Positions 1 to 61,391 of a stretch of DNA of 61,391 nucleotides are shown in pieces. The first letter of the stretch is position 1; each line of letters begins with the position of its first letter. Position numbers and translations under genes: made by a program. The notes under the pieces are model-generated. The model did not search any database. It saw nothing but the letters and a program-made list of their open reading frames with translations, and had not been told where the DNA came from. This DNA is from a virus: IMG/VR virus record IMGVR_UViG_3300042866_000779, positions 1-61,391 of that record. One strand, written 5' to 3'.

Positions 1-127
1 TCCCTCTGGCTGGAACGTCCGGGGCTGTTGGGCCCGGGAGATTCCGGGTGGGAGGAACGTCAGGCGGCGGAAGGTTCCTGCCAGAAGGGGGCGGCGGAAC
101 ATCCGGCGGCGGCGATAGATTGCGACC
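1..127. repeat. Terminal direct repeat, left copy
   Basis: These 127 bases are identical to 61265-61391. A repeat of exactly 127 bases is the overlap expected from an assembler using k=127 on a circular or circularly permuted molecule. A coding frame on the minus strand passes through the join in phase (217 + 1118 = 1335 nt, 445 codons), which supports closure. A genuine packaged terminal repeat is the alternative, but it would have to sit inside a coding sequence. Confidence 0.95.
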
Positions 128-217
128 GGGAGGTACAGACGGCGGGCCACTACCACCCGGAGTCATAGACGAAGGGCCGGTCAGCCATTTGAGTGCATTG
201 CGGATTTGCTGACTCAT
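1..217 (-). CDS. Internal-virion-like protein, N-terminal part (gene split by the contig ends)
   Basis: The ATG at 217 overlaps the TGA of the upstream 834-residue gene (ATGA). The frame is open to base 1 and continues at 61264 into the frame ending at 60147, giving one 444-residue protein. This part begins MSQQIRNALKWLTG and then becomes proline-rich, with repeats of the type PPDVPPP/PPDVPPT. The start resembles those of three other virion-region proteins (MSETIRKSLKAL, MAEMIRKLVGAL, MSDIIRKLL). Function is inferred only from position beside the large structural genes. Confidence 0.85.
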   Translation of the reverse strand, partial: MSQQIRNALKWLTGPSSMTPGGSGPPSVPPGRNLSPPPDVPPPPSGRNLPPPDVPPTRNLPGPTAPDVPARG

Positions 218-2718
218 CGGTTGTAGCTCTGAAGGATTTGGGTGTGGGGATTGACTCGCATCTCAAAGTTCTGGAGTGCCCGAATCCGATCCTCAGGCTT
301 GGCACCAAGGTCTTGACCCATCGGGCCACCGGGAGGTCCGTAGGGGACGTAGCCACCGGGACCATCAGGGCCACCACCCGGAGGGAACGGTGGGTCCATT
401 TGTCCCCCACCACCAGTCGGCGGTCCACCGTTGATCGGCGGCTCACCTCCCTGCCTCAGAAATTCGTAGCCCAAGATGCCGCCACCAACCACACCAGCCC
501 GCTTGGCCCACTTCTTCCAAGCTGGCTCTGGTGTCGGGGCGGGCTTCTTCACCTCAAACTCAACGTCGATTGGCTCGTTGTTGAGGTCGAGGTCCCTGTT
601 CCGGGGAGGCAGAATCTCGTCAGCATCAATGGGAGTGGCAGAGGCAGCCAGCTTGTTGGCTTGCAGGTCGGCCACCTCGGTCGGCTGCCGGGTCGGGATC
701 ACTGCCCCGGCGTTTGGGGTTACAGACCCGGTTTCAGGGTCGTTGGTACGCATGGAGTTGATGCCGCTCATGGAGTCGAGCCGCTCTGCCAGCCGCAGCC
801 GTCGCTGGAGGTCTTCAATCTGTGCGGCCTTCGCCGCCGCAGCACGGGTGCCCGGTGCCTCGGGCTCGTTGGATTCCATCAAGGCCCGTAACTGTTGGCG
901 AAGAACGGAGGACCGCTCAGTCTCGCCGCCAGCCCTCTGGAACATTCGCCGCTGTTGTAGGTCTGAGTCACTGACAACCCGGTTCTCCCGGTTGTAGGCA
1001 GCAAAGGGCTGTTTGTCCTGATACTCACCCGGCTTGTTGCCCGGAAGTTCCTTGGTCTTGGTCCGGCCCATGCCAGTGCGGTCACCAAGGTCACGGCCAC
1101 GGGCAAAGTTTGGCTCCACCTCTTCAGTCGAGATCGGTTCGCCGTCACCACCCACCCTCTGTTTGTGGAGGTCGGCAAGGTCATCGGCATCAACGTCCTC
1201 GCCAATCTCCATCCCGGGCTTGCCGGGAGCGACACGCGACTTCGGGGCGGGAGCCTCGCCACGCACGTTCGGAGTGCCAAGGCTGGGGACGTTGGCTGGG
1301 TCCTGACTGGTGGCAACACCTTCGCCAACACCACCAGCCGGGGCCGCAGGCTCACTCGTACCCGGGCGGGCACTGGGCTTGTAGTTTTCGCCCCAGCCTT
1401 GATGCCCGAAAATATCCTCAAACTTGCGGGCAAGGGAGGCAACAGCTTGCTCCTGCATGAGTGCCCGCTCGGCAGTCTTGGTGGAACGAACCGTGTCGCT
1501 CATGTTCTGCCGCATCATGCGACCGGCGGCAGCTTCAGTCATCTCGCCGGGGGGCGGCATATACATCCCCTGATTGCCAAGCCCCGGGCTGGTACGTTCC
1601 GTGATGAAATCGTCATCGTAGTTGTAGCTCTGCAACATCTCTGTCGCATCGGCCCGCTCACGGGCTGTGACCGGCGTGACGTTCAGACCCTCCTGATCCA
1701 CGCTCTCCACAAACGCACGGGCAAAGTCTTCAGCGGAGTTGAATTGCTGGTTGGGGTTGGCGAACTCCCCCTTCTTCACAAAGCTAAACGCCCGCAAGGC
1801 ATCGCTGTGGTCGGCAGGCCGGACGCTCGTAACGTGTCTCTTCATTTTGCTGCCGGTGTTGCCGGGAGCAAAGACGCTCGGGTTGTCTTGCTGGACATCC
1901 GCCGTGTCGTACATCAGCGGATCGTCTGCCCGCTTGCTGTCGATTACACCGTGAGCATTGCTGGTTTCCGCCATCCGGTGCATGAGGCGTGTGGCTTCTT
2001 GCTGCGGAGTCTGAGTGCCAGCGGACAGGGCTCGACCGGGCTTGCGATTGCCGGGGGTGTTGGCGGCATCGTCATAGATAGGGCCAACAGGCAGACCTTC
2101 TTTGGCACGTTCGATGGAACGCTTGGTCTGACCGTCGAGGTGGACGTTCTCATGCTTCACCCGGAAGCTGCCGTCCTTATTCTCCTTGATCTCTTCGTCG
2201 CTGCGGAATCCGGGCCGGTCATACAGTTGCCGTCCTTCCTCTGACTGCTTGTCAGGCCGGAAGGTCTTGGGTTCCATATCGGCTTCTGCACTCACCAAAT
2301 CAAGTCGCCTGCCACCGCCCGGGGTGACTGGCTTGTTGGTGATCCATGACGGGTCTGGGTCCACCTTGTTGAACACCGCATCAACGAGCATCTGGCCCTC
2401 GGGGGTCAGGCTGATTGCCTTGGACGGGGACTGTGGGTCGCGTGTCTCTCTGGCAATGGATGCCATGAGGTTGGCCTTGGCCCGGGGCGACAAGCCATCC
2501 ACGATCTGACGCAACTGGGAAAGGTCTTCGGGTGCGCCACTGTAGATGAGGTTACGAACCACGCTGATTGGCAGCCCATCGTCCGCGTTGTTCAGGGTTG
2601 TATTCGGGCTCTGGGCGAGGGGCTTGCGCAGAGCGACATCACCCGTCTTCAAGGACGGGGCATCGGGAGCGTTGGCTCCGCTGAGTGCCTTGAGTGATTT
2701 GCGGATTGTCTCGCTCAT
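214..2718 (-). CDS. Large virion protein, probable internal/ejection protein (834 aa)
   Basis: An 834-residue protein with no catalytic motif that I recognise. The body is hydrophilic and rich in Ala, Pro, Asp and Gln. Near the C terminus (about residues 735-757) lies a basic segment followed by a glycine-rich hydrophobic stretch (GVVGGGILGYEF), then about 60 residues of Gly/Pro low complexity. The neighbouring 444-residue protein has a similar GGGVLGY segment, so the two may be relatives or partners. Position at the distal end of the virion operon and size suit an internal protein delivered with the DNA. It overlaps both neighbours by 4 nt. The N-terminal MSETIRKSLKAL motif is shared with other virion-region proteins. 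Confidence 0.7.
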   Translation of the reverse strand: MSETIRKSLKALSGANAPDAPSLKTGDVALRKPLAQSPNTTLNNADDGLPISVVRNLIYSGAPEDLSQLRQIVDGLSPRAKANLMASIARETRDPQSPSKAISLTPEGQMLVDAVFNKVDPDPSWITNKPVTPGGGRRLDLVSAEADMEPKTFRPDKQSEEGRQLYDRPGFRSDEEIKENKDGSFRVKHENVHLDGQTKRSIERAKEGLPVGPIYDDAANTPGNRKPGRALSAGTQTPQQEATRLMHRMAETSNAHGVIDSKRADDPLMYDTADVQQDNPSVFAPGNTGSKMKRHVTSVRPADHSDALRAFSFVKKGEFANPNQQFNSAEDFARAFVESVDQEGLNVTPVTARERADATEMLQSYNYDDDFITERTSPGLGNQGMYMPPPGEMTEAAAGRMMRQNMSDTVRSTKTAERALMQEQAVASLARKFEDIFGHQGWGENYKPSARPGTSEPAAPAGGVGEGVATSQDPANVPSLGTPNVRGEAPAPKSRVAPGKPGMEIGEDVDADDLADLHKQRVGGDGEPISTEEVEPNFARGRDLGDRTGMGRTKTKELPGNKPGEYQDKQPFAAYNRENRVVSDSDLQQRRMFQRAGGETERSSVLRQQLRALMESNEPEAPGTRAAAAKAAQIEDLQRRLRLAERLDSMSGINSMRTNDPETGSVTPNAGAVIPTRQPTEVADLQANKLAASATPIDADEILPPRNRDLDLNNEPIDVEFEVKKPAPTPEPAWKKWAKRAGVVGGGILGYEFLRQGGEPPINGGPPTGGGGQMDPPFPPGGGPDGPGGYVPYGPPGGPMGQDLGAKPEDRIRALQNFEMRVNPHTQILQSYNR

Positions 2719-2993
2719 GCGTCTTCCTTCTTCTTCCGGCGGAATGGCAGGTCTTTCTCGTCACCCAGATCGTCCTTCATCACCTTCGGGGTCTTCGGCT
2801 TGCCGTTCTTGCTTTCCTTCAGGTCGGCAAGGGCATCGGACTCCTCTTCATCCTTCTCGGCGTGAGACTCCTTCTCCTCGTCCGTCTTCTTTGCGTAGGG
2901 AAGTTGGTTACGGACCAGACCATTCAGAACCTTCCGAAGCTGTTTCGGTGTGAGGTCATCCAGATCAAGGCCGCTAATCGCTTGGTGGCTCAT
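2715..2993 (-). CDS. Small charged protein, virion operon
   Basis: A 92-residue protein. The first 35 residues look helical (LDLDDLTPKQLRKVLNGLV); the rest is a highly charged Lys/Glu/Asp tail. It starts 9 nt downstream of the previous gene and overlaps the 834-residue gene by 4 nt, so it is translated within the structural operon. No family recognised; a virion assembly factor or chaperone-like small protein is a guess from position. Confidence 0.6.
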   Translation of the reverse strand: MSHQAISGLDLDDLTPKQLRKVLNGLVRNQLPYAKKTDEEKESHAEKDEEESDALADLKESKNGKPKTPKVMKDDLGDEKDLPFRRKKKEDA

Positions 2994-3002
2994 CGAACTC
3001 TC

Positions 3003-3464
3003 CTAGGCAAGGCCCTTGCCCAACATGGCAAGACGCAGCCGCATCTGTGCCTGATTACGAGCGTTTGCAATCGACGCTCTGTTGGTTTGGTTGTTGAATC
3101 TGTATCCAAATCCTGCATCGTTCGCGTCAGACATCTGGCCGTAGTCAAAAGCCATAGCCCCCTGTCGGAGCATCTGGTTGTCGAACCTCGCCTGACTGTT
3201 GAACTGTTGATCTTCGGCCTCAATGCCAGCACCTTGCTGTCGGCCTGCGGCGTCGGCGGCAGCCTGTTGCTGGTTGGCGTACATGGCCTGACTGGCACCG
3301 GCAGAAAAGCCGCTGTTGCCAGTGTTCATGGTGTCGCGGGCTTCTGTCTGCCCCTTCTGCTTGGCACCGGCATAGACGTTGGCCTTCTGCGACTGGGTGG
3401 CAGCATCGGCAATCAGCTTGGGCTGGCCAATCCTGAAGCGGACGTTGTTGTCTGCGCTGTACAT
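3003..3464 (-). CDS. Probable internal virion protein (Gln/Ala-rich)
   Basis: A 153-residue protein, rich in Ala, Gln and Asn (QQQAAADAAGRQQGAG), predicted to be largely helical and without cysteine. It resembles its upstream neighbour in composition (many Gln, Met, Ser). Pairs of this kind, upstream of very large ejection proteins, are typical of podovirus internal-core proteins, but I see no diagnostic motif. It starts 2 nt after the neighbour's stop codon. Confidence 0.6.
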   Translation of the reverse strand: MYSADNNVRFRIGQPKLIADAATQSQKANVYAGAKQKGQTEARDTMNTGNSGFSAGASQAMYANQQQAAADAAGRQQGAGIEAEDQQFNSQARFDNQMLRQGAMAFDYGQMSDANDAGFGYRFNNQTNRASIANARNQAQMRLRLAMLGKGLA

Positions 3465-3466
3465 GG

Positions 3467-3883
3467 CTACCCAATCATTCCGATAAGGCCGGTCTGCCAG
3501 TCGCTCTGCAACCCGATCTGTTGCTCAAGCAGCTTGGCAGCGAGGGAAGACTGTTGGTTACGCTGGCCCATCAACTGCTTGTAACGCCCCATCTGAGCCT
3601 GCCGCCATTGCTGGTGCATCTGCTCACCTTGCTGCATTTGCTGATTGCCCATCTGTGCGTTCGACTTTGAAATGTCTCGGTCAGCTTGGGCGGCACTGGA
3701 GAAAGCCATGCCCTTGGCGTAATCACTGACGGCCCGGTCCCCGGTGGCAGTGCCAGTGTTCGGGGTAAATGCAGACCCCTGAAGCAAGCTCTGCTTGATG
3801 GACCCAGCATTAATCCCCTGCCCATTGCTGGGCATCTTGGGGGCAGACGAGGTTGTGGGTGCTTGTGGTAGTGGCGACTTCAT
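3467..3883 (-). CDS. Probable internal virion protein (Gln/Met-rich)
   Basis: A 138-residue protein. The central part is a Gln/Met-rich helix (residues about 75-110; NAQMGNQQMQQGEQMHQQW). The C terminus (GLQSDWQTGLIGMIG) is mildly hydrophobic. It lies between the 200-residue and 153-residue virion-operon genes with spacings of only a few bases. Role inferred from location. Confidence 0.6.
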   Translation of the reverse strand: MKSPLPQAPTTSSAPKMPSNGQGINAGSIKQSLLQGSAFTPNTGTATGDRAVSDYAKGMAFSSAAQADRDISKSNAQMGNQQMQQGEQMHQQWRQAQMGRYKQLMGQRNQQSSLAAKLLEQQIGLQSDWQTGLIGMIG

Positions 3884-3886
3884 GGA

Positions 3887-4489
3887 TTACCCCAGCATTG
3901 AGCGGGCTAGGGGGCTCTGGTACGGGTGCGGGGTGCGCTTGCCGTTTTGGATTCGGTAGCCACCCAAGCCTGCCATCCCCAAGAGCGAACGGTTGCGGGC
4001 CTGACGGGCTGCATCCTTCTGCTGGAAGCCACCACCGAATCCTTCCTGCGGTTCAGCCTGTGCCCGCTGGTTGGCACCCTGCTGCCGCAGGGACTCCATC
4101 TCGTATTCGTGTTGGCGGTCCCGCTCGTTCTCTGCCAGCTTCCTGCGGTTAGCCATCTCATTGCCAATGGCTGCGTTGGTGGCAGCGAACATACCCTGTT
4201 GGGCACCGAAGTGGGCGGCAGCTTGCGGGTGCATTGCGGGAGCCTCGGGTGCTATTTGCTTTGGGGCACGGGGGGCTTGCTGCTGGGCAGGGCGGGCCCC
4301 TTGGTTACGCTCCTTGGCAGCTTGCTGAACCATTCCCTGCTTAAAGGCAGCCGCCCCGCCCTGTTTCCAACGGGCATCCATATCCTCGTACATCATCTTC
4401 TGGGCTTCTTCGGGATCGTCCGAATACATATCAGGGGTTACACCCTGAGAGCGGAAGGCCAGACCGTAATTGAAGTTTGGGTATGCCAT
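3887..4489 (-). CDS. Virion-operon protein with Gln/Ala-rich coiled segment
   Basis: A 200-residue protein (MAYPNFNYGLAF...). The middle is rich in Gln, Ala and Arg and probably forms long helices; the C terminus is basic. I chose the ATG at 4489 because it directly follows the repeated motif GGGACATAAATA (4494-4505), a candidate promoter that also precedes two other virion-gene blocks; an upstream in-frame ATG at 4516 lies beyond that motif and would overlap the previous gene. If that motif is a -10 element the mRNA would be nearly leaderless. Function unknown. Confidence 0.6.
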   Translation of the reverse strand: MAYPNFNYGLAFRSQGVTPDMYSDDPEEAQKMMYEDMDARWKQGGAAAFKQGMVQQAAKERNQGARPAQQQAPRAPKQIAPEAPAMHPQAAAHFGAQQGMFAATNAAIGNEMANRRKLAENERDRQHEYEMESLRQQGANQRAQAEPQEGFGGGFQQKDAARQARNRSLLGMAGLGGYRIQNGKRTPHPYQSPLARSMLG

Positions 4490-4493
4490 ACCG

Positions 4494-4505
4494 TATTTAT
4501 GTCCC
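4494..4505 (-). promoter_or_regulatory. Repeated motif GGGACATAAATA, candidate late promoter (site 1)
   Basis: On the minus strand the sequence reads GGGACATAAATA, identical to copies at 20543-20554 and 34481-34492, always in the same orientation and just upstream of a virion gene. Here and at 20543 the octamer TTCAGTTT lies 9 bases upstream, giving a -35/-10-like layout with 17 bases between TTCAGT and TAAATA. The phage encodes its own sigma-70-like factor. Promoter function is an inference. Confidence 0.45.
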
Positions 4506-4512
4506 GCTCGAC

Positions 4513-4932
4513 TCAAACTGAAACGGTACTTTGGACTTTTCTCTCAGCCAGCCGGATTGCCAGCGTAACCAACCCCCTCCCGGCCATCCTGACAAACGGC
4601 AGTCCACGCTTCTTGGCTTCTTCCTCTAGCCAATCAACCACTGTATCCACGTTCTCCCTAGCCCATTGGCATCCCATCATGTCTATGTGGGCAGCCTTGG
4701 TGTTACAGGAACAGTCGGGTAATGCTTCGATGCCAATGCGGCTCAGAAGAGACTTGAGCATGGTCCCGGCTAGGCAGGTCTGGGGCTCACGCTCACGGGG
4801 GTAGCTTTCGTGAGTTTCGTCTATGGCCCAGAAGGGGCCGTCTTGGCTGACCACGCAAGGCATCACCTGTTCTAGGACGTAGCCACGCTCGTTGCAGCGG
4901 GCGATCAGGTGCTTCTTGTGGCAGGTAATCAC
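4513..4932 (-). CDS. Conserved-looking Cys protein of the tail region
   Basis: A 139-residue protein. The segment from about residue 58 (LKSLLSRIGIEALPDCSCNT) through WARENVDTVVDWLEEEAKKRGLPF matches, from memory, a small module seen in planctomycete and phage proteins whose pattern is LKxLL..GI....C.C...A..MD..G...C/W....D.IV.WL..EA..R. Cysteines at the start (CHKKHLIARC) and centre might bind metal. Overlaps its upstream neighbour by 4 nt. No biochemical role known to me. Confidence 0.6.
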   Translation of the reverse strand: MITCHKKHLIARCNERGYVLEQVMPCVVSQDGPFWAIDETHESYPREREPQTCLAGTMLKSLLSRIGIEALPDCSCNTKAAHIDMMGCQWARENVDTVVDWLEEEAKKRGLPFVRMAGRGLVTLAIRLAERKVQSTVSV

Positions 4933-5342
4933 GGCAATGGGTTATCCCGGCTGGCTGGTTCAGCCTTGGGGCAGCCCAGAAAATACTGCCAAGCCGTGCC
5001 ATTAGGTCCGGTCACCGTGACCCTGACCTTCTTGACCCCCTGAGGTTTTCTGAATGTCAGGGTCCTCTGGCCGCTCACATCTCCGGTGTCAACGAACACC
5101 TGACCGTCAAGGGACTCAATCTTGTAGGCGTCAGGAATGGTGTAGGAGTTGTAGGTAAAGTCCACATCCCCTTCCCGGCTTGGCATTCCGTACTCGTTAA
5201 CCGTCACGCCCTGCCCGCCGGAACTGGCTGACGCTCCGCAGGGGGCCTCGCAGCAATCGCAGTCAGCCGGGTTCTCGGTGACCACAAACCTGCCGTTCTT
5301 CAGAAGGAGCTTGCCGTCCCGCTGGAGGAAGGTCTTGGCCAT
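4929..5342 (-). CDS. Small tail-region protein with Cys cluster
   Basis: A 137-residue protein. The N terminus (MAKTFLQRDGKLLLKNGRFVV) looks like a beta-rich module; residues 27-36 carry CDCCEAPC, a compact cysteine cluster. The rest (GVKKVRVTVTGPNGT) reads like a beta-sandwich or Ig-like domain. It sits between the collagen-like protein and the Cys protein with one- and four-base overlaps, so the three form one translational unit next to the tail nozzle gene. Probable tail accessory protein. Confidence 0.55.
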   Translation of the reverse strand: MAKTFLQRDGKLLLKNGRFVVTENPADCDCCEAPCGASASSGGQGVTVNEYGMPSREGDVDFTYNSYTIPDAYKIESLDGQVFVDTGDVSGQRTLTFRKPQGVKKVRVTVTGPNGTAWQYFLGCPKAEPASRDNPLP

Positions 5343-5971
5343 TACGGGCAGTCCTGCGGGGGCATGAAGACCTCAATGGCATCCAGCCTTCGGTCTAGTG
5401 CCTTGATGGTTTTCTCTGCCGTGTCGAGGCGGGCCTTGATCCTGCCCATCTCCTTGGCTTGCTGCTTGATAATGTTGCACAAGGAAGCCTGACCAAACCC
5501 CTGAAAGTTGTCGCACTTAGGCTCCTCGGCGGGCTTGTTCTCTAAGCCTTTGAGCCTCTTGAGAATGTCACTTAGAACCCGGGAATCGACCCCGGCACCT
5601 GCGGCCCCGGCAGCACCAGCTTCACCCGCAGCACCAGCCTCTCCCGCTGTCCCGTCTAATCCTGAGGTGCCGTCTGCCCCGGTGGCTCCGTCCACCCCTG
5701 AGTAACCAGACTGACCAGCGATGCCGTCCTTGCCAGCTTGGCCATCCTGAGCCGGTTGCTCGGGGGCACGAAAGTTGTTTTGGAACCTTCTGGATCGGGC
5801 GGTATTGGAGTCAATAACCCGCTCGTTGTCCGTGTTGCTGGTGCTACTGGAACTGGAGGATTCCGCTAAGGACAGGAGCCGCTGGCCAATGTCGTTGGCA
5901 TGACCGGCTGGGATTCCGCCCTGAGTGAGCAGTGCCGCGATCTCTTGCGCTGCCCGGGAGCTAATTGGCAT
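5342..5971 (-). CDS. Collagen-like fibre protein with C-terminal coiled coil
   Basis: A 209-residue protein. Residues about 70-125 are Gly-X-Y repeats (GADGTSGLDGTAGEAGAAGE), a collagen-like triple helix of the sort used as trimeric fibre shafts. They are followed by a helical region with heptads (KEMGRIKARLDTAEKTIKAL) that would trimerise. Two cysteines (CDNF, SLCNI) flank the junction and another lies at the end (QDCP). It is placed immediately downstream of the tail nozzle gene, so a short tail spike or fibre component is likely. Confidence 0.7.
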   Translation of the reverse strand: MPISSRAAQEIAALLTQGGIPAGHANDIGQRLLSLAESSSSSSTSNTDNERVIDSNTARSRRFQNNFRAPEQPAQDGQAGKDGIAGQSGYSGVDGATGADGTSGLDGTAGEAGAAGEAGAAGAAGAGVDSRVLSDILKRLKGLENKPAEEPKCDNFQGFGQASLCNIIKQQAKEMGRIKARLDTAEKTIKALDRRLDAIEVFMPPQDCP

Positions 5972-8880
5972 CAGTCACCCCCGGCGGCAACCACACCCGC
6001 AATGTCAATGCTGTGAAGAACCACTGGCCCAGCGTCTGTTTGCTGTCCGTAGAGTCGGGCAGATACATGGGAGTCTGAGCCGTAGAAGTCAGTGATCGTT
6101 TTGCCTGAGAAAAGCGCACGGGCAACACCGTGGGACTCGGCCTCTTGGTGGGGCAGCTTGACCATATCCACTGTGGAGGCTGGTTCGTCAGTCTGGTGGA
6201 CGAATCCTACTCCTCTGTCCCGCATGGCCACGTTGGCACGGGGCACGTTGGACCCGTTGTAGAAGTTAGCCAGCTTCAGCACGGAGGTCGAGCCTGTTGG
6301 GCGGTAGACCACTGAGATGTTTCGGCTCCCTTGCTGTGCCCCGGTCTTGGATGTCTCGTCCGTTTCGTAGGAGAGGTTGCCAGTGCGGAATGAGTAATCA
6401 ATGGGGATGCCGTCATCGGTCAGGCCGGTAGAGAAGACATGGAGGTACTCTTCGCTTGCAGTGACGGTCTGGAGTGAGCCGTCGCTTGTCCTGACCTGAG
6501 TGGCAGACGAGAACGTATATGGGTATTGCTCCAGCCAAAAAGACTTGGAGTCTGGGTCATAGACAATCTGCCTAGTTGGGAACGTGCCTTCGTCCCCAGT
6601 GAAGCTGACATGGATACGGATAACCCCCTGATCCTTGTCAGCCCTGAGGAAGAACCACTCCCTTTTGGCAAAGTCGATGGTCGGCTGGCCCGGGTCGGTG
6701 TTGCTTCTGAACAGCGTGGAGATGGCAGCCGACAAGTCTTCGACCTGCCCCTGCGGATCAAGCGTGTAAATCCCGCAATCGTCCAGAACGTATGCCGTCC
6801 CAAGCCAGATGTCCCAGCACCTCTGATTCAGGCAGCCACGGTAGGCCACCAGCGAGGATGTTGCATCCAGTTCGGGCCGTTTGACGAAGTTCAGTCTGTG
6901 GCAATGCCGGGACTGCATCACCATCAGGGCTCCCGCATATGGGATAAGGGCCGTGATGTAGTCCGTGTCTCTCAGGTTGGTCTGAAGGACTAGCTCATTG
7001 ACTTCGGGAATGGCCTCGGGCTGGTCGGCCTCGGAGTACATGAGGGTGTTGGGCCGCTTTCCCGTGGTGTCTACACCTACGAACGTGCGGTCCTGAAAAA
7101 CCACCCCAACAGCCATGTCTGTCGGTGCCACACCAAAGCGATTGGCGTTGAGCCTGCCGTCCGAAAGCAGGATCGGCATACCTTCAAAGTCTGCTCGGTC
7201 GGCATTCGTCAGGTCATAGTCCGAAAGCGTGTCGGTGAATGAGTCCGATCCAATGGGCAGCTTGGCCACCCGGAAGAGCGTGATGGCCTGATTGCTGGTG
7301 GATCGCCATAGCTCCACATGAGTGGCCTGTGCAGCGGAGGGGATGTTGCTCCAAGCAATCTGCTTGGCACAGTCGCCGCAATCCACTTCGTTGACCGGGG
7401 ACAGGTCTGAATAGAGCGGCCCGCCTTGCTCTTTGGTCAGGCTCTCGTCCACAAATCTGTAGAAGCACTGGTATTTGCCACGGAAGTTAGGCCGGACGAT
7501 AGCCAGTGCCGTAGCCCCACCCACATCTCCGCTGGTGTCTATCAGCTTGGGGGGAAACAGATAGAGCTTGTTGGGCTGGGCCAGCTTGAGCTTGGTGACC
7601 CGCCCCTCGCAGTCCACCTCGGTGTTGATTATGTCGCCGTCTTCGGTCTGGAAGATGGGCGGGGTGAGGTAGCCAGAGCCGCCCTTGGTTACGGTTGTCT
7701 TGATCTTTCTTTGCTTGTAGGGGCTGGCGTCGATAATAGTGAGCTTGTCTGGGGCCTTGGCGTTGTAGAGCGTGATCCCTTCGGCAACCACTTGGCACTG
7801 CTGCGGCGGCAGGTCGCAGCGGGGGCCATTAAACCCAGCCCCGGCCTGAAACGCACTGGCTGTCTTGATCGTTGCCTTCACCACATCGTCTGGCTTATAG
7901 CCCTGCCCAAAGTCGTAGACCTGAACCCGCACCCCAAAGCCGTCGAGGTCAGTGCCATCAGAGTTTTGCTTGTAGCAGTTGCCGTCGTAGAGGCCGTCAA
8001 TCCAGAAGATGGCCTTAGCACCAGTCCCAGAGCCACCTACGGCAGGCACGATGATGCCCTTGCCTTCCCGGGCATACTCATTAAGGCAGAGCCAGAACCA
8101 TGTCGGTAGCTGCGAAATCTCCCAGTACACGATTCCTGTCTCTGGGTCACCCTTGGCCGCACCAGTCTCTAGCTCTATTGCCGCAGCCGCCCCTGTCCCC
8201 GTAGCTGGGCCATTGGGGGTGTCAGTGAGCTTGACGCAGGGGGCTTTCGTGTAGCCAGACCCACCGTCTGTGACCTCTATCTCAGAGACTTGGGCATCGG
8301 CAATGCGGCTGATTGCCTTGGCCTGCCTGCCCCCAACACCGGGCTCTCCAATGTAGACAGAGGGCGGGATGTTGTACCCATTGCCAGAGTCAATGATGTC
8401 GATGCGGGCGATGTAGTAGGACTGAGTGGAGTCGATAACGATGGTCGGCTTGGTCTTGGGGGCATCCAGCCCAACTGGCCGTACCTTGCCATCGGAGGTG
8501 CGGACCAGCCCTCGCTTGCCATAGCCTTGATAGACGTAGACTTCCCCTCGCCTGCCTTGAGCAAACGAGACAGGGTGCTGACCGGAGAACTGCCCCTTGT
8601 AGATGATGCTGTTGGTAGCCGTGCCGCCTATGCCGCTGACCTCGACAATGTTCCCGTCATCGTCTTGGCCAAGGATTTTGTCGGTCTGGCCTGAGCCAAC
8701 CGAATAGCCCCACATTTCAATAAGACGGTCGGGGGTGTTGGCGATCTTCTTGGAGCCGCCCCGAACAGTGAGTTGGCCGGGGGTCAGGCAGGTCATGTTG
8801 ACTTGCTCAACAGCCCCACCCGGCGGGAGAAGGTAGCGGGAGAAAGCCGGGACCCAGCCCTTGAATTGATTGATCTTCAC
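5971..8880 (-). CDS. Probable tail nozzle / tail tubular protein B-like (969 aa)
   Basis: A very large protein whose start region (KINQFKGWVPAFSRYLLPPGGAVEQVNM) and later segments (DRTFVGVDTTGKRPNTLMYSEADQPEAIPE; GTAYVLDDCGIYTLDP) fit the general pattern of podovirus nozzle proteins that begin by listing linked tail parameters. I chose the GTG at 8880, which overlaps the upstream stop (GTGA); a TTG at 8898 would give six more residues. The repeated GSGYxxPP/GGSGYTKAP motifs between residues 170 and 420 suggest a repeated beta domain. The gene follows the tube-A-like gene, as in podovirus tail operons. Family assignment is from pattern and order. Confidence 0.65.
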   Translation of the reverse strand: MKINQFKGWVPAFSRYLLPPGGAVEQVNMTCLTPGQLTVRGGSKKIANTPDRLIEMWGYSVGSGQTDKILGQDDDGNIVEVSGIGGTATNSIIYKGQFSGQHPVSFAQGRRGEVYVYQGYGKRGLVRTSDGKVRPVGLDAPKTKPTIVIDSTQSYYIARIDIIDSGNGYNIPPSVYIGEPGVGGRQAKAISRIADAQVSEIEVTDGGSGYTKAPCVKLTDTPNGPATGTGAAAAIELETGAAKGDPETGIVYWEISQLPTWFWLCLNEYAREGKGIIVPAVGGSGTGAKAIFWIDGLYDGNCYKQNSDGTDLDGFGVRVQVYDFGQGYKPDDVVKATIKTASAFQAGAGFNGPRCDLPPQQCQVVAEGITLYNAKAPDKLTIIDASPYKQRKIKTTVTKGGSGYLTPPIFQTEDGDIINTEVDCEGRVTKLKLAQPNKLYLFPPKLIDTSGDVGGATALAIVRPNFRGKYQCFYRFVDESLTKEQGGPLYSDLSPVNEVDCGDCAKQIAWSNIPSAAQATHVELWRSTSNQAITLFRVAKLPIGSDSFTDTLSDYDLTNADRADFEGMPILLSDGRLNANRFGVAPTDMAVGVVFQDRTFVGVDTTGKRPNTLMYSEADQPEAIPEVNELVLQTNLRDTDYITALIPYAGALMVMQSRHCHRLNFVKRPELDATSSLVAYRGCLNQRCWDIWLGTAYVLDDCGIYTLDPQGQVEDLSAAISTLFRSNTDPGQPTIDFAKREWFFLRADKDQGVIRIHVSFTGDEGTFPTRQIVYDPDSKSFWLEQYPYTFSSATQVRTSDGSLQTVTASEEYLHVFSTGLTDDGIPIDYSFRTGNLSYETDETSKTGAQQGSRNISVVYRPTGSTSVLKLANFYNGSNVPRANVAMRDRGVGFVHQTDEPASTVDMVKLPHQEAESHGVARALFSGKTITDFYGSDSHVSARLYGQQTDAGPVVLHSIDIAGVVAAGGD

Positions 8881-9944
8881 TGGATGGGATTCCCGCAAGA
8901 GTCGTATACAGTGTCGGCGTTACCGCCAAACACATCAGCGGGCACGGGGCAGGTTCCAGAAGCATTGGGGCCACCAAAGGGCCGGTTAGGCACACCCTGA
9001 TCCACTCCCGGTCGGAGATACCAAAGGGCGGTGTAACCACCCCCGGCACCAGTCCCTCCGTTATCCCTTCTTCCAGAGAGAGGGGCCACAGCATCAGACT
9101 CAAAGGCCATTCGGAGATCACGGCCGTAGATGCCTGTTGCTCCTTCAATGTTTTTACCCATCAGCCTAGCCAGCCAGACTTCTGCACCTGACAACAAGGC
9201 CGTGTACATCCCGGGCGACAGATCAAGGTAGTCGGTGATGACGTACTTGGTGCCCGCCGGGTACTTCATTAACCCCGCTGGACTGCGGGCATAGAGTGAA
9301 ACTCCGTTGTTCACCCCGTAGATCAGGCCCTCGTCTGAGTAGGCATTCATGCCGGTCAAGGGCTCAGGGTGTCGCTTGGGGTCTGCGCTGACTCGGAGGA
9401 CTGAGCCCACCATCAGGTTAGTGAAAGTGGTGTCATCACCTACCACATCCACTCCATTCCAAGAGATCGTGCCGCCCCGGGTCTGGGGCTCCCAGCCGGT
9501 GTAGCGGAGGTCCCTCGGTCGGCGGCGGTAGCTGACAGTCACGCAGGTGTCACTGGCCCAGCCGTTGTAGATGCACAGATCGAACCTGTCCGGCACCAAG
9601 ATCGAAGGCAGGATGGTCCAAGCGATCCGGGTGAATCCCCGGAACTCGGATTGGATCAGTCGGCCCCACTCGGTCGGCCTGAGATACTCTGCCACGATCC
9701 CCGTCTGCGGAAGCATGAAGGCATCTACGGACTGGACTCCCCACGGCAAGGCATGGCGGGAGATGGTGTTCTGGCCGCAGAGGTGAATCTCCTCTTCAGC
9801 CTGATACCACCGCCAATCCCTGACGGCAATCAGGTCGCGGTAGGCATGGAATACAGACTGGCGAAGTACACGATGCTCTTGGTCCTGAGCCCCGCCGCCC
9901 ACGGAGTCCATCAGGTACTGCACTGCTTCTAAGGCCGTATACAT
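8877..9944 (-). CDS. Probable head-tail adaptor / tail tubular protein A-like
   Basis: A 355-residue protein. The N terminus (MYTALEAVQYLMDSVGGGAQDQEHRVLRQSVFHAYRDLIAVRDWRW) is helical. The Trp-rich turn resembles the start of podovirus gp11/tail tube A and head-completion proteins (family pattern recalled, not searched). The remainder is beta-rich. It lies directly upstream of the 969-residue nozzle-like gene with a 4 nt overlap, the usual tube A-tube B order. Confidence 0.6.
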   Translation of the reverse strand: MYTALEAVQYLMDSVGGGAQDQEHRVLRQSVFHAYRDLIAVRDWRWYQAEEEIHLCGQNTISRHALPWGVQSVDAFMLPQTGIVAEYLRPTEWGRLIQSEFRGFTRIAWTILPSILVPDRFDLCIYNGWASDTCVTVSYRRRPRDLRYTGWEPQTRGGTISWNGVDVVGDDTTFTNLMVGSVLRVSADPKRHPEPLTGMNAYSDEGLIYGVNNGVSLYARSPAGLMKYPAGTKYVITDYLDLSPGMYTALLSGAEVWLARLMGKNIEGATGIYGRDLRMAFESDAVAPLSGRRDNGGTGAGGGYTALWYLRPGVDQGVPNRPFGGPNASGTCPVPADVFGGNADTVYDSCGNPIQ

Positions 9945-9953
9945 GAAATCCCC

Positions 9954-12491
9954 TTAGCTGCTGATGGCCGTGCCTGCCCCGATGGCAATGAAACTGTTAT
10001 TGCCAAAAGCCACGCCATTCCAGCTAGAGCTAGATGGCAGGGACTGTTGAGCCCATGTAATCCCGTTGGCAGAGTTGGCTGCCGTAGACGAGGTGCTGGC
10101 CACCGCTACGAACTTGCCATTGCCGTAGGTCACCGCTGACCAGCTTGCGGAGGTTGGCATGGTGGTCTGAGCGAAGGCAATCGTGGCAGTGGTCAGTGCC
10201 GCAGCCGGGGTGGGTGTATAGAAAGCCACATTCCCAGTACCCACTACTGCAAAGTTGGTGCCGCCAAACGCCACGCCTTGGGCAACAATCGCTGCCGGGA
10301 AAGTCTTGAGAACCCAAGTTATTCCGTCCGCACTTGCCAGATACTGGTTGGTGGCACCGGCTGGGATCAGTCCCGTGGCTACCATGAGTGGGCTGTTTCC
10401 GCTGCCGGTGGCAACGGAGGTGATGGAGGAGAACGTGGCGGCAACCTGTGCGGCAGTGAAGCCCGTGGTTGAGGTGTTTGCTGGGTTGCTGGCAGTAATC
10501 ATTCCCGTGATGGCAGGGCAGGCAGTCCAGTTTATGCCGTCAGTGCTGTGGGCGGCACGGATGACCCTCACTGCCGTCAGTGCTGTCCCAACGTAGTAGT
10601 TGGTGGTCGTTGACCAGAACGCCACGAACCTGCCAAAGCCAAATCCAAAGGTGACGCCGCCCGTGTCATTGGTGTTTGCGAATGGCCTTGTGCGGCTGAC
10701 CCAGTTCTTGCCATCTGAACTGGTGAAGTAAGGGTTCGTTATCGCCGTGAGAGAGGAGGCTGCCACCCAAGTGCCGTTCCCAAAGACAGGGCGGCTGGCA
10801 ATGGCAACACCGCTGGGAGTCCAAGCCGCACCATCCACGGACCATGCCCCAGAGCCTGTGATAAACAGCCCATTGGAGAAGTTGATCCCTTGGGAACTCC
10901 CGGTGCTTCCCCCGGCAATCCACGATGAGCCGTCAGGGATGGGCCTATTGGTCACAGTCAAGGCAGCAATCAGGCTGTTGGTCTGCCCAAGGGTGGGAGT
11001 GCCAGCCACGCACCGATACCGCTTGCCATTGTCCGCAAGCACAGGAGTAAACGTGTAGGTGTTTGTGCCAGCCCCGGCGATGTCAGTGAACGTAGCCCCG
11101 TTGTCAGTAGATACCTGCCACTTGAAGACAATCGGGCCTTCCGTGGACTGGGCATTGGCGGTAAAGGTCGCCTGCTCTCCAGCAAATGCAGCCGTGGCCA
11201 CTGGGTTCAGGGTGAACGAAGTGGTCTGAGTAACCTGAGGATTAGGAAGAACGAGATTCAAGACTTGGTTTGGGGGAGTCCCGGTGATGGTGGCACTGGC
11301 AGCCCCGGTGGTGATCGTGCCGATGGTCAGGCTGTTGACGGCGGGCTCGGCAGGAGCGGGAAAGCGGAAGCTGATGGTCTGGGCAGGGGCCACGCCAGTG
11401 AGCGTGACAAGCGGATCAGAGCCAGCCGTGCCGGAAGTGACGGTGCCAACAGTCAGGGTATTGGGCGGGCCAGCCGGACCTACAGGACCCACATCTCCCT
11501 TTACGCCTTGGCTTCCAGTGTCGCCCTTAGGCAATACAAGACTCAAGGTCTGGTTGGGGGAAATGCCTGTCAGTGCGGCTTGTGCGATTGGGCCACTAGA
11601 AACAGTGCCGATAGCCAGTGTGGTGGGCGGGCCGGGTAACCCAACAGGGCCGGTGGGTCCAACGTCGCCTTGAACTCCAGCCGGTCCACGAAGCGGACCT
11701 ACGTTCACCCAGCTAGAGCCCGTCCACAGAACACCGTCACCAACAGACGCAGGGCCAATGCTTGAGGAAGGGGCACCCGTCAGAGAGCCAGTCGTGCCCA
11801 AGATGTACAGGTCATTGACCGCTGGGGTTGGGACAGGGGGAAAGGACGAGGCTGTTCCCTTGATGACAGCACTGGCTCCGATGTCGCCTTTGGGTCCAGT
11901 GTCGCCTTTATCGCCCTTAATTCCCTGACTCCCGGGGCTTCCGGCTTCACCCTTCTCTCCTCTAGGAAGAACAAGGCTAATAGTCTGGTCGGGGGCATTT
12001 CCGGTGATGGTGGCGGCAGCGTTTACCCCGGCCACCACCGTGCCGATCTTCAGGGAGTTGGTGGCCCCGGGTAGCCCGGTGTCACCTCGGGGGATTACGA
12101 AGTTCAGCTTCTGGCTGGGGGCTTCTCCCGTCAGGGTCACGCTGGTGATCGGGCCGCTGGCAACAGTGCCGATAGACAACACGGTGGCTGGACCGGCTGC
12201 ACCAACAGAGCCTTGCTCACCACGTTCGCCGCGAGGACCCGGTGGACCAAAAGGACCCGCCACGCCTTGGGGACCGGGCTCACCCGGCACACCAATGCTC
12301 ATCTGATAGGCCAAGTTCTTGTAGGGGGTCTTGCCATCCCCAACCTTGAACCGGCCTGTATCAGTCTCGTGGGCACACTCGCCTAGTCCCAGCACAGGGT
12401 TGGCCGTAGCCCACTCCATAGCAGGGCGGCTCACCATCCTGAATGGGGAAGTGGCGGGCTGGTAGTCGCATGTACTGGGCACGAAGGCCAT
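9954..12491 (-). CDS. Modular tail fibre: tropism-determinant-like head, collagen repeats, Ig-like domain, BNR-like repeats
   Basis: An 845-residue protein with clear modules. Residues about 25-65 (WATANPVLGLGECAHETDTG then FKVGDGKTPYKNLAY) are the short beta domain found at the N terminus of many phage tropism proteins. Residues about 70-360 alternate collagen-like Gly-X-Y stretches with a repeated unit ending LSLVLP(K/R)GDTG. Residues about 405-500 form an Ig-like fold (ATFTANAQSTEGPIVFKWQV). The C-terminal 340 residues carry repeated YGNGKFVAVA / DGxxWxxxxxP units like BNR propeller blades, a plausible receptor-binding head. Confidence 0.8.
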   Translation of the reverse strand: MAFVPSTCDYQPATSPFRMVSRPAMEWATANPVLGLGECAHETDTGRFKVGDGKTPYKNLAYQMSIGVPGEPGPQGVAGPFGPPGPRGERGEQGSVGAAGPATVLSIGTVASGPITSVTLTGEAPSQKLNFVIPRGDTGLPGATNSLKIGTVVAGVNAAATITGNAPDQTISLVLPRGEKGEAGSPGSQGIKGDKGDTGPKGDIGASAVIKGTASSFPPVPTPAVNDLYILGTTGSLTGAPSSSIGPASVGDGVLWTGSSWVNVGPLRGPAGVQGDVGPTGPVGLPGPPTTLAIGTVSSGPIAQAALTGISPNQTLSLVLPKGDTGSQGVKGDVGPVGPAGPPNTLTVGTVTSGTAGSDPLVTLTGVAPAQTISFRFPAPAEPAVNSLTIGTITTGAASATITGTPPNQVLNLVLPNPQVTQTTSFTLNPVATAAFAGEQATFTANAQSTEGPIVFKWQVSTDNGATFTDIAGAGTNTYTFTPVLADNGKRYRCVAGTPTLGQTNSLIAALTVTNRPIPDGSSWIAGGSTGSSQGINFSNGLFITGSGAWSVDGAAWTPSGVAIASRPVFGNGTWVAASSLTAITNPYFTSSDGKNWVSRTRPFANTNDTGGVTFGFGFGRFVAFWSTTTNYYVGTALTAVRVIRAAHSTDGINWTACPAITGMITASNPANTSTTGFTAAQVAATFSSITSVATGSGNSPLMVATGLIPAGATNQYLASADGITWVLKTFPAAIVAQGVAFGGTNFAVVGTGNVAFYTPTPAAALTTATIAFAQTTMPTSASWSAVTYGNGKFVAVASTSSTAANSANGITWAQQSLPSSSSWNGVAFGNNSFIAIGAGTAISS

Positions 12492-12493
12492 GA

Positions 12494-12664
12494 TTACTCC
12501 TCTGTTTCAACCGCAATGCTCCGTGCCTTCGCACACTCGGCCTTGACCGCAGCCAGTGCCGCATCTTGCTCGGCTGCGATCGTTGCTTCTTCTTCTCGCC
12601 GCTTCTTCATGTCTTCAAGCATGGCGGCACGGTCGGCGGCTTCCTGGTCGATTTCGTCAGACAT
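12494..12664 (-). CDS. Small acidic helical protein between fibre genes
   Basis: A 56-residue frame starting ATG TCT GAC GAA at 12664 and ending TAA two bases before the next gene's ATG. The product (MSDEIDQEAADRAAMLEDMK...) is almost entirely charged/Ala helix with one cysteine. It fills the gap between two fibre genes with tight spacing at both sides, and a ribosome-binding-like AGGAG (TATAGGAGTTCGCC) precedes the ATG. A fibre chaperone or trimerisation helper is possible but not shown. Confidence 0.65.
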   Translation of the reverse strand: MSDEIDQEAADRAAMLEDMKKRREEEATIAAEQDAALAAVKAECAKARSIAVETEE

Positions 12665-12673
12665 GGCGAACTC

Positions 12674-14080
12674 CTATAGGGCTGTAAGGGCTAATTTCTT
12701 CCAAGCGGTTCCGGTACGGATGTAGAGGAAGTTTTCATCCCACCGCATTGAGCCAGCCGCCGCAGCGGTTCCGGCGGTCGGGGTGCTGGCAGAGCCGCCG
12801 ATCACGGCGGGGCTGGGGATCGACCCGTTTGCGAAGGCGTGAGCCGTGCCGCTGGAGGTGATGTTGCCCACGACTTCCAGCGGGCCGCGTAGCATTGTGT
12901 CGCCGCCGACCTCTAGCTGATGGGTGGGCGTTGACCAGTTGAACCCAAAAAAGCATTCAGCGGAGCCTAAGGGAATGTAGCATCCTGTTTTGCTCGTGAG
13001 CCGGAAAATCGAAGACTGTGTGTTGCGCCCCTGAACAGTGAATTCCCAAGACGAATCACCGTCGGTGTCGCCTGCCATCTGGTCAGTCACAGCGGAGACG
13101 ATGAGGCTGCCGTACCCGACGCCGCCGCCTTGAAAAGCAATGGCGCCGAGCCTGTCGCCCGCCTTTACCATTTGTGGCGAACTTTCGGCTCCCCTCCACC
13201 GACGCAGCCGGATGGTGCTTCCGCTGATTGGCGTGTCGCTGTAGGTGAAAAGGCTTGACGCCGCCATGCCACCGGATCCGGTGCCGACAACGCTGACGCC
13301 ACCCTTCGCGTCCACTGCGGCACTTGGCCTGACGATTAGCTGACCCGTCATCGTGTCCCCCGCCATCTCCACATAACGAGCATCCCCCTGAGTTTGAGTC
13401 AGGGCACCAACTTGGGCAGCGGTGGGGAGCGGGTGAACGTGATCGGCGCGGGAATAGGTAGACAGAGAGCCCGTGTCAGCAGTAGCTGCAAGTGCAAGCG
13501 GAGCGGTGGAAGCCGGTAGCGGGGGGGATGCTGGGGTTGTCCAAGCCAGTTTCCCGTTGGCATAGGCCGTAAGAACCTGCCCGTTCGTGCCGCGAGTTGT
13601 GGGGTAGTTGTTGTCTCCAATGGTAATTGTTGACGCAGCCAAGCCGAGTGAAACATTGTTGGTGGCATGGTCGCTGAAAAAGACTGCCCTAGACGCCCCA
13701 CCCATGCCTGAGGTAATCCGCAGTTGTCCGGCGGCAGGGGCGGATATTAAGTGGTAGTCAGTTGCATTACCGAGCGTAACAGAAGTGGGAGTAATGGCCC
13801 CAAGGGAAATCGTAATGGCAGGGGTGGTGGCATCCGTGTCAACAGTGCCGCTAACGCCATTGGCTGAGACAACACTTACTTTAGTAACCGTGCCGCTACC
13901 CCCAACAACAGTAGGGGTATAGATCAAGCCGTCTGTGCCAAGGCGAGAGGCATTGTTGGCATCTAGGGAAACAGCCGTGGGTCCCGGCACACCAGCATCG
14001 CCCTTGGCTCCATCATCGCCCTTAGGGCCTTTGATAGAGTGCCAAGTTGCGCCGTCATAAACTTGAACGTCTTTAGCCAC
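12674..14080 (-). CDS. Tail fibre protein with collagen-like N-terminal repeat
   Basis: A 468-residue protein. The start (VQVYDGATWHSIKGPKGDDG) matches the starts of the two small collagen-like proteins at 14685 and 15176: a YDGxxW turn followed by Gly-X-Y triplets. The body is beta-rich and Ser/Thr/Gly-rich. It contains RADHVHPLPTAAQVGA, a motif common in phage fibre stalks, and ends with a module SMRWDENFLYIRTGTAWKKLAL typical of fibre C termini. Start is a GTG at 14080 that shares its first G with the TAG of the HNH gene. Confidence 0.75.
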   Translation of the reverse strand: MAKDVQVYDGATWHSIKGPKGDDGAKGDAGVPGPTAVSLDANNASRLGTDGLIYTPTVVGGSGTVTKVSVVSANGVSGTVDTDATTPAITISLGAITPTSVTLGNATDYHLISAPAAGQLRITSGMGGASRAVFFSDHATNNVSLGLAASTITIGDNNYPTTRGTNGQVLTAYANGKLAWTTPASPPLPASTAPLALAATADTGSLSTYSRADHVHPLPTAAQVGALTQTQGDARYVEMAGDTMTGQLIVRPSAAVDAKGGVSVVGTGSGGMAASSLFTYSDTPISGSTIRLRRWRGAESSPQMVKAGDRLGAIAFQGGGVGYGSLIVSAVTDQMAGDTDGDSSWEFTVQGRNTQSSIFRLTSKTGCYIPLGSAECFFGFNWSTPTHQLEVGGDTMLRGPLEVVGNITSSGTAHAFANGSIPSPAVIGGSASTPTAGTAAAAGSMRWDENFLYIRTGTAWKKLALTAL

Positions 14081-14604
14081 TATGCCACCTTGTTAGTGCT
14101 GACTGGTTGTGGGCCACGCATGACGAACTCGCCCAGCGGCATGGTGCCGATGGCGACTTCTCCGGTGCGGTGGTATCGGGTGTGATCTGCCTTGGTTGGA
14201 AACACCCAGAGGTTGTCTGGGCTGTTGTTTTTTTGGTCGTTGTCGCAGTGGTGAACTGTCTCGTCCGCTGTGAGCTTTCGGCCAAGAATCGTTTCTGCCA
14301 TAGCACGGTGGGCCTGAACTCGCTTGCCGTCCACGGTGACCTTGAGGCAGGAGCGACCAGACCACTTGGCCTGCATGGGGGTGAACTGGTCTTTCCGTTT
14401 GGCTGCGATCTTGGCGTTTCTCTCAGGGCGGTGCATTGGAAGTGCTTCGATGCCATGCTTCTTCATCAGCCTCTGAACCTGCGACTGGCCACACCCAAGC
14501 TGGGCTGCCATCTCCCTCTGGGACATCCGGCGATCATGGTGCATCTCACGGAGTTGCTCTGCGGTAACATGAACTTTTGGGCTTGATGGCGACCAATCTC
14601 TCAT
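14080..14604 (-). CDS. HNH homing-type endonuclease with N-terminal HTH
   Basis: A 174-residue protein. Residues 12-50 form a helix-turn-helix (VTAEQLREMHHDRRMSQREM...GCGQSQVQRLMKKHGI). The central region carries the HNH core: RAMAETILGRKLTADETVHH, then CDNDQKNNSPDNLWVF, with the His-His and Asn pattern of the HNH_3 group. HNH genes of this type are usually free-standing homing endonucleases that invade phage genomes. Its insertion between two fibre genes that share an N-terminal module supports a mobile origin. Confidence 0.85.
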   Translation of the reverse strand: MRDWSPSSPKVHVTAEQLREMHHDRRMSQREMAAQLGCGQSQVQRLMKKHGIEALPMHRPERNAKIAAKRKDQFTPMQAKWSGRSCLKVTVDGKRVQAHRAMAETILGRKLTADETVHHCDNDQKNNSPDNLWVFPTKADHTRYHRTGEVAIGTMPLGEFVMRGPQPVSTNKVA

Positions 14605-14684
14605 TGCTCTTCCTCCAAGGGGGGCGGTGGCATTTCCACCAGCGTACCCCCCTGATTCTTGGGGTTTGTTAGGAACCCCCTCGC

Positions 14685-15152
14685 TCAGGGGTCCACCCAG
14701 ACATCGCCCGCCGCAGCCGTGGCTGGCTGGGAGTTCTGGACACTGACCTTGATGGATTTGCCATCCTCACCGGCCTGACCGTCCACGCCGGGGGCACCAT
14801 CGGCACCATCGGCACCGTCATTACCGGCATCGCCCTTATCGCCACGTTCGCCCTTGGGGCCACGGATGGGGCCAACGTCTTCCCATGCAGTGCCCGTCCA
14901 CACCAGACCGGAGCCGGGTTGAGTGCCGGGAGGGAAACCACCCGGAACCGGATCGTCAACGATGTACATATCACCCGTAGCCGGGGTGGCGGACGGCGGG
15001 TAGACGGTGGCCGTGCCCTTGATCGTTACGCCACTGCCGTCTTTGCCGTCATCGCCCGGGTCGCCCTTGAGGCCCTGAGGACCTTCAGGACCTTCGGGGC
15101 CGACAATGCTGACCCAGCGTGTGCCGTCATAGATATATGCGTTCTGTGCCAT
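14685..15152 (-). CDS. Collagen-like tail protein
   Basis: A 155-residue protein with an N-terminal YDGTRWVSIVGPEGPEGPQG module, two collagen-like blocks (residues about 18-40 and 95-130), and between them a short beta domain (TATVYPPSATPATGDMYIVD) also found in the 845-residue fibre. It ends with NSQPATAAAGDVWVDP, almost the same as the end of the 67-residue neighbour. Probably an adhesin or fibre-shaft component. Confidence 0.7.
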   Translation of the reverse strand: MAQNAYIYDGTRWVSIVGPEGPEGPQGLKGDPGDDGKDGSGVTIKGTATVYPPSATPATGDMYIVDDPVPGGFPPGTQPGSGLVWTGTAWEDVGPIRGPKGERGDKGDAGNDGADGADGAPGVDGQAGEDGKSIKVSVQNSQPATAAAGDVWVDP

Positions 15153-15175
15153 CTCCGCTCACCTTTCTCTAGGGG

Positions 15176-15379
15176 TTAATCTTTAATCCAAACGTCGCCC
15201 AGTTCTGCGGTTGCAGGCTGGGAAGGTTGTTTACTTACAGAGATGGACTTGCCGTCATCTCCACGGTCGCCTTTATCTCCCTTGGGCCCTTGGGGGCCGG
15301 GAATGTTGCTGCCGCCACCACCACTGCCAGTGGCAATGATCTTCCACTCACCACCATCCCAGTAAGCGATGTTTGCCAT
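15176..15379 (-). CDS. Mini collagen-like tail protein
   Basis: A 67-residue protein: YWDGGEWKII turn, glycine linker, seven Gly-X-Y triplets (GPQGPKGDKGDRGDDG), then SKQPSQPATAELGDVWIKD. Both ends match the 155-residue protein at 14685-15152, so this is a shortened paralogue. It starts four bases after the DUF1559 gene. Confidence 0.7.
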   Translation of the reverse strand: MANIAYWDGGEWKIIATGSGGGGSNIPGPQGPKGDKGDRGDDGKSISVSKQPSQPATAELGDVWIKD

Positions 15380-15383
15380 AGTC

Positions 15384-16352
15384 TTATTCCAGTACCAGTG
15401 TTTCGCCGCCCTTGGCAGTGCTGGCAGACCGCCAGACGGCAAGGTCAACTTGATTGGCAACGAGCCGGGTGGCCCCATCACAGTTCGCTATCACCACACC
15501 AGCCGGATGCTTGGAGCGGGCTGACAGCACCTGCAACTCCCAATCCCCCTGCGATAGCGTAGTACATCCGGCTGGCCTGCCGTTCAGGGCAGTCGGATAC
15601 CTAACAGTTTCCTCGCAGGCAGTGCTGTTAGGAGTGAGCCATGAGGTGTATGTTTGCCCGCCGTTTGCAAAAGAGACATCAGAAGGTGGCCCCTGCCATG
15701 AGTCCTCTGGGCCTGTGACAGTTGTTTCGGACAGCAACATCGTCTTGGAGAGGCCGTCTGTGACCTGTGCGGGCTTGACTCCCACCACCATAGTGAAAGG
15801 GGCACCGCCGTGGGCAACGCCGGACTTGGTGGCCTGACCGTAGTTGGTGTTGCCGTAGTTGCAGACGTAGTTCATGCGAACCCTAGCCCAGCGATCCAAG
15901 TCCCATTCGTTCTTCTGGAGCCCGATGTCAGAGGGGCAGGCCATGAATGACAAGGCAAGCATTCCCCTGCGGGCCTCTTTGTTGGCCTCGTTGGTGAAGT
16001 TCTTGTCCTGATCAAACCTCTTGATGGTGGCCTCTGACTCAATGTAGGGCAGGACGTAGCTCAAAAAGCCATGATCGTGATGCCAGCACAAATCCCCGTC
16101 TATCACCGGACTCCTCCTCGCCAGATTGGCATAGCTGCCGTCATAGCACTTGGTGCCACGGGGAAATGTCTTAAGGGCAGACTCATGGCTTAGGCAGGCC
16201 AACGCCAACTGCTTGAGGTTGTTGGTGCAGGTAGTTCTACGGGCCGACTCACGGGCGGCTTGGATGGCCGGGAGGAGCAAGCCAACGAGGGTGCCGATGA
16301 TGGCAATGACCACCAGCAACTCAACGAGGGTGAATGCTTTTCTGTTTTGCAT
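15384..16352 (-). CDS. DUF1559 (H-X9-DG) prepilin-type protein
   Basis: A 322-residue protein with a textbook type III prepilin leader (KAFTLVELLVVIAIIGTLVG; cleavage expected before the F, Glu at mature position 5). It continues AARESARRTTCTNNLKQLAL, the DUF1559 signature. Near the C terminus HPAGVVIANCDG gives the H-X9-DG motif exactly. This family is massively expanded in planctomycetes, where it is exported and thought to form pseudopilin-like surface structures. Finding it between fibre genes of a phage is striking. It could be displayed on the host surface during lysogeny, mimic a receptor, or serve as a virion adhesin. I place the start at 16352, three bases after the previous stop codon. 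Confidence 0.9.
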   Translation of the reverse strand: MQNRKAFTLVELLVVIAIIGTLVGLLLPAIQAARESARRTTCTNNLKQLALACLSHESALKTFPRGTKCYDGSYANLARRSPVIDGDLCWHHDHGFLSYVLPYIESEATIKRFDQDKNFTNEANKEARRGMLALSFMACPSDIGLQKNEWDLDRWARVRMNYVCNYGNTNYGQATKSGVAHGGAPFTMVVGVKPAQVTDGLSKTMLLSETTVTGPEDSWQGPPSDVSFANGGQTYTSWLTPNSTACEETVRYPTALNGRPAGCTTLSQGDWELQVLSARSKHPAGVVIANCDGATRLVANQVDLAVWRSASTAKGGETLVLE

Positions 16353-16354
16353 TG

Positions 16355-17170
16355 TCAGTAAGCTGCCTTCCATCGAATGCCAGAGAAGTTGCATTCGTTA
16401 GAGTTCAGGCCGGGGCTCACCTTGATGTCGCGGTTGGTGTTGTGAACAGTGCAGAATCCGTAGGTGACGGCAGTGCCTTTATTCCGAATCGCCAGAGGGT
16501 ACATGGCCTCAAGTTCTGCAAGCGGGAACTGAGGAGGCATTCGGAGCGGCACCCACTCGTTAATGGCAGTGACGAACGTCAGTGTGCCCTTCAACTCAAT
16601 GAACCCGCCAAGCATTCGGGCTTGAATCTGCGTTGAGGTCGTTTCCTTCGTGCCTTCCATTCGGATGATCGGTGTCCAGTCAATGTCTGCCGGTGGTGCC
16701 TTGGTGCCACCTACCAGCATCAGCTTCACCTCGTCCAGCACAGACTTCTTGAAAGCGGCCAAGGCTGGGTCGTTGATCGACGGCGAGGCAATCGGGCTGA
16801 TTACAGCCAGCTTGTCATCGACCTGCTTGCGGGAGTACAGCATCAAGGCCATTTGGTTATCAAAGTCGGCCTTTGAAAACGCTTGGTCGATCCGCATGAA
16901 GCGGTCATCGGCCTGCTTCTGGGTGTAAACGTCAGCCCTGTAAGCGAACTGGCCAACGTCCACAAGTGTGAGGAACTTGCCGTCGCACTCAGTCTTCGTG
17001 TAGGTCTTGGTCTTCTCCGCATACGTTGCGGCGACAATTTGCTGCGTGGCTTCAAGTGCGGTTGTGGTGGCATACTTGAAGTCTGTTTCGCCCTTCGTGT
17101 AGGCATCTACGGACGGGGCACTGGTATTGCCAGAGGGAAAGACGTTGGGGAAGAGGGATGGCCTTGTCAT
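16355..17170 (-). CDS. Tail fibre protein, paralogue of the 744-residue fibre
   Basis: A 271-residue protein. The first half contains YTKxExDxK-type heptad units (YTKGETDFKYAT, YTKTECDGKFL, YTQKQADDRFM, YSRKQVDDKL), which form phage fibre stalks. The C-terminal 130 residues (VLDEVKLMLVGGTKAPPADI ... SGIRWKAAY) parallel the C terminus of the adjacent 744-residue fibre (ILDAVALMLAGGTKQPPADI ... TGIKVKAAY). The two genes therefore share a duplicated, diverged receptor-binding-type domain. Overlaps the upstream gene by one base. Confidence 0.8.
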   Translation of the reverse strand: MTRPSLFPNVFPSGNTSAPSVDAYTKGETDFKYATTTALEATQQIVAATYAEKTKTYTKTECDGKFLTLVDVGQFAYRADVYTQKQADDRFMRIDQAFSKADFDNQMALMLYSRKQVDDKLAVISPIASPSINDPALAAFKKSVLDEVKLMLVGGTKAPPADIDWTPIIRMEGTKETTSTQIQARMLGGFIELKGTLTFVTAINEWVPLRMPPQFPLAELEAMYPLAIRNKGTAVTYGFCTVHNTNRDIKVSPGLNSNECNFSGIRWKAAY

Positions 17171-19404
17171 TAGTAAGCCGCCTTTACCTTGATGCCGGTG
17201 AGGAAAATGTCGTTGGCTCTGGATGCTGTGTCGAAGCCTAAGTTGGCACTGAGTGAACTAAATGTGACATAGGCCGCAACTGCCACACTGCCGGAAGTGA
17301 CCCTTGCGGCGGCGGGGACACTGGTATTGAGTTCGGCAAAGGGGAAACCCACAGGAAGTCGGCAAAACGACTGATCGCCCGTCGTGCCGCTTGGGTATGA
17401 GAGGGTGCCTCGCAACTCAATCACACCACCAATCATTCGGGCCTGTGCGGTTGGGTGATCTCCGCTGCCGAAATTACGGCAAGCTGTCCAGCCAATGTCC
17501 GCAGGGGGTTGTTTCGTTCCACCGGCAAGCATCAAGGCCACGGCATCAAGGATGGACTTCTTGAGTGCGGCGTTGGATGCGTCGTTGATGTTGCTCGTCG
17601 CCGCCGACTTGGACTCAAGGCTCTTGATCCGGGTGTCGAGGGCCGCAGTGGTTGTCGTGGTTGCCCTTGTGGACTCAAGGGTATTAATGCGGGCGTCGAG
17701 TGCAGCGACCGTGACAGTTGTAGAGAACTGGCTGGTGTCGATAGCCGGGAAGAGGGTATCAAGGTCGGACTTGTAGACGAGGTATTCGTTCGTCAGCCCC
17801 ATGGTGAGGACAAGACGCTCACCGTATCCCTCTCCGCTGTCTGTGTAGGCCAGAGCGACAGGAGGTAGAGCCGAGTCACCAAACCCAACCGCCTGAGCCA
17901 CAACGGTCTTGGCGAGAAGGTTCTGGGTGTTGTCCGACTTGGCAGCATACCGATCATCGGATTCAGGCCGCGTGTAGATGCTGTCGAAGACTGCTTGAAG
18001 CTGGGTTGTGATGAGCGTGGTCGTGGAGATCGGGGCATAGCCAGACAGGTCAGACAGGTAGGCGACCGTGTTCTCGGGCCCGCCAGCCACCTGAGTGATG
18101 AGCCGGTCACCGGCAGCACCCATGCCCAGTTCGTTGAGATCAAAACCCCCGGCCTGAAGATTCGACACTGAAACGTCTTGGCTAACCAGCGCGGCAATGA
18201 TGTTGGCTGAAGTGAACTCGTCGCCATGAACAAGGGTGTGAATGGCCTTGCCGTCATTCCAATTCAGTCGCCAGTGGTCACCTTCTTTGGCCGGAGTCAG
18301 AGATAAGCCGCCCTTCCATGCAATCGGGGAGTTGGCATCCCCTGTCAGCGACACCATGGAGGGTTCAATCTCAACGTCCCGAATGGCATCCAGAACGTCG
18401 ATCTGGCCAGTTCCGATGTCAGTGCCCAGATTGGACACGATCTCTTGGAGAGAGGTGATCTGACCCAGAAGCACATTGTCGTTGGCAATGGAAAAGTCCT
18501 TGTCGGCTTCCAGCTTGGCATCGACTTCGGACTTGGTGTAAACGTCATCTTTCTGGACAACCGTTTCAAACCCCTGATTCAGGAGCCGGAAATACTCTCT
18601 GAACTCAGACTCCAATGTGCCGTACTGGCCTTGAAAGGCAGCAAACTCAGACTGATCGGCCTTGCCAGCAACGAGCCCGTTTACCTCCATGATGGAGTTC
18701 ATCAGGGTGGTGCTAAGAGTTGCCACCGTGGTCTGGTCGGCCTTGAGTGCCAGCTTGGCTTCAGTCTGGATGCCGATCTGTTCCGCGACGAAAGGGATTT
18801 GGTCGGCAACGCTCTGCACCCCAAGGTTGGCATCGTCCACGCCTTGCTGAAGAACTGCGACCTTGGCATCCACCTCTGGCTTGGTGTAGTAGCTGGACAG
18901 GTCAACCGTGCCACCGCTACCGACCAGCTTGAAGATGTCAACGATCTCCGGGTCGCCAAACGGCTGATCCAGCCTGTCGCCCTTGACCCTAAACCACTTC
19001 CCGTCAGCATTCTGCGTGACAATCATTGACGGGTTTTCGGGGGTGGGCAGGCCCGCCGAAGACTTGACGATCTGGGCAACCGACTTGACGGCACCAGTGA
19101 TCGTAATGGTTGTCTGATATTCTCCACGCAAGACAGCAACAAGAGAGCCGTTGTCTGGGTAGTAATGCAATCCATTGGACAGGACCGCAAAAGAGTCTTC
19201 TAGCTCTTGCGGGGTTGGGTCACCGGAGAGCGGCACAGGGGGCGACCCAGCGTGGACAGTGATGGCGGGTTCGCCGCCTCCTGCTGGCAGATTTGCAATC
19301 AGGGCATCTACTTCAAGGTCGGTGTAGACCCCCACGATCCCGTTGGTGAAACGGGCTGAGTCCGGGTAAACCTTGATCGGGGCCGGTCTGGCTGGGGATG
19401 GCAT
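17170..19404 (-). CDS. Long tail fibre protein (744 aa)
   Basis: A 744-residue protein. At least four YTKxEVDAKxx/YTxxExDxRYA repeats mark triple-stranded stalk segments, interrupted by beta domains. The C-terminal about 130 residues match the end of the 271-residue neighbour. The protein begins with a short anchor-like segment (FTNGIVGVYTDLEVDALIAN). A host-recognition fibre is the simplest reading. Confidence 0.8.
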   Translation of the reverse strand: MPSPARPAPIKVYPDSARFTNGIVGVYTDLEVDALIANLPAGGGEPAITVHAGSPPVPLSGDPTPQELEDSFAVLSNGLHYYPDNGSLVAVLRGEYQTTITITGAVKSVAQIVKSSAGLPTPENPSMIVTQNADGKWFRVKGDRLDQPFGDPEIVDIFKLVGSGGTVDLSSYYTKPEVDAKVAVLQQGVDDANLGVQSVADQIPFVAEQIGIQTEAKLALKADQTTVATLSTTLMNSIMEVNGLVAGKADQSEFAAFQGQYGTLESEFREYFRLLNQGFETVVQKDDVYTKSEVDAKLEADKDFSIANDNVLLGQITSLQEIVSNLGTDIGTGQIDVLDAIRDVEIEPSMVSLTGDANSPIAWKGGLSLTPAKEGDHWRLNWNDGKAIHTLVHGDEFTSANIIAALVSQDVSVSNLQAGGFDLNELGMGAAGDRLITQVAGGPENTVAYLSDLSGYAPISTTTLITTQLQAVFDSIYTRPESDDRYAAKSDNTQNLLAKTVVAQAVGFGDSALPPVALAYTDSGEGYGERLVLTMGLTNEYLVYKSDLDTLFPAIDTSQFSTTVTVAALDARINTLESTRATTTTTAALDTRIKSLESKSAATSNINDASNAALKKSILDAVALMLAGGTKQPPADIGWTACRNFGSGDHPTAQARMIGGVIELRGTLSYPSGTTGDQSFCRLPVGFPFAELNTSVPAAARVTSGSVAVAAYVTFSSLSANLGFDTASRANDIFLTGIKVKAAY

Positions 19405-19407
19405 GGG

Positions 19408-20526
19408 TTACTCTTCGATTACTGGGACTAGGAATCTCTTGCCGCCGACCATCACATAGATGCCGCCCACCATGTAGGGCTGGGTAAGCTCCATGCCGTC
19501 TGCTGACAGGCCGATGATCGTGCCATCAAGTTGCTGGGTGATCGGGGCGTCGTTGTAGGTAAACAGCGGAGTGGGGTCTGCTCCGGGTGGAGCGGCCGGT
19601 GCTTCGATCAGCGGGAACAAGTACCGCTTGCCGTTGACCATTACCGGGACACCACCAACCATGTAGGGCTGGTGAATCTCTTGGCCGTCAGCCGACAGGC
19701 CGATGGGAAGGCCGTTGGGCTGTTCAGCCACCGGGGCACTGGCATAGATCGGCGGGTTCGTGTTGCTGAACGGCAGGTTGGTGGTGACGCCAGAGTCACC
19801 GTTCGGCATTACCCAGAGAGTGCCCTTAACCTTGGGGTCTGGCGGCTGGGTGTCGGAGACAATCACTGGCTCAGAGAAGTACCAGTTCTCGTCATCCGCA
19901 TCAGAGCGGAGGAAGCCATCGGAGGTTGGCGGGGGCAGTTCAAAGCCGCCGAAGTATTCCGGCTCCCCGTCAGCCCTCAAGGGGCTAATGGTGCCGCCAT
20001 ACTTGATCCCGCCGGACACGCTGAGTACACCACCAATCGTGGTGCTAGAGCCGACATTCAGCTTCCACAGCGAGGTGTTGCTACCAGAGTTGGCTATCTG
20101 GCCGCTCTTCAGGGCGGCTTCTAAGCGGGCAACGTAGTCCTGAATCGGGTAGTTGGTGCTGGGGTAGGCCGCAATGGAGTTGGGGGCAATGTAGTCAGGC
20201 CCCCCCGTGTAAGGCGGGTTGCCAAACGTGAACCCCGTGGAGTCGATGTTGCCACTGGCAACGCCACCGCCACCACCACCCTGACCGTCTACCAGCCACG
20301 GAAGCTGGGACCACTTCAGCCAACCGTCACCGATCTTGAGGTTGGGGCCAGAGGTGGCACCAATGACGTAACCCATCTCACCAGAGGCAAGGATTGGGTC
20401 GTTCTTGGCCCAGTTTTCAGCCGTATCTTGGCGTACCCTGATCTTCCAGTAGCCCCGCTCATCGGAAGCGCAGTTGGATTGGGTGCTAGGCGTGTGGCAG
20501 GGAATGGCTGGGGAACAGTCGGCCAT
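19408..20526 (-). CDS. Tail fibre/tropism protein with GDG-W-LP N-terminal domain
   Basis: A 372-residue protein, first in the fibre block. Residues about 28-78 (RQDTAENWAKNDPILASGEM ... LKIGDGWLKWSQLPWL) are the N-terminal domain common to major-tropism-determinant and other fibre proteins. A poly-Gly linker follows. The C terminus holds two copies of a repeat of about 55 residues (GLSADGQEIHQPYMVGGVPV and GLSADGMELTQPYMVGGIYV). Candidate promoter site 2 lies 17 bases upstream of its start, followed by a good AGGAG ribosome site. Confidence 0.75.
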   Translation of the reverse strand: MADCSPAIPCHTPSTQSNCASDERGYWKIRVRQDTAENWAKNDPILASGEMGYVIGATSGPNLKIGDGWLKWSQLPWLVDGQGGGGGGVASGNIDSTGFTFGNPPYTGGPDYIAPNSIAAYPSTNYPIQDYVARLEAALKSGQIANSGSNTSLWKLNVGSSTTIGGVLSVSGGIKYGGTISPLRADGEPEYFGGFELPPPTSDGFLRSDADDENWYFSEPVIVSDTQPPDPKVKGTLWVMPNGDSGVTTNLPFSNTNPPIYASAPVAEQPNGLPIGLSADGQEIHQPYMVGGVPVMVNGKRYLFPLIEAPAAPPGADPTPLFTYNDAPITQQLDGTIIGLSADGMELTQPYMVGGIYVMVGGKRFLVPVIEE

Positions 20527-20542
20527 GCAGAGTCTCCTGCAC

Positions 20543-20554
20543 TATTTATGTCCC
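20543..20554 (-). promoter_or_regulatory. Repeated motif GGGACATAAATA, candidate late promoter (site 2)
   Basis: Minus-strand GGGACATAAATA, preceded by TTCAGTTT nine bases upstream exactly as at site 1, and by GCC directly upstream as at site 3. It lies in the 48-base gap between the 179-residue gene and the first fibre gene, a natural place to restart transcription for the tail block. Confidence 0.5.
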
Positions 20555-20574
20555 GGCCAGCCGAAACTGAACCG

Positions 20575-21114
20575 CTACTTGCTCCGCTTCCATGCTGGTG
20601 AGTGCTTTTCCTTCACCTGCCGGACAGCCTCTTGGCGGGTCAGCTTGGGGTCACTTGCCATCGCTTGCTTGGCCAGCTTGTTCACAATCTTGGGGTTGAG
20701 GGCGGCACGAACCGGCTCGACCTCATGGCCCTCGACGTTACAGATGCCACTCACGTTGAGGTTGCGGGCCTTGGCTACTCGCTTGATGTCGGACACAGAG
20801 TCCACCCAAGCACTGGGGTCCATGTGCCCACGCTTGTCTGCAAGCCCGCCCAAGTAATACTTTCCGCTCACGTTGATCCCAGCCGCCTTGGCTTCACGGG
20901 CCATCTTCTTGGCCATTCGGGGCGGCAGCCCGTCCATCCAGTTACCGTCGAGCCGTCCCTGCATGAAGGCCCGGTCGGTGCCTTGGGTGCCCGGGGGTTG
21001 CTGAAGAGCCGTCATCAAGGCCCAACGCTCCCCGTAACCCATAGCCAAGACCTTCTTGTAGTGGTCCTGAACGTGCTTGGGTGCGTTCTTGATCTCAAAC
21101 GGAAGTTCGATCAC
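20575..21114 (-). CDS. Conserved phage protein downstream of portal
   Basis: A 179-residue basic protein. The start (FEIKNAPKHVQDHYKKVLAMGYGERWALMTAL) is helical. The core (MAKKMAREAKAAGINVSGKYYLGGLADKRG) resembles, from memory, a small family found next to podovirus portal genes. No catalytic motif recognised. It overlaps the portal gene by four bases and ends just before candidate promoter site 2. Confidence 0.6.
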   Translation of the reverse strand: MIELPFEIKNAPKHVQDHYKKVLAMGYGERWALMTALQQPPGTQGTDRAFMQGRLDGNWMDGLPPRMAKKMAREAKAAGINVSGKYYLGGLADKRGHMDPSAWVDSVSDIKRVAKARNLNVSGICNVEGHEVEPVRAALNPKIVNKLAKQAMASDPKLTRQEAVRQVKEKHSPAWKRSK

Positions 21115-23207
21115 GGCTGCATCTCCGGGGGAATGGGCTCAGGGGGCGGAACCTCCCCGCCGCCCGCCGGGGCCGGGGAGGCGGCATCGGCTGGTCCAGC
21201 GGGCGGCTGGGGGGGTTGAGGTGGCGGCGGCTCAGGGATCATGTAAGGAGCGAAGTCAACGTCGATGGCCTCGCAGTAATCCCTCAGGAGTGCATTCATC
21301 GGCCCCGGCATCCCCTGCATTACAAGGGGCTGGAGGACTGGGCCCAACGTCTGGAGAGCGATCTGGAGAGCTTCGATCCGCCCAGCTTTGTTTGGCTTCC
21401 TCGCGCTACCGGCCTCAATGCGGTAGTCGTAGTTCATCGCAAGCTGGCCCAAGCTCACCTGTTCCTGAAGGCTCTTCCAGACAGACGCACCGATGGGGCC
21501 AAGCACAGGAGCGATGTCCTGCTCTTGGAGTAACCAACGGGCTGCCAGAGCTTCACGGCGGGCCAGCATGGACATAGCGTCCTCCAGCGCGTTCGCCATA
21601 TCGTCTGGCCTGACCGAAATCTGTTCCGACTTCACCTGCGCTTCTGCGGCTGACCTATAGGAATTTCTGGTCATACCGTAAGTGAGTTCGGTCAAACCGA
21701 CCCGCTTGTCGAACATCTCCGAAACGGCTTGGACAATTTGCCATAACTCAGGCGTGACCTGAGGAAGCTGGAGGACAGACACGATGTCATTCACCGACCG
21801 GCCCAGAGTCTCGGACAACTCCAGCATGGAGAAGCCGGACTGTTCGTGCCGCAGCAACTGATCCTTGATGTCATCTCCAGCCGCCTTGCTCACGCCCACC
21901 AGAGTCTTGGACGAGATCATCACCCGGGTAGCAAGGAAAGAAAGTGCCCAGTTCAGGAATTTCAATTCCGGCATACCCGGTTTCATGTGACTGATCGGCC
22001 ACACTGACCCGGGCTTTCGGTGGAACTGGAGCGGAGTGAACGGCCACCCGTTGTGATCCGCAAAAAACGGGATTGGCCAGCGGGTCCGGGTGAACAAGCT
22101 GTTGGGAAGACCTGTCTCGTCAGGCTCCTCCATTGCCACTTCTTTGGGGCAATTCAGGGGGAAATCCACACCCTCTGCCACCACCAGATAGCAGTTCGGG
22201 CCCAGCCCATCGAACATCTGGGCGAACTCTTTGGGGGCTCCCTTGAGCGTGTGACCGAATCCCGTCTTGGAGTAGATTTTCCAATAGACGATCAGGTCGT
22301 TCGTCTTGCCGTTCTTCTTCTTCATCTTGTAGCCACGGTCTTCTTCCATAGACCGGGCGACGAAGCTCTCCATGTGCCCCTTCAGTTCGGCACGATCCAA
22401 GCCGTACTTCTCGGCCACCTCGGCAATCGGGTGAACGCATCGGCGGGCGCACCACAGGATGTCTTCCTGTTCGTCAGCGTCCGGGTCCAGAAGCAGGTTG
22501 TCCACGGAATCATGGAAGGAGCCGATGAGCCCAACCGGCGGGCCGTCCTCGCCGCCCATCTCAATCAGTTCGGTCCACCAGACACCCATCCCCTTGAGGA
22601 TGCCCTCGTCCACCACCTTGCGAGTGTGTTCCTTCAAGTTCAACTGGCCGGGGGTGTAGTTCAAATAGGCACTGACGATCTCGGAGAAGGCATCCCGCTG
22701 CTTCTCGACCATGCCGATCTGTTGGCTGGCCTGAACGTACTGCTCGACCTCCGGGGGCAGCATCGGCTGACCAGTCATCGGGTCCATCTGAGGCGGCTGG
22801 CTTGCATCAATGCCAACAGCCTCAGGCGGGACGGCAGGGAACTTCTTGGCTGTAACCGTCCGCACAGGGTTGCGGGCATAGATAACTGAGCCAATGAGCT
22901 TTACAGCCTCAAACGCCCGATTCACAGTCATCCGAAAGCTGGGGGGAGAAATCTTGGAGTAAGGGGCCGCACCCTCTTTCCAGAAGAAGTTCTCCCCACC
23001 GTCGAAGAAGTTCATCGCTTCCCGGGCATCCTCGGAGAAAGCCTTCTTTGCCTTGCGGGCAAGCTCCAGCTTCTTGAGCCAGCCGGTGGAGATGCTTCTG
23101 AGGGCATCTTCCATCTGCCTCTGGGGGACCACATCCGGCGGCGGATCAGCCAGTTGGCTGGGGTCACCACCGGCCATCGGAACGTCTGGGTCAAGGTTCT
23201 CGTCCAT
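21111..23207 (-). CDS. Portal protein
   Basis: A 698-residue protein of the size and layout of podovirus portals. It has an N-terminal helical domain with a tyrosine/arginine-rich boundary (FRMTVNRAFEAVKLIGSVIYARNP), an acidic wing (DNLLLDPDADEQEDILWCAR), the conserved PIPFFADHNGWPFTPLQFHR segment, and a long helical stem/crown with a Pro/Gln-rich C terminus. It forms the dodecameric channel through which DNA is packaged. I use the ATG at 23207, preceded by GGGGGGAA and overlapping the upstream TGA. It is separated from terL by two small genes. Confidence 0.85.
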   Translation of the reverse strand: MDENLDPDVPMAGGDPSQLADPPPDVVPQRQMEDALRSISTGWLKKLELARKAKKAFSEDAREAMNFFDGGENFFWKEGAAPYSKISPPSFRMTVNRAFEAVKLIGSVIYARNPVRTVTAKKFPAVPPEAVGIDASQPPQMDPMTGQPMLPPEVEQYVQASQQIGMVEKQRDAFSEIVSAYLNYTPGQLNLKEHTRKVVDEGILKGMGVWWTELIEMGGEDGPPVGLIGSFHDSVDNLLLDPDADEQEDILWCARRCVHPIAEVAEKYGLDRAELKGHMESFVARSMEEDRGYKMKKKNGKTNDLIVYWKIYSKTGFGHTLKGAPKEFAQMFDGLGPNCYLVVAEGVDFPLNCPKEVAMEEPDETGLPNSLFTRTRWPIPFFADHNGWPFTPLQFHRKPGSVWPISHMKPGMPELKFLNWALSFLATRVMISSKTLVGVSKAAGDDIKDQLLRHEQSGFSMLELSETLGRSVNDIVSVLQLPQVTPELWQIVQAVSEMFDKRVGLTELTYGMTRNSYRSAAEAQVKSEQISVRPDDMANALEDAMSMLARREALAARWLLQEQDIAPVLGPIGASVWKSLQEQVSLGQLAMNYDYRIEAGSARKPNKAGRIEALQIALQTLGPVLQPLVMQGMPGPMNALLRDYCEAIDVDFAPYMIPEPPPPQPPQPPAGPADAASPAPAGGGEVPPPEPIPPEMQP

Positions 23208-23545
23208 CACTTCCCCCCGTATCTGCGACAACAGTACCACTGACCGCTTGGGCCTTGTGCGTAACCAACGTCAACGTCCGGCATACCGCTGTTGGCAAAG
23301 CAACAGTTCCGGTAGGCAGCGTCAGGAGAAGAGCCCATGCCCAACCCCTCTGGGCCAGAGTTACCACCAAGGTGCTGGAGCCGCCCCATGCGGGCACAGG
23401 CTTCAGCCACACCCTGAGCGGTGTTGGTAGCCGCCCTGACCATGTTCTGGACCGGCTGACCTTGCTGGTACTGGCGACGGGGCTTTGCGTGAGCCACCCC
23501 CGTCAAGATCAAACACATCGTGAAAGCCGTAAGAAGGCGACTCAT
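23207..23545 (-). CDS. Small secreted Cys-rich protein
   Basis: A 112-residue protein with a signal peptide (MSRLLTAFTMCLILTGVAHA, cleavage expected after AHA). The mature part is Gly/Gln-rich and has cysteine pairs near the end (RNCCFANSG, WYCCRRYGG). Export would place it in the periplasm-like space of the host. Small exported proteins with paired cysteines fit either a surface change or superinfection exclusion; no evidence selects one. It overlaps both neighbours by 1-4 bases. Confidence 0.65.
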   Translation of the reverse strand: MSRLLTAFTMCLILTGVAHAKPRRQYQQGQPVQNMVRAATNTAQGVAEACARMGRLQHLGGNSGPEGLGMGSSPDAAYRNCCFANSGMPDVDVGYAQGPSGQWYCCRRYGGK

Positions 23546-23922
23546 TCGGCCACCTCCACTTCCACCTTGGGCGGGCGACCGGGGCCACGGCGAACAGGCT
23601 CCTCCACAGGGGTGCGGGCCTCGGCCATCTTGAGCTTTGTCAAGAAGCCACGGATTTCCTTGAGGGTTTCGGTGTGCGGATGCAGCGTGAAACAGCCCCA
23701 CTGGGTCCAGTTACCGGCCATCTCGTTCTCTTTCCAGAACGGATCATCCTTGTAACGAACCGACTTCTTCTCAACGAAACCGGAGTTCTCTGAGAACACC
23801 AGTACGGAGATGGTTTCCCGGCCCTTCTGAATACACCACCCCAAGCTGGGTGGAGAAGAATTCAGCGGATCGTCATGCCAAAAGACCTGATCACCAACCG
23901 CCACCTCGGGCATCGAATACAT
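23542..23922 (-). CDS. Small protein with AT-hook-like tail
   Basis: A 126-residue protein starting at the ATG after GGAGGCAACC. The body is acidic to neutral with several Trp; the C terminus has RRGPGRPPKVEVEVAE, an AT-hook-like RGPGRPPK core. DNA binding is suggested only by that motif. It lies between terL and portal, downstream of a transcription terminator. Confidence 0.6.
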   Translation of the reverse strand: MYSMPEVAVGDQVFWHDDPLNSSPPSLGWCIQKGRETISVLVFSENSGFVEKKSVRYKDDPFWKENEMAGNWTQWGCFTLHPHTETLKEIRGFLTKLKMAEARTPVEEPVRRGPGRPPKVEVEVAE

Positions 23923-23936
23923 GGTTGCCTCCAATG

Positions 23937-23970
23937 TAAAAAGGGACTGGCAGTAGCGTATCGGTCCCTT
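23937..23970 (-). terminator. Rho-independent terminator after terL
   Basis: On the minus strand AAGGGAC and GTCCCTT form a 7 bp stem around a 16-base loop, followed by a run of five T. It lies 16-49 bases after the terL stop codon and before the next gene, so it should at least attenuate transcription of the portal block. Confidence 0.65.
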
Positions 23971-23973
23971 GTG

Positions 23974-23989
23974 GGCGGGCAATGGTTAC
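23974..23989 (-). promoter_or_regulatory. Copy of dispersed 16-mer GTAACYATTGCCCGCC
   Basis: The minus strand reads GTAACCATTGCCCGCC, overlapping the terL stop codon. Near-identical copies occur at 31709-31724 (minus) and 34775-34790 (plus), each at the 3' end or intergenic edge of a gene. Function unknown; an operator or RNA-processing signal are options. Confidence 0.4.
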
Positions 23990-25647
23990 GCGACGTAAGT
24001 TTGTGTCGTGTAACTCGCAGGTGTCAGATACACCACGCTGGCATCTTCGCCCCTCGCTTTGCGCCTGCGGGCTATCCAGTCTTCCCACCATGCCTTCTCT
24101 GCCTTGGCTTCAGGCTTGTGGTACTTCATTTCCGCAGCCATGAGGTAACGCATACAGTCCATTAAGTGGGAGACAGACCGTGGGTGCGGCTTGTCGAGGA
24201 CGATGCTGTGACCACCCACCACTGTTGACTGCCGCTTGTACCGCTTGATCTCTCGGATGAAGTTGGGCATGGCACCTTCAAGGACCCGGAGGTAGGGAGT
24301 TCCCTTCGACCGGATGTGCATGGCATTACGGACGCTCTCTATGCCAGCCATGATGTCATCGCTGCCGTGCATGAAAGACGAGCCGGTGGCCTTTGACCGC
24401 ACCCCCAGTAACTCAAGCTGCTCCGCGTACTGTTGGCCCGGGGACTTTCCACCGCCAATGTCTGTCAGGCGGGCACCATGCGAATCTATGATAAAGGCGT
24501 AAAATTGGGGCTGCCCTGCCAGCTTGTTGGCGAACTTCTCGGCAAATACCACGGCGGAACAGTTGGGGATGTACAGTTCGTCATAGAGGAGAACGAAGTC
24601 CCCAGACGGTGGGATGGCCGCGAACATCACCGCACAGATGGCATGGCCCGGGTCGATGGCCGCATACCTGCACCAGTCTGCGGGAATCTGGCCGTCAGGC
24701 AGTTCCTTGCGGGAAAAGCCGTGGACTCCCATGTTGAAACTGCCGTACATGAGAACGGAGTCGAAGGTGAACTCACCCTCCGCTCTCATCCTCAGGACTT
24801 CCTCGCCCTGTGCGGCCCACTGTTCCACAGCTAGGGCACGGGCTTCCTTGGAGATGTGTTCGTTGTCGAGGAACCGCAGGACGAACTTCTTGGGGTTGTC
24901 ATGCCCTTCCTCTGCCGCCTTGTCAGCCCGTTCGCACAGGCCAAAGAGCGCGTCATTCTTGGAGTGCGGGGTTGCCGACCACACCAGCCGCCCTTTGTAG
25001 TCAGCAAGACGAGCTTGTAACTCAGCCAGCCAAGTGCTTTCGGAAGCCAAGTCCTCGTCAATCCAAGCAAGATGGGCACGGTAGCCCTGTGGAGGATCAC
25101 CCTCAGACGAGAAGAAGTAGATTTGCCATCCGTTGGTCAACTCGCAGGACTGCATATACCCTGCGGACTTCAGAACCCAGCTAATGTTCTTGATCATCCG
25201 GGGCGGAATCAGGGGCGGGGAGGGCTTGGCCTCGGACTCCCGGGCCTTGTCCGCAACCGGGTCATACGCCCGCCACTCTTTAGTATCGGGGTCTTGGATG
25301 ATCTTAAATGCCCCTGCCTTGAATAAGCCCCTCACGCACACCATCCCGATGTGCCGCCAGTCGGCCCCCACAACCACCGCTGTGCCGTTTTCCTTCGGGT
25401 ACTTCCCTTCAATGGGGTGCGTCCCGGTTACAGCCCACGCGAACTCCAGCATGGCAGCCGTAGTCTTGCCGCTCCGATTTCCCCCCAGCACAACACGCTC
25501 TGAAGCCATGCAGTCATGGAAGGGTTGCTGGTTGGCATTGGGTCGATAGAGCCTGACAGACTCAAGCTGGCGGGATGCCAACTCCCTCTGTAGGTCGAGC
25601 ATCTCCTGTCTGGAGTGCTGCGAGACATTATCAAGAGGGTTCGCCAT
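23986..25647 (-). CDS. terL: Terminase large subunit
   Basis: A 553-residue packaging motor. The Walker A loop GGNRSGKT is at about residues 55-62, an acidic Walker B-type AWIDEDLASES at about 190, and the coupling motif WSATPHSKND follows. The C-terminal RNase H-like nuclease has CRYAAIDPGHAICAV and FIIDSHGARLTDIG with the expected aspartates. The ATG at 25647 follows GGAGGTCCCAC; it overlaps the small subunit gene by 17 bases. Length is normal for terminases of podoviruses. Confidence 0.95.
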   Translation of the reverse strand: MANPLDNVSQHSRQEMLDLQRELASRQLESVRLYRPNANQQPFHDCMASERVVLGGNRSGKTTAAMLEFAWAVTGTHPIEGKYPKENGTAVVVGADWRHIGMVCVRGLFKAGAFKIIQDPDTKEWRAYDPVADKARESEAKPSPPLIPPRMIKNISWVLKSAGYMQSCELTNGWQIYFFSSEGDPPQGYRAHLAWIDEDLASESTWLAELQARLADYKGRLVWSATPHSKNDALFGLCERADKAAEEGHDNPKKFVLRFLDNEHISKEARALAVEQWAAQGEEVLRMRAEGEFTFDSVLMYGSFNMGVHGFSRKELPDGQIPADWCRYAAIDPGHAICAVMFAAIPPSGDFVLLYDELYIPNCSAVVFAEKFANKLAGQPQFYAFIIDSHGARLTDIGGGKSPGQQYAEQLELLGVRSKATGSSFMHGSDDIMAGIESVRNAMHIRSKGTPYLRVLEGAMPNFIREIKRYKRQSTVVGGHSIVLDKPHPRSVSHLMDCMRYLMAAEMKYHKPEAKAEKAWWEDWIARRRKARGEDASVVYLTPASYTTQTYVA

Positions 25648-26287
25648 GTGGGACCTCCACAAGGCGGCTCATGTTCATGGCCTGCTCTATCTCGGCCACG
25701 GGAATCTGGTTGGCCTGAATCATCCCAGCCGGGATTTCCACCTCAGTGGACTGGTTCAGGTAGTCCAGATTCTTCTGGGACTCCGCAGCCAGAGCAATCT
25801 TCTGGGCAAGCCGTGCCTCTAGCTCGTCATCGGTCATCAAGCTGACCGGCTTCTGGACTGCCCCGCTATCCGCCACGTTGTTCGTGAGCCTGACCACAGT
25901 CTCCAGAATGCTGGTGCGGATACGCCCGCCCGGTGGGGCTGAGTGGTAGGTGTGGGCCAGTTCGTTGGCCAGACCGTTGACACCACCAAAGAGTCCGTAG
26001 ATCGACTCCAGCAACTCAGTGGAGTGGGGGATGTTGCTGCCGCCCTTGCGGACAAGCGGGGCCTGCATGAACGCTTCCGCCGCCCGCCGGGAGGTTGTCT
26101 CAATCTTCTGCCGGTGCTTGACCAGCTTGTAGCAGGCTTTGCAGATCGGCTGGAGAGTGTGCTGGGTTCCGGGGACAAGAGGCCACCTGCGACGGTCGAG
26201 CGGCTTGACGATGCCACACGCCTCACAGGCACGGCTACTTGCTATAGGGCCGTCAGGCTGAACGTCTGGGATGTCCACTTCTTCCAT
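25631..26287 (-). CDS. terS: Probable terminase small subunit with zinc finger
   Basis: A 218-residue protein directly upstream of terL. An N-terminal four-cysteine module (C21EAC24 ... CKAC about residue 52-55) should bind zinc. The remainder is helical with a coiled segment (MTDDELEARLAQKIALAAES). Position and size fit the DNA-recognition subunit of terminase; the zinc module is not universal in that family, so the call depends on context. Confidence 0.7.
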   Translation of the reverse strand: MEEVDIPDVQPDGPIASSRACEACGIVKPLDRRRWPLVPGTQHTLQPICKACYKLVKHRQKIETTSRRAAEAFMQAPLVRKGGSNIPHSTELLESIYGLFGGVNGLANELAHTYHSAPPGGRIRTSILETVVRLTNNVADSGAVQKPVSLMTDDELEARLAQKIALAAESQKNLDYLNQSTEVEIPAGMIQANQIPVAEIEQAMNMSRLVEVPHGEPS

Positions 26288-26290
26288 GCT

Positions 26291-26506
26291 TCACCTATCA
26301 AGCTGGAGGGAAGACGCGCTTGGGTCAGGTCTGATTCCCGCAGCCATCTTCTGGAGCTTCACAAGAGGGCTCTCTTCCTCAGTTGGCTGACCGTCCTGTC
26401 GGGCCATCAGGTCGCCAACAGACTGACCAGTGAGGAAGTTCCCCAGCCCAGCCACCGCATCAGATGGCAGGCGAGAGTCGAGGAGTTTTCGGATGATGTC
26501 GCTCAT
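26291..26506 (-). CDS. Small protein with shared virion-region N-terminal motif
   Basis: A 71-residue protein starting MSDIIRKLLDSRLP. The I-R-K-x-L beginning recurs in three large virion-region proteins (starts at 217, 2718 and 34314). It sits between the small terminase gene and a 117-residue gene, overlapping the latter by four bases. Possibly a head-associated or packaging accessory protein. Confidence 0.55.
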   Translation of the reverse strand: MSDIIRKLLDSRLPSDAVAGLGNFLTGQSVGDLMARQDGQPTEEESPLVKLQKMAAGIRPDPSASSLQLDR

Positions 26507-26856
26507 TCGATCCCGTTCTCTCTTCCCTTGCGGCGGGCATACTCCTCGTCTGTTTCCTGTCGGAGAAAGCCGTAGCCGCCGTTGTTGTTCTTCTTGGGGG
26601 GGGCCTGCATCTCTTGGATGTATGGGCCATCATTCGGCTTGGGGACGTAAGGCCCTCGCTCAAGAAGCGGGCCGGGAGTCACATTGCCAATCTTGAACGG
26701 CATGTTCTGGATGAAGTCGCCTGCCGCATCTGCCGCACCTGCCACTTCACCGCCAAGGCCCTGCATCAATGCCCTGATGCGGTCTTCTGGCGACTGCCCT
26801 TGGGCTTGCAGGTACTGCTGGCGGCGGCTGGGCCCCATATCAGGTGTCATTGGCAT
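26503..26856 (-). CDS. Small virion-operon protein
   Basis: A 117-residue protein. The start at 26856 follows AGGAACACCAACC. It contains SPEDRIRALMQGLGGEVAGA, similar to PEDRIRALQNFEMR at the end of the 834-residue virion protein, then a Pro/Asn-rich stretch and a charged tail. The shared EDRIRAL segment suggests both interact with the same partner. Otherwise unrecognised. Confidence 0.55.
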   Translation of the reverse strand: MPMTPDMGPSRRQQYLQAQGQSPEDRIRALMQGLGGEVAGAADAAGDFIQNMPFKIGNVTPGPLLERGPYVPKPNDGPYIQEMQAPPKKNNNGGYGFLRQETDEEYARRKGRENGIE

Positions 26857-26892
26857 GGTTGGTGTTCCTGTGAAAAGATGGCGGGTCCGGCT

Positions 26893-26931
26893 CCCCGGGG
26901 GACCATGCGCCGGTAGCATGGCCCCCCGGGG
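26893..26931 (-). terminator. Very stable intergenic hairpin
   Basis: CCCCGGGGG plus CCATGC pair with GCATGG plus CCCCCGGGG: 15 of 16 pairs around a seven-base loop, in the 84-base gap between two virion-operon genes. There is no U-tract directly after it, so an mRNA stability or attenuation element is as likely as a true terminator. Confidence 0.55.
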
Positions 26932-26940
26932 TGATGCGAA

Positions 26941-27354
26941 CTACTTGCTGTAAGCCTCGCGGACAGCCTCTTCAGCACCGGCCTCAAACTCTGCATTGGC
27001 CTCTTTCTTGGCAGCACGGGCAGCCTTCCGGTCGGCCTTAGCTTCCGCGATGGTGGCCCTTTTGACCTTACGGGCAGCCTTCTTGGCGGCATGGACACCG
27101 ACCGGGCCGCTGCCGCCGCCTTCACCAACCACCACCTCTTCGGTGACGGTGACGTTGCCGGGGCCATCGACCTCGACCTTTTCCTTCACGACGATGCCGG
27201 GACCGACAACGACTTCCTGATCGACCTCGACAGCCACGGGGGCAGCCGGGGTCTTCTTGGAGCCATGGCAGCTACCAGCCTTGGCCGGTTCGACCACGGG
27301 GATGGCCAGACAGCCAAGCAGGAGGGCGATTGCAAACACGATGTACTTCTTCAT
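26941..27354 (-). CDS. Exported Ala/Lys/Val-rich small protein
   Basis: A 137-residue protein. Starting at 27354 (after GGAGTAACTCCC) it has a clear signal peptide (MKKYIVFAIALLLGCLAIPV...EPAKA). The mature part has a Val/Glu-rich central section (VVVGPGIVVKEKVEVDGPGN) and a Lys/Ala-rich helical tail. It lies just after the lysis-like cluster. Similar small exported proteins are common in planctomycetes. Function unknown. Confidence 0.6.
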   Translation of the reverse strand: MKKYIVFAIALLLGCLAIPVVEPAKAGSCHGSKKTPAAPVAVEVDQEVVVGPGIVVKEKVEVDGPGNVTVTEEVVVGEGGGSGPVGVHAAKKAARKVKRATIAEAKADRKAARAAKKEANAEFEAGAEEAVREAYSK

Positions 27355-27379
27355 GGGAGTTACTCCGGGGGGAAAGGGA

Positions 27380-27823
27380 CTATCTGAAGACTTGGGTCCA
27401 CATAGGGCCACGGGCCCCACGCGCATAGCCAGCACCGATCTCGGTGTACCGACCATTTAGTATGTTTGCTCTGTGCCCCCGGCTGTTCATCCAGACTTGG
27501 ACTACTTCGCTGGGGGACTTCTGATTCCACGCTACGTTCTCTCCGTACCCCATCTTGGAATGGTGCATTCGGGAGTTGGATTGAATAACGGACCATTGGT
27601 GGGCGTCGGCCATCATCTTGCTGTTTACCTTCAACGGCTGAAGCCCTCTTCGGGTTCGCTCTAGGTTTGTCAGCCTTACTACCTCAACCTCAAACTGATT
27701 GCCGACAATGAGCTTGGTGACGATCTTCGGGGGCGGGGCAGGGGGCGGGGCCACAAACCTCTTGATCCCGTATAGGGCGAAGAGGACGAGAGCCGCTCCA
27801 AATAGTCCTTTCGCCCACCTCAT
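27380..27823 (-). CDS. CAP/SCP-domain protein, membrane-anchored
   Basis: A 147-residue protein. Residues 5-23 form a membrane anchor or signal (KGLFGAALVLFALYGIKRF), then a proline linker. Residues about 45-147 are a compact CAP domain: LTNLERTRRGLQPLKVN, the HHSKMGYGENVAW motif and VVQVWMNSRGHRANIL. Bacterial CAP proteins are exported, and some act on cell envelopes. In this position, with a small membrane protein and an HExxH protein, a role in lysis or envelope remodelling is plausible. Confidence 0.8.
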   Translation of the reverse strand: MRWAKGLFGAALVLFALYGIKRFVAPPPAPPPKIVTKLIVGNQFEVEVVRLTNLERTRRGLQPLKVNSKMMADAHQWSVIQSNSRMHHSKMGYGENVAWNQKSPSEVVQVWMNSRGHRANILNGRYTEIGAGYARGARGPMWTQVFR

Positions 27824-27826
27824 CGT

Positions 27827-28090
27827 TCAGTCCTTCTTGGGCTTCTCTCCGTAGACGAGGGCGAACACTAGGTCTTTGGTGGAGTCGGAAGCCACTGTGC
27901 AGCCCTCTTTCTCCAGCCTGTTCTTCAACTGGAGCAACTGCACCACGGTGTTGATCTGGGCATCCTCTTGGATGGAGTTCTTGTAGAGAAGGCTTTTGAT
28001 CCACAGGACTGCACTTCCTACCACCGCCGGGGATGCCAGCAACAACACGCCTACCAAGAGGATCAGGCTCTGTGGGTCGGTCAGGCTCAT
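27827..28090 (-). CDS. Small membrane protein, holin candidate
   Basis: An 87-residue protein with one strong hydrophobic segment (residues about 9-33, ILLVGVLLLASPAVVGSAVL) and a hydrophilic, charged C terminus. It lies between the HExxH protein and the CAP protein. Single-span class III holins look like this, but no sequence family identifies it; a spanin or simple membrane anchor are alternatives. Confidence 0.5.
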   Translation of the reverse strand: MSLTDPQSLILLVGVLLLASPAVVGSAVLWIKSLLYKNSIQEDAQINTVVQLLQLKNRLEKEGCTVASDSTKDLVFALVYGEKPKKD

Positions 28091-28878
28091 TTGTCATTCC
28101 CTTTGACTATTTGGTCAAACCGCTCAGATTGCCAGTTAATGAAGTTCTTGAGGTGATGGAGGTCCGGGTACTCAGGGTCCCGCTTTTGAACCACCGCCAG
28201 CATCACCCGACAGTAACGCTCCATCTCTCTGGCGAAGTCTTCTGTCTCTTTTCTTTTATCCCACCCCAACTGGCGGCGGGCAATCGTTCCTACGATGTAG
28301 GCATTCCACTCGTCCAACAGATATGCAGGGCTCTTATTCCAGTCTTTGCGTTGCTCCACCATGTAGAGCTTGAAGATAGGGCCACGCTGATCCTTGGGAA
28401 CTGAGTTGGCTACCTCTTCGATGGTGACCTTGGGGTGCTTGAGAACTACTCCCTTGCCATTGCCCAGATAGATGCCGTGCTTGATCGTGCTGGCGTGAAG
28501 CCGGTTGGAAGCCCCGTGGGCCATCTCATGGGCCCAAGTCACCAGATCACCGGGTTCAGTTGGATCAGCCCAGTAGTGAGGGTTCTCCAGTCGGCAGTAG
28601 AGGTCAGTCAGAATCTCGCACTTCTGCGGAGTGGGCTTCCTGAGGGGCGGGCAGACGTTGGTAACGAAGGACAGGTCCGGCTTTGCCAGCACCGACACAG
28701 TTTTAGGGGTAGTCGGGATCGGGTCTGGGGGCCGGACTTGTGTTGGGACCTTGATCGGATACGGCTTAAATGGAACTGGCTGGCGGGGAGTTTTGGGCTC
28801 TTCCCGCCAGCCAGCAATGATCGTCAGCACACCAACCAGAATGGCCAACCGCCCAGCGATGGTTGCTAGGGATGCCAT
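28087..28878 (-). CDS. Anchored HExxH protein, putative metallopeptidase (lysis candidate)
   Basis: A 263-residue protein. Residues 5-24 are hydrophobic (export or anchor), followed by a long proline-rich linker (residues 26-62). HEMAH at 117-121 provides a zincin-type HExxH motif, and LLDEWNAY around residue 190 offers a possible third ligand (Glu190). That layout fits an envelope-acting peptidase. It is the best candidate for a lytic enzyme in this genome, which has no classical endolysin. The motif alone is not proof of activity. Confidence 0.6.
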   Translation of the reverse strand: MASLATIAGRLAILVGVLTIIAGWREEPKTPRQPVPFKPYPIKVPTQVRPPDPIPTTPKTVSVLAKPDLSFVTNVCPPLRKPTPQKCEILTDLYCRLENPHYWADPTEPGDLVTWAHEMAHGASNRLHASTIKHGIYLGNGKGVVLKHPKVTIEEVANSVPKDQRGPIFKLYMVEQRKDWNKSPAYLLDEWNAYIVGTIARRQLGWDKRKETEDFAREMERYCRVMLAVVQKRDPEYPDLHHLKNFINWQSERFDQIVKGNDK

Positions 28879-28886
28879 TCTCCCGG

Positions 28887-29417
28887 TTAGGCAGCCGAAT
28901 GGCCGAAGCCGGTGTTGAGGAGCGTCCGCACCTTGCCGTTGGCAGGGGCCGAGATCACAACCCCGATGGCATTGGCAGCCGTCCCGGTCGCCGCAGCACC
29001 AGCCGTCGCCGTCACGAAGGCACCAGCCGCAAGGGTGGCCGCAGTCGTGACCGCAGCCGGACCCGAGACAACCAGCCAGAAGACATCGCCATTGGCGACA
29101 CCAACCGGCGGCAGGTACTCGTCCACGACGCCCAGCGGGGCATCAGCAACCGCCGCAGCCACACCGTCCACCTCGTCAAGGATGGCAGCCTTCTTGAACT
29201 TGACCACCGCGCCGGGGAGCAGGGGAGCCCCACTGGTGTTGCGGACAGCCACGCAGGTGACAGGACGATTGCTCAGGAAGACACCGGCATTGCTGGTCCG
29301 GGGATCAGTGTCGGTGAACACCTTCACGGAACCCGTTACAGCACCGCCCTGTTCGGGGACAGTAACACCAAGAGTCTGACCCCGGCCAAACCAAGGATCG
29401 CTATTCAGAATGGGCAT
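28887..29417 (-). CDS. Probable capsid decoration/stabilisation protein
   Basis: A 176-residue protein directly downstream of the major capsid gene. The sequence is Ala/Val/Gly-rich and beta-rich (VTCVAVRNTSGAPLLPGAVV, VANGDVFWLVVSGPA, AANAIGVVISAP), the general look of DUF2190-type or other decoration proteins. The assignment depends on order scaffold-capsid-decoration. Confidence 0.65.
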   Translation of the reverse strand: MPILNSDPWFGRGQTLGVTVPEQGGAVTGSVKVFTDTDPRTSNAGVFLSNRPVTCVAVRNTSGAPLLPGAVVKFKKAAILDEVDGVAAAVADAPLGVVDEYLPPVGVANGDVFWLVVSGPAAVTTAATLAAGAFVTATAGAAATGTAANAIGVVISAPANGKVRTLLNTGFGHSAA

Positions 29418-29447
29418 GATTGCTCTACTTTCCTAGGGGTGCTGGGA

Positions 29448-30581
29448 TCAGGCAATGGCCTGCAACTTGAAGAAATTACGCGGACTTTTCAGCTTGATGT
29501 TGCCAAGAACGCTCACGACGTACCTGTACGCCTGTGTATCCTCATTATAGAATGGTCCCTCGCTTGTCAGGAGGTTCCCTTCCATGCAGTACAGTTCCAT
29601 GTTGGCGATGGACAGACCGTACCCAGTGTTCAGAGGTACACTGTATTCGGTCGTGATGTCCACACCGTCCTGCTGGAATGCGTCCTTAAATCCGTACAGC
29701 TTCAGGCCCGTGTTACTACTGATGAGGGCCCGCTCCTTGGAGTCGAGCTTGTTCATGTAGTCGATGTACAACTTCCGATCAAGGACAACCATGTCGATCT
29801 GGCTCTCCTTGGTATCATTACGCTTGGCCTGTTGAATGCCCTCGCGCACAGCCTGAACGCACTGATCCTGCCATGTGAAGGAGTCAGCACCAGCGGAGTT
29901 CTTTCCCTTGAAATACTTGCTGGTGTAGTTCACCACGATTGGCGACCAGTGGTCATATTCCGGGTCGGCAACACCGTTCGGCCACGAACCCTCAAGCTGC
30001 GAACCAGCCACAGCACCAAGGCCCGTGTTCAGACCAGCGTAGTTGTCCGCAGGCCAGCCGAAGGGATCGTCAGCGTTGGCAGCCCGCTTGGTGCCGTCAA
30101 CGATGCTGACCGTACCATCGACCGCGAACATCGACTCAAGACCGTGGAAACGAAGTTCGTTACCCGCCTTGTTACCGTCGATGTAGATTTCCTTTGCGAG
30201 GTGCTGGCTCATCGACTCTTCCAGTCGGGTCGCCATACCACCGGCCACGTTGATGAGTGCAGCCTGACCGCGATTTTCGAGCATTTCACGCTTGAAAATC
30301 GAGTCCGTGACCTGATAGCCACGGTACGGGAGGGTCGCGGTCGAGAAGAGATTCTGTCGAGCGAAGACTCGCGGAGTCTCACCGTTGTTACCACTCACGG
30401 GCTGGTTCCGCATACGGACCTGCCAGTTGAGATTAAGACCTGCACTGTTCATCACCACATTGCCGGAACCTTCCAGCATGGCGAAGACCTTGAAGCGACG
30501 GAACGTGGTCTGTTCAGTCTCCCGAAGGTAGTTCTGGATGGTAGTCTGAATTACCCGGGCCCAGTCAGTGCTATTAGCCAT
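29448..30581 (-). CDS. Major capsid protein
   Basis: A 377-residue protein following the scaffold gene. Start (STDWARVIQTTIQNYLRETE) is helical. Internal segments (TLPYRGYQVTDSIFKREMLE; ESMSQHLAKEIYIDGNK) match the long-helix and E-loop-like order of HK97-fold capsids of podoviruses. Codons are very regular and the region slightly less GC-rich, as often seen for highly expressed capsid genes. Identification rests on position, size and general pattern. Confidence 0.8.
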   Translation of the reverse strand: MANSTDWARVIQTTIQNYLRETEQTTFRRFKVFAMLEGSGNVVMNSAGLNLNWQVRMRNQPVSGNNGETPRVFARQNLFSTATLPYRGYQVTDSIFKREMLENRGQAALINVAGGMATRLEESMSQHLAKEIYIDGNKAGNELRFHGLESMFAVDGTVSIVDGTKRAANADDPFGWPADNYAGLNTGLGAVAGSQLEGSWPNGVADPEYDHWSPIVVNYTSKYFKGKNSAGADSFTWQDQCVQAVREGIQQAKRNDTKESQIDMVVLDRKLYIDYMNKLDSKERALISSNTGLKLYGFKDAFQQDGVDITTEYSVPLNTGYGLSIANMELYCMEGNLLTSEGPFYNEDTQAYRYVVSVLGNIKLKSPRNFFKLQAIA

Positions 30582-30595
30582 TTGGCTCTCCTTGG

Positions 30596-31657
30596 TCAGA
30601 TGTAACCGGCGGCATTAAGGTTTTCCGCCAACATTTGTTCAAACGTCAGTTTCTGCTTCGGCTGTCTCGGATCGTTGTTGGCGGCACCGGCTGACCGGCT
30701 TGGATTCCGGCTGGCTTCACGGCGCAGATAGTTCATGTTCTGGGCGGCAAGGTCTTGAGGTGCTGGTGCTTGGGGCACTGGGGCCTGCTGCACTGGCTCC
30801 GCTTGCGGCGGCTGGGGCTGATACTGCGGCTGGGGAGGAGCGGATTCTTGAGCGTACCGTTGCCGGAACAACTCAAGCTCGACCTTCTCAACTGCGTAAT
30901 CAGCCCGGGGCTTACCGGGCGGAATACCTTTTGACATTGCTTCGTCAACATATTTATGGAGTAGTAAGCCCGCTGGTGAAACGCTACCTGTGTTTTGGTC
31001 GAACAACCAATCGGCGTTTTCCTTCTCAAAGTTGGTTACAAAGCTCTCCCGATCACGGGACTCAAGCTGTTGCTGAACGATCTCTTGTGCCTGTTTTTGA
31101 GCCAATTCAGCAACCATTGGACCAAGGGCATCCTCGGGATTGCTCAGGAACTTCTGGGCAAAGTCAGCCCGATAGTTCTGCCACTCAGAGAGAGCCAGCT
31201 TCGCGTCATACGGAGCGTCCGGGTGGATTACATCCCGGCCATTCTCGTCCTTGGTGAGGTAACGCTTGTAGGAATCCTTCAGTTCTGGAGGGTTCCACCA
31301 CTTCTTGGCCTGAGGGGCAGCTTGCTGGGGAGCCTGCTGCTGGGGCTGTTGAGCTTGCTGCTGCTGGGCAGCCATCCATTTCTCAAAGTCAGGCCGCTTG
31401 GAGAGGTACTCCTGAGCAATCGGCATAATCGAAACGTATTGCTGCAACTGTCGGGAAGCAGCTTGCTCACGCTGCATCGACTGATACAGGCTTGCCGCTA
31501 TTGCCCGATCATCCTGCCCTTGGAACTGGGGCAGTTGCTTGAAACCGTCCCACGGCGAGTATGCGACTTCAGCCTGTGGGGATTGTTCCGGCTGCGGCTC
31601 CGCAACAGGAACATCATTCTCAACTGGAATGGAATCTTGCTCAATGTCTTCTGACAT
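30596..31657 (-). CDS. Scaffolding protein
   Basis: A 353-residue acidic protein directly upstream of the capsid gene. It has an acidic N terminus, Gln-rich helices (QQQQAQQPQQQAPQQAAPQ), a long coiled region (MVAELAQKQAQEIVQQQLES), a Pro/Gln linker, and a basic-then-helical C terminus (PKQKLTFEQMLAENLNAAGY). Scaffolds typically bind the shell through a C-terminal helix. I chose the ATG at 31657 because it follows GGAGGCCACC. Confidence 0.75.
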   Translation of the reverse strand: MSEDIEQDSIPVENDVPVAEPQPEQSPQAEVAYSPWDGFKQLPQFQGQDDRAIAASLYQSMQREQAASRQLQQYVSIMPIAQEYLSKRPDFEKWMAAQQQQAQQPQQQAPQQAAPQAKKWWNPPELKDSYKRYLTKDENGRDVIHPDAPYDAKLALSEWQNYRADFAQKFLSNPEDALGPMVAELAQKQAQEIVQQQLESRDRESFVTNFEKENADWLFDQNTGSVSPAGLLLHKYVDEAMSKGIPPGKPRADYAVEKVELELFRQRYAQESAPPQPQYQPQPPQAEPVQQAPVPQAPAPQDLAAQNMNYLRREASRNPSRSAGAANNDPRQPKQKLTFEQMLAENLNAAGYI

Positions 31658-31670
31658 GGTGGCCTCCATT

Positions 31671-31699
31671 TAAGAAGTAAGACCACCGAATTGTGTCAA
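31671..31699 (-). promoter_or_regulatory. Candidate sigma-70 promoter for scaffold-capsid genes
   Basis: Minus strand: TTGACA at 31694-31699, 17 bases, then TTCTTA at 31671-31676, fourteen bases before the scaffold ATG. The -35 is perfect; the -10 is weak. Capsid genes commonly have an extra promoter, but this is unproven. Confidence 0.35.
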
Positions 31700-31708
31700 G
31701 GGTCTGGC

Positions 31709-31724
31709 GGCGGGCAATAGTTAC
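31709..31724 (-). promoter_or_regulatory. Copy of dispersed 16-mer GTAACYATTGCCCGCC
   Basis: The minus strand reads GTAACTATTGCCCGCC, overlapping the stop codon of the 453-residue gene, identical to the plus-strand copy at 34775-34790 and one base different from 23974-23989. Confidence 0.4.
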
Positions 31725-33082
31725 TTGGAGATTAATCCGCGCAACCAACTGCCAGCACCATAGGCAGCATTGCCAGCCGGTGCGATTGCGTTACCCATTT
31801 TGGTTACAGTTGTCTGGGGGCGAACGATCTGGCTGTTGAGGTTTTCCAGCACCTTGAACGATTGGTCGCGGGTTTTATCACGCTGTTGCTGATCGGCTTC
31901 CCACTTGCTGTTGCTGCGGGTGTCACCACCAAGTAACTCAGCACCTAGCTCAACTGCGTTGGTTACATCAGCCGCCTCGTCCTTGATGTGGTGGGCAATT
32001 CTGCCGCCCGCAGTGGGATTGGCGACAAGGTTTTTGGCAATGTCATCGGCTGTACTCTGGGCAAATTTCGCCACGCCGGGGACTCCGGTCCTTGCAGCGG
32101 CACCAGCCACACCCCGAACTGCATTGGGAATGGCCTTGTGGGAACCAACGAACCCAGTGCCGTCGAGCATTCCGTTGCCGAAACTGAGAGCCGCGTTGAT
32201 CAAGGGCTGGATATATGGGACTTGACCCTTCATGTGTTCTGGAAGGATTCTGTTTCCGATGGCACCCCGAAAGGTATCCCCGGCACTCATCCCCTCTGAG
32301 CCGTACCAAGCATTCTGACCTTGCTGGATCAGACCGTCATTGCCCCTCCAGCCATTGTCCTTGGCCAATACAGGGTTGGTGCGGAAGAAGTCGGAACCCT
32401 GCGAACGAACTGCCGCATTACCCATAGCCGCAGTTGGGTCTGTAGTTCTGAGGATCGCCGTCCCAAGTTGGCTCATGCCGTCCGAAACCACTCCACCCAT
32501 CTTGGTCGTGAAGCTGCCAACGAAGTTCTCGGGGTTCCAAAGCTCCTGAACACCACCTTCTGGGATGCCGGGGAACATGGTGCCGGGGCCGGAACCCGGG
32601 ATGTAGGCGTGAGTCCGGCCTACCTGTTGTGCGTAATTCTTGGCATAGCCCTCATTCAGCTTGCTTGGAGTGCCGCCAGCCCATGCTGCCGCGCTGGGGA
32701 GCCAACTGTTGTCCGCTTGCTGCGGGGCAATGGAGTCATAGAGCCGGTTGCGGTTCTCAAGCTGGTCGAGGTACTGACCTCCCGGCGAGAACTCGTAGGA
32801 CTCCGGGGTCCTGCCAAGAGCTTTCGATTGCTCGGGAGTCCAGCCCTTCCCGGTATACCCACTGAGCATCTGATCCTGAAGGGCCCGCTCATCGTCATCT
32901 TGAGGCTGGTAGCTCGGGTGGCCCACCTGCCGGTAATACTTGAAGTCATCAAGCTGCGGGTGCTGCTTGCCAGCCGCGTGGGCAGCCGCCATAGCTTCGG
33001 CATTGAATCGAAGCTGTTGCTCCGGGGGCAACCGGGCAATGTCTTGGGCGTAAGCGTGGCGAAGTGCTTCTTCAGGTGTCAT
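31721..33082 (-). CDS. Head-region protein of unknown function (453 aa)
   Basis: A 453-residue protein. The N terminus is a helical, acidic region (PEEALRHAYAQDIARLPPEQ), the middle is Gly/Asn/Trp-rich with many turns, and the C-terminal third has Ala/Gly-rich hydrophobic patches (NAVRGVAGAAARTGVPGVAK). It overlaps the 411-residue gene by four bases and precedes the scaffold. No family recognised. An internal or minor head protein is likely from the operon. Confidence 0.6.
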   Translation of the reverse strand: MTPEEALRHAYAQDIARLPPEQQLRFNAEAMAAAHAAGKQHPQLDDFKYYRQVGHPSYQPQDDDERALQDQMLSGYTGKGWTPEQSKALGRTPESYEFSPGGQYLDQLENRNRLYDSIAPQQADNSWLPSAAAWAGGTPSKLNEGYAKNYAQQVGRTHAYIPGSGPGTMFPGIPEGGVQELWNPENFVGSFTTKMGGVVSDGMSQLGTAILRTTDPTAAMGNAAVRSQGSDFFRTNPVLAKDNGWRGNDGLIQQGQNAWYGSEGMSAGDTFRGAIGNRILPEHMKGQVPYIQPLINAALSFGNGMLDGTGFVGSHKAIPNAVRGVAGAAARTGVPGVAKFAQSTADDIAKNLVANPTAGGRIAHHIKDEAADVTNAVELGAELLGGDTRSNSKWEADQQQRDKTRDQSFKVLENLNSQIVRPQTTVTKMGNAIAPAGNAAYGAGSWLRGLISK

Positions 33083-34314
33083 GCGAGTAGGGCCGTTCGT
33101 AGGCTGGGATTGGTGGCACCAGTCTTGAAGTTCATGTCCTTGATGTCATGCAAGCCGTCTTTCCCGGCGGCATCAATGATCTCTTGCAGCTTCTCCATTG
33201 CCTTGTCGTAGCCGTGGGCGGGCTGGTCGAACTGCCGGTGGCCCGGGAGGTTGATCATGGGATCGGCACCCGTGGCCTCGTAATGCCGGACGTAATCAAT
33301 GAAGTTGTCCGCTGTGTTCTTGTTGAGCCCGATGTCCCGCATTCCCGGGTTGACCGTTTCGGTCTGACGCTTCAGGTGAAACATCAGGTTGCTCAACTCT
33401 GTCCCGTTGCTGCCCAGATAGGCGGATTTGGGGCCAAGCTCCCGCTGCCTGTCAGTTACGGCTGGGCGAAGAGCTTGAAACTGCCGCCACTTATGGGATG
33501 GATTGACACCATCAAGGATTGAATGGATTGCTTCATGCTGACCGACATTGAAGCCGTCCCTGTCCATGCCGCGACCGACCGTGTACGGGTCCATGAAAGC
33601 ATTGTGGTAAAGCTGCTTGTTGATCGCAGAAGCGAACCCCTGACCACCGTCCATATTGGCAAAGCTCTCGGGGGTTAGCCCTCGGAACATGAGCCACTTA
33701 CGCTTCCATTCCTTTTCAAGGTCGCCTAGGTGGTACACGGCAGCATCGTCGCCCATGCCGTCCGTACCGTCCGGGTGGTTCCTGTCCCTGATTCTGGTGA
33801 GTACACGGTCGCTCTGGGCCCGGTCACCAGTGATCCCGTCGAGCAACCTCCACGGGGAGGTGCGGGTGACTGCCGTGTCCATGCTGTGCCCCATTGCCTC
33901 AGGGGCGCGGCTATCCAGCCCTGCGGCAGTGCTGAGATAACCTTTGTACCGCACCGTTGGGGCACTTCCGGTGAGGGTGTTGTTCAGCTTGTTCGTGTAG
34001 TTATGGTTCTGGGTGAGATCGTCCCAGATAACGTCGTTTGCCAAACGCGCCGCCCTGCCAGTTCCAGTGTTCTCCACGGCATCCGTTGTGGCCCCAAACG
34101 GCATCAGCGGCCACGAACCGTAATCCTTCGTGTCCTGAATGTGCTGTTGGGTGCCAGCAATGGTGTGGGCATCCGCTTTCTGGATGTTGGCGGGATGCGG
34201 CGTAAGCCCGCTGCCAAAGGCACCCTCAAGATTGGCCCGCCGAATAGAGCGGGCAGCATCATCGGGAATGCGGTACGGGAGGGCCCCCACCAGCTTCCTG
34301 ATCATCTCTGCCAT
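33079..34314 (-). CDS. Head-region protein with shared N-terminal motif (411 aa)
   Basis: A 411-residue protein beginning MAEMIRKLVGALPYRIP, which matches the I-R-K-x-L start of three other virion-region proteins. It is rich in His, Asp and Asn, and contains FNVGQHEAIHSILDGVN. That HEAIH is an HExxH motif (around residue 255), and QHEAIHSILD looks like a zincin helix. A metalloprotease acting on head maturation is a possibility; the other expected ligands are not obvious. Confidence 0.6.
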   Translation of the reverse strand: MAEMIRKLVGALPYRIPDDAARSIRRANLEGAFGSGLTPHPANIQKADAHTIAGTQQHIQDTKDYGSWPLMPFGATTDAVENTGTGRAARLANDVIWDDLTQNHNYTNKLNNTLTGSAPTVRYKGYLSTAAGLDSRAPEAMGHSMDTAVTRTSPWRLLDGITGDRAQSDRVLTRIRDRNHPDGTDGMGDDAAVYHLGDLEKEWKRKWLMFRGLTPESFANMDGGQGFASAINKQLYHNAFMDPYTVGRGMDRDGFNVGQHEAIHSILDGVNPSHKWRQFQALRPAVTDRQRELGPKSAYLGSNGTELSNLMFHLKRQTETVNPGMRDIGLNKNTADNFIDYVRHYEATGADPMINLPGHRQFDQPAHGYDKAMEKLQEIIDAAGKDGLHDIKDMNFKTGATNPSLRTALLA

Positions 34315-34332
34315 CAGACTCGCCCTCCGAAA

Positions 34333-34476
34333 CTACTTTTGATTGCGCTCACGCCACTCTTTCCAACGGAACGCAAGCTCGGCAATCCCACCTACGAGCG
34401 CAACGCCACCAATGACAAAAGCGAGGTAGCACACCATCGCGTATGTCAGGTCAACGGCAAAGCGGGCAGGGTCCAT
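34333..34476 (-). CDS. Small single-span membrane protein
   Basis: A 47-residue frame, ATG at 34476. The product has one membrane span (YAMVCYLAFVIGGVALVGGI) followed by a basic end (FRWKEWRERNQK). The start lies four bases after candidate late promoter site 3. Its position as the first gene of the head operon could mean an early membrane function, but small frames of this size need confirmation. Confidence 0.55.
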   Translation of the reverse strand: MDPARFAVDLTYAMVCYLAFVIGGVALVGGIAELAFRWKEWRERNQK

Positions 34477-34480
34477 GCCC

Positions 34481-34492
34481 TATTTATGTCCC
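34481..34492 (-). promoter_or_regulatory. Repeated motif GGGACATAAATA, candidate late promoter (site 3)
   Basis: Minus-strand GGGACATAAATA with GCC directly upstream and G downstream, sharing 16 bases with site 2. It overlaps the end of the 70-residue gene and would drive the whole head operon. If TAAATA is the -10, transcription would start at or next to the ATG at 34476. Confidence 0.5.
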
Positions 34493-34696
34493 GGCTGGCG
34501 GATTTTGCTCCGCTTCCTTGGCCTTGCGATTGGCCCGGTACTGCCTCATGTAAGCCGCCTTCTGATCCTTGAAAGCCTTGTAGGCAAGAGGGTCCTGCTT
34601 CAGCACCCGGCGACGTTCGTGATAGCCACGGCGACCGGACTCTCGGTCAGCATCAGTGTTGATAGCGAGATAGGCAGCGGACCTGTGCAAAGGCAT
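34484..34696 (-). CDS. Small basic protein
   Basis: A 70-residue protein, start at the ATG at 34696 preceded by GGAGATTCCCC. The second half is basic and helical (GYHERRRVLKQDPLAYKAFK then AYMRQYRANRKAKEAE), a pattern seen in small phage proteins that bind nucleic acid. It is the first gene leftward from the divergent region at 34.7-34.8 kb. Confidence 0.6.
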   Translation of the reverse strand: MPLHRSAAYLAINTDADRESGRRGYHERRRVLKQDPLAYKAFKDQKAAYMRQYRANRKAKEAEQNPPAGT

Positions 34697-34753
34697 GGGG
34701 AATCTCCATGAGGGGGAAGACGAACCTACGTTGATTACAAGCACCCTCAGGGA

Positions 34754-34790
34754 GGCGGGCAATCCTTTGATCGCGTAACTATTGCCCGCC
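34754..34790. repeat. Inverted repeat in divergent intergenic region
   Basis: GGCGGGCAAT (34754-34763) and ATTGCCCGCC (34781-34790) form a perfect 10 bp inverted repeat with a 17-base centre. It lies in the 103 bases between the leftward head operon and the rightward gene block. The right arm is part of the dispersed 16-mer GTAACTATTGCCCGCC. A shared operator for both directions, or a bidirectional terminator-like hairpin, are the obvious options. Confidence 0.6.
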
Positions 34791-34799
34791 GCGTAACTC

Positions 34800-35006
34800 A
34801 TGCAGATAATGCGGTTTCAGGCTGAGTTAGTTCACTTCGCTGTATATGGGGACACAGACATGATTTCCCCAGAGGAGCGGGCCGCACTCCTAGCAGCGTT
34901 CGATGACCCCGTGCCCCTCCACGATCACCCCTTCATCAAAGCCCTCCAAGAGAGACTGCCATGCACCCTAGTCAAAGAACTGCCCCAAAAGGAGAAACCC
35001 CAGTGA
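34800..35006 (+). CDS. Small protein, start of rightward block
   Basis: A frame of 68 residues from the ATG at 34800. The C-terminal part (ISPEERAALLAAFDDPVPLH) looks like a genuine acidic helical protein; an ATG at 34860 would give a 48-residue version. No strong ribosome site precedes either start. It overlaps the next gene by four bases (GTGA), which supports coding. Function unknown. Confidence 0.5.
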   Translation: MQIMRFQAELVHFAVYGDTDMISPEERAALLAAFDDPVPLHDHPFIKALQERLPCTLVKELPQKEKPQ

Positions 35007-35272
35007 ATGATCCAGTGGCATGGGCCGTGACTATTGGCCCGCCTGACGATGTGTCGGTGTACGAGGCTTATGCAGCCCATCAGAAGGAAGAGGCAGTAGC
35101 AATGGCCGATGAGTGCAGGTTTGGCGACAAGGACAAGCCGCTGCCTCTGGCTCCGCTCTACTTCCAGCCCACCCTCACCGAAGAGGAGCAGGAGGCGGTT
35201 GCCGTTGCGATTGTGGGTTCGCTTCCGGGTCGCGCCGCCACGCTCCGCAAACTCTTGGAGAGGATGAAATGA
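35003..35272 (+). CDS. Small protein of the rightward block
   Basis: An 89-residue protein from the GTG at 35003, which follows AAAGGAGAAACCCCA and overlaps the previous stop. The middle (YEAYAAHQKEEAVAMADECR) and end (EEEQEAVAVAIVGSLPGRAA) are helical. An ATG at 34961 would add 14 residues but has no ribosome site. Not recognised. Confidence 0.6.
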   Translation: MNDPVAWAVTIGPPDDVSVYEAYAAHQKEEAVAMADECRFGDKDKPLPLAPLYFQPTLTEEEQEAVAVAIVGSLPGRAATLRKLLERMK

Positions 35273-35289
35273 CGGCTTTCTGTCAGAGC

Positions 35290-35323
35290 GTGACGGGAAA
35301 CGGTCAGGACTGTGACGGGAAAC
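35290..35323 (+). repeat. Direct repeat GTGACGGGAAAC x2, candidate operators
   Basis: GTGACGGGAAAC occurs at 35290-35301 and again at 35312-35323. The 22-base spacing is two turns of DNA, so both copies face the same side. They stand just upstream of the rightward gene block. The LexA-type DNA-binding protein encoded at 45214 is a candidate ligand, but the match is not shown. Confidence 0.45.
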
Positions 35324-35542
35324 TGGCAAGTAACCAACATTCCCAAAGTTGGAAAAGTTTCAGGGGGTGAACTAACAGATATACGCTCACACGCGGGGGG
35401 GGCTCACGGGGCCCGCATGAGCCCGCACAGGCCCGCGATTCTTCGCCCGCCCGCCCCTAGCCGCGACCGCCCGCAGCCCCGCAGAACCGCAGCCACGGCC
35501 CCACACGGGCATTCCCGGGCATGGGCATGGCGTGGCAGTCCC

Positions 35543-35592
35543 GGTTGGCCCTTGGAACCGAGGGCCAACCTCCCCCATTTCTGGGGGTTTTT
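35543..35592 (+). terminator. Hairpin plus Rho-independent terminator
   Basis: GGTTGGCCCT/AGGGCCAACC pair perfectly (10 bp) around the loop TGGAACCG, which exposes GGA. One base later CCCCCA/TGGGGG forms a 6 bp stem followed by five T. Together they look like the end of a small RNA or of the short genes at 34800-35272. Confidence 0.65.
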
Positions 35593-35792
35593 CGGCTGAC
35601 CTTCACCATCTTCACCACTTTGGTGATGATTGGCAGTGGCCTTGGTGATGATCGGTTTTCGGCGGCTTCCGGCGGTCTGGTCTGGCCTTGCTTGCGCGGT
35701 TCCTTGCACGGGCTGCGCGTTTGCGGTCATGGGCCCGCGCTGTCTTCCCCGCCCTCGCGTGTGCGCTGTCTTTCGTGTGTGTGTGCGCCCGG

Positions 35793-35821
35793 AATCCCCG
35801 GAGGGGATTTTGAGCCTCTGG
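35793..35821 (+). ncRNA. GGA-hairpin element 1
   Basis: A 7 bp stem (AATCCCC/GGGGATT) closed by a GGA triloop, then TTG and AGCCTCTGG. First of seven copies. It is followed by GTTG-TCGG-CAAC and a further imperfect stem containing GGTCGATGC, possibly a degenerate form of the tRNA-like module in copies 2-4. The start of the next gene is 60 bases downstream. Stem sequence differs from every other copy while pairing is kept. Confidence 0.75.
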
Positions 35822-35880
35822 TTGTTGTCGGCAACGGCCAGTGTGGTCGATGCGGCACAGCACACTCAGGGAGCAACGTC

Positions 35881-36084
35881 ATGCACACAGTCGAGCAGTA
35901 CGTCAACGGGGAGTTCTTGGTGGCGGCATGGTTCACCGACATTCAGGACGCATATGAGTTCGCCAACAACATCGACGGGCTGGTCATTCCGAAGGAAATG
36001 ACCGACGAGGGGGCGATTGCCAACCGGCGGCTGGATTTCATGGAGGCCGCTTGCGGGTGGTTCTGTGCGGCTGACGAGCGGTGA
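35881..36084 (+). CDS. Small early protein (67 aa)
   Basis: Acidic, Trp/Phe-containing protein (MHTVEQYVNGEFLVAAWFTD...) with a compact helical look and an internal IDGLVIPKEMTDEG segment. The ATG at 35881 follows CAGGGAGCAACGTC. Bracketed by GGA-hairpin elements 1 and 2. No homologue recalled. Confidence 0.65.
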   Translation: MHTVEQYVNGEFLVAAWFTDIQDAYEFANNIDGLVIPKEMTDEGAIANRRLDFMEAACGWFCAADER

Positions 36085-36101
36085 GCCTCACACACACGCT
36101 G

Positions 36102-36130
36102 AGTCAGGGGACCTGACTTTGAGCCTCTGG
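36102..36130 (+). ncRNA. GGA-hairpin element 2
   Basis: AGTCAGG/CCTGACT 7 bp stem, GGA triloop, TTG, AGCCTCTGG. The loop-closing pair here is G-C where the other copies have C-G, a compensatory change that supports the fold. It begins 18 bases after a stop codon and continues into a tRNA-like module. Confidence 0.8.
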
Positions 36131-36136
36131 TTGGTG

Positions 36137-36182
36137 GCGGTGGCTGATCGGCAGCCTGACGGGTTCGATGCCCGTTCACCGC
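36137..36182 (+). ncRNA. tRNA-like three-way junction 2
   Basis: GCGGTG.. pairs with ..CACCGC as an acceptor-like stem (5-7 bp). A small hairpin (GGCTG-ATCGG-CAGCC) follows, then a T-arm ACGGG-TTCGATG-CCCGT whose loop and flanks match the tRNA B-box GGTTCGANNCC. There is no anticodon arm. Acceptor plus T-arm is the minimal substrate of RNase P. Less regular than modules 3 and 4. Confidence 0.65.
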
Positions 36183-36222
36183 ACTGGTTCGATTGTTCGA
36201 TTCACACACTGAGGGTGCTGAC

Positions 36223-36474
36223 ATGACAACGGCTGAATTCAAGGCGGAAATGCGGGTTGAGCGTGAGGAACTGTGCGTCGAATGGGGCTTCGCCAACCGA
36301 TTCACGGCGATGATCTTCCAGTGGGTCTGCGACGATTTCAACCGGATCGACTACCCGGACCTTGACGAGGCTTCCGAGGCCATTCGGGAGTACGTCATCC
36401 ATGTGAAGAAAGTGCCTGCCTACCGGGTGCGGCACGTTGACTTCCACGAGATTGCACTGTGCCTGCGAGGCTAG
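36223..36474 (+). CDS. Small early protein (83 aa)
   Basis: A helical, charged protein (MTTAEFKAEMRVEREELCVE...) with a central FTAMIFQWVCDDFNRIDYPD segment. The ATG at 36223 follows GAGGGTGCTGAC. Its stop codon shares one base with the first hammerhead ribozyme. Not recognised. Confidence 0.7.
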   Translation: MTTAEFKAEMRVEREELCVEWGFANRFTAMIFQWVCDDFNRIDYPDLDEASEAIREYVIHVKKVPAYRVRHVDFHEIALCLRG

Positions 36475-36525
36475 GCCGAAACCGGGGAAACCCGGTCGCA
36501 CCGTAATGCGGTGCCTGACGAGGCC
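36474..36525 (+). ncRNA. Type II hammerhead ribozyme 1
   Basis: Order along the strand: stem II 5' arm GGCC, GAA, stem III A-CCGGG-GAAA-CCCGG-U, C17 at 36497, stem I GCACCG-TAATG-CGGTGC, core CTGACGA (36515-36521), stem II 3' arm GGCC. All invariant core bases (C3 U4 G5 A6, G8 A9, G12 A13 A14, A15.1-U16.1, H17) are present; C at the variable position 7 is allowed. Cleavage is expected after 36497, about 23 bases after the upstream stop codon. Both products would end in a hairpin. Confidence 0.93.
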
Positions 36526-36562
36526 GTTCGTCCCCCTGATTGGTCGATGGGGTAACTCGACT

Positions 36563-36601
36563 GCCTCCCGGTGGACGTTCCATCGGGGGGCTTTTCTTTT
36601 C
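36563..36601 (+). terminator. Rho-independent terminator between hammerhead 1 and next gene
   Basis: GCCTCCCGGTGG pairs with CCATCGGGGGGC (12 pairs including two G-U) around ACGTT, followed by TTTTCTTTT. It lies downstream of the ribozyme, so a transcript that ends here would carry the ribozyme plus this hairpin. Confidence 0.8.
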
Positions 36602-36622
36602 TTCACGCGAAGGATCACACCC

Positions 36623-36892
36623 ATGCTGGTGCCTGACTACAACCAGATGATCGACGTTTTCCCGGGCGAAACCTATGAGGTTCTCATGCCCTATTCCGAA
36701 GTGTGTATGCACATGGGAATCGCGGGGACCGTTCGACGGATTCTGGTCCGCGAAGCGGGGCGGGGCGTTTACCTGCTGAACGATGACCTGACAACGGGCC
36801 CGCACATGACGAGCGGCGAGGCCGGGATTCTGGGTTGCTCACACAGCCACCCATACACCTACGGGTTCAAGTACCAGTCCCCCCGTGCGTAA
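36623..36892 (+). CDS. Small early protein (89 aa)
   Basis: Starts MLVPDYNQMIDVFPGETYEV; the rest looks like a small beta-barrel (VRRILVREAGRGVYLLNDDL) with a Cys-Ser-His-Ser-His segment (GCSHSHPYTYGF) that could bind metal. The ATG at 36623 follows GAAGGATCACACCC. Unrecognised. Confidence 0.65.
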   Translation: MLVPDYNQMIDVFPGETYEVLMPYSEVCMHMGIAGTVRRILVREAGRGVYLLNDDLTTGPHMTSGEAGILGCSHSHPYTYGFKYQSPRA

Positions 36893-36919
36893 CCAACGGA
36901 GTTGGTTTTGAGCCTCTGG
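36891..36919 (+). ncRNA. GGA-hairpin element 3
   Basis: AACCAAC/GTTGGTT 7 bp stem with GGA triloop, then TTG and AGCCTCTGG. The hairpin starts within the TAA stop codon of the upstream gene (36890-36892), so translation termination and hairpin folding compete. It leads directly to tRNA-like module 3. Confidence 0.85.
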
Positions 36920-36924
36920 ATGGC

Positions 36925-36974
36925 AGCGGTTGGCTGACGGAAGCCACACCCCGGTTCGACTCCGGGGAACCGCT
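36925..36974 (+). ncRNA. tRNA-like three-way junction 3
   Basis: Acceptor-like stem AGCGGTT/AACCGCT (7 bp, perfect), hairpin GGCT-GACGGA-AGCC, linker ACA, T-arm CCCCGG-TTCGACT-CCGGGG. The T-loop and flanks GGTTCGACTCC fit the tRNA B-box. Total 50 bases; no D arm or anticodon arm. Strong candidate for an RNase P substrate inside mRNA. Confidence 0.8.
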
Positions 36975-37011
36975 CTGGGTTCGGGTTCGATCACACACAA
37001 GGGGCACCATC

Positions 37012-37221
37012 ATGCTGGGCGAATATCCCGTGGCGGTTCGTGACGCGGTGACTGAGGCGAGGGCGACGAAAGAAACCCGCTATGTGATCCAGATGGATCA
37101 CGGCGACGGGCGGGCTTTCACATTCTGCGACGAGCAGTATCTCGACGGGCCGGAATACAACGCTTTCGACGGTGTTGTATGGGCGACCGTCTTCCCCGAT
37201 GGGGAAATCTGCCGGGAGTAA
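37012..37221 (+). CDS. Small early protein (69 aa)
   Basis: Begins MLGEYPVAVRDAVTEARATK; contains VIQMDHGDGRAFTFCDEQYL, an acidic region that would suit a small antirepressor or host-interaction protein, but no family is recognised. Start follows CACACACAAGGGGCACCATC. Stop codon lies three bases before hammerhead 2. Confidence 0.65.
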   Translation: MLGEYPVAVRDAVTEARATKETRYVIQMDHGDGRAFTFCDEQYLDGPEYNAFDGVVWATVFPDGEICRE

Positions 37222-37224
37222 CCA

Positions 37225-37276
37225 AGCCGAAACCGGGGCAACCCGGTCTGCCAGTAACGCTGGCACTGACGAGGCT
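37225..37276 (+). ncRNA. Type II hammerhead ribozyme 2
   Basis: Stem II AGCC/GGCT, GAA, stem III A-CCGGG-GCAA-CCCGG-U, C17 at 37248, stem I TGCCAG-TAACG-CTGGCA, core CTGACGA (37266-37272). Every stem differs in sequence from ribozyme 1 while pairing is kept, and the stem III loop is a GNRA tetraloop in both. Expected cleavage after 37248. Confidence 0.93.
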
Positions 37277-37301
37277 ACACACTCACAACGGGAGCCATTC
37301 A

Positions 37302-37658
37302 ATGGCACAGCAATTGGACGAATTCACGCGGCAATTTCTGGAAACCGCACTGTGGTCTTCGACGGACTTGGAAACCGACAAGCCGCTGGATGACACGCAT
37401 GACATCGAAGACTTTGCCCCCGCTACGTTGGCGGAACTGGTCGCGGATTGCAAGGCTTTTCAGGCCGACAACGCTGCCGACATTGCCGCCGATCCGATCC
37501 GGGCTGGACACGATTTCTGGCTGACGCGGTGCGGCCACGGGGCGGGCTTTTGGGATGGCGACTGGCCGCACGACGCTGGAAAGCGACTGACGGCAGCGTC
37601 CAAGGTCTACGGCAACGTGGACTTGTATGTGGGTGATGACGGGCTCGTGTATGCGTAA
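37302..37658 (+). CDS. Small early protein (118 aa)
   Basis: A 118-residue protein (MAQQLDEFTRQFLETALWSS...). The central and C-terminal part (AGHDFWLTRCGHGAGFWDGD) carries conserved-looking His, Cys and Trp; similar HDFWLTRNGHGAGFWDR segments occur, from memory, in hypothetical phage proteins. Function not known. Start follows GGGAGCCATTCA, the same leader as the gene after hammerhead 4. Confidence 0.75.
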   Translation: MAQQLDEFTRQFLETALWSSTDLETDKPLDDTHDIEDFAPATLAELVADCKAFQADNAADIAADPIRAGHDFWLTRCGHGAGFWDGDWPHDAGKRLTAASKVYGNVDLYVGDDGLVYA

Positions 37659-37685
37659 TCAACGGAGTTGATTCTGAGCCTCTGG
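37657..37685 (+). ncRNA. GGA-hairpin element 4
   Basis: AATCAAC/GTTGATT 7 bp stem, GGA triloop, CTG, AGCCTCTGG. As with element 3 the upstream TAA (37656-37658) overlaps the stem. Compared with element 3, the third stem pair changes from C-G to T-A on both arms. Confidence 0.85.
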
Positions 37686-37690
37686 TATTC

Positions 37691-37739
37691 GACGGTTGTG
37701 GTTCGGCCACCGTCCGGGGTTCGATGCCCCGGAACCGTC
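37691..37739 (+). ncRNA. tRNA-like three-way junction 4
   Basis: Acceptor-like stem GACGGTT/AACCGTC (7 bp), hairpin GTGG-TTCGG-CCAC, linker CGT, T-arm CCGGGG-TTCGATG-CCCCGG. Same layout and lengths as module 3 (7 bp, 4 bp, 3-base linker, 6 bp, 7-base loop) with nearly all stem positions changed compensatorily, which is strong evidence for a selected fold. Confidence 0.82.
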
Positions 37740-37773
37740 CTGTGTTCGATTGCCCACACTTGGAGACACGACG

Positions 37774-38169
37774 ATGCACACGCCAAACATTCCGCAGAAA
37801 ACTCTCCCGCACCAGTTCATGGTGTGCGATGACGGCACCCTGAATAGGGTGGTCAAAGTCGATGGGGGGCTGTCGCTGGTGGAGGTCCGGGGGAATTACA
37901 AGCGGCACCACCGGGAAATCAAGACGGTGGCTGACCTGAAAGCCTGCCTGCGGGCTGGGAAATACGCATGGCCCGGTGGCTATGCCTGCTACTTCATCAC
38001 CTCTGACGGTGCAGTCCTGTCCTTTGAGGCAGTGCGGCGAGAGTTTGCGGTGGTCGCCTATGCGGTGAAGGCCCACCACAACAGCGGCTGGCGGGTGGTG
38101 GGGCTGGGATGCACCGCAGAGGATGACGAGGCCCCGGTCTGCGACCACACCGGCAAGGAAATCGACTGA
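37774..38169 (+). CDS. Early protein (131 aa)
   Basis: A 131-residue protein with a beta-rich centre (MVCDDGTLNRVVKVDGGLSL) and a C-terminal CTAEDDEAPVCDHTGKEI with paired cysteines. Start follows TTGGAGACACGACG. Unrecognised. Confidence 0.65.
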   Translation: MHTPNIPQKTLPHQFMVCDDGTLNRVVKVDGGLSLVEVRGNYKRHHREIKTVADLKACLRAGKYAWPGGYACYFITSDGAVLSFEAVRREFAVVAYAVKAHHNSGWRVVGLGCTAEDDEAPVCDHTGKEID

Positions 38170-38175
38170 CGGCAT

Positions 38176-38221
38176 CCAACCACCCCGCTCTGCGGAGCGG
38201 GGACATTGGGGATCGTTGGTT
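38176..38221 (+). ncRNA. Intergenic hairpin of a different type
   Basis: CCCCGCTC-TGCG-GAGCGGGG is an 8 bp hairpin (38183-38202); flanking AACCA (38178) and TGGTT (38217) can close an outer stem. It occupies the same position as the hammerhead and GGA elements, between a stop codon and the next leader, but has neither core. Confidence 0.6.
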
Positions 38222-38239
38222 ACACACACGAAAGGGGGC

Positions 38240-38437
38240 ATGGATTTTATGAACACGGGATCAGTGGTTTTTCTGGCCCTCTTGTTCGTCTGGTTTTTTG
38301 GCGACTGGTTCTATAGGGATGGGCTGGCAAACGGGTTTTACAACTTAGCCAGCTTTGGGTTTTGGGTTTTCTTTTTTGGCCCCCTCTGGTGGGTCGGATG
38401 GATTGCTGTAGCACACGCCATCATTCACACGTTTTGA
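38240..38437 (+). CDS. Small two-span membrane protein
   Basis: A 65-residue protein with two aromatic-rich hydrophobic segments (VVFLALLFVWFFGDWFY and FGFWVFFFGPLWWVGWIAVA). Start at 38240 after GAAAGGGGGC; an ATG at 38249 is also possible. As a phage early membrane protein it could act in superinfection exclusion or as an inhibitor, but nothing in sequence selects these. Confidence 0.7.
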   Translation: MDFMNTGSVVFLALLFVWFFGDWFYRDGLANGFYNLASFGFWVFFFGPLWWVGWIAVAHAIIHTF

Positions 38438-38458
38438 CACACACGAAAGGGATCGACC

Positions 38459-38851
38459 ATGAAATTCGACCGGAAATTCAACAAGTATGTTTGCGTTGGG
38501 GACACGATCAAGGCAGACATCACCGACAAGTTGCAACTCGTTGCCACTCTCGTCTTCGACGGCGACTGCAACCCGCAAAACGAGGGCTGGTATGACGAAG
38601 CCGACGTTGAGCGGTGGAAGAATGACGAGTGGCATTTCGTGGGGGTTGTGCTGTCCGTTCAATCGCACGACGGCACGATCAACAAACAACTCGGCTCCCT
38701 CTGGGGAAACGAGGCCAACCTCAGGGAAGACAACGACCACTTGACGGACGTTGCCAACGAGTTGATTGACGAGCGGGAAATCGTGGCCGCACTGCGGGAG
38801 ATTTACGAGCCCGTAACCCGGGCGATTAATACTCTCACACGCACAGCCTAA
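38459..38851 (+). CDS. Early protein (130 aa)
   Basis: A 130-residue acidic protein (VCVGDTIKADITDKLQLVAT), beta-rich at the start and helical at the end (LTDVANELIDEREIVAALRE). Start follows CACACACGAAAGGGATCGACC. Its TAA stop lies inside the stem of GGA element 5. Confidence 0.7.
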   Translation: MKFDRKFNKYVCVGDTIKADITDKLQLVATLVFDGDCNPQNEGWYDEADVERWKNDEWHFVGVVLSVQSHDGTINKQLGSLWGNEANLREDNDHLTDVANELIDEREIVAALREIYEPVTRAINTLTRTA

Positions 38852-38874
38852 CGGAGTTAGGCACGAGCCTCTGG
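38846..38874 (+). ncRNA. GGA-hairpin element 5
   Basis: GCCTAAC/GTTAGGC 7 bp stem, GGA triloop, ACG, AGCCTCTGG. Unlike elements 2-4, it is followed 20 bases later by a Rho-independent terminator instead of a tRNA-like module. Confidence 0.8.
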
Positions 38875-38894
38875 TTGGTATCGGTTGGATGACG

Positions 38895-38926
38895 GCCCCG
38901 GCAATTTCGCCGGGGCTTTTCTTTTT
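38895..38926 (+). terminator. Rho-independent terminator after GGA element 5
   Basis: GCCCCGGC/GCCGGGGC 8 bp stem around AATTTC, followed by TTTTCTTTTT. Same loop and tail as the terminator after element 6. Confidence 0.88.
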
Positions 38927-38950
38927 CACACACACAAGGGGACCGCAACG

Positions 38951-39325
38951 ATGGCAAGCGACAACTACACCGAGAACATGGCCGACATTTTCGAGTGCCC
39001 CCGGGAAAGGCGGATGGTGCTGGAAATCCTGAAGGCATGGGAGTCCGGCGGGCTGCCGAAGGACTTCGATGACAGGGGCGTGAAGCTGGCGTTCAACCGC
39101 AGTAGCGGCAACGTCTTCCTCGTCAACGAGGAATATCAGGTGGCAATGGTGGAGGGGCTCTGTCTGGAGTCCTTCTACTCCAGCCCATACGAGGGCAAGG
39201 AGGGGTTCTTCACGGACCTGCTCTCCGAATACCCGGATATGCACCGCGAGGATCAGGAGTGGTTCCGCGACATCGCAGAGGCGACCGGCAAGGAGGACTT
39301 GCTGCCCGCCTTGGATGACGAGTGA
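38951..39325 (+). CDS. Early protein (124 aa)
   Basis: A 124-residue acidic protein (MASDNYTENMADIFECPRER...) with a helical start and an aromatic central section (LESFYSSPYEGKEGFFTDLL). Start follows CACACACACAAGGGGACCGCAACG. Stop lies two bases before hammerhead 3. Unrecognised. Confidence 0.7.
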   Translation: MASDNYTENMADIFECPRERRMVLEILKAWESGGLPKDFDDRGVKLAFNRSSGNVFLVNEEYQVAMVEGLCLESFYSSPYEGKEGFFTDLLSEYPDMHREDQEWFRDIAEATGKEDLLPALDDE

Positions 39326-39327
39326 CA

Positions 39328-39381
39328 GGGCGAAACCCGGGGCAACCCGGGTCTGGCAGTGACGCTGCCACTGATGAGCCC
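39328..39381 (+). ncRNA. Type II hammerhead ribozyme 3
   Basis: Stem II GGGC/GCCC, GAA, stem III A-CCCGGG-GCAA-CCCGGG-U (one pair longer), C17 at 39353, stem I TGGCAG-TGACG-CTGCCA, core CTGATGA (39371-39377), the canonical version with U7. Expected cleavage after 39353. Confidence 0.94.
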
Positions 39382-39400
39382 ATTACACAAGAGGTGACCG

Positions 39401-39646
39401 ATGACGAACGAGGACAAAGCCAAGCTGTTCCGCATCGTGCGGGACCGACTGAACTGCGGGAAGGTTTGGGGCAAGCGGAAGCACGTTGAGTCCGCGATCT
39501 TCGACGCCCACAACGGCAGGCCCGATGGGTTGCTGGTGACCAACGAGAATATGTACCTGTTCCGGCAGTACCGGAACGGGGTGTCGCCGTCGCCTGCCAA
39601 GCTGGTGAACGAGGCACTGGCATGGAAGGAAGGAGGTGCAGCATGA
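39401..39646 (+). CDS. Early protein (81 aa)
   Basis: An 81-residue basic protein (MTNEDKAKLFRIVRDRLNCG...). IFDAHNGRPDGLLVTNENMY is a distinctive central segment. Translation is coupled to the next gene (ATGA overlap, with GGAGGTGCAGC ahead of it). Unrecognised. Confidence 0.7.
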   Translation: MTNEDKAKLFRIVRDRLNCGKVWGKRKHVESAIFDAHNGRPDGLLVTNENMYLFRQYRNGVSPSPAKLVNEALAWKEGGAA

Positions 39647-40104
39647 AGCGGTATCAGGTGCGGTTCCACCTTGGGAAAGGTGAGAACCACGGGAAATGGC
39701 AGGTTAAGAGCATGGCAGGGGTGCGGTACTACGATCCCGCTGCCGTGAGCCTGACCCTGTTGGATTGCCAACTGCGGAATCAACCCGCGACGGCAAAGAA
39801 GGTCTATGAAGGTGCGAACAAGTCGGTCTGTGCGTGGATCGACTGCAATGAGGTGCTGGTCGAGGGGCCAAGCACCCCGACAGGATTGCCGGTGTCCTAC
39901 AACCCCCGGATTGCACCGCACTGGCGGAGCTTTTGCGGGGAGAACATCGACGGCAAGGGGTTCAACTTGCTGCGGTCCAACTGGATTCAGCTTGTCTACA
40001 CGGGAGAGCGGACGATCACGGTCGGCGGTCTGGTGCAGCTTGCACCACCGGCTGATGAGCGGGAGGAAGAACTGCGGATGACCCGCATGAGGAGGGAGCG
40101 ATGA
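39643..40104 (+). CDS. Early protein (153 aa)
   Basis: A 153-residue protein. The pattern KRYQVRFHLGKGENHGKWQV, then YYDPAAVSLTLLDCQLRNQP and VCAWIDCNEVLVE looks like a beta-sheet domain with conserved Cys and Trp, of a type I recall only as hypothetical phage proteins. Overlaps neighbours on both sides by four bases. Confidence 0.75.
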   Translation: MKRYQVRFHLGKGENHGKWQVKSMAGVRYYDPAAVSLTLLDCQLRNQPATAKKVYEGANKSVCAWIDCNEVLVEGPSTPTGLPVSYNPRIAPHWRSFCGENIDGKGFNLLRSNWIQLVYTGERTITVGGLVQLAPPADEREEELRMTRMRRER

Positions 40105-40334
40105 GCCACACCACGACGATGATGGACATGACCCGGGGTGAGCTTTCCATCCTTGCCACCGCTCTTGAGAGAGAGTGGCAGCGGACTGGCAAGCTGTGGA
40201 CCGATGGTAACCGGGACGGTTGGTATGACGAGAAGGCGAAGGAGCGGGTGGCCGTCCACCTGCATGAGACTGAGCGGCTTTTCAACAAGGTCAACACACG
40301 CATCAAGGAGATTGACAATGGCAGTGCCACATGA
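40101..40334 (+). CDS. Small helical early protein (77 aa)
   Basis: A 77-residue protein, almost all helix (MTRGELSILATALEREWQRT; MRLHETERLFNKV-like end). Overlaps the previous gene by four bases and the next by 17. Function unknown. Confidence 0.65.
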   Translation: MSHTTTMMDMTRGELSILATALEREWQRTGKLWTDGNRDGWYDEKAKERVAVHLHETERLFNKVNTRIKEIDNGSAT

Positions 40335-40596
40335 CAGACCCACGTTCGATCAGATCATGCACTCGCTCAAGGTTTCTGGCGAGTGCGGCGACGTTCTTTG
40401 CACCCATGCGGCAGAGGAAATTGAGCGGCTTCAGGCTTTGGCAGGGGCTGCCCCTGAGTTGCTGGCTGCGGCAAACGAACTGCTTGCCAACGCCACGCGG
40501 TTTGGGTTTGTGGGCGAGGATTACTCCGCACTGCCTGTCATTCATGAAGCAGTCGTGAGGCTGTCAAAGGCTTGCCGGAAGGCAGAAGGGGGGTGA
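40318..40596 (+). CDS. Small early protein (92 aa)
   Basis: A 92-residue protein (MAVPHDRPTFDQIMHSLKVS...) ending in helices (LLAAANELLANATRFGF; VVRLSKACRKAEGG). A ribosome site AAGGAG at 40305 precedes the ATG at 40318. Contains three cysteines. Unrecognised. Confidence 0.65.
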   Translation: MAVPHDRPTFDQIMHSLKVSGECGDVLCTHAAEEIERLQALAGAAPELLAAANELLANATRFGFVGEDYSALPVIHEAVVRLSKACRKAEGG

Positions 40597-40621
40597 CGCA
40601 TGAACTGGTAACGCACACACG

Positions 40622-40650
40622 GCTCTTCGGAGAAGAGTTTTAGCCTCTGG
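40622..40650 (+). ncRNA. GGA-hairpin element 6
   Basis: GCTCTTC/GAAGAGT (7 pairs including one G-U), GGA triloop, TTT, AGCCTCTGG. Followed after 10 bases by a terminator very like that of element 5. Confidence 0.78.
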
Positions 40651-40660
40651 TTGGTATCTG

Positions 40661-40693
40661 ACCCCCGGCAATTTCGCTGGGGGTTTTCTTTTT
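40661..40693 (+). terminator. Rho-independent terminator after GGA element 6
   Basis: ACCCCCGGC pairs with GCTGGGGGT (9 pairs) around AATTTC, with TTTTCTTTTT following. The next leader, ACACAAGGGGATTCGAC, begins immediately. Confidence 0.88.
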
Positions 40694-40711
40694 GACACAA
40701 GGGGATTCGAC

Positions 40712-41125
40712 ATGGCGACGAGCGACATCATTTCGGCAGTGGCGGCTGGCCAGACTGTGACCAAGGCCAAGCGGGTTGGACGGGGCAAGGCTGCGGTCGA
40801 GGTGACCATCACCCGGACGGCACCTGAGGTGAAGGTGGTGGACGAGACAGTGAAGGAGGAGCCGGTCAGCTACAGCAACAAGCTGCCGGTGGACGAGGGC
40901 AAGGTGAGGACCGACATCCTCCCGGGCCTTGCTCTGATCCGGTACTCCCGGGGTTATTCGGTGCTGGAGCAGAAGGGAAAGACCTACAGCGGGGCGAAGA
41001 CCAAGCTGCGACGGGTGCTGTACCGCGAGGACCTGATTGCCACTGCCAACGCTTTGCTGGCCGAAGCGGAGGGGGCCCTGTCCTATGACGAGGCCCACGG
41101 CAATGCGGATGCCGTGCCCTTCTAG
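40712..41125 (+). CDS. Early protein (137 aa)
   Basis: A 137-residue basic protein. The first part is an Ala/Val/Lys-rich tail, the second a compact domain (GLALIRYSRGYSVLEQKGKT; LYREDLIATANALLAEAEGA). Ends in an acidic tail. The TAG stop overlaps hammerhead 4 by one base. Unrecognised. Confidence 0.7.
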   Translation: MATSDIISAVAAGQTVTKAKRVGRGKAAVEVTITRTAPEVKVVDETVKEEPVSYSNKLPVDEGKVRTDILPGLALIRYSRGYSVLEQKGKTYSGAKTKLRRVLYREDLIATANALLAEAEGALSYDEAHGNADAVPF

Positions 41126-41179
41126 TCCGAAACCGGGAGCCCTGCCCGGTCTGGCCGTGATGCGGCCACTGATGAGGAC
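41125..41179 (+). ncRNA. Type II hammerhead ribozyme 4
   Basis: Stem II GTCC/GGAC, GAA, stem III A-CCGGG-(seven-base loop)-CCCGG-U, C17 at 41151, stem I TGGCCG-TGATG-CGGCCA, core CTGATGA (41169-41175). The five-base stem I loop follows the pattern TRAYG in all four ribozymes. The loop of stem III here is seven bases rather than a GNRA tetraloop. Expected cleavage after 41151. Confidence 0.94.
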
Positions 41180-41201
41180 ACATTCACACAGGAGCCATTC
41201 A

Positions 41202-41819
41202 ATGGCAACGACAACGAGCATCTTGAGCGACACGATCATGGCACAGGCGAAGGCTTTCAAGGAGGCCCGGTCGCGGTTCGATGAGCAGTTCATGGACTGG
41301 TCCCGGGGCATCCCGCCTCTGGCACCGGAACACTTCTGGCCGATGGTCGATGAGTTCCGCAAGGTGGTGGTGGACACCAGCCGGTACGGGACTGGCCCGG
41401 TGGGTGAGGCGGCGGCGAATGAGTTCATCCGGCTGGCTGCGGTGAACGGCGGCGACATTGCTGCGGCTGTCCACTTCGCCCTGTCGTGGCGGCACTACAC
41501 CCGAAGGGCATCTGCCTGCGGCGACAAGTGCGAGTTCGACTGGATGCGTGGCGACGATAGCTACGGTGACCTGATGGATGCCCTGCCCCTTGCTGGCCAG
41601 CGTGTCAACGAAACGCTGGGGCTGGGCAAGTTCGATTCGCTGAACCACTTCAACAAAGAGGTGGGCAATGCCTGCGAATGGGCAGCGGAGGGTGAAGATC
41701 GCAGCAGGCTGAAGAAGATGGTGCTGTCTGGCGAGAGCTACTTCGCATCCTCTCTTGAGGAGGCAGCACAGAAGTGGGTGGTGATTGAGTCCCGCAACTA
41801 CGGAAAGGGAGGTGAGTGA
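41202..41819 (+). CDS. Early protein (205 aa)
   Basis: A 205-residue protein. Start follows CACAGGAGCCATTCA. It is mostly helical with several Trp (PLAPEHFWPMVDEFRKVVVD; AVHFALSWRHYTRRASACGD) and no recognised catalytic motif. Ends with a four-base-type overlap (GTGATGG) with the next gene. Confidence 0.7.
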   Translation: MATTTSILSDTIMAQAKAFKEARSRFDEQFMDWSRGIPPLAPEHFWPMVDEFRKVVVDTSRYGTGPVGEAAANEFIRLAAVNGGDIAAAVHFALSWRHYTRRASACGDKCEFDWMRGDDSYGDLMDALPLAGQRVNETLGLGKFDSLNHFNKEVGNACEWAAEGEDRSRLKKMVLSGESYFASSLEEAAQKWVVIESRNYGKGGE

Positions 41820-42046
41820 TGGCCAAGAAGAAGCACCACCCCGACTACGATCCCGAAGTCGAGGCGGGTTCCGTGTACCTACAGAAAGAGGTGGCAGTGC
41901 AGTTGATGCTGGCGATTGGGTACTCGCTCAAGCACAACAAGGGGATGGACAAGCTGGACGAGCAGCGGTTGTTAGTGGCGGGGACAGTGATCAACAACGT
42001 GTTCGCATTGATTCCCCCACCCAAGAAGAAAGCGAGGAGCAAGTGA
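41819..42046 (+). CDS. Small basic protein (75 aa)
   Basis: A Lys-rich protein (MAKKKHHPDYDPEVEAGSVY...) with a hydrophobic helix in the middle (AVQLMLAIGYSLKHNKG) and a basic end (PPPKKKARSK). The ATG at 41819 shares a base with the upstream TGA. GGGAGG precedes it. Unrecognised. Confidence 0.65.
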   Translation: MAKKKHHPDYDPEVEAGSVYLQKEVAVQLMLAIGYSLKHNKGMDKLDEQRLLVAGTVINNVFALIPPPKKKARSK

Positions 42047-42054
42047 GGACAACG

Positions 42055-42357
42055 ATGACTCTGGTGCTGGCACTGGTAGCTGGCACCACGTTCGGTCAGT
42101 ACCCCTACGTCCAACCGGGATGGGGGTACTGGAACAAGGCGGAAGCCATGCGACAGCAAGCATGGCAGAACCAACAGTGGCAGCGGGATCAGTGGCAGCG
42201 TGAGCGTGACTACCTGTGGGGTGGTGACTCTCTCGACTACGGGCAGCGGGCAGCCAACCTTCGCAAGACAAAGGAGGAAGCGAGGTCGCTGCGATTGCAG
42301 AACGACAGGATGGAAAGCCAAGGCAACCCATACCTGAACAATCCGTTTGAACGATAG
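42055..42357 (+). CDS. Small exported Gln/Trp-rich protein
   Basis: A 100-residue protein with a short signal peptide (MTLVLALVAGTTFG), then a Tyr/Trp/Gln/Arg-rich mature part (YWNKAEAMRQQAWQNQQWQR). Ends NPYLNNPFER. An in-frame GTG at 42043 would add four residues. Export and composition suggest an envelope-associated role. Confidence 0.65.
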   Translation: MTLVLALVAGTTFGQYPYVQPGWGYWNKAEAMRQQAWQNQQWQRDQWQRERDYLWGGDSLDYGQRAANLRKTKEEARSLRLQNDRMESQGNPYLNNPFER

Positions 42358-42397
42358 CTTGACGATGTACGCATGTATATGTAGACTCACGGGCACA

Positions 42398-42426
42398 AGG
42401 TAACGGAGTTACCTCTAAGCCTCTGG
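42398..42426 (+). ncRNA. GGA-hairpin element 7
   Basis: AGGTAAC/GTTACCT 7 bp stem, GGA triloop, CTA, AGCCTCTGG. Followed 25 bases later by a GC-rich hairpin. Confidence 0.8.
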
Positions 42427-42451
42427 TTAGTAGCAGCAACAACAAGGACAG

Positions 42452-42491
42452 ACCCCGGCAGCCACTTCGGCTGACCGGGGTTTGTTCGTTT
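42452..42491 (+). terminator. Hairpin after GGA element 7, probable terminator
   Basis: ACCCCGG/CCGGGGT (7 bp) encloses AGCC/GGCT. The tail is TTTGTTCGTTT, a weaker U-tract than after elements 5 and 6, so partial termination is expected. Confidence 0.65.
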
Positions 42492-42511
42492 ACCCCCAAA
42501 GGAAATGTGCA

Positions 42512-43381
42512 ATGACCCCCCTCAACGGTTCGATTGTCGAGCGTGTCCGTAACTTCTTCCCCGATGTGACCAAGCAGGTCTTGTACTCGGGTGACATGAA
42601 GCCGACTCCCCACATGGGCCTGTTCCGCAATGACACGGGAGCTTGCTTCGGTCCTGCGGTCAGTGCCAACTACGAGCTTCACACCACCGATGACATCTGT
42701 GCCTTGGTGGAGGCGAGTGAGCCAGTGCTGGGTGAGTGCGGCGACGTTCAGTTGGGCTTCAGAGATGGTCACTATGTGTCCATCCAGCCCACCAAGGACC
42801 ACCTGATTACCGTTCACAAGAACGACACGGTGTTCCCCCGGCTGATCGTCACGGCCCGGTACGGGCAGGCTTTCACCGCCACCATCGGGTTGTTCCGGGT
42901 GGTGTGCGGCAACCTCGCCATCTTCCAGAAGGTGGCGGGCACTTCGGTGCGGATCAGGCACACCTACTCCCTTCGCTCCAAGATGGAGGACCTCATTGAG
43001 GACTTCCACTCCCTGCGGAGCGGGGTGGGCAACCTTGAGGTAGCCATCAAGGAGATGGCTGACCGCAGGGTGCGGCTGGCTGACTTCCTTGACGGCATCT
43101 ACGGCACCCCGGACGAGGGTGCTACGGAGCGGTCGATCACCATGCACCGCAACCGGACGGAGCAGATTGTCCGGCGGCTGATGCGGGAGCAGGTGGCACT
43201 CGGTGAGCAGACCCAACTCAACGAGGTCAGTGCGTGGGCTGCGTTCAATGCGGTACAGGGATTCATCCAGCATGACTCCCGCCGCAAGGGCAAGCCGGGT
43301 GATTTCGACCGGGCCATCATGGCTCTGACGGACCCGAAGGTTCTTCAGGCCCAGCACTTGGCTCTGACGATGGCGGTCTAG
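42512..43381 (+). CDS. DUF932 phage/plasmid-like protein
   Basis: A 289-residue protein. The sequence around residues 130-170 (ATIGLFRVVCGNLAIFQK, then RIRHTYSLRSKMEDLI) carries the R.VC.N......-IRHT pattern of DUF932. This family is widespread in plasmids and phages, usually near recombination or antirestriction genes; its biochemical role is unknown to me. Start follows AAAGGAAATGTGCA. Confidence 0.85.
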   Translation: MTPLNGSIVERVRNFFPDVTKQVLYSGDMKPTPHMGLFRNDTGACFGPAVSANYELHTTDDICALVEASEPVLGECGDVQLGFRDGHYVSIQPTKDHLITVHKNDTVFPRLIVTARYGQAFTATIGLFRVVCGNLAIFQKVAGTSVRIRHTYSLRSKMEDLIEDFHSLRSGVGNLEVAIKEMADRRVRLADFLDGIYGTPDEGATERSITMHRNRTEQIVRRLMREQVALGEQTQLNEVSAWAAFNAVQGFIQHDSRRKGKPGDFDRAIMALTDPKVLQAQHLALTMAV

Positions 43382-43394
43382 TTCATCGGGGGAA

Positions 43395-43429
43395 GGGGCG
43401 GCGGCTGGCTCGTTGCTGGTCGCCGCCCC
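43395..43429 (+). terminator. Strong hairpin after the DUF932 gene
   Basis: GGGGCGGCG pairs perfectly with CGCCGCCCC (9 bp) around a 17-base loop, 13 bases after the stop codon. No U-tract follows, so it may stabilise the 3' end of the message rather than terminate. Confidence 0.6.
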
Positions 43430-43453
43430 GCCCTATTTCAAGGGAGATGAAAC

Positions 43454-43798
43454 ATGGCGAAGTATGAGTTCACCACTGCGGCTGGTAATCGCATTGTTGA
43501 GAAGTGCCTGACGCTTAACAAGGAGAAGTGCTTTGGCTGCATCCCGTATGAGTACGTCGATCAGTACCTGCGGGACGAGGACTATCGCAGTGAGTACGCA
43601 GTGACAAAGTTTGTGGAGTGGCTGAAGGTCAACTCCAAGAGCAGTTCGTCTGCTGTGAAAGTGCTGGGATTGGTGGCTTGCGGCATGGCAGACGAGTTAG
43701 TCCGCGACAAGAGCTTCATCGGCAATGTGGAATCCTTCCACGCTGCCATGACGCATCGGTTCGGAGTGCATGAATCCAACGTAGTGAAAGAGGGGTAG
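43454..43798 (+). CDS. Early protein (114 aa)
   Basis: A 114-residue protein (MAKYEFTTAAGNRIVEKCLT...), helical, with EKCFGCIPYEYVDQYLRDED near the middle. GGGAGATGAAAC precedes the ATG. Unrecognised. Confidence 0.65.
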   Translation: MAKYEFTTAAGNRIVEKCLTLNKEKCFGCIPYEYVDQYLRDEDYRSEYAVTKFVEWLKVNSKSSSSAVKVLGLVACGMADELVRDKSFIGNVESFHAAMTHRFGVHESNVVKEG

Positions 43799-43803
43799 TA
43801 ACC

Positions 43804-44121
43804 ATGCAACCACTCATCAGGCTTGATAGCTACCGGGTTAGTGAGCGGGTTGTCCTTCGTAAGGGCACCCGGTTTCGTGCGACGGGAGGACCGCTGTTCC
43901 GGCTGGCCAGTGGGGAGGAGGTGAAATTGGGAGCGAAGGGTCCCTTCACCTTCCTCGCCTTCACCAAGCGTGGATCATGCGAGGTGATCGAAGCACTCGA
44001 CAAGGATGGATCGTTTGTGCCCATGCACATCAAGGGCAGAAGGAGAAAAGTGACCGGCGAGATTGTGACCAAACCGTACCAGATCAAAGGCACCATCAGA
44101 AAGAAAGGCAGAGTTCGATGA
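43804..44121 (+). CDS. Small basic beta-rich protein (105 aa)
   Basis: A 105-residue protein with a barrel-like, basic sequence (YRVSERVVLRKGTRFRATGG ... KGRRRKVTGEIVTKPYQIKG). Such small basic barrels often bind nucleic acid, but no family is recognised. Overlaps the next frame by four bases (ATGA). Confidence 0.65.
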   Translation: MQPLIRLDSYRVSERVVLRKGTRFRATGGPLFRLASGEEVKLGAKGPFTFLAFTKRGSCEVIEALDKDGSFVPMHIKGRRRKVTGEIVTKPYQIKGTIRKKGRVR

Positions 44122-44549
44122 TCGTCAGCAACACCCCCAAGGAGATGACCATGAGCGAGTTCGACAAGGAAGTCAGGGCCCTGCGTGGCACGGTCGAGGC
44201 CAAGTCCATACCCAAGCGGAAGGGACAATGCACCCCGGCGGAATGGGCCATGAATCTGGACTACCAGCTTGGGCAGGGGCGGATTCGGCGGCGGCGGGAG
44301 AGGCAGCGTCTGGCCCGTGCCAAGGCCAAGCGGGCTGTGGCCAAGCCGGTGGTGGTGAAGGTGCCCGCTGACAAGGCTGTGGCCAAGCCCAAGGCAAAGC
44401 CTGCCGATTCCCCGTCCGCAATAGCTGTGCTGGCTGCCTGTGCAGTGGACACCAACAGCCTTGTCCTGCTGAAGGTGGCGAAGACTTTGGCCGGTGACAA
44501 CAAGGATGTCATCGGGCTCCTGTCCCTGATCGAACAGTTGATGCTGTAA
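44118..44549 (+). CDS. Basic Ala/Lys-rich protein
   Basis: A 143-residue frame from the ATG at 44118; an ATG at 44151, preceded by AAGGAGATGACC, gives a 132-residue product and may be the true start. The middle is a highly basic, Ala/Lys/Pro-rich linker (RARAKRAVAKPVVVKV-like), followed by a helical C-terminal domain (NSLVLLKVAKTLAGDNKDVI). Histone-like or nucleoid-binding behaviour is possible from composition. Confidence 0.6.
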   Translation: MIVSNTPKEMTMSEFDKEVRALRGTVEAKSIPKRKGQCTPAEWAMNLDYQLGQGRIRRRRERQRLARAKAKRAVAKPVVVKVPADKAVAKPKAKPADSPSAIAVLAACAVDTNSLVLLKVAKTLAGDNKDVIGLLSLIEQLML

Positions 44550-44577
44550 CCCACACCCCCAGAGAAAGGAGTCGGCA

Positions 44578-44748
44578 ATGTACCTGCATCGCTATCGGGA
44601 AGGTCTGACCAAGGAAGAGTCGGAGGTTGTGCGCAAGCTGCGGCTCAAGGGCTATGCGATTGTTGTCCTCAAGGCGGGGGCACTGCAACGAGGGGCGGTG
44701 GAAGAGGCCATGCGGAAGGCCGCGAAAAGAAAGGAGGTGGTCACATGA
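44578..44748 (+). CDS. Small basic protein (56 aa)
   Basis: A short frame MYLHRYREGLTKEESEVVRK... ending VVT, preceded by AGAAAGGAGTCGGCA and overlapping the next gene by four bases (ATGA). Predicted to be all helix, with charged ends. The good ribosome site and tight coupling support it as a gene. Confidence 0.65.
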   Translation: MYLHRYREGLTKEESEVVRKLRLKGYAIVVLKAGALQRGAVEEAMRKAAKRKEVVT

Positions 44749-45005
44749 CCGCATTGATTGAACTGGCCTATGTAATCTACTGGTGCCGCTCGTTCTATCC
44801 TGCACTGGAGAGTGCGGAGGTGTACAAGCAGCGGCTGTGGGTTACAGCCGGGATGATCGCGGTCCTGTCGGTGGCCAACCACCTGTCCTCCAAGGAATTG
44901 GGGGCGGTGGTGTCTGGCTGGGCGATTGCCATTGAACTGGCGAGTGTGGTTCTCAACGTGATGAACCTTGACGATAGACTCTTTCCCCGGAAGGAAACCT
45001 ACTGA
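44745..45005 (+). CDS. Small membrane protein with three hydrophobic segments
   Basis: An 86-residue protein with hydrophobic segments at about residues 3-17, 30-43 and 50-70 (LWVTAGMIAVLSVANHLSSK; LGAVVSGWAIAIELASVVLN). Ends in a charged tail. AAAGGAGGTGGTCAC precedes it. Could be a holin-like or superinfection-exclusion protein in the early region; not identifiable by sequence. Confidence 0.65.
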   Translation: MTALIELAYVIYWCRSFYPALESAEVYKQRLWVTAGMIAVLSVANHLSSKELGAVVSGWAIAIELASVVLNVMNLDDRLFPRKETY

Positions 45006-45211
45006 TGGAACATGACCCATACGATGAGCATCGCAGCCTGCCCAAGGTGGATTACGCCAGCCTTGAGTACCGGCTGTACCGGCTGGCATCAGCCTGTTAC
45101 GCCTACCTCGACGCGAACGATCCCAAGCAGGCGAGGCTCAAGCAACTGTGCAATGACCTGCCTCAGGAGTACGAGGAACGATCCATGCGAAACCACAAGG
45201 AGCGCAACTGA
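45005..45211 (+). CDS. Small helical protein (68 aa)
   Basis: A 68-residue protein (YASLEYRLYRLASACYAYLD; QARLKQLCNDLPQEYEERSM) with paired cysteines and strong helical pattern. Overlaps the upstream stop by one base and ends two bases before the LexA-like gene. Confidence 0.65.
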   Translation: MEHDPYDEHRSLPKVDYASLEYRLYRLASACYAYLDANDPKQARLKQLCNDLPQEYEERSMRNHKERN

Positions 45212-45213
45212 CC

Positions 45214-45450
45214 ATGCCCAACACCGCAGTAGAATTGACCGAGAGACAGGAAGAAATCCTGCGTTACGTTGCCAGCCATGTCGAACTGAATGGGTTCCAA
45301 CCCAGCTTCAGGGAGATGATGGATCGGTTCAAGATCAGGAGCCTGAACGGAATCACCTGCCACCTCAAGGCTATGGAGAGGAAGGGTGTCATCCAGTGTA
45401 ACTTCAATACCTCCCGTGCAATCTCGTTCAACTGGAAGGAGTGGCTATGA
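45214..45450 (+). CDS. LexA-type winged-helix DNA-binding protein without protease domain
   Basis: A 78-residue protein: LTERQEEILRYVASHVELNG, then PSFREMMDRFKIRSLNGITCHLKAMERKGVI. This is the LexA N-terminal domain (recognition helix SLNGITCHLKAM). LexA normally has a C-terminal self-cleaving Ser-Lys domain of about 120 residues; it is absent here. The protein could compete with host LexA or act as a phage regulator, and it is cotranscribed with the serine recombinase (overlap of four bases). Confidence 0.85.
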   Translation: MPNTAVELTERQEEILRYVASHVELNGFQPSFREMMDRFKIRSLNGITCHLKAMERKGVIQCNFNTSRAISFNWKEWL

Positions 45451-46283
45451 AGGCATACATCTACACCCGTGTCTCAACTGTGGATCAGAACCTGACCCCG
45501 GAGTGGCAGGCCAGCGTGTGCCAGACCTACTACGAGACAAGCCTTAAAGACAAAGGCTATGAACTGGCTGGTGTGTTCCATGACCACGGTGTGTCAGCTT
45601 GGAAAATCAACTGGCGTGACAGGCCAAAGGGCAGGGAGTTGTTCAACTTGGTCAAGCCGGGGGACATCATCATTGCCCCCAAGCAAGACCGTGTGTTTCG
45701 TTCAGCCCGGGACAAAGAGAACACCATCCACTACCTTCAGCAAGTGGGGATCGACATTGCGATTCTTGACGCAATGCTGGACACCACTACCGCACCGGGC
45801 AGGTTTGCCGCCCGCATCATCGCAGCGGGGTGCGAGTTTGAGAGTGACACCAAAAGCGAGAGGCAGAAGGCTGCCCACTCTGTTCGGAAGATTCACAAGT
45901 TGCCCATGAAGAAACGCCCACCGGCTGGGTGGAAGTGGGACCGGGCGATTGATGAACTGGTCCCAGACTGGGACGAGCGGCGATTGCTGGCCATGATCTA
46001 TGACCTGAGGGATCGCGGCATTCAGACAGTCGCTGGCTCTGCCCGCACCCTCAAGGACAACGGGGTCAAGCGTGACTGCGGCTACGGCTACAACAAGGCG
46101 TGGCTGTGCCGTGCATACGGCAGCTTCTTGAGGAACTTCCCCCCGGAAGGATTCACCAAGTCCCGTGGCAACACCAAGGTGGCAGTGAAAGCTGGGCGGG
46201 TTAGGTCCTCTTTGTCTCGTGCTGAACGCGAGAGAATCCTGCGCTCGACCGAAGTCGCCCCAGTTTTGCGGCCATCAACTTAG
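45447..46283 (+). CDS. Serine recombinase (resolvase/invertase family)
   Basis: A 278-residue protein. The N-terminal catalytic domain has YTRVSTVDQ with nucleophile Ser10 and Arg8, the IAPKQDRVFRSARD motif and the long-helix region TTAPGRFAARIIAAGCEFES. A C-terminal recombinase-like segment (KKRPPAGWKWDRAIDELVPD ... GSARTLKDNGV) follows. It is longer than simple invertases but shorter than large serine integrases. I chose the ATG at 45447 after AAGGAGTGGCT. Its last 83 bases overlap the convergent sigma gene. Possible roles: inversion, resolution or a second integration system. Confidence 0.85.
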   Translation: MKAYIYTRVSTVDQNLTPEWQASVCQTYYETSLKDKGYELAGVFHDHGVSAWKINWRDRPKGRELFNLVKPGDIIIAPKQDRVFRSARDKENTIHYLQQVGIDIAILDAMLDTTTAPGRFAARIIAAGCEFESDTKSERQKAAHSVRKIHKLPMKKRPPAGWKWDRAIDELVPDWDERRLLAMIYDLRDRGIQTVAGSARTLKDNGVKRDCGYGYNKAWLCRAYGSFLRNFPPEGFTKSRGNTKVAVKAGRVRSSLSRAERERILRSTEVAPVLRPST

Positions 46284-46755
46284 CCACCTGCCGGGTGCTG
46301 ATCCCCTTGTCCCTTGCCATCTGCCGGATGCTGGTGCCCTCAATAACGTGTTCCGTAATCCACTGCCGGTCCTCGGCAGGCAGGGCATGGAGGGCCACCA
46401 GCATCTCGGCGGGTGGGCCCTCATCTTCCCGGGCTGGAAGCCTTCTCTCTATGACTTCCAGCGTGACCCGGTAGACGCTCCTCGACAGGGCACCAAGCCC
46501 ACCATTGGAGCGTATCTCTGACCTGCAACTCTTCAGTAACTCATGCAGGATCGCCCGTGAAAAGTAAGCACTCATCCCCCGCGAGGGATCGTAGGTGCGG
46601 GCAGCCATCACGCAAGCCAACCGGGCGGCAGACTCAAGTTCTTCCCTATCTACCACCTCCCGCAGACACGGGTAGGACTCAAGGAAATAGTGCAGGCACG
46701 GAGGGATTAACTCCAGTGCCCGCTCTGCGTAACCCTGCTGGTCTTGGTTGAGCAT
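46201..46755 (-). CDS. Sigma-70-like RNA polymerase sigma factor
   Basis: A 184-residue protein. Region 2 is visible as LESAARLACVMAARTYDPSR-GMSAYFSRAILHELLKSCR, with the YDP(S/E)RG turn and aromatic residues of promoter melting. Region 4 is LPAEDRQWITEHVIEGTSIRQMARDKGISTRQVAKLMAAK, an HTH that recognises the -35. There is no region 1.1 or 3. It probably redirects host RNA polymerase to phage promoters, perhaps the GGGACATAAATA sites. The start at 46755 is three bases after the upstream stop. Confidence 0.88.
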   Translation of the reverse strand: MLNQDQQGYAERALELIPPCLHYFLESYPCLREVVDREELESAARLACVMAARTYDPSRGMSAYFSRAILHELLKSCRSEIRSNGGLGALSRSVYRVTLEVIERRLPAREDEGPPAEMLVALHALPAEDRQWITEHVIEGTSIRQMARDKGISTRQVAKLMAAKLGRLRSSAGFSRVQHETKRT

Positions 46756-46757
46756 GA

Positions 46758-46934
46758 TCACATTCGTGCATGGGTTGCCTCCCGCCACACGCGACTGCAA
46801 TGGACTTCATAGCAGTCCTTACAGCGGACATCTTCCGTTGTTACACCATAGGGGTCAACAGTGACGGTAGCCTTGGCACCACAGTCCACGCACTCACCAC
46901 GGGCAGGGGCTGGGCCTGTCTCTTCGACGGGCAT
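46758..46934 (-). CDS. Small zinc-ribbon protein
   Basis: A 58-residue protein with CVDCG near residue 15 and CKDC near 40, a four-cysteine ribbon. The ATG at 46934 has GAGGAG seven bases ahead; an ATG at 46940 is too close to that site. Overlaps the 3' end of the upstream gene by 41 bases and leads directly into the sigma gene, so it may be a regulator of transcription. Confidence 0.7.
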   Translation of the reverse strand: MPVEETGPAPARGECVDCGAKATVTVDPYGVTTEDVRCKDCYEVHCSRVWREATHARM

Positions 46935-47235
46935 AGGCATACTCCTCTATCTTCTTGCGGGCAATCTCGGGGGCCACCTCCAGCACAGCGCAGGCATCCT
47001 CAAACGTCACGGTGCCCACCCCTCCCTGCATCCACCTCTCCGCTGCCGTCCAAGCGTCACGCTGGCACATCCCAAAGCTCTTGTCTGAGTAATGATCAAG
47101 GCCACGGGCTTGCCTGAAAAGGTTACGCGACTCCTTGATGCGGGCAGTGGCATCGGCCATGAGCCCCACACAGAGGAGCCGCCAGCCCCCAGTCACAGTC
47201 AGGTCATCCAGATGCTTTGTCTCAACGTCGCTCAT
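46894..47235 (-). CDS. Early phage protein with W-x-x-G/FEDAC motif
   Basis: A 113-residue protein. CQRDAWTAAERWMQGGVGTV followed by TFEDACAVLEVAPEIARKKI resembles a short helical module common in phage early regions, with the pattern AW..I.......F..VCE.LG.....R. GGGAGTGCCA precedes the ATG at 47235. A DNA- or RNA-binding role is possible but not shown. Confidence 0.7.
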   Translation of the reverse strand: MSDVETKHLDDLTVTGGWRLLCVGLMADATARIKESRNLFRQARGLDHYSDKSFGMCQRDAWTAAERWMQGGVGTVTFEDACAVLEVAPEIARKKIEEYAYARRRDRPSPCPW

Positions 47236-47500
47236 TGGCACTCCCTTCAAGATCGACCAACATCAAACAGTTCGCCGCAGCATGGGCGGCATGGGGCTCC
47301 GACCTGTCCCCGGCCATCCACAACACCAAGTGGCGAATGGCATGATTGACCATCTCTTCTTTGGGCAGCCCCCTCCAGTTGTCATCTCCATAGCGGGCAG
47401 CCCCCTTCGCCATAGCCTCGGCCACAGCCTGTAATCCAAGGGGAGGGATCAAGTCGAACCGCTCTCGGACTGCCCCTCTCTTGGCTCCGTTGGCATACAC
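47222..47500 (-). CDS. DUF5664-type (dATP/dGTP diphosphohydrolase-like) protein
   Basis: A 92-residue protein. RFDLIPPLGLQAVAEAMAKGAARYGDDNW, then HAIRHLVLWMAGDR and AHAAANCLMLVDLE follow the pattern RFDLIP...A..YG...NW......HA.RHL.A...GE.....H..HA..N of DUF5664, a small MazG-like nucleotide hydrolase group. I chose the GTG at 47500; it overlaps the end of the upstream nuclease gene by 52 bases. It may adjust nucleotide pools during infection. Confidence 0.8.
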   Translation of the reverse strand: MYANGAKRGAVRERFDLIPPLGLQAVAEAMAKGAARYGDDNWRGLPKEEMVNHAIRHLVLWMAGDRSEPHAAHAAANCLMLVDLEGSANERR

Positions 47501-47829
47501 GCGGAGGTCACCATCCGCGAGATTGCCAGCCAGTCCACAAGCCGCATGGTGACCAGCCACTCCGTGCGATTCTTCTTGTGTGCCACCACTGCAAGCTTGT
47601 GACCGGCCTCCCGAACGGCACGTTCCATTACTGGATGGATGGACAAGGCTTCTACTGCCTTGCTCTCCAAGAACAGACCGGGCATCTCCTCCACCAAGAC
47701 ATCGCTTGTCTCGCCTGCCCCACAGTATTGCTGCGACCTTCTTGCTGACTCCCATCCCATAACCTCCTTGAGTTCCTGCGCTAATAACCTCTCGGCTCTT
47801 GCCCCCTTGGCTCGACTATTCAGTGGCAT
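47449..47829 (-). CDS. Holliday-junction-resolvase-like PD-(D/E)XK nuclease
   Basis: A 126-residue protein. GARAERLLAQELKEVMGWES, ARRSQQYCGAGETSDVLVE and FLESKAVEALSIHPVMERAV line up with the E...G..A.RS.Q..G...PDV.......EVK core of archaeal/phage resolvases: Glu15-type, Asp in SDV, and E-S-K. The start at 47829 follows GGAGGGTGGCC. It overlaps the upstream gene by 14 bases. Confidence 0.8.
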   Translation of the reverse strand: MPLNSRAKGARAERLLAQELKEVMGWESARRSQQYCGAGETSDVLVEEMPGLFLESKAVEALSIHPVMERAVREAGHKLAVVAHKKNRTEWLVTMRLVDWLAISRMVTSACMPTEPREGQSESGST

Positions 47830-48076
47830 GGCCACCCTCCCTCTCTCGCTTTGCCATTTCCTTCTTCAGCCACGCTGGCAGCTTCGGCTTGTAACCCATG
47901 AACAGGTATCTGTGCTGCACCCGCAGGGTCCCGTTGGTGACCGGCCTCAGAACGTGCTGGTAGGTAAACCTCCTGCCCTCAACGGCATAGGTCAGGTACT
48001 CCACGATGTCCTCGTCTTGCAGCTTCTCGGCCCGCCCGCACAGCGGACCACCCACATAGACAACCCGGCGTTTCAT
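47816..48076 (-). CDS. Small basic phage protein
   Basis: An 86-residue protein (MKRRVVYVGGPLCGRAEKLQ...), beta-rich at the start with YVGGPLCGR, then helical and basic. A pattern VYxGGPxxG is common in small phage early proteins of unknown role. ATGA overlap with the MazG-like gene upstream. Confidence 0.7.
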   Translation of the reverse strand: MKRRVVYVGGPLCGRAEKLQDEDIVEYLTYAVEGRRFTYQHVLRPVTNGTLRVQHRYLFMGYKPKLPAWLKKEMAKREREGGHATE

Positions 48077-48387
48077 GCGTCCCCCTCTTTCTTGAATGCC
48101 CCGCCCGGGGTCATGTGCCCCTTCCGATCCTTGATCTCCTCGTAGGCCGCAGCCAGACACACCGGCAGCGTCAGCCCCGACAGCTTGGCAAGGATGATCA
48201 GCACCACGGTGCAGTCACCGATGCCGTCTATCACCCCAGCCTCATCGTTCTTGATGATGGCATCGGCCAACTCCCCCACCTCGGACACCAGCTTGAGAGC
48301 CTGAGCCTTGGCATCAGAGTGGGTGATGATCTGCCGGTCGGCAGCCCACCTCTCGGTCTGTTCAATCAGGTAATCCGTAGACTTCAC
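48073..48387 (-). CDS. MazG-like nucleotide pyrophosphohydrolase
   Basis: A 104-residue protein from the GTG at 48387 (AAGGAGAGATGCC ahead). The MazG core is visible: KLVSEVGELADAIIKNDEAG gives the E-x2-E pair, and VIDGIGDCTVVLIILAKLSG gives the second acidic pair, here D-x3-D rather than E-x2/3-D. Such enzymes hydrolyse NTPs or (d)NTPs, or lower ppGpp-linked stress. An ATG at 48441 would add 18 residues but lacks a ribosome site. Confidence 0.85.
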   Translation of the reverse strand: MKSTDYLIEQTERWAADRQIITHSDAKAQALKLVSEVGELADAIIKNDEAGVIDGIGDCTVVLIILAKLSGLTLPVCLAAAYEEIKDRKGHMTPGGAFKKEGDA

Positions 48388-48458
48388 GGCATCTCTCCTT
48401 GGGGTTAGGGCAGCGGAAACGATCTGTTGCTTGACTGCCATGCAGCGGTGTAGGCACA

Positions 48459-48893
48459 TCACTCTCTCTCCATGACCATGAATGGGGCTCGGGATGTCAG
48501 GAGTCGAGCGTTCTTCTCACGCTCCTCGGCCACCCATTGGGGCAGGGGCTTGGGGTCCTCCTTGAGTCCGGCCCGGTGAAGCAGCTTGGCCAGAAACTCA
48601 AGGTCGAACATCTCTTCCCCGTCCTCTTCCAGCTTGGCCGTGAGGATGTGGCCCAGCGTCAACTCACGCCGGGAATCCCCGTCATGGTGCAGCCGGTGGC
48701 AGTCCTCACAAACGGGTAAAAGATTCCGGTGATCGTGAGGATCAAGGCCGCGCCGCCCCACGATGTGGTGCAGGCAGATGGTCTTCCCCCACCGCTTCAC
48801 ATACTTGGGGTGCCAGCACACGGCACACCTCTCTGCCATGAGGGCATAGGCTTCAAGCTGGCGGCGGATGCGGTCGCTCTTCTTGCTGGGCAT
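48459..48893 (-). CDS. HNH endonuclease
   Basis: A 144-residue protein. CAVC plus WGKTICLHHIVGRRGLDPHDHRNLLPVCEDCHRLHHDGD is a complete HNH motif: HH, N, H with zinc-binding C-x2-C pairs. The rest is helical. Stand-alone HNH proteins in early regions may be homing enzymes, or take part in packaging or host DNA degradation; the location far from terminase makes the last less likely. Confidence 0.88.
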   Translation of the reverse strand: MPSKKSDRIRRQLEAYALMAERCAVCWHPKYVKRWGKTICLHHIVGRRGLDPHDHRNLLPVCEDCHRLHHDGDSRRELTLGHILTAKLEEDGEEMFDLEFLAKLLHRAGLKEDPKPLPQWVAEEREKNARLLTSRAPFMVMERE

Positions 48894-48895
48894 GG

Positions 48896-49084
48896 TTAGT
48901 TCCCCAGCTTGGCAGCTTGCCGTGGAGTCAGGCCGATGCGACCACCGAAGTCACTCGTCCATCCCAGCTTGGGGATGATGCCCTTGGTGATCTCAAGGTG
49001 GCACTCCATGCACTTGGGGACGTTGACCCCATCCTTCTCTTCGTGCCAGACCTCTGCCTTATCGCCGCACTTGCACTTCATCAT
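48896..49084 (-). CDS. Small zinc-ribbon protein
   Basis: A 62-residue protein with CKCG and CMEC (C-x-C...C-x2-C), a zinc ribbon, followed by a helical tail (GLTPRQAAKLGN). AAGGAGAACC precedes ATG-ATG at 49084/49081. Function unknown. Confidence 0.7.
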   Translation of the reverse strand: MMKCKCGDKAEVWHEEKDGVNVPKCMECHLEITKGIIPKLGWTSDFGGRIGLTPRQAAKLGN

Positions 49085-49146
49085 GGTTCTCCTTGGTGTA
49101 TTGAAAGCCGGTTTTGATGGCCCGGGTCCGGCAACCGGGATGCAAA

Positions 49147-49497
49147 CTAGAAAGCGTCATCGAAGGCGGCGGTCGATGCAGCCTGTTGCTTCTGCCACTT
49201 CTGCCAGCCATTGCCCGGGAGGTAGCTGCCGTCCTTCCCCTTGCGACGGGGGAACAACTTGTTGCCAACTCGGGTCTGCCCGAAACCAAGGGTGGCACCA
49301 CAGTCCTTACAGACCATTTCGTGGTACACGTTCCCGTCCCTCTCACGAACTGCGGGCACGGTATTGGGACTGTCGCAGGCACCACACACGCTGTTGCTGA
49401 ACACCTCGACGGCATTGGACAGTTCAGTGAAACACTCTTTCACATCGCTGCCCTCCACCTCAATCTCCATCCGATCTGTCTTGTGTCGAATCTTCAT
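49147..49497 (-). CDS. Zinc-ribbon ssDNA-associated-like protein
   Basis: A 116-residue protein. The first 35 residues are a beta-hairpin and helix (MKIRHKTDRMEIEVEGSDVK). A ribbon follows (VCGACDSPNTVPAVRERDGN ... CKDCGATLGFGQTRVG). The end is WQKWQKQQAASTAAFDDAF, an acidic C-terminal tip ending in aromatic Phe. The tip recalls ssDNA-binding proteins that recruit partners, but no OB fold is visible. Confidence 0.65.
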   Translation of the reverse strand: MKIRHKTDRMEIEVEGSDVKECFTELSNAVEVFSNSVCGACDSPNTVPAVRERDGNVYHEMVCKDCGATLGFGQTRVGNKLFPRRKGKDGSYLPGNGWQKWQKQQAASTAAFDDAF

Positions 49498-50036
49498 CGA
49501 CCTGCCTCCTTGGGAAACTCACTGGGAGTAATGACAGGTTGCCCACCAACCCAGCAAATGGATGGACCTGTGTATGTGTAATCACCTTCATCGAACGGGC
49601 ATTCTTCAGCGTCACCATCGGCACGGTCGAACTCTGTCAAGAGCCGAAGATAGTCAGTGCCAACGATGTCGATGCCTGCCTGCATGACGGCAACTTTCTC
49701 TTTAGCTTTCTGCCTCTGCCGGTCGGCACGAACCAATGCCTTCCTGTGTTTCTTGTCGCGGTTCTGTTGCTTTGCTGATGGGGAAAAAGCCCTTGAGTAA
49801 TCGGATGTAACAAGCCCACGAAAACGAAGCTCTTGCATTACATAGGGAGGGCAGTGTGTCATGTTCTCAAGGCACCACAGTAGGTAGCCATCGTCAACTT
49901 CTGACACCGGACAGTGCCGGTACTTCCCGAACCCCATTACCGCGTCGGCCACCCTGTTTTCTTGGGCAATCCTTCTCTCAACCATCTTGTCCTTGGCTGG
50001 CCTTCCACCGTCAGTGGTAACCCTTACCCTTGTCAT
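49494..50036 (-). CDS. Early protein with DUF3820-like segment
   Basis: A 180-residue protein starting at 50036 after GGGAGGTTGAA. MGFGKYRHCPVSEVDDGYLLWCLEN is the FGKYKG..L.E.P..YL.W....-type motif of a small conserved family (DUF3820-like) often found with exonucleases. A basic helix (KKHRKALVRADRQRQKAKEK) follows and an acidic Cys-containing tail ends it. Overlaps the next gene by four bases. Confidence 0.7.
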   Translation of the reverse strand: MTRVRVTTDGGRPAKDKMVERRIAQENRVADAVMGFGKYRHCPVSEVDDGYLLWCLENMTHCPPYVMQELRFRGLVTSDYSRAFSPSAKQQNRDKKHRKALVRADRQRQKAKEKVAVMQAGIDIVGTDYLRLLTEFDRADGDAEECPFDEGDYTYTGPSICWVGGQPVITPSEFPKEAGR

Positions 50037-50386
50037 TTCAACCTCCCTTGTTGACTGTTTACTAGTGCCCACAACCCACACTGGGTAGACCCGGAGTGAG
50101 CGGGTGAACAGTGACTCCACCCCGGAGGGTAAAGTCACTGAACAAGTCGGGCATCCCCGTCGTTTCGCTTGTTCACAGCGGGTGGCATAGGATTACGGGG
50201 AGCCACCATCGTTCGTCACGATCTCCTGCCCCGAAGTGGCGGGCACTTGCCTGCGTCAGCCGCTGAGTCACCAAACGTCTGCTATCCACTCCACAGATTT
50301 CTCTGTGTTTACTCCACCGTTTTGGCCGCAGCCCCGAAGGCTGGTGGAAACACCTCTGCCCCTCAGTGGGCTATGTACTACCAGCG
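50037..50386. other. 350-base intergenic region with hairpins
   Basis: No plausible gene on either strand. It holds a two-part hairpin (CAGTGACT at 50109-50116 with AGTCACTG at 50133-50140, enclosing ACCC-CGGA-GGGT). A small inverted repeat AAGTG/CACTT lies near 50235. It separates the helicase-containing upper half of the leftward operon from the lower half, so it is a likely place for a promoter, leader RNA or replication origin. No known riboswitch consensus is recognised. Confidence 0.5.
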
Positions 50387-50917
50387 TTACCCTGCCTGTG
50401 ATTTTTGGGCAAGGGTTCGGTCAAAAGATTTTTTTATTTCCAGCGTGTCGAGTGACAGCAACTCGGACTGCGGAACGAAGTAGGCGGGAGGCCGATTGTT
50501 GGGGGCTCTCTTCCACCGCTCCTGCTTCGCTGCCTTGCCCAGAATCCAACCGTGGATGACGTACTCAGGCATCATGCCGGTGACCAGCACGAAGCAGTCA
50601 GTGTCAGAGTCAGCTTCACGAACGATCAGCTTGTAGTCATGGCTACTGCTGGTCCGTATCTGGAGTTCACCAACGTCGCCACGGGAGTAGGTGTTGACGG
50701 CACCATCCCAGTACAGGTTCAACGCTTTGGCTGCGGCCATCTCCCCGCCAGCACCCTCGGCATCGACACCCCAGACCTCTAGGCCGCTCAGTCCGTAGGC
50801 TGGCTTAGAGCCCTTGGCCCTACTCAGGACGGTTCTCCTGACCCCGGTGTAGGCAGCCAGCATCATCTCCTGCGTGGACAGGGTGACCTTGATAGGCGTG
50901 TTGCTGCGGCTCACCAT
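50387..50917 (-). CDS. Putative PD-(D/E)XK-like nuclease
   Basis: A 176-residue protein. GGEMAAAKALNLYWDGAVNT, GDVGELQIRTSSSHDYKLIV, then DCFVLVTGMMPEYVIHGWIL matches the general pattern GE.A..K.LG...D........GD......VR......L.V......D..VLV.......GWI of small phage nuclease-like proteins (compare lambda-type restriction-like folds). Catalytic residues E and the D/Q pairs are plausible but not certain. It overlaps the helicase gene by seven bases. Confidence 0.65.
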   Translation of the reverse strand: MVSRSNTPIKVTLSTQEMMLAAYTGVRRTVLSRAKGSKPAYGLSGLEVWGVDAEGAGGEMAAAKALNLYWDGAVNTYSRGDVGELQIRTSSSHDYKLIVREADSDTDCFVLVTGMMPEYVIHGWILGKAAKQERWKRAPNNRPPAYFVPQSELLSLDTLEIKKSFDRTLAQKSQAG

Positions 50918-52488
50918 GAGGCCACCCCCCGCTCTTCAAGGGCCTTCATCCGCCGGTCCACTTCCTGCCTGAAGGCGACCGTCCACATGGCGTTCAGCTT
51001 GGCATCCCTGAGGGCCCACTGGAGCCAACTCAGAGGGATGGCCGGGTCCCGTAGGGGGCGACGTTTCCACTTTCCAAAGGGAACGTAGTAGCCCTTGATC
51101 TTGGGGGTCTTAACGTCCGGCCTGTCGAACAGGTCCCGGGACCGGGAGTCGAAGGTGACCCCGACCACACAGGACTTCCTCCGCTCCCGCTCGGCCTCCC
51201 GCTCCAGCCGCTCCATCTCCTTGAGGGCATCAAGCTCGGCCTGAAGGGCAGCGTCGAGTTCATCCAGCGTCACCTCCTCGTCAGCCTTGTCCTCCTTGAT
51301 TTTGTCGATGATCTCCTTCGGGCCCGCCAGCAACATATCTATGGCAGTGACCGGGGAGTGGAACCGGCTGGTGTTGGTGATGTCGTGGAAATCCCATGTC
51401 GGCTTGGCACTGGCAGCGATGGCAGCCAGCCTCTCCTCTGCCGTGTTCAGTCCATCCAGAGTCCCCGTCAGTGCCCGTGTGCCTCTGCCTAATCCTTGGA
51501 GGAACGTGCCCTTGTGTTTGGTGGGGGCGGCATTGAAGATTTCATTGACCATTGGGCAATCCCATCCGCGACCAAGCACACGGCAGTTGGTGATCAGCGT
51601 GTTCTCGCCGGACTCAAACTTCCTGATCTCAAGGTCGCGCTCCTCGGGTGGTTGCTCACCCCACACGCACGACACCTTCAATCCATAGCGGTCCACCAGC
51701 ATCTCTCTGATGGCCTTGGCTTGGGGCACAGACCGGCAGCGGATCACCCCGTGGGATTTCTTGTGGTGCTGGAAGACAAGCTGGCAGATGTCATTCCTGA
51801 CTGCCTCGGACATGAGGATGCCGTCGATCTCATGAGGCAGGAAGTCAACCTTGGTCTTGGACAGTTCATCGAAGTTGATCGACCGCACCGTGTGGACGGT
51901 GACCCTTGGCTTGACCAGCCAGCCCTGTGAGAAAGCCTCGGACAGTTCCATGCTGTAGGGGCAGGATGTGTAGAAGCCGAACAGCGGGCTTTTCTTGTCG
52001 GCGCGTTGGGGAGTCGCGGTTACTCCCAGCACCCGTGCCCCGGCGGCAATGAACTCCTGCATCATCTCCCTGAATTTCACAGAGAAATGGATGTCGCATT
52101 CGTCAATGATGATCAGGTCAACGTGCCCCACGAACCGCTTGTAGCGACCGTCACTCTTGAGGGTCTGGTGGGTGGCCACGACCCACTCATCACCCGGGTC
52201 AGCCTTGAGCATGGCCTGTTCGACACTGGCAACCCGGCCCCGGAGCCTGCGGATGGTGGCAACGGTCTGCTTGTTCACATTGTCTTGACCCGACACCACC
52301 ATCACCCGTGCCCCTTCGCGGGGCAGGGCGACGAACGTGGTGGTTTTGCCGACACCCGTAGGCAAGACGAGAAGGACCGCTTGGTTCCCCTCCCGAAATG
52401 CCTGCCGGATGGCGACGATGGCTTCCTTCTGGTAGGGGCGAAGGACTTCAGTGTCGAACAGGGGAAGGAAGACTTGTCCTTTACGCAT
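50911..52488 (-). CDS. Superfamily 2 DNA helicase
   Basis: A 525-residue protein. Walker A PTGVGKT at 43-49, motif II IDECDI near 130 (DECD rather than DEAH), motif III TATPQR near 165, and motif VI QGLGRGTR near 330 are all present, in a RecA1/RecA2 layout. RPYQKEAI (residues 17-24) is the Q-like motif of the type III restriction/UvrB-like branch. Long charged coiled region at 415-445. Likely functions in replication or recombination with the ERF protein and the nucleases around it. Confidence 0.9.
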   Translation of the reverse strand: MRKGQVFLPLFDTEVLRPYQKEAIVAIRQAFREGNQAVLLVLPTGVGKTTTFVALPREGARVMVVSGQDNVNKQTVATIRRLRGRVASVEQAMLKADPGDEWVVATHQTLKSDGRYKRFVGHVDLIIIDECDIHFSVKFREMMQEFIAAGARVLGVTATPQRADKKSPLFGFYTSCPYSMELSEAFSQGWLVKPRVTVHTVRSINFDELSKTKVDFLPHEIDGILMSEAVRNDICQLVFQHHKKSHGVIRCRSVPQAKAIREMLVDRYGLKVSCVWGEQPPEERDLEIRKFESGENTLITNCRVLGRGWDCPMVNEIFNAAPTKHKGTFLQGLGRGTRALTGTLDGLNTAEERLAAIAASAKPTWDFHDITNTSRFHSPVTAIDMLLAGPKEIIDKIKEDKADEEVTLDELDAALQAELDALKEMERLEREAERERRKSCVVGVTFDSRSRDLFDRPDVKTPKIKGYYVPFGKWKRRPLRDPAIPLSWLQWALRDAKLNAMWTVAFRQEVDRRMKALEERGVASW

Positions 52489-52703
52489 CAGGCACCTTCC
52501 TTTCTTCGCCGCTCCTCACGCTCTGCCTGTGCTTGCAGCTTTCCGTATTTCCCGACCAGTTCTTCTCGCAGAATTACATACTCAGGGGGCGCGTCGATCC
52601 CGATCCGCACGGCCCCCCCGCTCGACACGTTGATCACCGTAATCTTGATGCCGCCCGGTTCGATCACGATGGTCTGATTCACCCTTCGTCCTAGTACCAG
52701 CAT
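52488..52703 (-). CDS. csrA: CsrA/RsmA-family post-transcriptional regulator
   Basis: A 71-residue protein. MLVLGRRVNQTIVIEPGGIK ... VRIGIDAP ... ILREEL follows CsrA closely: Leu4 and Arg6 at the start and the R-E-E (equivalent of Arg44) after the VRIGIDAP core, the residues that contact RNA. The C terminus carries a charged extension after residue 50. CsrA dimers bind GGA in hairpin loops or near ribosome sites to block translation or alter stability. The seven GGA-hairpin elements at 35.8-42.4 kb are obvious candidate targets. Confidence 0.93.
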   Translation of the reverse strand: MLVLGRRVNQTIVIEPGGIKITVINVSSGGAVRIGIDAPPEYVILREELVGKYGKLQAQAEREERRRKEGA

Positions 52704-53254
52704 CACTCACCTCCATGCGTAATTGGTTCGATCCCCAAGACTCCATCCACCGACTGCTTTCGCGGGCGACCACGCCGCTTCTTCACTGGAGCATCCGGCT
52801 GGCTGCCTGATGGATGTCCGTGTCCTGCCTCTGGGCGTACCTCCCCACCCAACGCTGGCCCCACTCCCGCTCCGACCACTGGGACTGGACGAACTTGATC
52901 CTCTCCGCGAAGTCCTCTGGGATCGGGCGCAACTTCCCGCTCCTCGCTGACCGGCGTTGCTGGATGAACGCGGACTTCAGTTCGTGGAACCGGCACTGCG
53001 GCATCCGGTTGCGAACCTCCATGAACTCCAGTCCCTGCGACACCAGTTGGCTCAACAGCAACTCGTCCTCGTCCGTCATCTCGCGGAAGTAAGCCATCGA
53101 AGAAGTTCTCCGCTTGGGTGTCCAAGGCCCGCTGCATCGTTCGCAACTCAGCGAACACCAATGGCAGCACCTTCATCAGCACGTTGGGCAAGTCATTGAG
53201 GGTGGCCTTGCACAGGTAACCCTCAAGCTGGTCTATGTCGCTCTGGCTAAGCAC
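52703..53254 (-). CDS. Protein with AT-hook-like end, containing a nested gene
   Basis: A 183-residue frame from the GTG at 53254, preceded by GGAGGAGGTGGTCA and overlapping the ERF stop. The first 55 residues (SQSDIDQLEGYLCKATLNDL ... MQRALDTQAENFFDGLL) and the last 30 (VKKRRGRPRKQSVDGVLGIE) look like real protein; the end has an AT-hook-like RRGRPRK. The middle is Val/Pro/Gly/Arg-rich with low complexity and overlaps, in another frame, a better gene at 52783-53097. Its stop overlaps the csrA start. Confidence 0.6.
   Translation of the reverse strand: MLSQSDIDQLEGYLCKATLNDLPNVLMKVLPLVFAELRTMQRALDTQAENFFDGLLPRDDGRGRVAVEPTGVAGTGVHGGSQPDAAVPVPRTEVRVHPATPVSEEREVAPDPRGLRGEDQVRPVPVVGAGVGPALGGEVRPEAGHGHPSGSQPDAPVKKRRGRPRKQSVDGVLGIEPITHGGE
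52783..53097 (-). CDS. Helical early protein, nested in another frame
   Basis: A 104-residue protein (MAYFREMTDEDELLLSQLVS...) with strong helices, PIPEDFAERIKFVQSQWSER and a clear G/C bias at third codon positions throughout. That bias argues strongly that this is the main coding frame for this stretch. It lies entirely inside the 183-residue frame, offset by one base. No family recognised; DNA/RNA association is possible from charge pattern. Confidence 0.75.
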   Translation of the reverse strand: MAYFREMTDEDELLLSQLVSQGLEFMEVRNRMPQCRFHELKSAFIQQRRSARSGKLRPIPEDFAERIKFVQSQWSEREWGQRWVGRYAQRQDTDIHQAASRMLQ

Positions 53255-53942
53255 TGACCACCTCCTCCTTTGGGAGAAGGGCACCGAACTGGCGGCGCAG
53301 CTTGGCCATCTCGTCAGCACTCAGGTCGCCGCTCTCGACCATCCCGTCGGCCTGACCCATGACCTTGGCCAACTCGGCGGGCAGCTTGACCAGCGTCTTG
53401 CACTTGGCTTCCACCCTCCTGAACAGATCGTTCTTGGGTGTCTTGGGTGCAGGGGCAGGGTCCTTCTCCTTGGCCACCTCGGCGTTGACCTGAGAGTGAG
53501 CTTCCTCGGCTTGCTCAAGGTCTTCGGCACCAACGCTCCAGCCACCGGCAAGCTGCAAGAAGAGTTGCTTCTTGGTGTAGGTGGACGCAGCCTCAAGGGA
53601 CTGGTTGTCCTCCCTGCGGTTGCCGTTCTTGTCGATCATGTCCCGCATAGGGAGGACGCACGACAACCACTCTCCCGTGTTGTGCATCAGCCGTCCGACC
53701 ATGACCAACTCGGTGCCCATGTAACCAGTCTGAAACACCGGCATGGGGAAGCCGTGCTTGTTCAGGGCAGGGAGCAAGGCCACGCAGATGTCGCCCAGAG
53801 TCGAATAGTCAAACTTGCCGTACTCATTGCGGCCCGTCTTCCTGATCGGCTTGTACTCCATCTGTGCCTTTGCCAACGCAGTTACTAACTGCTTGGTTTC
53901 CGGGGAAGAAGTGACGCCGCGAATGTAGTTGTCGATTTCCAT
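53247..53942 (-). CDS. erf: ERF-family single-strand annealing protein
   Basis: A 231-residue protein. AQMEYKPIRKTGRNEYGKFDYSTLGDICVALLPALNKHGF is the ERF superfamily signature, followed by EDNQSLEAASTYTKKQLF, its second conserved block. The C-terminal part is a linker plus a basic/acidic helical tail. ERF proteins anneal ssDNA and work with exonucleases, here presumably the nuclease at 54446-55405. They promote recombination and genome circularisation in temperate phages. Confidence 0.9.
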   Translation of the reverse strand: MEIDNYIRGVTSSPETKQLVTALAKAQMEYKPIRKTGRNEYGKFDYSTLGDICVALLPALNKHGFPMPVFQTGYMGTELVMVGRLMHNTGEWLSCVLPMRDMIDKNGNRREDNQSLEAASTYTKKQLFLQLAGGWSVGAEDLEQAEEAHSQVNAEVAKEKDPAPAPKTPKNDLFRRVEAKCKTLVKLPAELAKVMGQADGMVESGDLSADEMAKLRRQFGALLPKEEVVSA

Positions 53943-53945
53943 GTG

Positions 53946-54449
53946 TTACTCCCTTGTTACTATTCGACCTGTGAAAAACAAAACCCACGACCGCTCAATC
54001 TCTTGCTCTATCTCCTGCGCCAATCGAAGCTCGTATGCAGCACTTGCCTCTTCTGGTGTGTTGAAGCGACCTAGCTCCAGATACTTGCCGCCACAGTTCA
54101 TGCGGGCGACAAAGCGGTTGCGGTCACGCCGAACTCCGCGAGGCAGGGAAGTCGCTCGACAGCGCATTGGCCTGTTCAGTTGCTGCAATCTCGGAGTGGC
54201 CGGACGCAGGTTGCACAAGCGGTTGTCTGAGCGGTTTCTGTTGATGTGATCGACAGACAGCGGGGCGTCAGGGCATCGCCCGAATGCCAACTCAAACACC
54301 AGCCTGTGCTGGTACAGGAAAGGTGGCCTCTTGGTCCCTCTCGGCACCCAGACCGGGGAGTTCAGGTAGCCTGTTGGAAGCGCGTACCAGCGGTGCTGGC
54401 TAACGGCTGACTCAAAGGCCGGGTCAACAAGAAAGCTGGCTGCCTTCAT
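53946..54449 (-). CDS. HNH endonuclease with AP2-like domain
   Basis: A 167-residue protein. The first half is HNH_3: RLVFELAFGRCPDAPLSVDHINRNRSDNRLCNLRPAT. The C-terminal segment (GVRRDRNRFVARMNCGGKYL, then LGRFNTPEEASAAYELRL) is an AP2/ERF-type DNA-binding domain. This combination is typical of phage homing endonucleases. It is inserted between the ERF annealing protein and the recombination nuclease, probably as a mobile element. Confidence 0.92.
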   Translation of the reverse strand: MKAASFLVDPAFESAVSQHRWYALPTGYLNSPVWVPRGTKRPPFLYQHRLVFELAFGRCPDAPLSVDHINRNRSDNRLCNLRPATPRLQQLNRPMRCRATSLPRGVRRDRNRFVARMNCGGKYLELGRFNTPEEASAAYELRLAQEIEQEIERSWVLFFTGRIVTRE

Positions 54450-55405
54450 TCCACTCGGCCCTCACTTGAGGAGGATGGGCCACCGGGAATAAAGAGTTCG
54501 TTAACCTTGCCGTAGCCGTCTTCTAGCCAGTCACCCAATGCGCGGCGACGAGCAATGTCAGTGAGAAGTTCGTCCAGCCGACGCCTGCTCTGCTCCCTGA
54601 ACCACTCTGGCAGGGTGATGACCTGCGTCAGATAGGGCTCGACGGTCTGGGTGACCACGAACACCATCGGGGGCTCGGCCAGACCGGCCACCACTGCGCC
54701 TTGACTGTATAAGGCATCGCTGATTCCGTACCCGTAGGTGCGGACGGAGCGGGAGAAGTCCTTGAGGATGTTGACCTCGGAGGTGGACTTCCAGTCAACG
54801 AGTCGCCCGCCCTCACAGATGGCATCCGGTCGGCAGCGGACCTTCACCCCGGCAGTTGATTCCCAGCGGATGCTCACCTCTTGGTGAACGATGGATTCCT
54901 GAAGCTCGACGGCTGCGGGGTTCCGGTCGAAACCGTCCTTCATCCGGCCAAGGGTTTCCCCCATGTCAGGGGAGAGGATGATGGCATCCGGGGCCAGCGT
55001 GGCCAGCCATTCCTTGGTTGCCTTTTTTGTTGACAACCCCCCACTGGCGGTACAATGTTCTTCAGGGGCAGTGACTGCCCTCTCCGCGAAGAGGTCGGAC
55101 CCAATTTCGCGGAGGGTGTGCCACGCTCTGCCTAGCTGTAGGGCCTGCGACTTGGAGTCGGAAGTCCTGCCAAGCTCCACCGCATTGAAGAAGCGGGTGG
55201 CTGACTCTGCCAGCTTGATCTGGGTAGAGCCGAGATGAACCTTGTCGCCGTGATAGAAGGCGAGGGGCTCATCGAAGAGGACATTGGCAAGATAGGTAGC
55301 TTGGGAAGCTAGCACTCTACCAACTGAGTTACGCCCGCGTTCCACGGCAGCGTAATCCTTGCAGTCGGCAGAAGCAATGCGACCCTCCAAACTGGAGGAA
55401 GTCAT
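54446..55405 (-). CDS. PD-(D/E)XK-type recombination nuclease carrying attP at its 5' end
   Basis: A 319-residue protein from the ATG at 55405. LGRAWHTLREIGSDLF (conserved G-x-x-H/W), then VRCRPDAICEGGRLVDWKST, gives the D-x(n)-D-W-K core of RecB/Cas4-like nucleases (Asp in RPDAI, D-W-K in LVDWKS). It would supply the resecting partner of ERF. Codons 23-37 coincide with the 5' half of a tRNA-Gly gene, so the attachment core is within the gene. The weak ribosome site (GGACTGTTAACCCTC) leaves the start uncertain. Confidence 0.8.
   Translation of the reverse strand: MTSSSLEGRIASADCKDYAAVERGRNSVGRVLASQATYLANVLFDEPLAFYHGDKVHLGSTQIKLAESATRFFNAVELGRTSDSKSQALQLGRAWHTLREIGSDLFAERAVTAPEEHCTASGGLSTKKATKEWLATLAPDAIILSPDMGETLGRMKDGFDRNPAAVELQESIVHQEVSIRWESTAGVKVRCRPDAICEGGRLVDWKSTSEVNILKDFSRSVRTYGYGISDALYSQGAVVAGLAEPPMVFVVTQTVEPYLTQVITLPEWFREQSRRRLDELLTDIARRRALGDWLEDGYGKVNELFIPGGPSSSSEGRVE
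55030..55056 (+). promoter_or_regulatory. Promoter-like sequence antisense to the nuclease gene
   Basis: Plus strand: TTGACA (55030-55035), 15 bases, TACAAT (55051-55056), with a T-run upstream. The -35 and -10 are strong but the spacer is short. A transcript from here would be antisense to the 5' part of the nuclease gene, cross attP and run into the integrase gene. Possibly fortuitous. Confidence 0.3.
55297..55338 (-). other. Probable attP core: 5' half of tRNA-Gly(CCC)
   Basis: Reading the minus strand from 55338, 42 bases match a tRNA from position 1 to 42: acceptor GCGGGCG, TA, D-arm ACTC-AGTTGGTA-GAGT, G26, anticodon stem CTAGC and loop TTCCCAA with U33 and anticodon CCC, then GCTA. 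The sequence stops matching a tRNA at position 43. A fragment of this sort next to a tyrosine integrase is the usual form of a phage attP core that matches a host tRNA gene. The 5' half, rather than the 3' half, is unusual. Confidence 0.85.
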
Positions 55406-55556
55406 GAGGGTTAACAGTCCTTTGTTTTCAAGGGAAAAAGCTGGGGAGCAACGCGCCCCCCAAAGTGCGGAGCCTCTTAGAGGGGGAGGTGGCAAATCCC
55501 CCACTGCGTGGCACGGTTGGTCACGCCCTGAGGCGGGCAACACGGAAGGAGGAGCG
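55406..55556. promoter_or_regulatory. Divergent regulatory region between nuclease and integrase
   Basis: 151 bases separating the leftward early operon from the rightward integrase. Inverted repeats (CCTCTTAGAGG near 55470) and a C-rich/G-rich pair are present. No canonical promoter is obvious. The region must hold control of both directions, and after integration it would lie next to the rebuilt host tRNA. Confidence 0.45.
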
Positions 55557-56402
55557 ATGCCACTGACTTCGATTGTTGATGAGTACGTTGATAGCCGTGA
55601 CCTGTGCCACAACTACAGACGGCATCTGATGCGAACTGCTGAAAGCATGGCATCATTTGGCATAACCTCCGTGGCCGACTTGACTCCTCAACGGGTCACC
55701 CGTTGGCTCGACTCTCTGGCCTGTTCAAGGGCCACGAAGTCGAACTACCGGAGGCAAGCACTGACGATAATTCGTGCAGCACTTGGCCCCGGTTGTGCGA
55801 ATTTTATCGAAGGTGTTCGGCGTGTCAAGTATTCGGTTCCACCTCCAGTTGCGTGGTCGGAAAAAGAATTGGAGAGGTTGCTGGCGGCTGCCGACAGCAT
55901 GAAGAGAACGCTTGCTTCAGGTTGCCCAGCCTCCCTGTTTTTTCGTGCGTGGATATTGACGGGCTACTTCACAGGTCTGAGATTTTCGGACGAGCTACAC
56001 CTGAAGGTGAGCCAGCTTCGCGGCGACCGGCTGCACCATGTCATCAGTAAGACATCGCAGCCCTACGTCAAGGTGTTGAACCAAGAGGTGGTCGATCTCC
56101 TGAGGCAACTGGCGGAACACCCCGCCAACGTGGACGGCAAGACGTTCTTCTCTTGGGCACTGAAGGAACACTGGCTGCGGGTCTGGTTCCGCCGCCTCTG
56201 CAAGCAGGCCGGTCTGGAGGGCACACCCAAGTGGCTGAGAAGGAGCGGGGCCACGGCTTGCGAGGCTCAGAGTCCCGGGTCAGCCAGCCGCTACCTCGCG
56301 CACCGATCCCCGGAATTGGCCCTCAAATACTACGTCGATGCCAGCTTGCTGCCGGATGCCATGCCCACCCCGCCACGGCTACAGCATAAAAGGGTTTCCT
56401 AG
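55557..56402 (+). CDS. Tyrosine integrase
   Basis: A 281-residue protein with an N-terminal SAM-like core-binding domain (residues 5-90) and a catalytic domain. The first Arg is in TGLRFSDE (Arg142), the catalytic Lys is probably Lys165 (SKTSQPY), box II reads KWLRRSGAT (Arg228), then LAHRSPELALKYY gives His249 and the nucleophile Tyr258/259. The His normally starting box II (H-x-L-R) is replaced by Lys225. AAGGAGGAGCG precedes the ATG. It lies next to the tRNA-derived attP. Its last 24 bases overlap the convergent 1254-residue gene. Confidence 0.9.
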   Translation: MPLTSIVDEYVDSRDLCHNYRRHLMRTAESMASFGITSVADLTPQRVTRWLDSLACSRATKSNYRRQALTIIRAALGPGCANFIEGVRRVKYSVPPPVAWSEKELERLLAAADSMKRTLASGCPASLFFRAWILTGYFTGLRFSDELHLKVSQLRGDRLHHVISKTSQPYVKVLNQEVVDLLRQLAEHPANVDGKTFFSWALKEHWLRVWFRRLCKQAGLEGTPKWLRRSGATACEAQSPGSASRYLAHRSPELALKYYVDASLLPDAMPTPPRLQHKRVS

Positions 56403-59400
56403 ATCACCGACGGCTTGAGCCTGCTTGGCCTTCCTCGCCTCTTGCCGCATCTGCCGGTCGAGCCGGTAGAGAAGGACATCCTCGGGGTTGGCGTATGGCA
56501 GCAACTCCTCGGGAATGTACTTGGACTCAAATTTCTTGATTGCTGGTGAGTCGGAGAGCATATCCCCCAGTTCCCGGCTGGCATCCATGCGGGCCGCATC
56601 TTCAGAGATATTGGTCACCTTCATGCCGGTCAGGGTATTGAAGGCATTTTGCCCCAGCCGCGCAGACAAGCTGGGCACCCGCTCATCGTCCATGAGCCGG
56701 TTGAGTAGCTGGAGGGCCCGGGGTGCGTGGGGCACGAAGTCCAAGAGCATATTGCTGCCCTTGAGCAAGCTGTCGGTGGTGGAGTATGGGTCCACCCCAA
56801 GCTCTCGCCCGATCTTCTGGATGGTCGGCTCAAATTCCGCCATGCTCTTGCCGGTGTGCAGGTTCCGCCCGCTGAGTAGCTCCACCCCGTCGCGGATCAG
56901 CGGGTGCATGAGTTGGCTGGTGGTGTCGAGGAACGTGTTGTAGGCACTGTCCCCGTACTTAACGCCACCATCAAGCCCCTGCTTGACGTTGACCATGTTG
57001 ATCAGCGAAGAACCCGGAACATCGAAAGAGTTAATGAAGCTGTTGACCCCTTCGGTCTTGGGTGCCAGCGTGTCGATCACACTGCCCAGCCCGGGAACAT
57101 CTCTCAGTCCCTCAAGAGAGAAGCCAATGCTCTCTTTGATTTGCTTGGGGATGTAGCTGTCATCAGGGTTGTCGAGCGAGGTTCCCTTAGTAAGGGCATC
57201 CGGCCCTCTGAGAGCAACCTGTGTGTAGGCACCACCCGGATGCTCAAACATCTTGGCAGCCACCCACGCACCAGTCCTACTGGAATAACTCCAGAAGGGT
57301 ATGAAGCTCTTCACGAACCGTTGCTCAAACCTTGTTAGTGAACCGAAGTCCACCTGACTCGCCGCTGTTCTACGCGCCGCCTCTTGCGGACTCACGCCTT
57401 GGAGAAGGAGTGCTGCGTAACCTCCAAGTCGATTGATGCTGTCGGTAGCGTCACCTTGCTTGGCACCCCACCGCAGGATCGGGTCAGTCAGTTGCCGATC
57501 ACCGATGTATTCGCTGAAGGACTCTCCGACTGGGATGCCCATGCCCCGCTTGCTGGCAGCCACACCCGGGATGTCATTGGCAAAGTTGGTCGCAGCCCCA
57601 GCGAATCTCCTGAGCGGGGCCATGACCTGTGCTGTGAGTGGATTGAGTTCTGAGTAGGGAGCGTATCGCGGGCTGAGAGGCATCCTGCCCCGCAGTGCAT
57701 CACCCAACTGATAGCCCACGGTGGTGACAGGTCGTGCCCCGGGAAGAGCGGAGTCGAGGAGTGATTCGCCGGTCTGGCTTCCAGTCCACCGGGCACCAAC
57801 GTCTTCGATGCGGCGACCGCTGAGAACCCCAGAGGCACCAAGATCGTCTCGGAAGGCGGCGATGGCAGCGTCTATTCCCTGCGTTTGAGCCACCCCCTGA
57901 TACCTCGGCATCTTGGATACCATCGGACCCAGCCGGTCAAGCTGGCCCTGCATCAAATACTTGGCAGCGGAGTATCCATTAAGAAGGTCTACCGGATTGC
58001 CTACCTCAATGAAGTTGGAGATGGCCCCTGAATAGCGGTCCCTCACAAATCGACTCGGAAAGCTGAGAACCGATGACTTCCATAGGTTGGTGAGATCATC
58101 CATAAATTTGCCCATCACACCCTGCACCTCGGGCTGGGCGTAATAGTCAGCGATGCGATTGAATCTCTGCACCAGCCGCTGATCAATCGACACGTTGGCG
58201 AGGTCAGCGATGTCGATGGGTGGCTGGCCAGCCGCCGCCAGTCGAGCATTGATCCGCTCCAGAATCTGGTGCTTGGCACCAATAGCATTGGCAACAGGGG
58301 GCAGGCCGGACGCAAGCTGGGGCATGGTCTGCCCAAGGTTTGCGGGTCCATAGGGCACACCCGGAACTGGGCCATGCTGCGGCAGGGATGGGGTCCGCAG
58401 GTCAAGCTGTTGCAGCGTCCGGTTCATGGAGTCATGGCGACCACCCGGCACGTTCAGGTAGTTGTCATGGACTGCGGATGCACCCAGTGCGTCATACATG
58501 ACCCGGGCCCGCTCCATCGCACGTTCGCGGCCACGCACATAGCGTGATGCGTCCTCGGTGAAGTGCTGATCGAACAGCCCTCTCCCCGCATCCCGGGCTT
58601 GCTGGGTCATGGAGCGGATGTCGCGGGCCAGCTTGACGGCATGGGCACGGGAGTAGGTTTGCTGACCGGGGCCCACCATTCCATTGATGGTGTTGTAGAT
58701 GTGGTCCGCAGCCAGCCCGTCATTGGCAGCATTGAGGACACGGGCATCACGGGACAGGTCATTGATCGTCTGCGTTCCACCCGGAACCTGATATGCGGCA
58801 TCGCGGGCGATCTGATCACCCGTCATCACGCTCCAGTCCTTGCCCTTGCCGCCCATCTGGGGCAGGCCAGTGCGGTCGAATACATCCTTGTCCACGCCAC
58901 GGGGGAAATACTCTGTTCCGTATGCGTCCCGTAGCTCACCATCACCCAGACCGGCGCGGCGGCTGCGGTCAAGGTAATCAGAGGCCGTCGCCTTCCACTT
59001 GGTGACGAAGCTGTCGAGGTTGTTGCTGGTGACCAAGCTCTGGTCTGCGGTACTGGCAGTGCCCTCAATGACGTTGCGAACAGCGTTGGAGATGGCAGGG
59101 TTGCGGAACACACCCGGAGAACGCTGCTGCAACTCCCGCATCATCTGGGTAGTCCAGCGGCCAGACCTTGCCAGAGCCGCCTTGTCACCTCGGACAAAGC
59201 TCTTAGCCAGAATCTGATCACCCTCGTCCACCGCCCCAGCCACGCTGTCACCAAACATGGTGCTGGCAGAGACAAGGTGGCGACCGGGGCCGGACCAGCG
59301 GATTGCTTGACCAGTCCTGTCAAGGAGTGCGGCAGACCGGGCACCACCCAGAGCGTCAGGAATCTGGCCCGCTATGGACCCACCCAGAAACTTGGGGAGA

Positions 59401-60143
59401 GCAATGCCAACATCATTGTAGAGCCTGTCACCAGCTACCTCATCGAAGCTCGTCTTGTAGTTCTTCTGGAGCCATTGCTCGACCCCTTCCCGTGCGGCAG
59501 TGGGATCAGCCTGAGCATCCACCAGTTCCCTGAGGGTGGTGTTCCTGCCAGCCGTTCTCTTCCCAATGATCGGGCGGGAGAGAAGGTCATCGTCTGTGAG
59601 CCGGTCGAGCCCGTGATTGAAGTTCTCTTGGAGGGAGCGGGTGGCATTCCTCGCGTAACCAAAGTCGCCAAGCTCATCAATGTTGCGGGCACCAGTGGCA
59701 AGGTCATCCGCCAGCCGCCGCCCAGCCACACGGGTAACGTCATCCGCCAGCCCCGCAGCCTTGGCCGCAAGGGATGCCTTCGATGCAGCACCACCGCCAA
59801 ACGTCACAAGGTTGAGGGGATCGGTGCCGATGCCCAGACCAAGCTCTGCCAGCGGTCGGCCCCACCCACCAAGAGCATCCTCGCTGGGACGCATCCCAAA
59901 GTCTTCAAGCGTGTCCCCCGGGGAGGAGAACGTCCCGATGGGCTGCCCTCTGGCAATGTCCAGAATGGTGGCACCGGGGACGTTGATCAGGTCTAGCAGC
60001 TTGCTGACCGTGGGGCGGGTGCCACGGGTCAGCTTCTCTAGGGCCTCATCCCTCTGCCAAGCTGGGAGTGCAGACGTAGCGGGCTTGTCATCCGGCAGAA
60101 ACGGATTGCTGCCCGCATCCATGAACGGATCACGCCAAGCCAT
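56379..60143 (-). CDS. Very large internal virion protein (1254 aa)
   Basis: The largest gene. It is Ala/Gly/Leu/Asp-rich and mostly helical, with no polymerase or lysozyme motif that I can see. A distinctive segment about 260 residues from the end (VDFGSLTRFEQRFVKSFIPFWSYSSRTGAW) recalls the FE..V.K...PFYTW.R. motif of large structural proteins of other podoviruses (from memory). Several hydrophobic patches near the N terminus (PLAELGLGIGTDPLNLVTFG). It probably is ejected with the DNA and forms a conduit through the envelope. It is the last gene of the virion operon and ends against the integrase. Confidence 0.7.
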   Translation of the reverse strand: MAWRDPFMDAGSNPFLPDDKPATSALPAWQRDEALEKLTRGTRPTVSKLLDLINVPGATILDIARGQPIGTFSSPGDTLEDFGMRPSEDALGGWGRPLAELGLGIGTDPLNLVTFGGGAASKASLAAKAAGLADDVTRVAGRRLADDLATGARNIDELGDFGYARNATRSLQENFNHGLDRLTDDDLLSRPIIGKRTAGRNTTLRELVDAQADPTAAREGVEQWLQKNYKTSFDEVAGDRLYNDVGIALPKFLGGSIAGQIPDALGGARSAALLDRTGQAIRWSGPGRHLVSASTMFGDSVAGAVDEGDQILAKSFVRGDKAALARSGRWTTQMMRELQQRSPGVFRNPAISNAVRNVIEGTASTADQSLVTSNNLDSFVTKWKATASDYLDRSRRAGLGDGELRDAYGTEYFPRGVDKDVFDRTGLPQMGGKGKDWSVMTGDQIARDAAYQVPGGTQTINDLSRDARVLNAANDGLAADHIYNTINGMVGPGQQTYSRAHAVKLARDIRSMTQQARDAGRGLFDQHFTEDASRYVRGRERAMERARVMYDALGASAVHDNYLNVPGGRHDSMNRTLQQLDLRTPSLPQHGPVPGVPYGPANLGQTMPQLASGLPPVANAIGAKHQILERINARLAAAGQPPIDIADLANVSIDQRLVQRFNRIADYYAQPEVQGVMGKFMDDLTNLWKSSVLSFPSRFVRDRYSGAISNFIEVGNPVDLLNGYSAAKYLMQGQLDRLGPMVSKMPRYQGVAQTQGIDAAIAAFRDDLGASGVLSGRRIEDVGARWTGSQTGESLLDSALPGARPVTTVGYQLGDALRGRMPLSPRYAPYSELNPLTAQVMAPLRRFAGAATNFANDIPGVAASKRGMGIPVGESFSEYIGDRQLTDPILRWGAKQGDATDSINRLGGYAALLLQGVSPQEAARRTAASQVDFGSLTRFEQRFVKSFIPFWSYSSRTGAWVAAKMFEHPGGAYTQVALRGPDALTKGTSLDNPDDSYIPKQIKESIGFSLEGLRDVPGLGSVIDTLAPKTEGVNSFINSFDVPGSSLINMVNVKQGLDGGVKYGDSAYNTFLDTTSQLMHPLIRDGVELLSGRNLHTGKSMAEFEPTIQKIGRELGVDPYSTTDSLLKGSNMLLDFVPHAPRALQLLNRLMDDERVPSLSARLGQNAFNTLTGMKVTNISEDAARMDASRELGDMLSDSPAIKKFESKYIPEELLPYANPEDVLLYRLDRQMRQEARKAKQAQAVGDLGNPFML

Positions 60144-60146
60144 TGA

Positions 60147-61391
60147 TTACTTCCAGCCGGGAAAGAGGAAGTCAGGGACAATCCAGTCGCGGACAGTGCC
60201 CAGTGGGCCAAGCTGCTCGTTGCTCTGGGCCCACGTTGCGTTCTTATTGAAGATGCGCTGGTAGTGCTTCTGGTTCTCGGGAGTGTCAGCCGCCCCCGAA
60301 TACTTCAGGAATTGCTGGTAGTTCATGTGGCCAGCGACTTGCTGAAGTTCAGACTGTTCCTCAGGGGATAGCTGGCCCAGCCGACTGCCCATGTCCTTGA
60401 CGATGGTCTGGTAGTGGTTCTCAACCCCAGCCTTTGCGGCCTTCGGATCACCACCAGCACCCTGCGTATAGAACGCTTCAATCGCAGCCTTGCGGGCAGG
60501 CCCCGGCGGCATGGCCTGAATCTCTGCCATGTTCTTTTGCACAGACTGGGCAACCGTCTGGGGTGGCGGCTTCTGCCCAGCCATCTCAGCCTTGGCCTTC
60601 TCGCTGGCAGAGTGCTGGTCAGTCATGTTCTTGGCGGCATAGAGGAAGCCCGGTCCATACCGCTGCGAATACATGGCCGCAGCCGCGCTGGCAGAGGCAA
60701 TGTCACCACGGGCAGCGTGACGCTGGACATCCTCCATAGCCATCACATACCCACGGTCCACACCCATCTGGCTGGCCACGTTCTGTTGCTTGGCCCGGTT
60801 CTGGATGTTCACCGAAATCTGGGCAGCCTTCTGGGCATCCAGATGATCGGTCAGAGCGCGGGTAGCAACAGCCCTCGCGGAGTGGGCAGACCCGGGAGCG
60901 TTGGTGTTGGCCTGATCGTAGGCAGCCACCATGTCTGAATACAGCTTGGGGTTCTGTGCGATCTCCGCACCGTACCGGGCAGCTTGCTGCTTCAGGAACA
61001 TCTTCCGCCGCCAGTGGTCGGGCACCCCGGAAGCATTGCCGCCCGGTGCCGTCATGCCGCTGCCGTAGTCTCGGAAGCCAGCCGCCAGTAGCTGATCTTG
61101 AGTGGCGGTTTTGGGATCAATCGGCGGCTGTGGCTGCGGAGCCGGGGGCTGCGGGGGAGGAGGGGCCTGATTGCCACCTCCATTCATGGCATCAATAACG
61201 TACCCAAGAACGCCACCACCTGCGGCAAGGGCAGCACCAGCACCAAGTGCAGCACCCCACCCATTCCCTCTGGCTGGAACGTCCGGGGCTGTTGGGCCCG
61301 GGAGATTCCGGGTGGGAGGAACGTCAGGCGGCGGAAGGTTCCTGCCAGAAGGGGGCGGCGGAACATCCGGCGGCGGCGATAGATTGCGACC
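60147..61391 (-). CDS. Internal-virion-like protein, C-terminal part (continues from 1-217)
   Basis: Frame open to the right edge of the window; joined with 1-217 it gives 444 residues (61265-61391 duplicates 1-127). After the proline-rich start comes a glycine-rich hydrophobic segment (GWGAALGAGAALAAGGGVLG), a second proline-rich linker (APPPPQPPAPQPQPPIDP), then a helical domain of about 300 residues (Ala/Gln-rich). Four bases separate it from the 1254-residue gene. An ATG at 61187 is internal, not the true start. Likely part of the ejection apparatus. Confidence 0.75.
   Translation of the reverse strand, partial: GRNLSPPPDVPPPPSGRNLPPPDVPPTRNLPGPTAPDVPARGNGWGAALGAGAALAAGGGVLGYVIDAMNGGGNQAPPPPQPPAPQPQPPIDPKTATQDQLLAAGFRDYGSGMTAPGGNASGVPDHWRRKMFLKQQAARYGAEIAQNPKLYSDMVAAYDQANTNAPGSAHSARAVATRALTDHLDAQKAAQISVNIQNRAKQQNVASQMGVDRGYVMAMEDVQRHAARGDIASASAAAAMYSQRYGPGFLYAAKNMTDQHSASEKAKAEMAGQKPPPQTVAQSVQKNMAEIQAMPPGPARKAAIEAFYTQGAGGDPKAAKAGVENHYQTIVKDMGSRLGQLSPEEQSELQQVAGHMNYQQFLKYSGAADTPENQKHYQRIFNKNATWAQSNEQLGPLGTVRDWIVPDFLFPGWK
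61265..61391. repeat. Terminal direct repeat, right copy
   Basis: Identical to bases 1-127; see the left copy. Counting it once gives a circular length of 61,264 bp. Confidence 0.95.

Follow-up and report, generated by a model that had tools for sequence, protein, structure and literature searches.

The window, by which we mean the whole stretch of DNA analysed here (61,391 nucleotides, IMG/VR virus record IMGVR_UViG_3300042866_000779), is a circular virus genome as judged by its 127-bp direct terminal repeat. It encodes a tyrosine integrase that is divergent from a RecE-like nuclease, annotated as 'exonuclease VIII' by its PHROG match. The nuclease is the first gene of a leftward recombination operon, in which it is followed by an HNH endonuclease and an Erf-type single-strand annealing protein; a helicase lies further along the same leftward gene set (Table 1). 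A CsrA-like regulator (PF02599, 3.9e-16; 52488-52706, minus strand) is also encoded in this gene set. Box II of the integrase reads KWLRRSGAT and is alike in relatives; in most tyrosine recombinases this box reads HxLRHxxAT. The integrases of the window and of the relatives L002, L003, and L007 appear mosaic, with the N-terminal third of the window protein resembling that of L003 and its C-terminal part resembling that of L002. A serine resolvase/invertase (PF00239, 2.7e-25; 45441-46283, plus strand), the second site-specific recombinase noted in the genome, is encoded far from the site described below.

Table 1. Coordinates of the features discussed in the text
Feature	Position	Strand	Evidence
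Direct terminal repeat, first copy	1..127	+	
DEAD/ResIII helicase, further along leftward gene set	50911..52488	-	domain and PHROG matches
Erf-type single-strand annealing protein, operon gene 3	53247..53942	-	PF04404; phrog_155
HNH/AP2 endonuclease, operon gene 2	53946..54449	-	PF13392
RecE/exonuclease VIII-like PD-(D/E)XK nuclease, 319 aa, heads leftward operon	54446..55405	-	PF12684 6.4e-11; phrog_412 1.6e-36
AGCTTCCCAAGCTA, anticodon stem-loop stretch of 5' half, predicted crossover zone	55297..55310	-	DNA alignment, four phages
Core, almost certainly of attP; tRNA-Gly(CCC) positions 1-42 (5' half)	55297..55338	-	sequence reading, Rfam, ARAGORN joining, G003/L004 identity
Translated leader, codons 1-22, upstream of tRNA piece	55339..55405	-	SD-like AAAGGA ahead of ATG
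Terminator-like hairpin with T run, downstream of candidate promoter and ahead of nuclease ATG	55441..55463	-	
Tyrosine integrase, 280 aa, divergent from nuclease	55560..56402	+	PF00589 2e-8; phrog_1 3.8e-23
Candidate leftward promoter TTGACA-16-TAAAAT, antisense inside int	55801..55828	-	11/12 matches
Direct terminal repeat, second copy	61265..61391	+	

Within the nuclease gene lies a 42-bp element whose reverse complement, GCGGGCGTAACTCAGTTGGTAGAGTGCTAGCTTCCCAAGCTA, corresponds to positions 1 to 42 of tRNA-Gly(CCC). The Rfam tRNA match starts exactly at this core and reaches 25.1 bits against a cut-off of 29 bits, which is expected given that the core is only half a tRNA. ARAGORN reported no complete tRNA across the whole window and, with the Rfam match below threshold as well, we rejected the presence of a complete tRNA there. 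When the core was joined at the anticodon loop (55301-55307) to the 3' halves carried by five relatives, ARAGORN recognized a complete tRNA-Gly(CCC) in all five combinations. The initial annotation, which had called the core the 5' half of tRNA-Gly, is therefore confirmed by sequence reading, by the Rfam start, and by the joining of halves.

Our scan of IMG/VR found the exact 42-mer in one further contig, G003 (also labeled L004), where it lies inside the leader of that phage's own exonuclease gene. Between the window and G003, there are no differing sites in the 42-bp core, 25 in the 67 nt from the ATG to the tRNA piece, and 41 in the 60 nt that start 6 bp past the core (leader versus tRNA piece, Fisher P = 7.5e-7). 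Because the core is invariant while its flanks have diverged, it is conserved at the DNA level, with conservation ending near the tRNA boundary. The anticodon stem-loop stretch AGCTTCCCAAGCTA is common, wholly or nearly so, to 3'-half relatives in a DNA alignment of four phages, and it is single-copy per genome in seven phages, in one of them with one mismatch. This shared stem-loop, together with the joining of the halves into a complete tRNA, places the probable crossover in the anticodon loop. As in other tRNA sites of the anticodon class, a tyrosine integrase adjoins the element, which contains one tRNA end and terminates in the anticodon stem. Given that the genome is circular and the core occurs in it only once, the element would be attP, and neither attL nor attR. 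Identification as attP, also proposed initially, is borne out by the exact core in G003 amid diverged flanks, by the complementary halves in five relatives, and by the adjacent integrase, and we consider it almost certainly correct.

Translation of the nuclease starts at ATG 55405 and the core spans codons 23 to 37, in agreement with the earlier placement of attP inside a recombination gene, here identified by PF12684 and the exonuclease VIII match. Because the PF12684 domain begins only at residue 61, attP lies in an N-terminal leader, outside the catalytic domain. The leader upstream of the tRNA piece is 67 nt long in the window and equally long in G003. In 10 of 10 phages examined, an open reading frame that opens at a conserved ATG includes the tRNA piece and is the sole long frame. 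An AlphaFold model of the nuclease was unusable (pLDDT 37).

Start codons are scarce downstream of the predicted crossover. None of 23 leaders has an in-frame ATG within 38 codons past this point, and the first start of any kind follows at a median of 48 codons, compared with approximately 15 expected from codon frequencies; since the sequences are related and constrained as proteins, this difference is no test of selection. The scarcity nevertheless implies that the gene body would mostly be left without a good start after integration. The window and G003 have an in-frame GTG at codon 31, inside the tRNA piece, that could act as a weak start after integration, and a GTG is found 2 to 3 codons past the crossover in the relatives L009, L011, and L081.

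We counted a family of 22 contigs, comprising L040-L054 (15 contigs, several near-identical), L008-L012 (5), G003, and the window. The 15 contigs carry the 3' half of a CAT-anticodon tRNA. The five carry the 3' half of tRNA-Gly(CCC), in a position matching the window attP, and their integrases are 56 to 75% identical to that of the window. The 5' half is rare, occurring only in the window and G003 (2 of 22 contigs). In every one of the 22 contigs, the tRNA piece lies within the N-terminal leader of the first leftward gene, and in all 21 integrase relatives, with Gly(CCC) and CAT pieces alike, attP is read in frame as part of the leader of the first operon gene, which is usually the exonuclease. 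The tRNA half, the fit of the halves, the in-frame placement, and the conservation across the family can all be read directly from these sequences.

A direct search for the CAT 3' half yielded 21 contigs, partly the same as the L040-L054 set. In 19 of them, the piece follows an ATG and is read in frame as part of a leader, with L081 using a different frame from the other 18; of the remaining contigs, L079 is truncated where its stretch ends and L084 departs from the pattern. The distinct main-frame leader lengths in the CAT contigs are 27, 36, 63, 66, 90, 93, 105, 138, 141, and 147 nt, all multiples of three, which indicates that the tRNA piece is maintained in a translated frame. The gene order of integrase, leader with attP and DUF3799 nuclease, and Erf-like protein is kept in the distant relatives L089 and L087, the L089 integrase being 30% identical to that of the window. 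In relatives with distant integrases and the 3' half of tRNA-Arg(ACG) (L065-L076), the piece is near int and outside any nuclease open reading frame.

In two relatives, L009/L003 (IMGVR_UViG_3300032311_000461) and L010 (IMGVR_UViG_3300042884_000410), the first position is taken by an HNH-like gene that bears the leader and attP, and the exonuclease of L009/L003 has its own ATG further downstream. Splitting of the exonuclease is therefore not strictly conserved; only splitting of the first gene is. Near the start of its downstream exonuclease, L003 retains GTCGCCCGC, which seems to be left over from a tRNA 3' end. Overall, placement of the predicted attP in the leader of the operon's first gene is general in the clade, and only the 5' half is unusual.

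The candidate leftward promoter of the window was chosen as the best site there, and relatives consequently provide a fairer test. The best promoter-like sites of nine relatives are in the same place or near it, and synonymous recoding of int attained the observed promoter score in 0.4 to 6.5% of trials (P = 0.004 to 0.065 each). The terminator-like hairpin between this candidate promoter and the nuclease ATG, which has comparable counterparts in L010, L011, and L012, may attenuate transcription into the operon or, once the phage is integrated, into the rebuilt tRNA. Two G/C-rich hairpins ahead of the nuclease ATG (55405-55520, minus strand) are alike in L010 and L011; they could be mutually exclusive and attenuator-like.

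From this arrangement we infer the host gene, the position of the crossover, the structures of the junctions, and any effect on expression. The integrase of a temperate phage would recombine in the anticodon stem-loop of a host tRNA-Gly(CCC) gene, at an attP that is translated within the exonuclease leader. In the circular phage, the leftward promoter (probably the one antisense in int), ribosome-binding site, ATG, and gene body would be contiguous, and exonuclease would be made. Integration would cut the leader inside the tRNA piece, leaving the promoter, the ATG, and approximately 32 codons on the int side, while the exonuclease body and the rest of the operon would move to the opposite end, where the host tRNA promoter would precede them and a good start codon would be missing. 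Because promoter and ATG would be parted from the gene body, the exonuclease, at least, would be made only from the excised circle. In phages with the 3' half, as in most of the family, the rebuilt tRNA would keep its own promoter; in those with the 5' half (the window and G003), it would lie on the int side and depend on phage-side transcription. We consider it likely that attP lies in the leader as described and that integration separates the exonuclease from its promoter and ATG.

The initial annotation had gone further and predicted that lysogeny would truncate the nuclease, put early phage genes under a host tRNA promoter, and hand tRNA expression to a phage promoter, with the 5' half as the cause. 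The predicted geometry does part the start codon from the gene body, but attP precedes the catalytic domain, which starts at residue 61. It also places the host tRNA promoter ahead of the leftward operon, but neither effect is caused by the 5' half, since relatives with a 3' half and attP in the same place would behave alike; special to the 5' half would be only that the rebuilt tRNA moves to the phage-promoter side. A strong drive of that tRNA by the phage is doubtful, because the hairpin at 55463-55441 stands between the candidate promoter and the tRNA.

The searches for hosts and junctions were negative. An integrase alignment found no relatives in the GTDB genome collection, and the exact 42-mer was not found there either; the planctomycete host assumed initially is thus unsupported. 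Among annotated phages there was no match to the integrase and only weak matches to the exonuclease, and a plasmid search gave three weak exonuclease matches and no lead. In the collections searched, we found no host genome, attL, attR, or prophage junctions, and the core is single-copy in all seven genomes of the Gly type. ARAGORN called tRNA-Met genes in L013/L080, L085, L089, and L094, which, on reading the sequences, we judged to be probably leader pairing by chance with the 3' half and not true attL sites. L039 (IMGVR_UViG_3300025015_000014), an unrelated 133-kb virus, carries 27 tRNA genes and a tmRNA within 10 kb.

The strongest rival explanation accepts a genuine attP and regards its overlap with the exonuclease leader as mere compact packing: int, attP, and the leading gene of the operon would be crowded together, the leader would accept whatever peptide stays in frame, and the split of the gene in the lysogen would serve no regulatory end, a repressor already silencing the operon. 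Several observations fit this explanation: conservation is low in the leader, which lies ahead of the catalytic domain; tRNA pieces that differ in sequence and frame are tolerated; and attP lies within an HNH gene in L009 and L010. However, the overlap persists across integrases only 30% identical and across two tRNA targets, with length changes only in frame, and the Arg-type relatives demonstrate that attP can be located outside the gene. We give compact packing a substantial chance, somewhat short of even. Far less credible is that the core is not attP at all, but a tRNA fragment that serves some other function, for instance as a regulatory RNA or as a decoy against toxins that cleave tRNA, or one kept only for its peptide. 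The peptide GRNSVGRVLASQA encoded by the tRNA piece is indeed identical in two phages, but identity extends to all 42 nt, synonymous sites included, between diverged flanks, and in relatives the complementary half occupies the corresponding site next to the integrase; we regard this explanation as very improbable.

A full switch in the lysogen, in which early phage genes are actively transcribed from the host tRNA promoter and the rebuilt tRNA from the phage nuclease promoter, would demand more of the same geometry. The tRNA piece and the operon share a strand, so the orientation is right, and both halves of the exchange have parallels elsewhere: integrated ICEKp1 uses the host tRNA-Asn promoter, with the tRNA terminator displaced (PMC13023037), and the rebuilt tRNA of the plasmid pTN3 is expressed from the integrase promoter (PMC8371274). 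On the other hand, the gene body would have no ATG, so a read-through message would yield little of its first gene product, and the terminator-like hairpin would separate the candidate promoter from the rebuilt tRNA. Lytic genes driven in a lysogen would be harmful unless blocked. In addition, cells that have a UCC isoacceptor may be able to do without tRNA-Gly(CCC). We therefore consider a full switch unlikely, and we prefer the separation of the exonuclease from its promoter and ATG.

If this split of the gene matters, it would amount to a regulator-free switch, in which the gene that heads the recombination operon is disrupted upon integration and restored upon excision. In a broader form, a widespread phage lineage may use the position of attP as a topological license, with the exonuclease at the head of the operon translatable only from the excised circle because integration would always detach its start codon and promoter, and two of its phages may have swapped the tRNA half, shifting expression of the host tRNA onto phage transcription; we offer this tentatively and would not yet favor it. 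If the split matters, the known cases of an archaeal integrase and a mycobacteriophage repressor would be joined by a recombination exonuclease, represented in more than 20 contigs that between them use two tRNA targets. Relatives with the 3' half and the 5' half would also form natural pairs, in which one could ask if the host is affected by where the tRNA is rebuilt.

A limited full-text literature search turned up no attP described within an exonuclease gene, which is weak evidence of absence. Given this result and the precedents of pTN3, mycobacteriophage BPs, and ICEKp1, we regard the arrangement as a variant of a known one rather than a new kind. One close likeness is to pTN3 of Thermococcales, whose attP, with 41 bp of the tRNA-Leu 5' half, lies inside the integrase gene, and whose integration disrupts that gene and leaves the rebuilt tRNA separated from its own promoter (PMC5495485, PMC8371274). 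Both elements have a tRNA 5'-half core and an attP in a coding gene, which in the phage would likewise be split, with a C-terminal part readable from the tRNA promoter. However, pTN3 is archaeal and splits its integrase, as suicidal integrases of that type do, whereas the gene concerned here is a RecE-like exonuclease in a genome of the tailed-phage type, the integrase lies outside attP and would stay intact, and the 3' half is the one used by most of the family. In BPs, attP is in the repressor gene (PMC4557955). There, too, integration alters the product of a phage gene that contains attP, but the BPs repressor loses its C terminus and becomes stable and active (PMC4557955), whereas here the operon's first gene would lose its start. 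With an exonuclease rather than a repressor gene at the site, the window differs from systems of integration-dependent immunity.

ICEKp1 is transcribed from the host tRNA promoter when integrated, with the tRNA terminator displaced, and from another promoter when excised, and hairpins in the 5' UTR attenuate its transcript (PMC13023037). The orientation of the phage operon at attP relative to the tRNA agrees with this system, but in ICEKp1 the gene concerned is int and the effect was shown experimentally, whereas here exonuclease, HNH, and Erf genes would follow the tRNA, with int at the other end, as predicted from sequence. In phages with tRNA-dependent lysogeny, a tyrosine integrase likewise acts at a host tRNA gene, but those phages do not rebuild the host gene and instead bring an entire tRNA that replaces the disrupted isotype (PMC10865867), whereas this phage has no complete tRNA. 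Among 3,919 tRNA islands, Islander lists 159 of the 5' type (PMC4383910). As would be the case for the window, such islands supply the 5' part and displace the host 5' fragment, and anticodon-centered sites form class A (PMC4383910); we found no mention there of an attP inside an exonuclease gene, the feature that sets the window apart from these islands.
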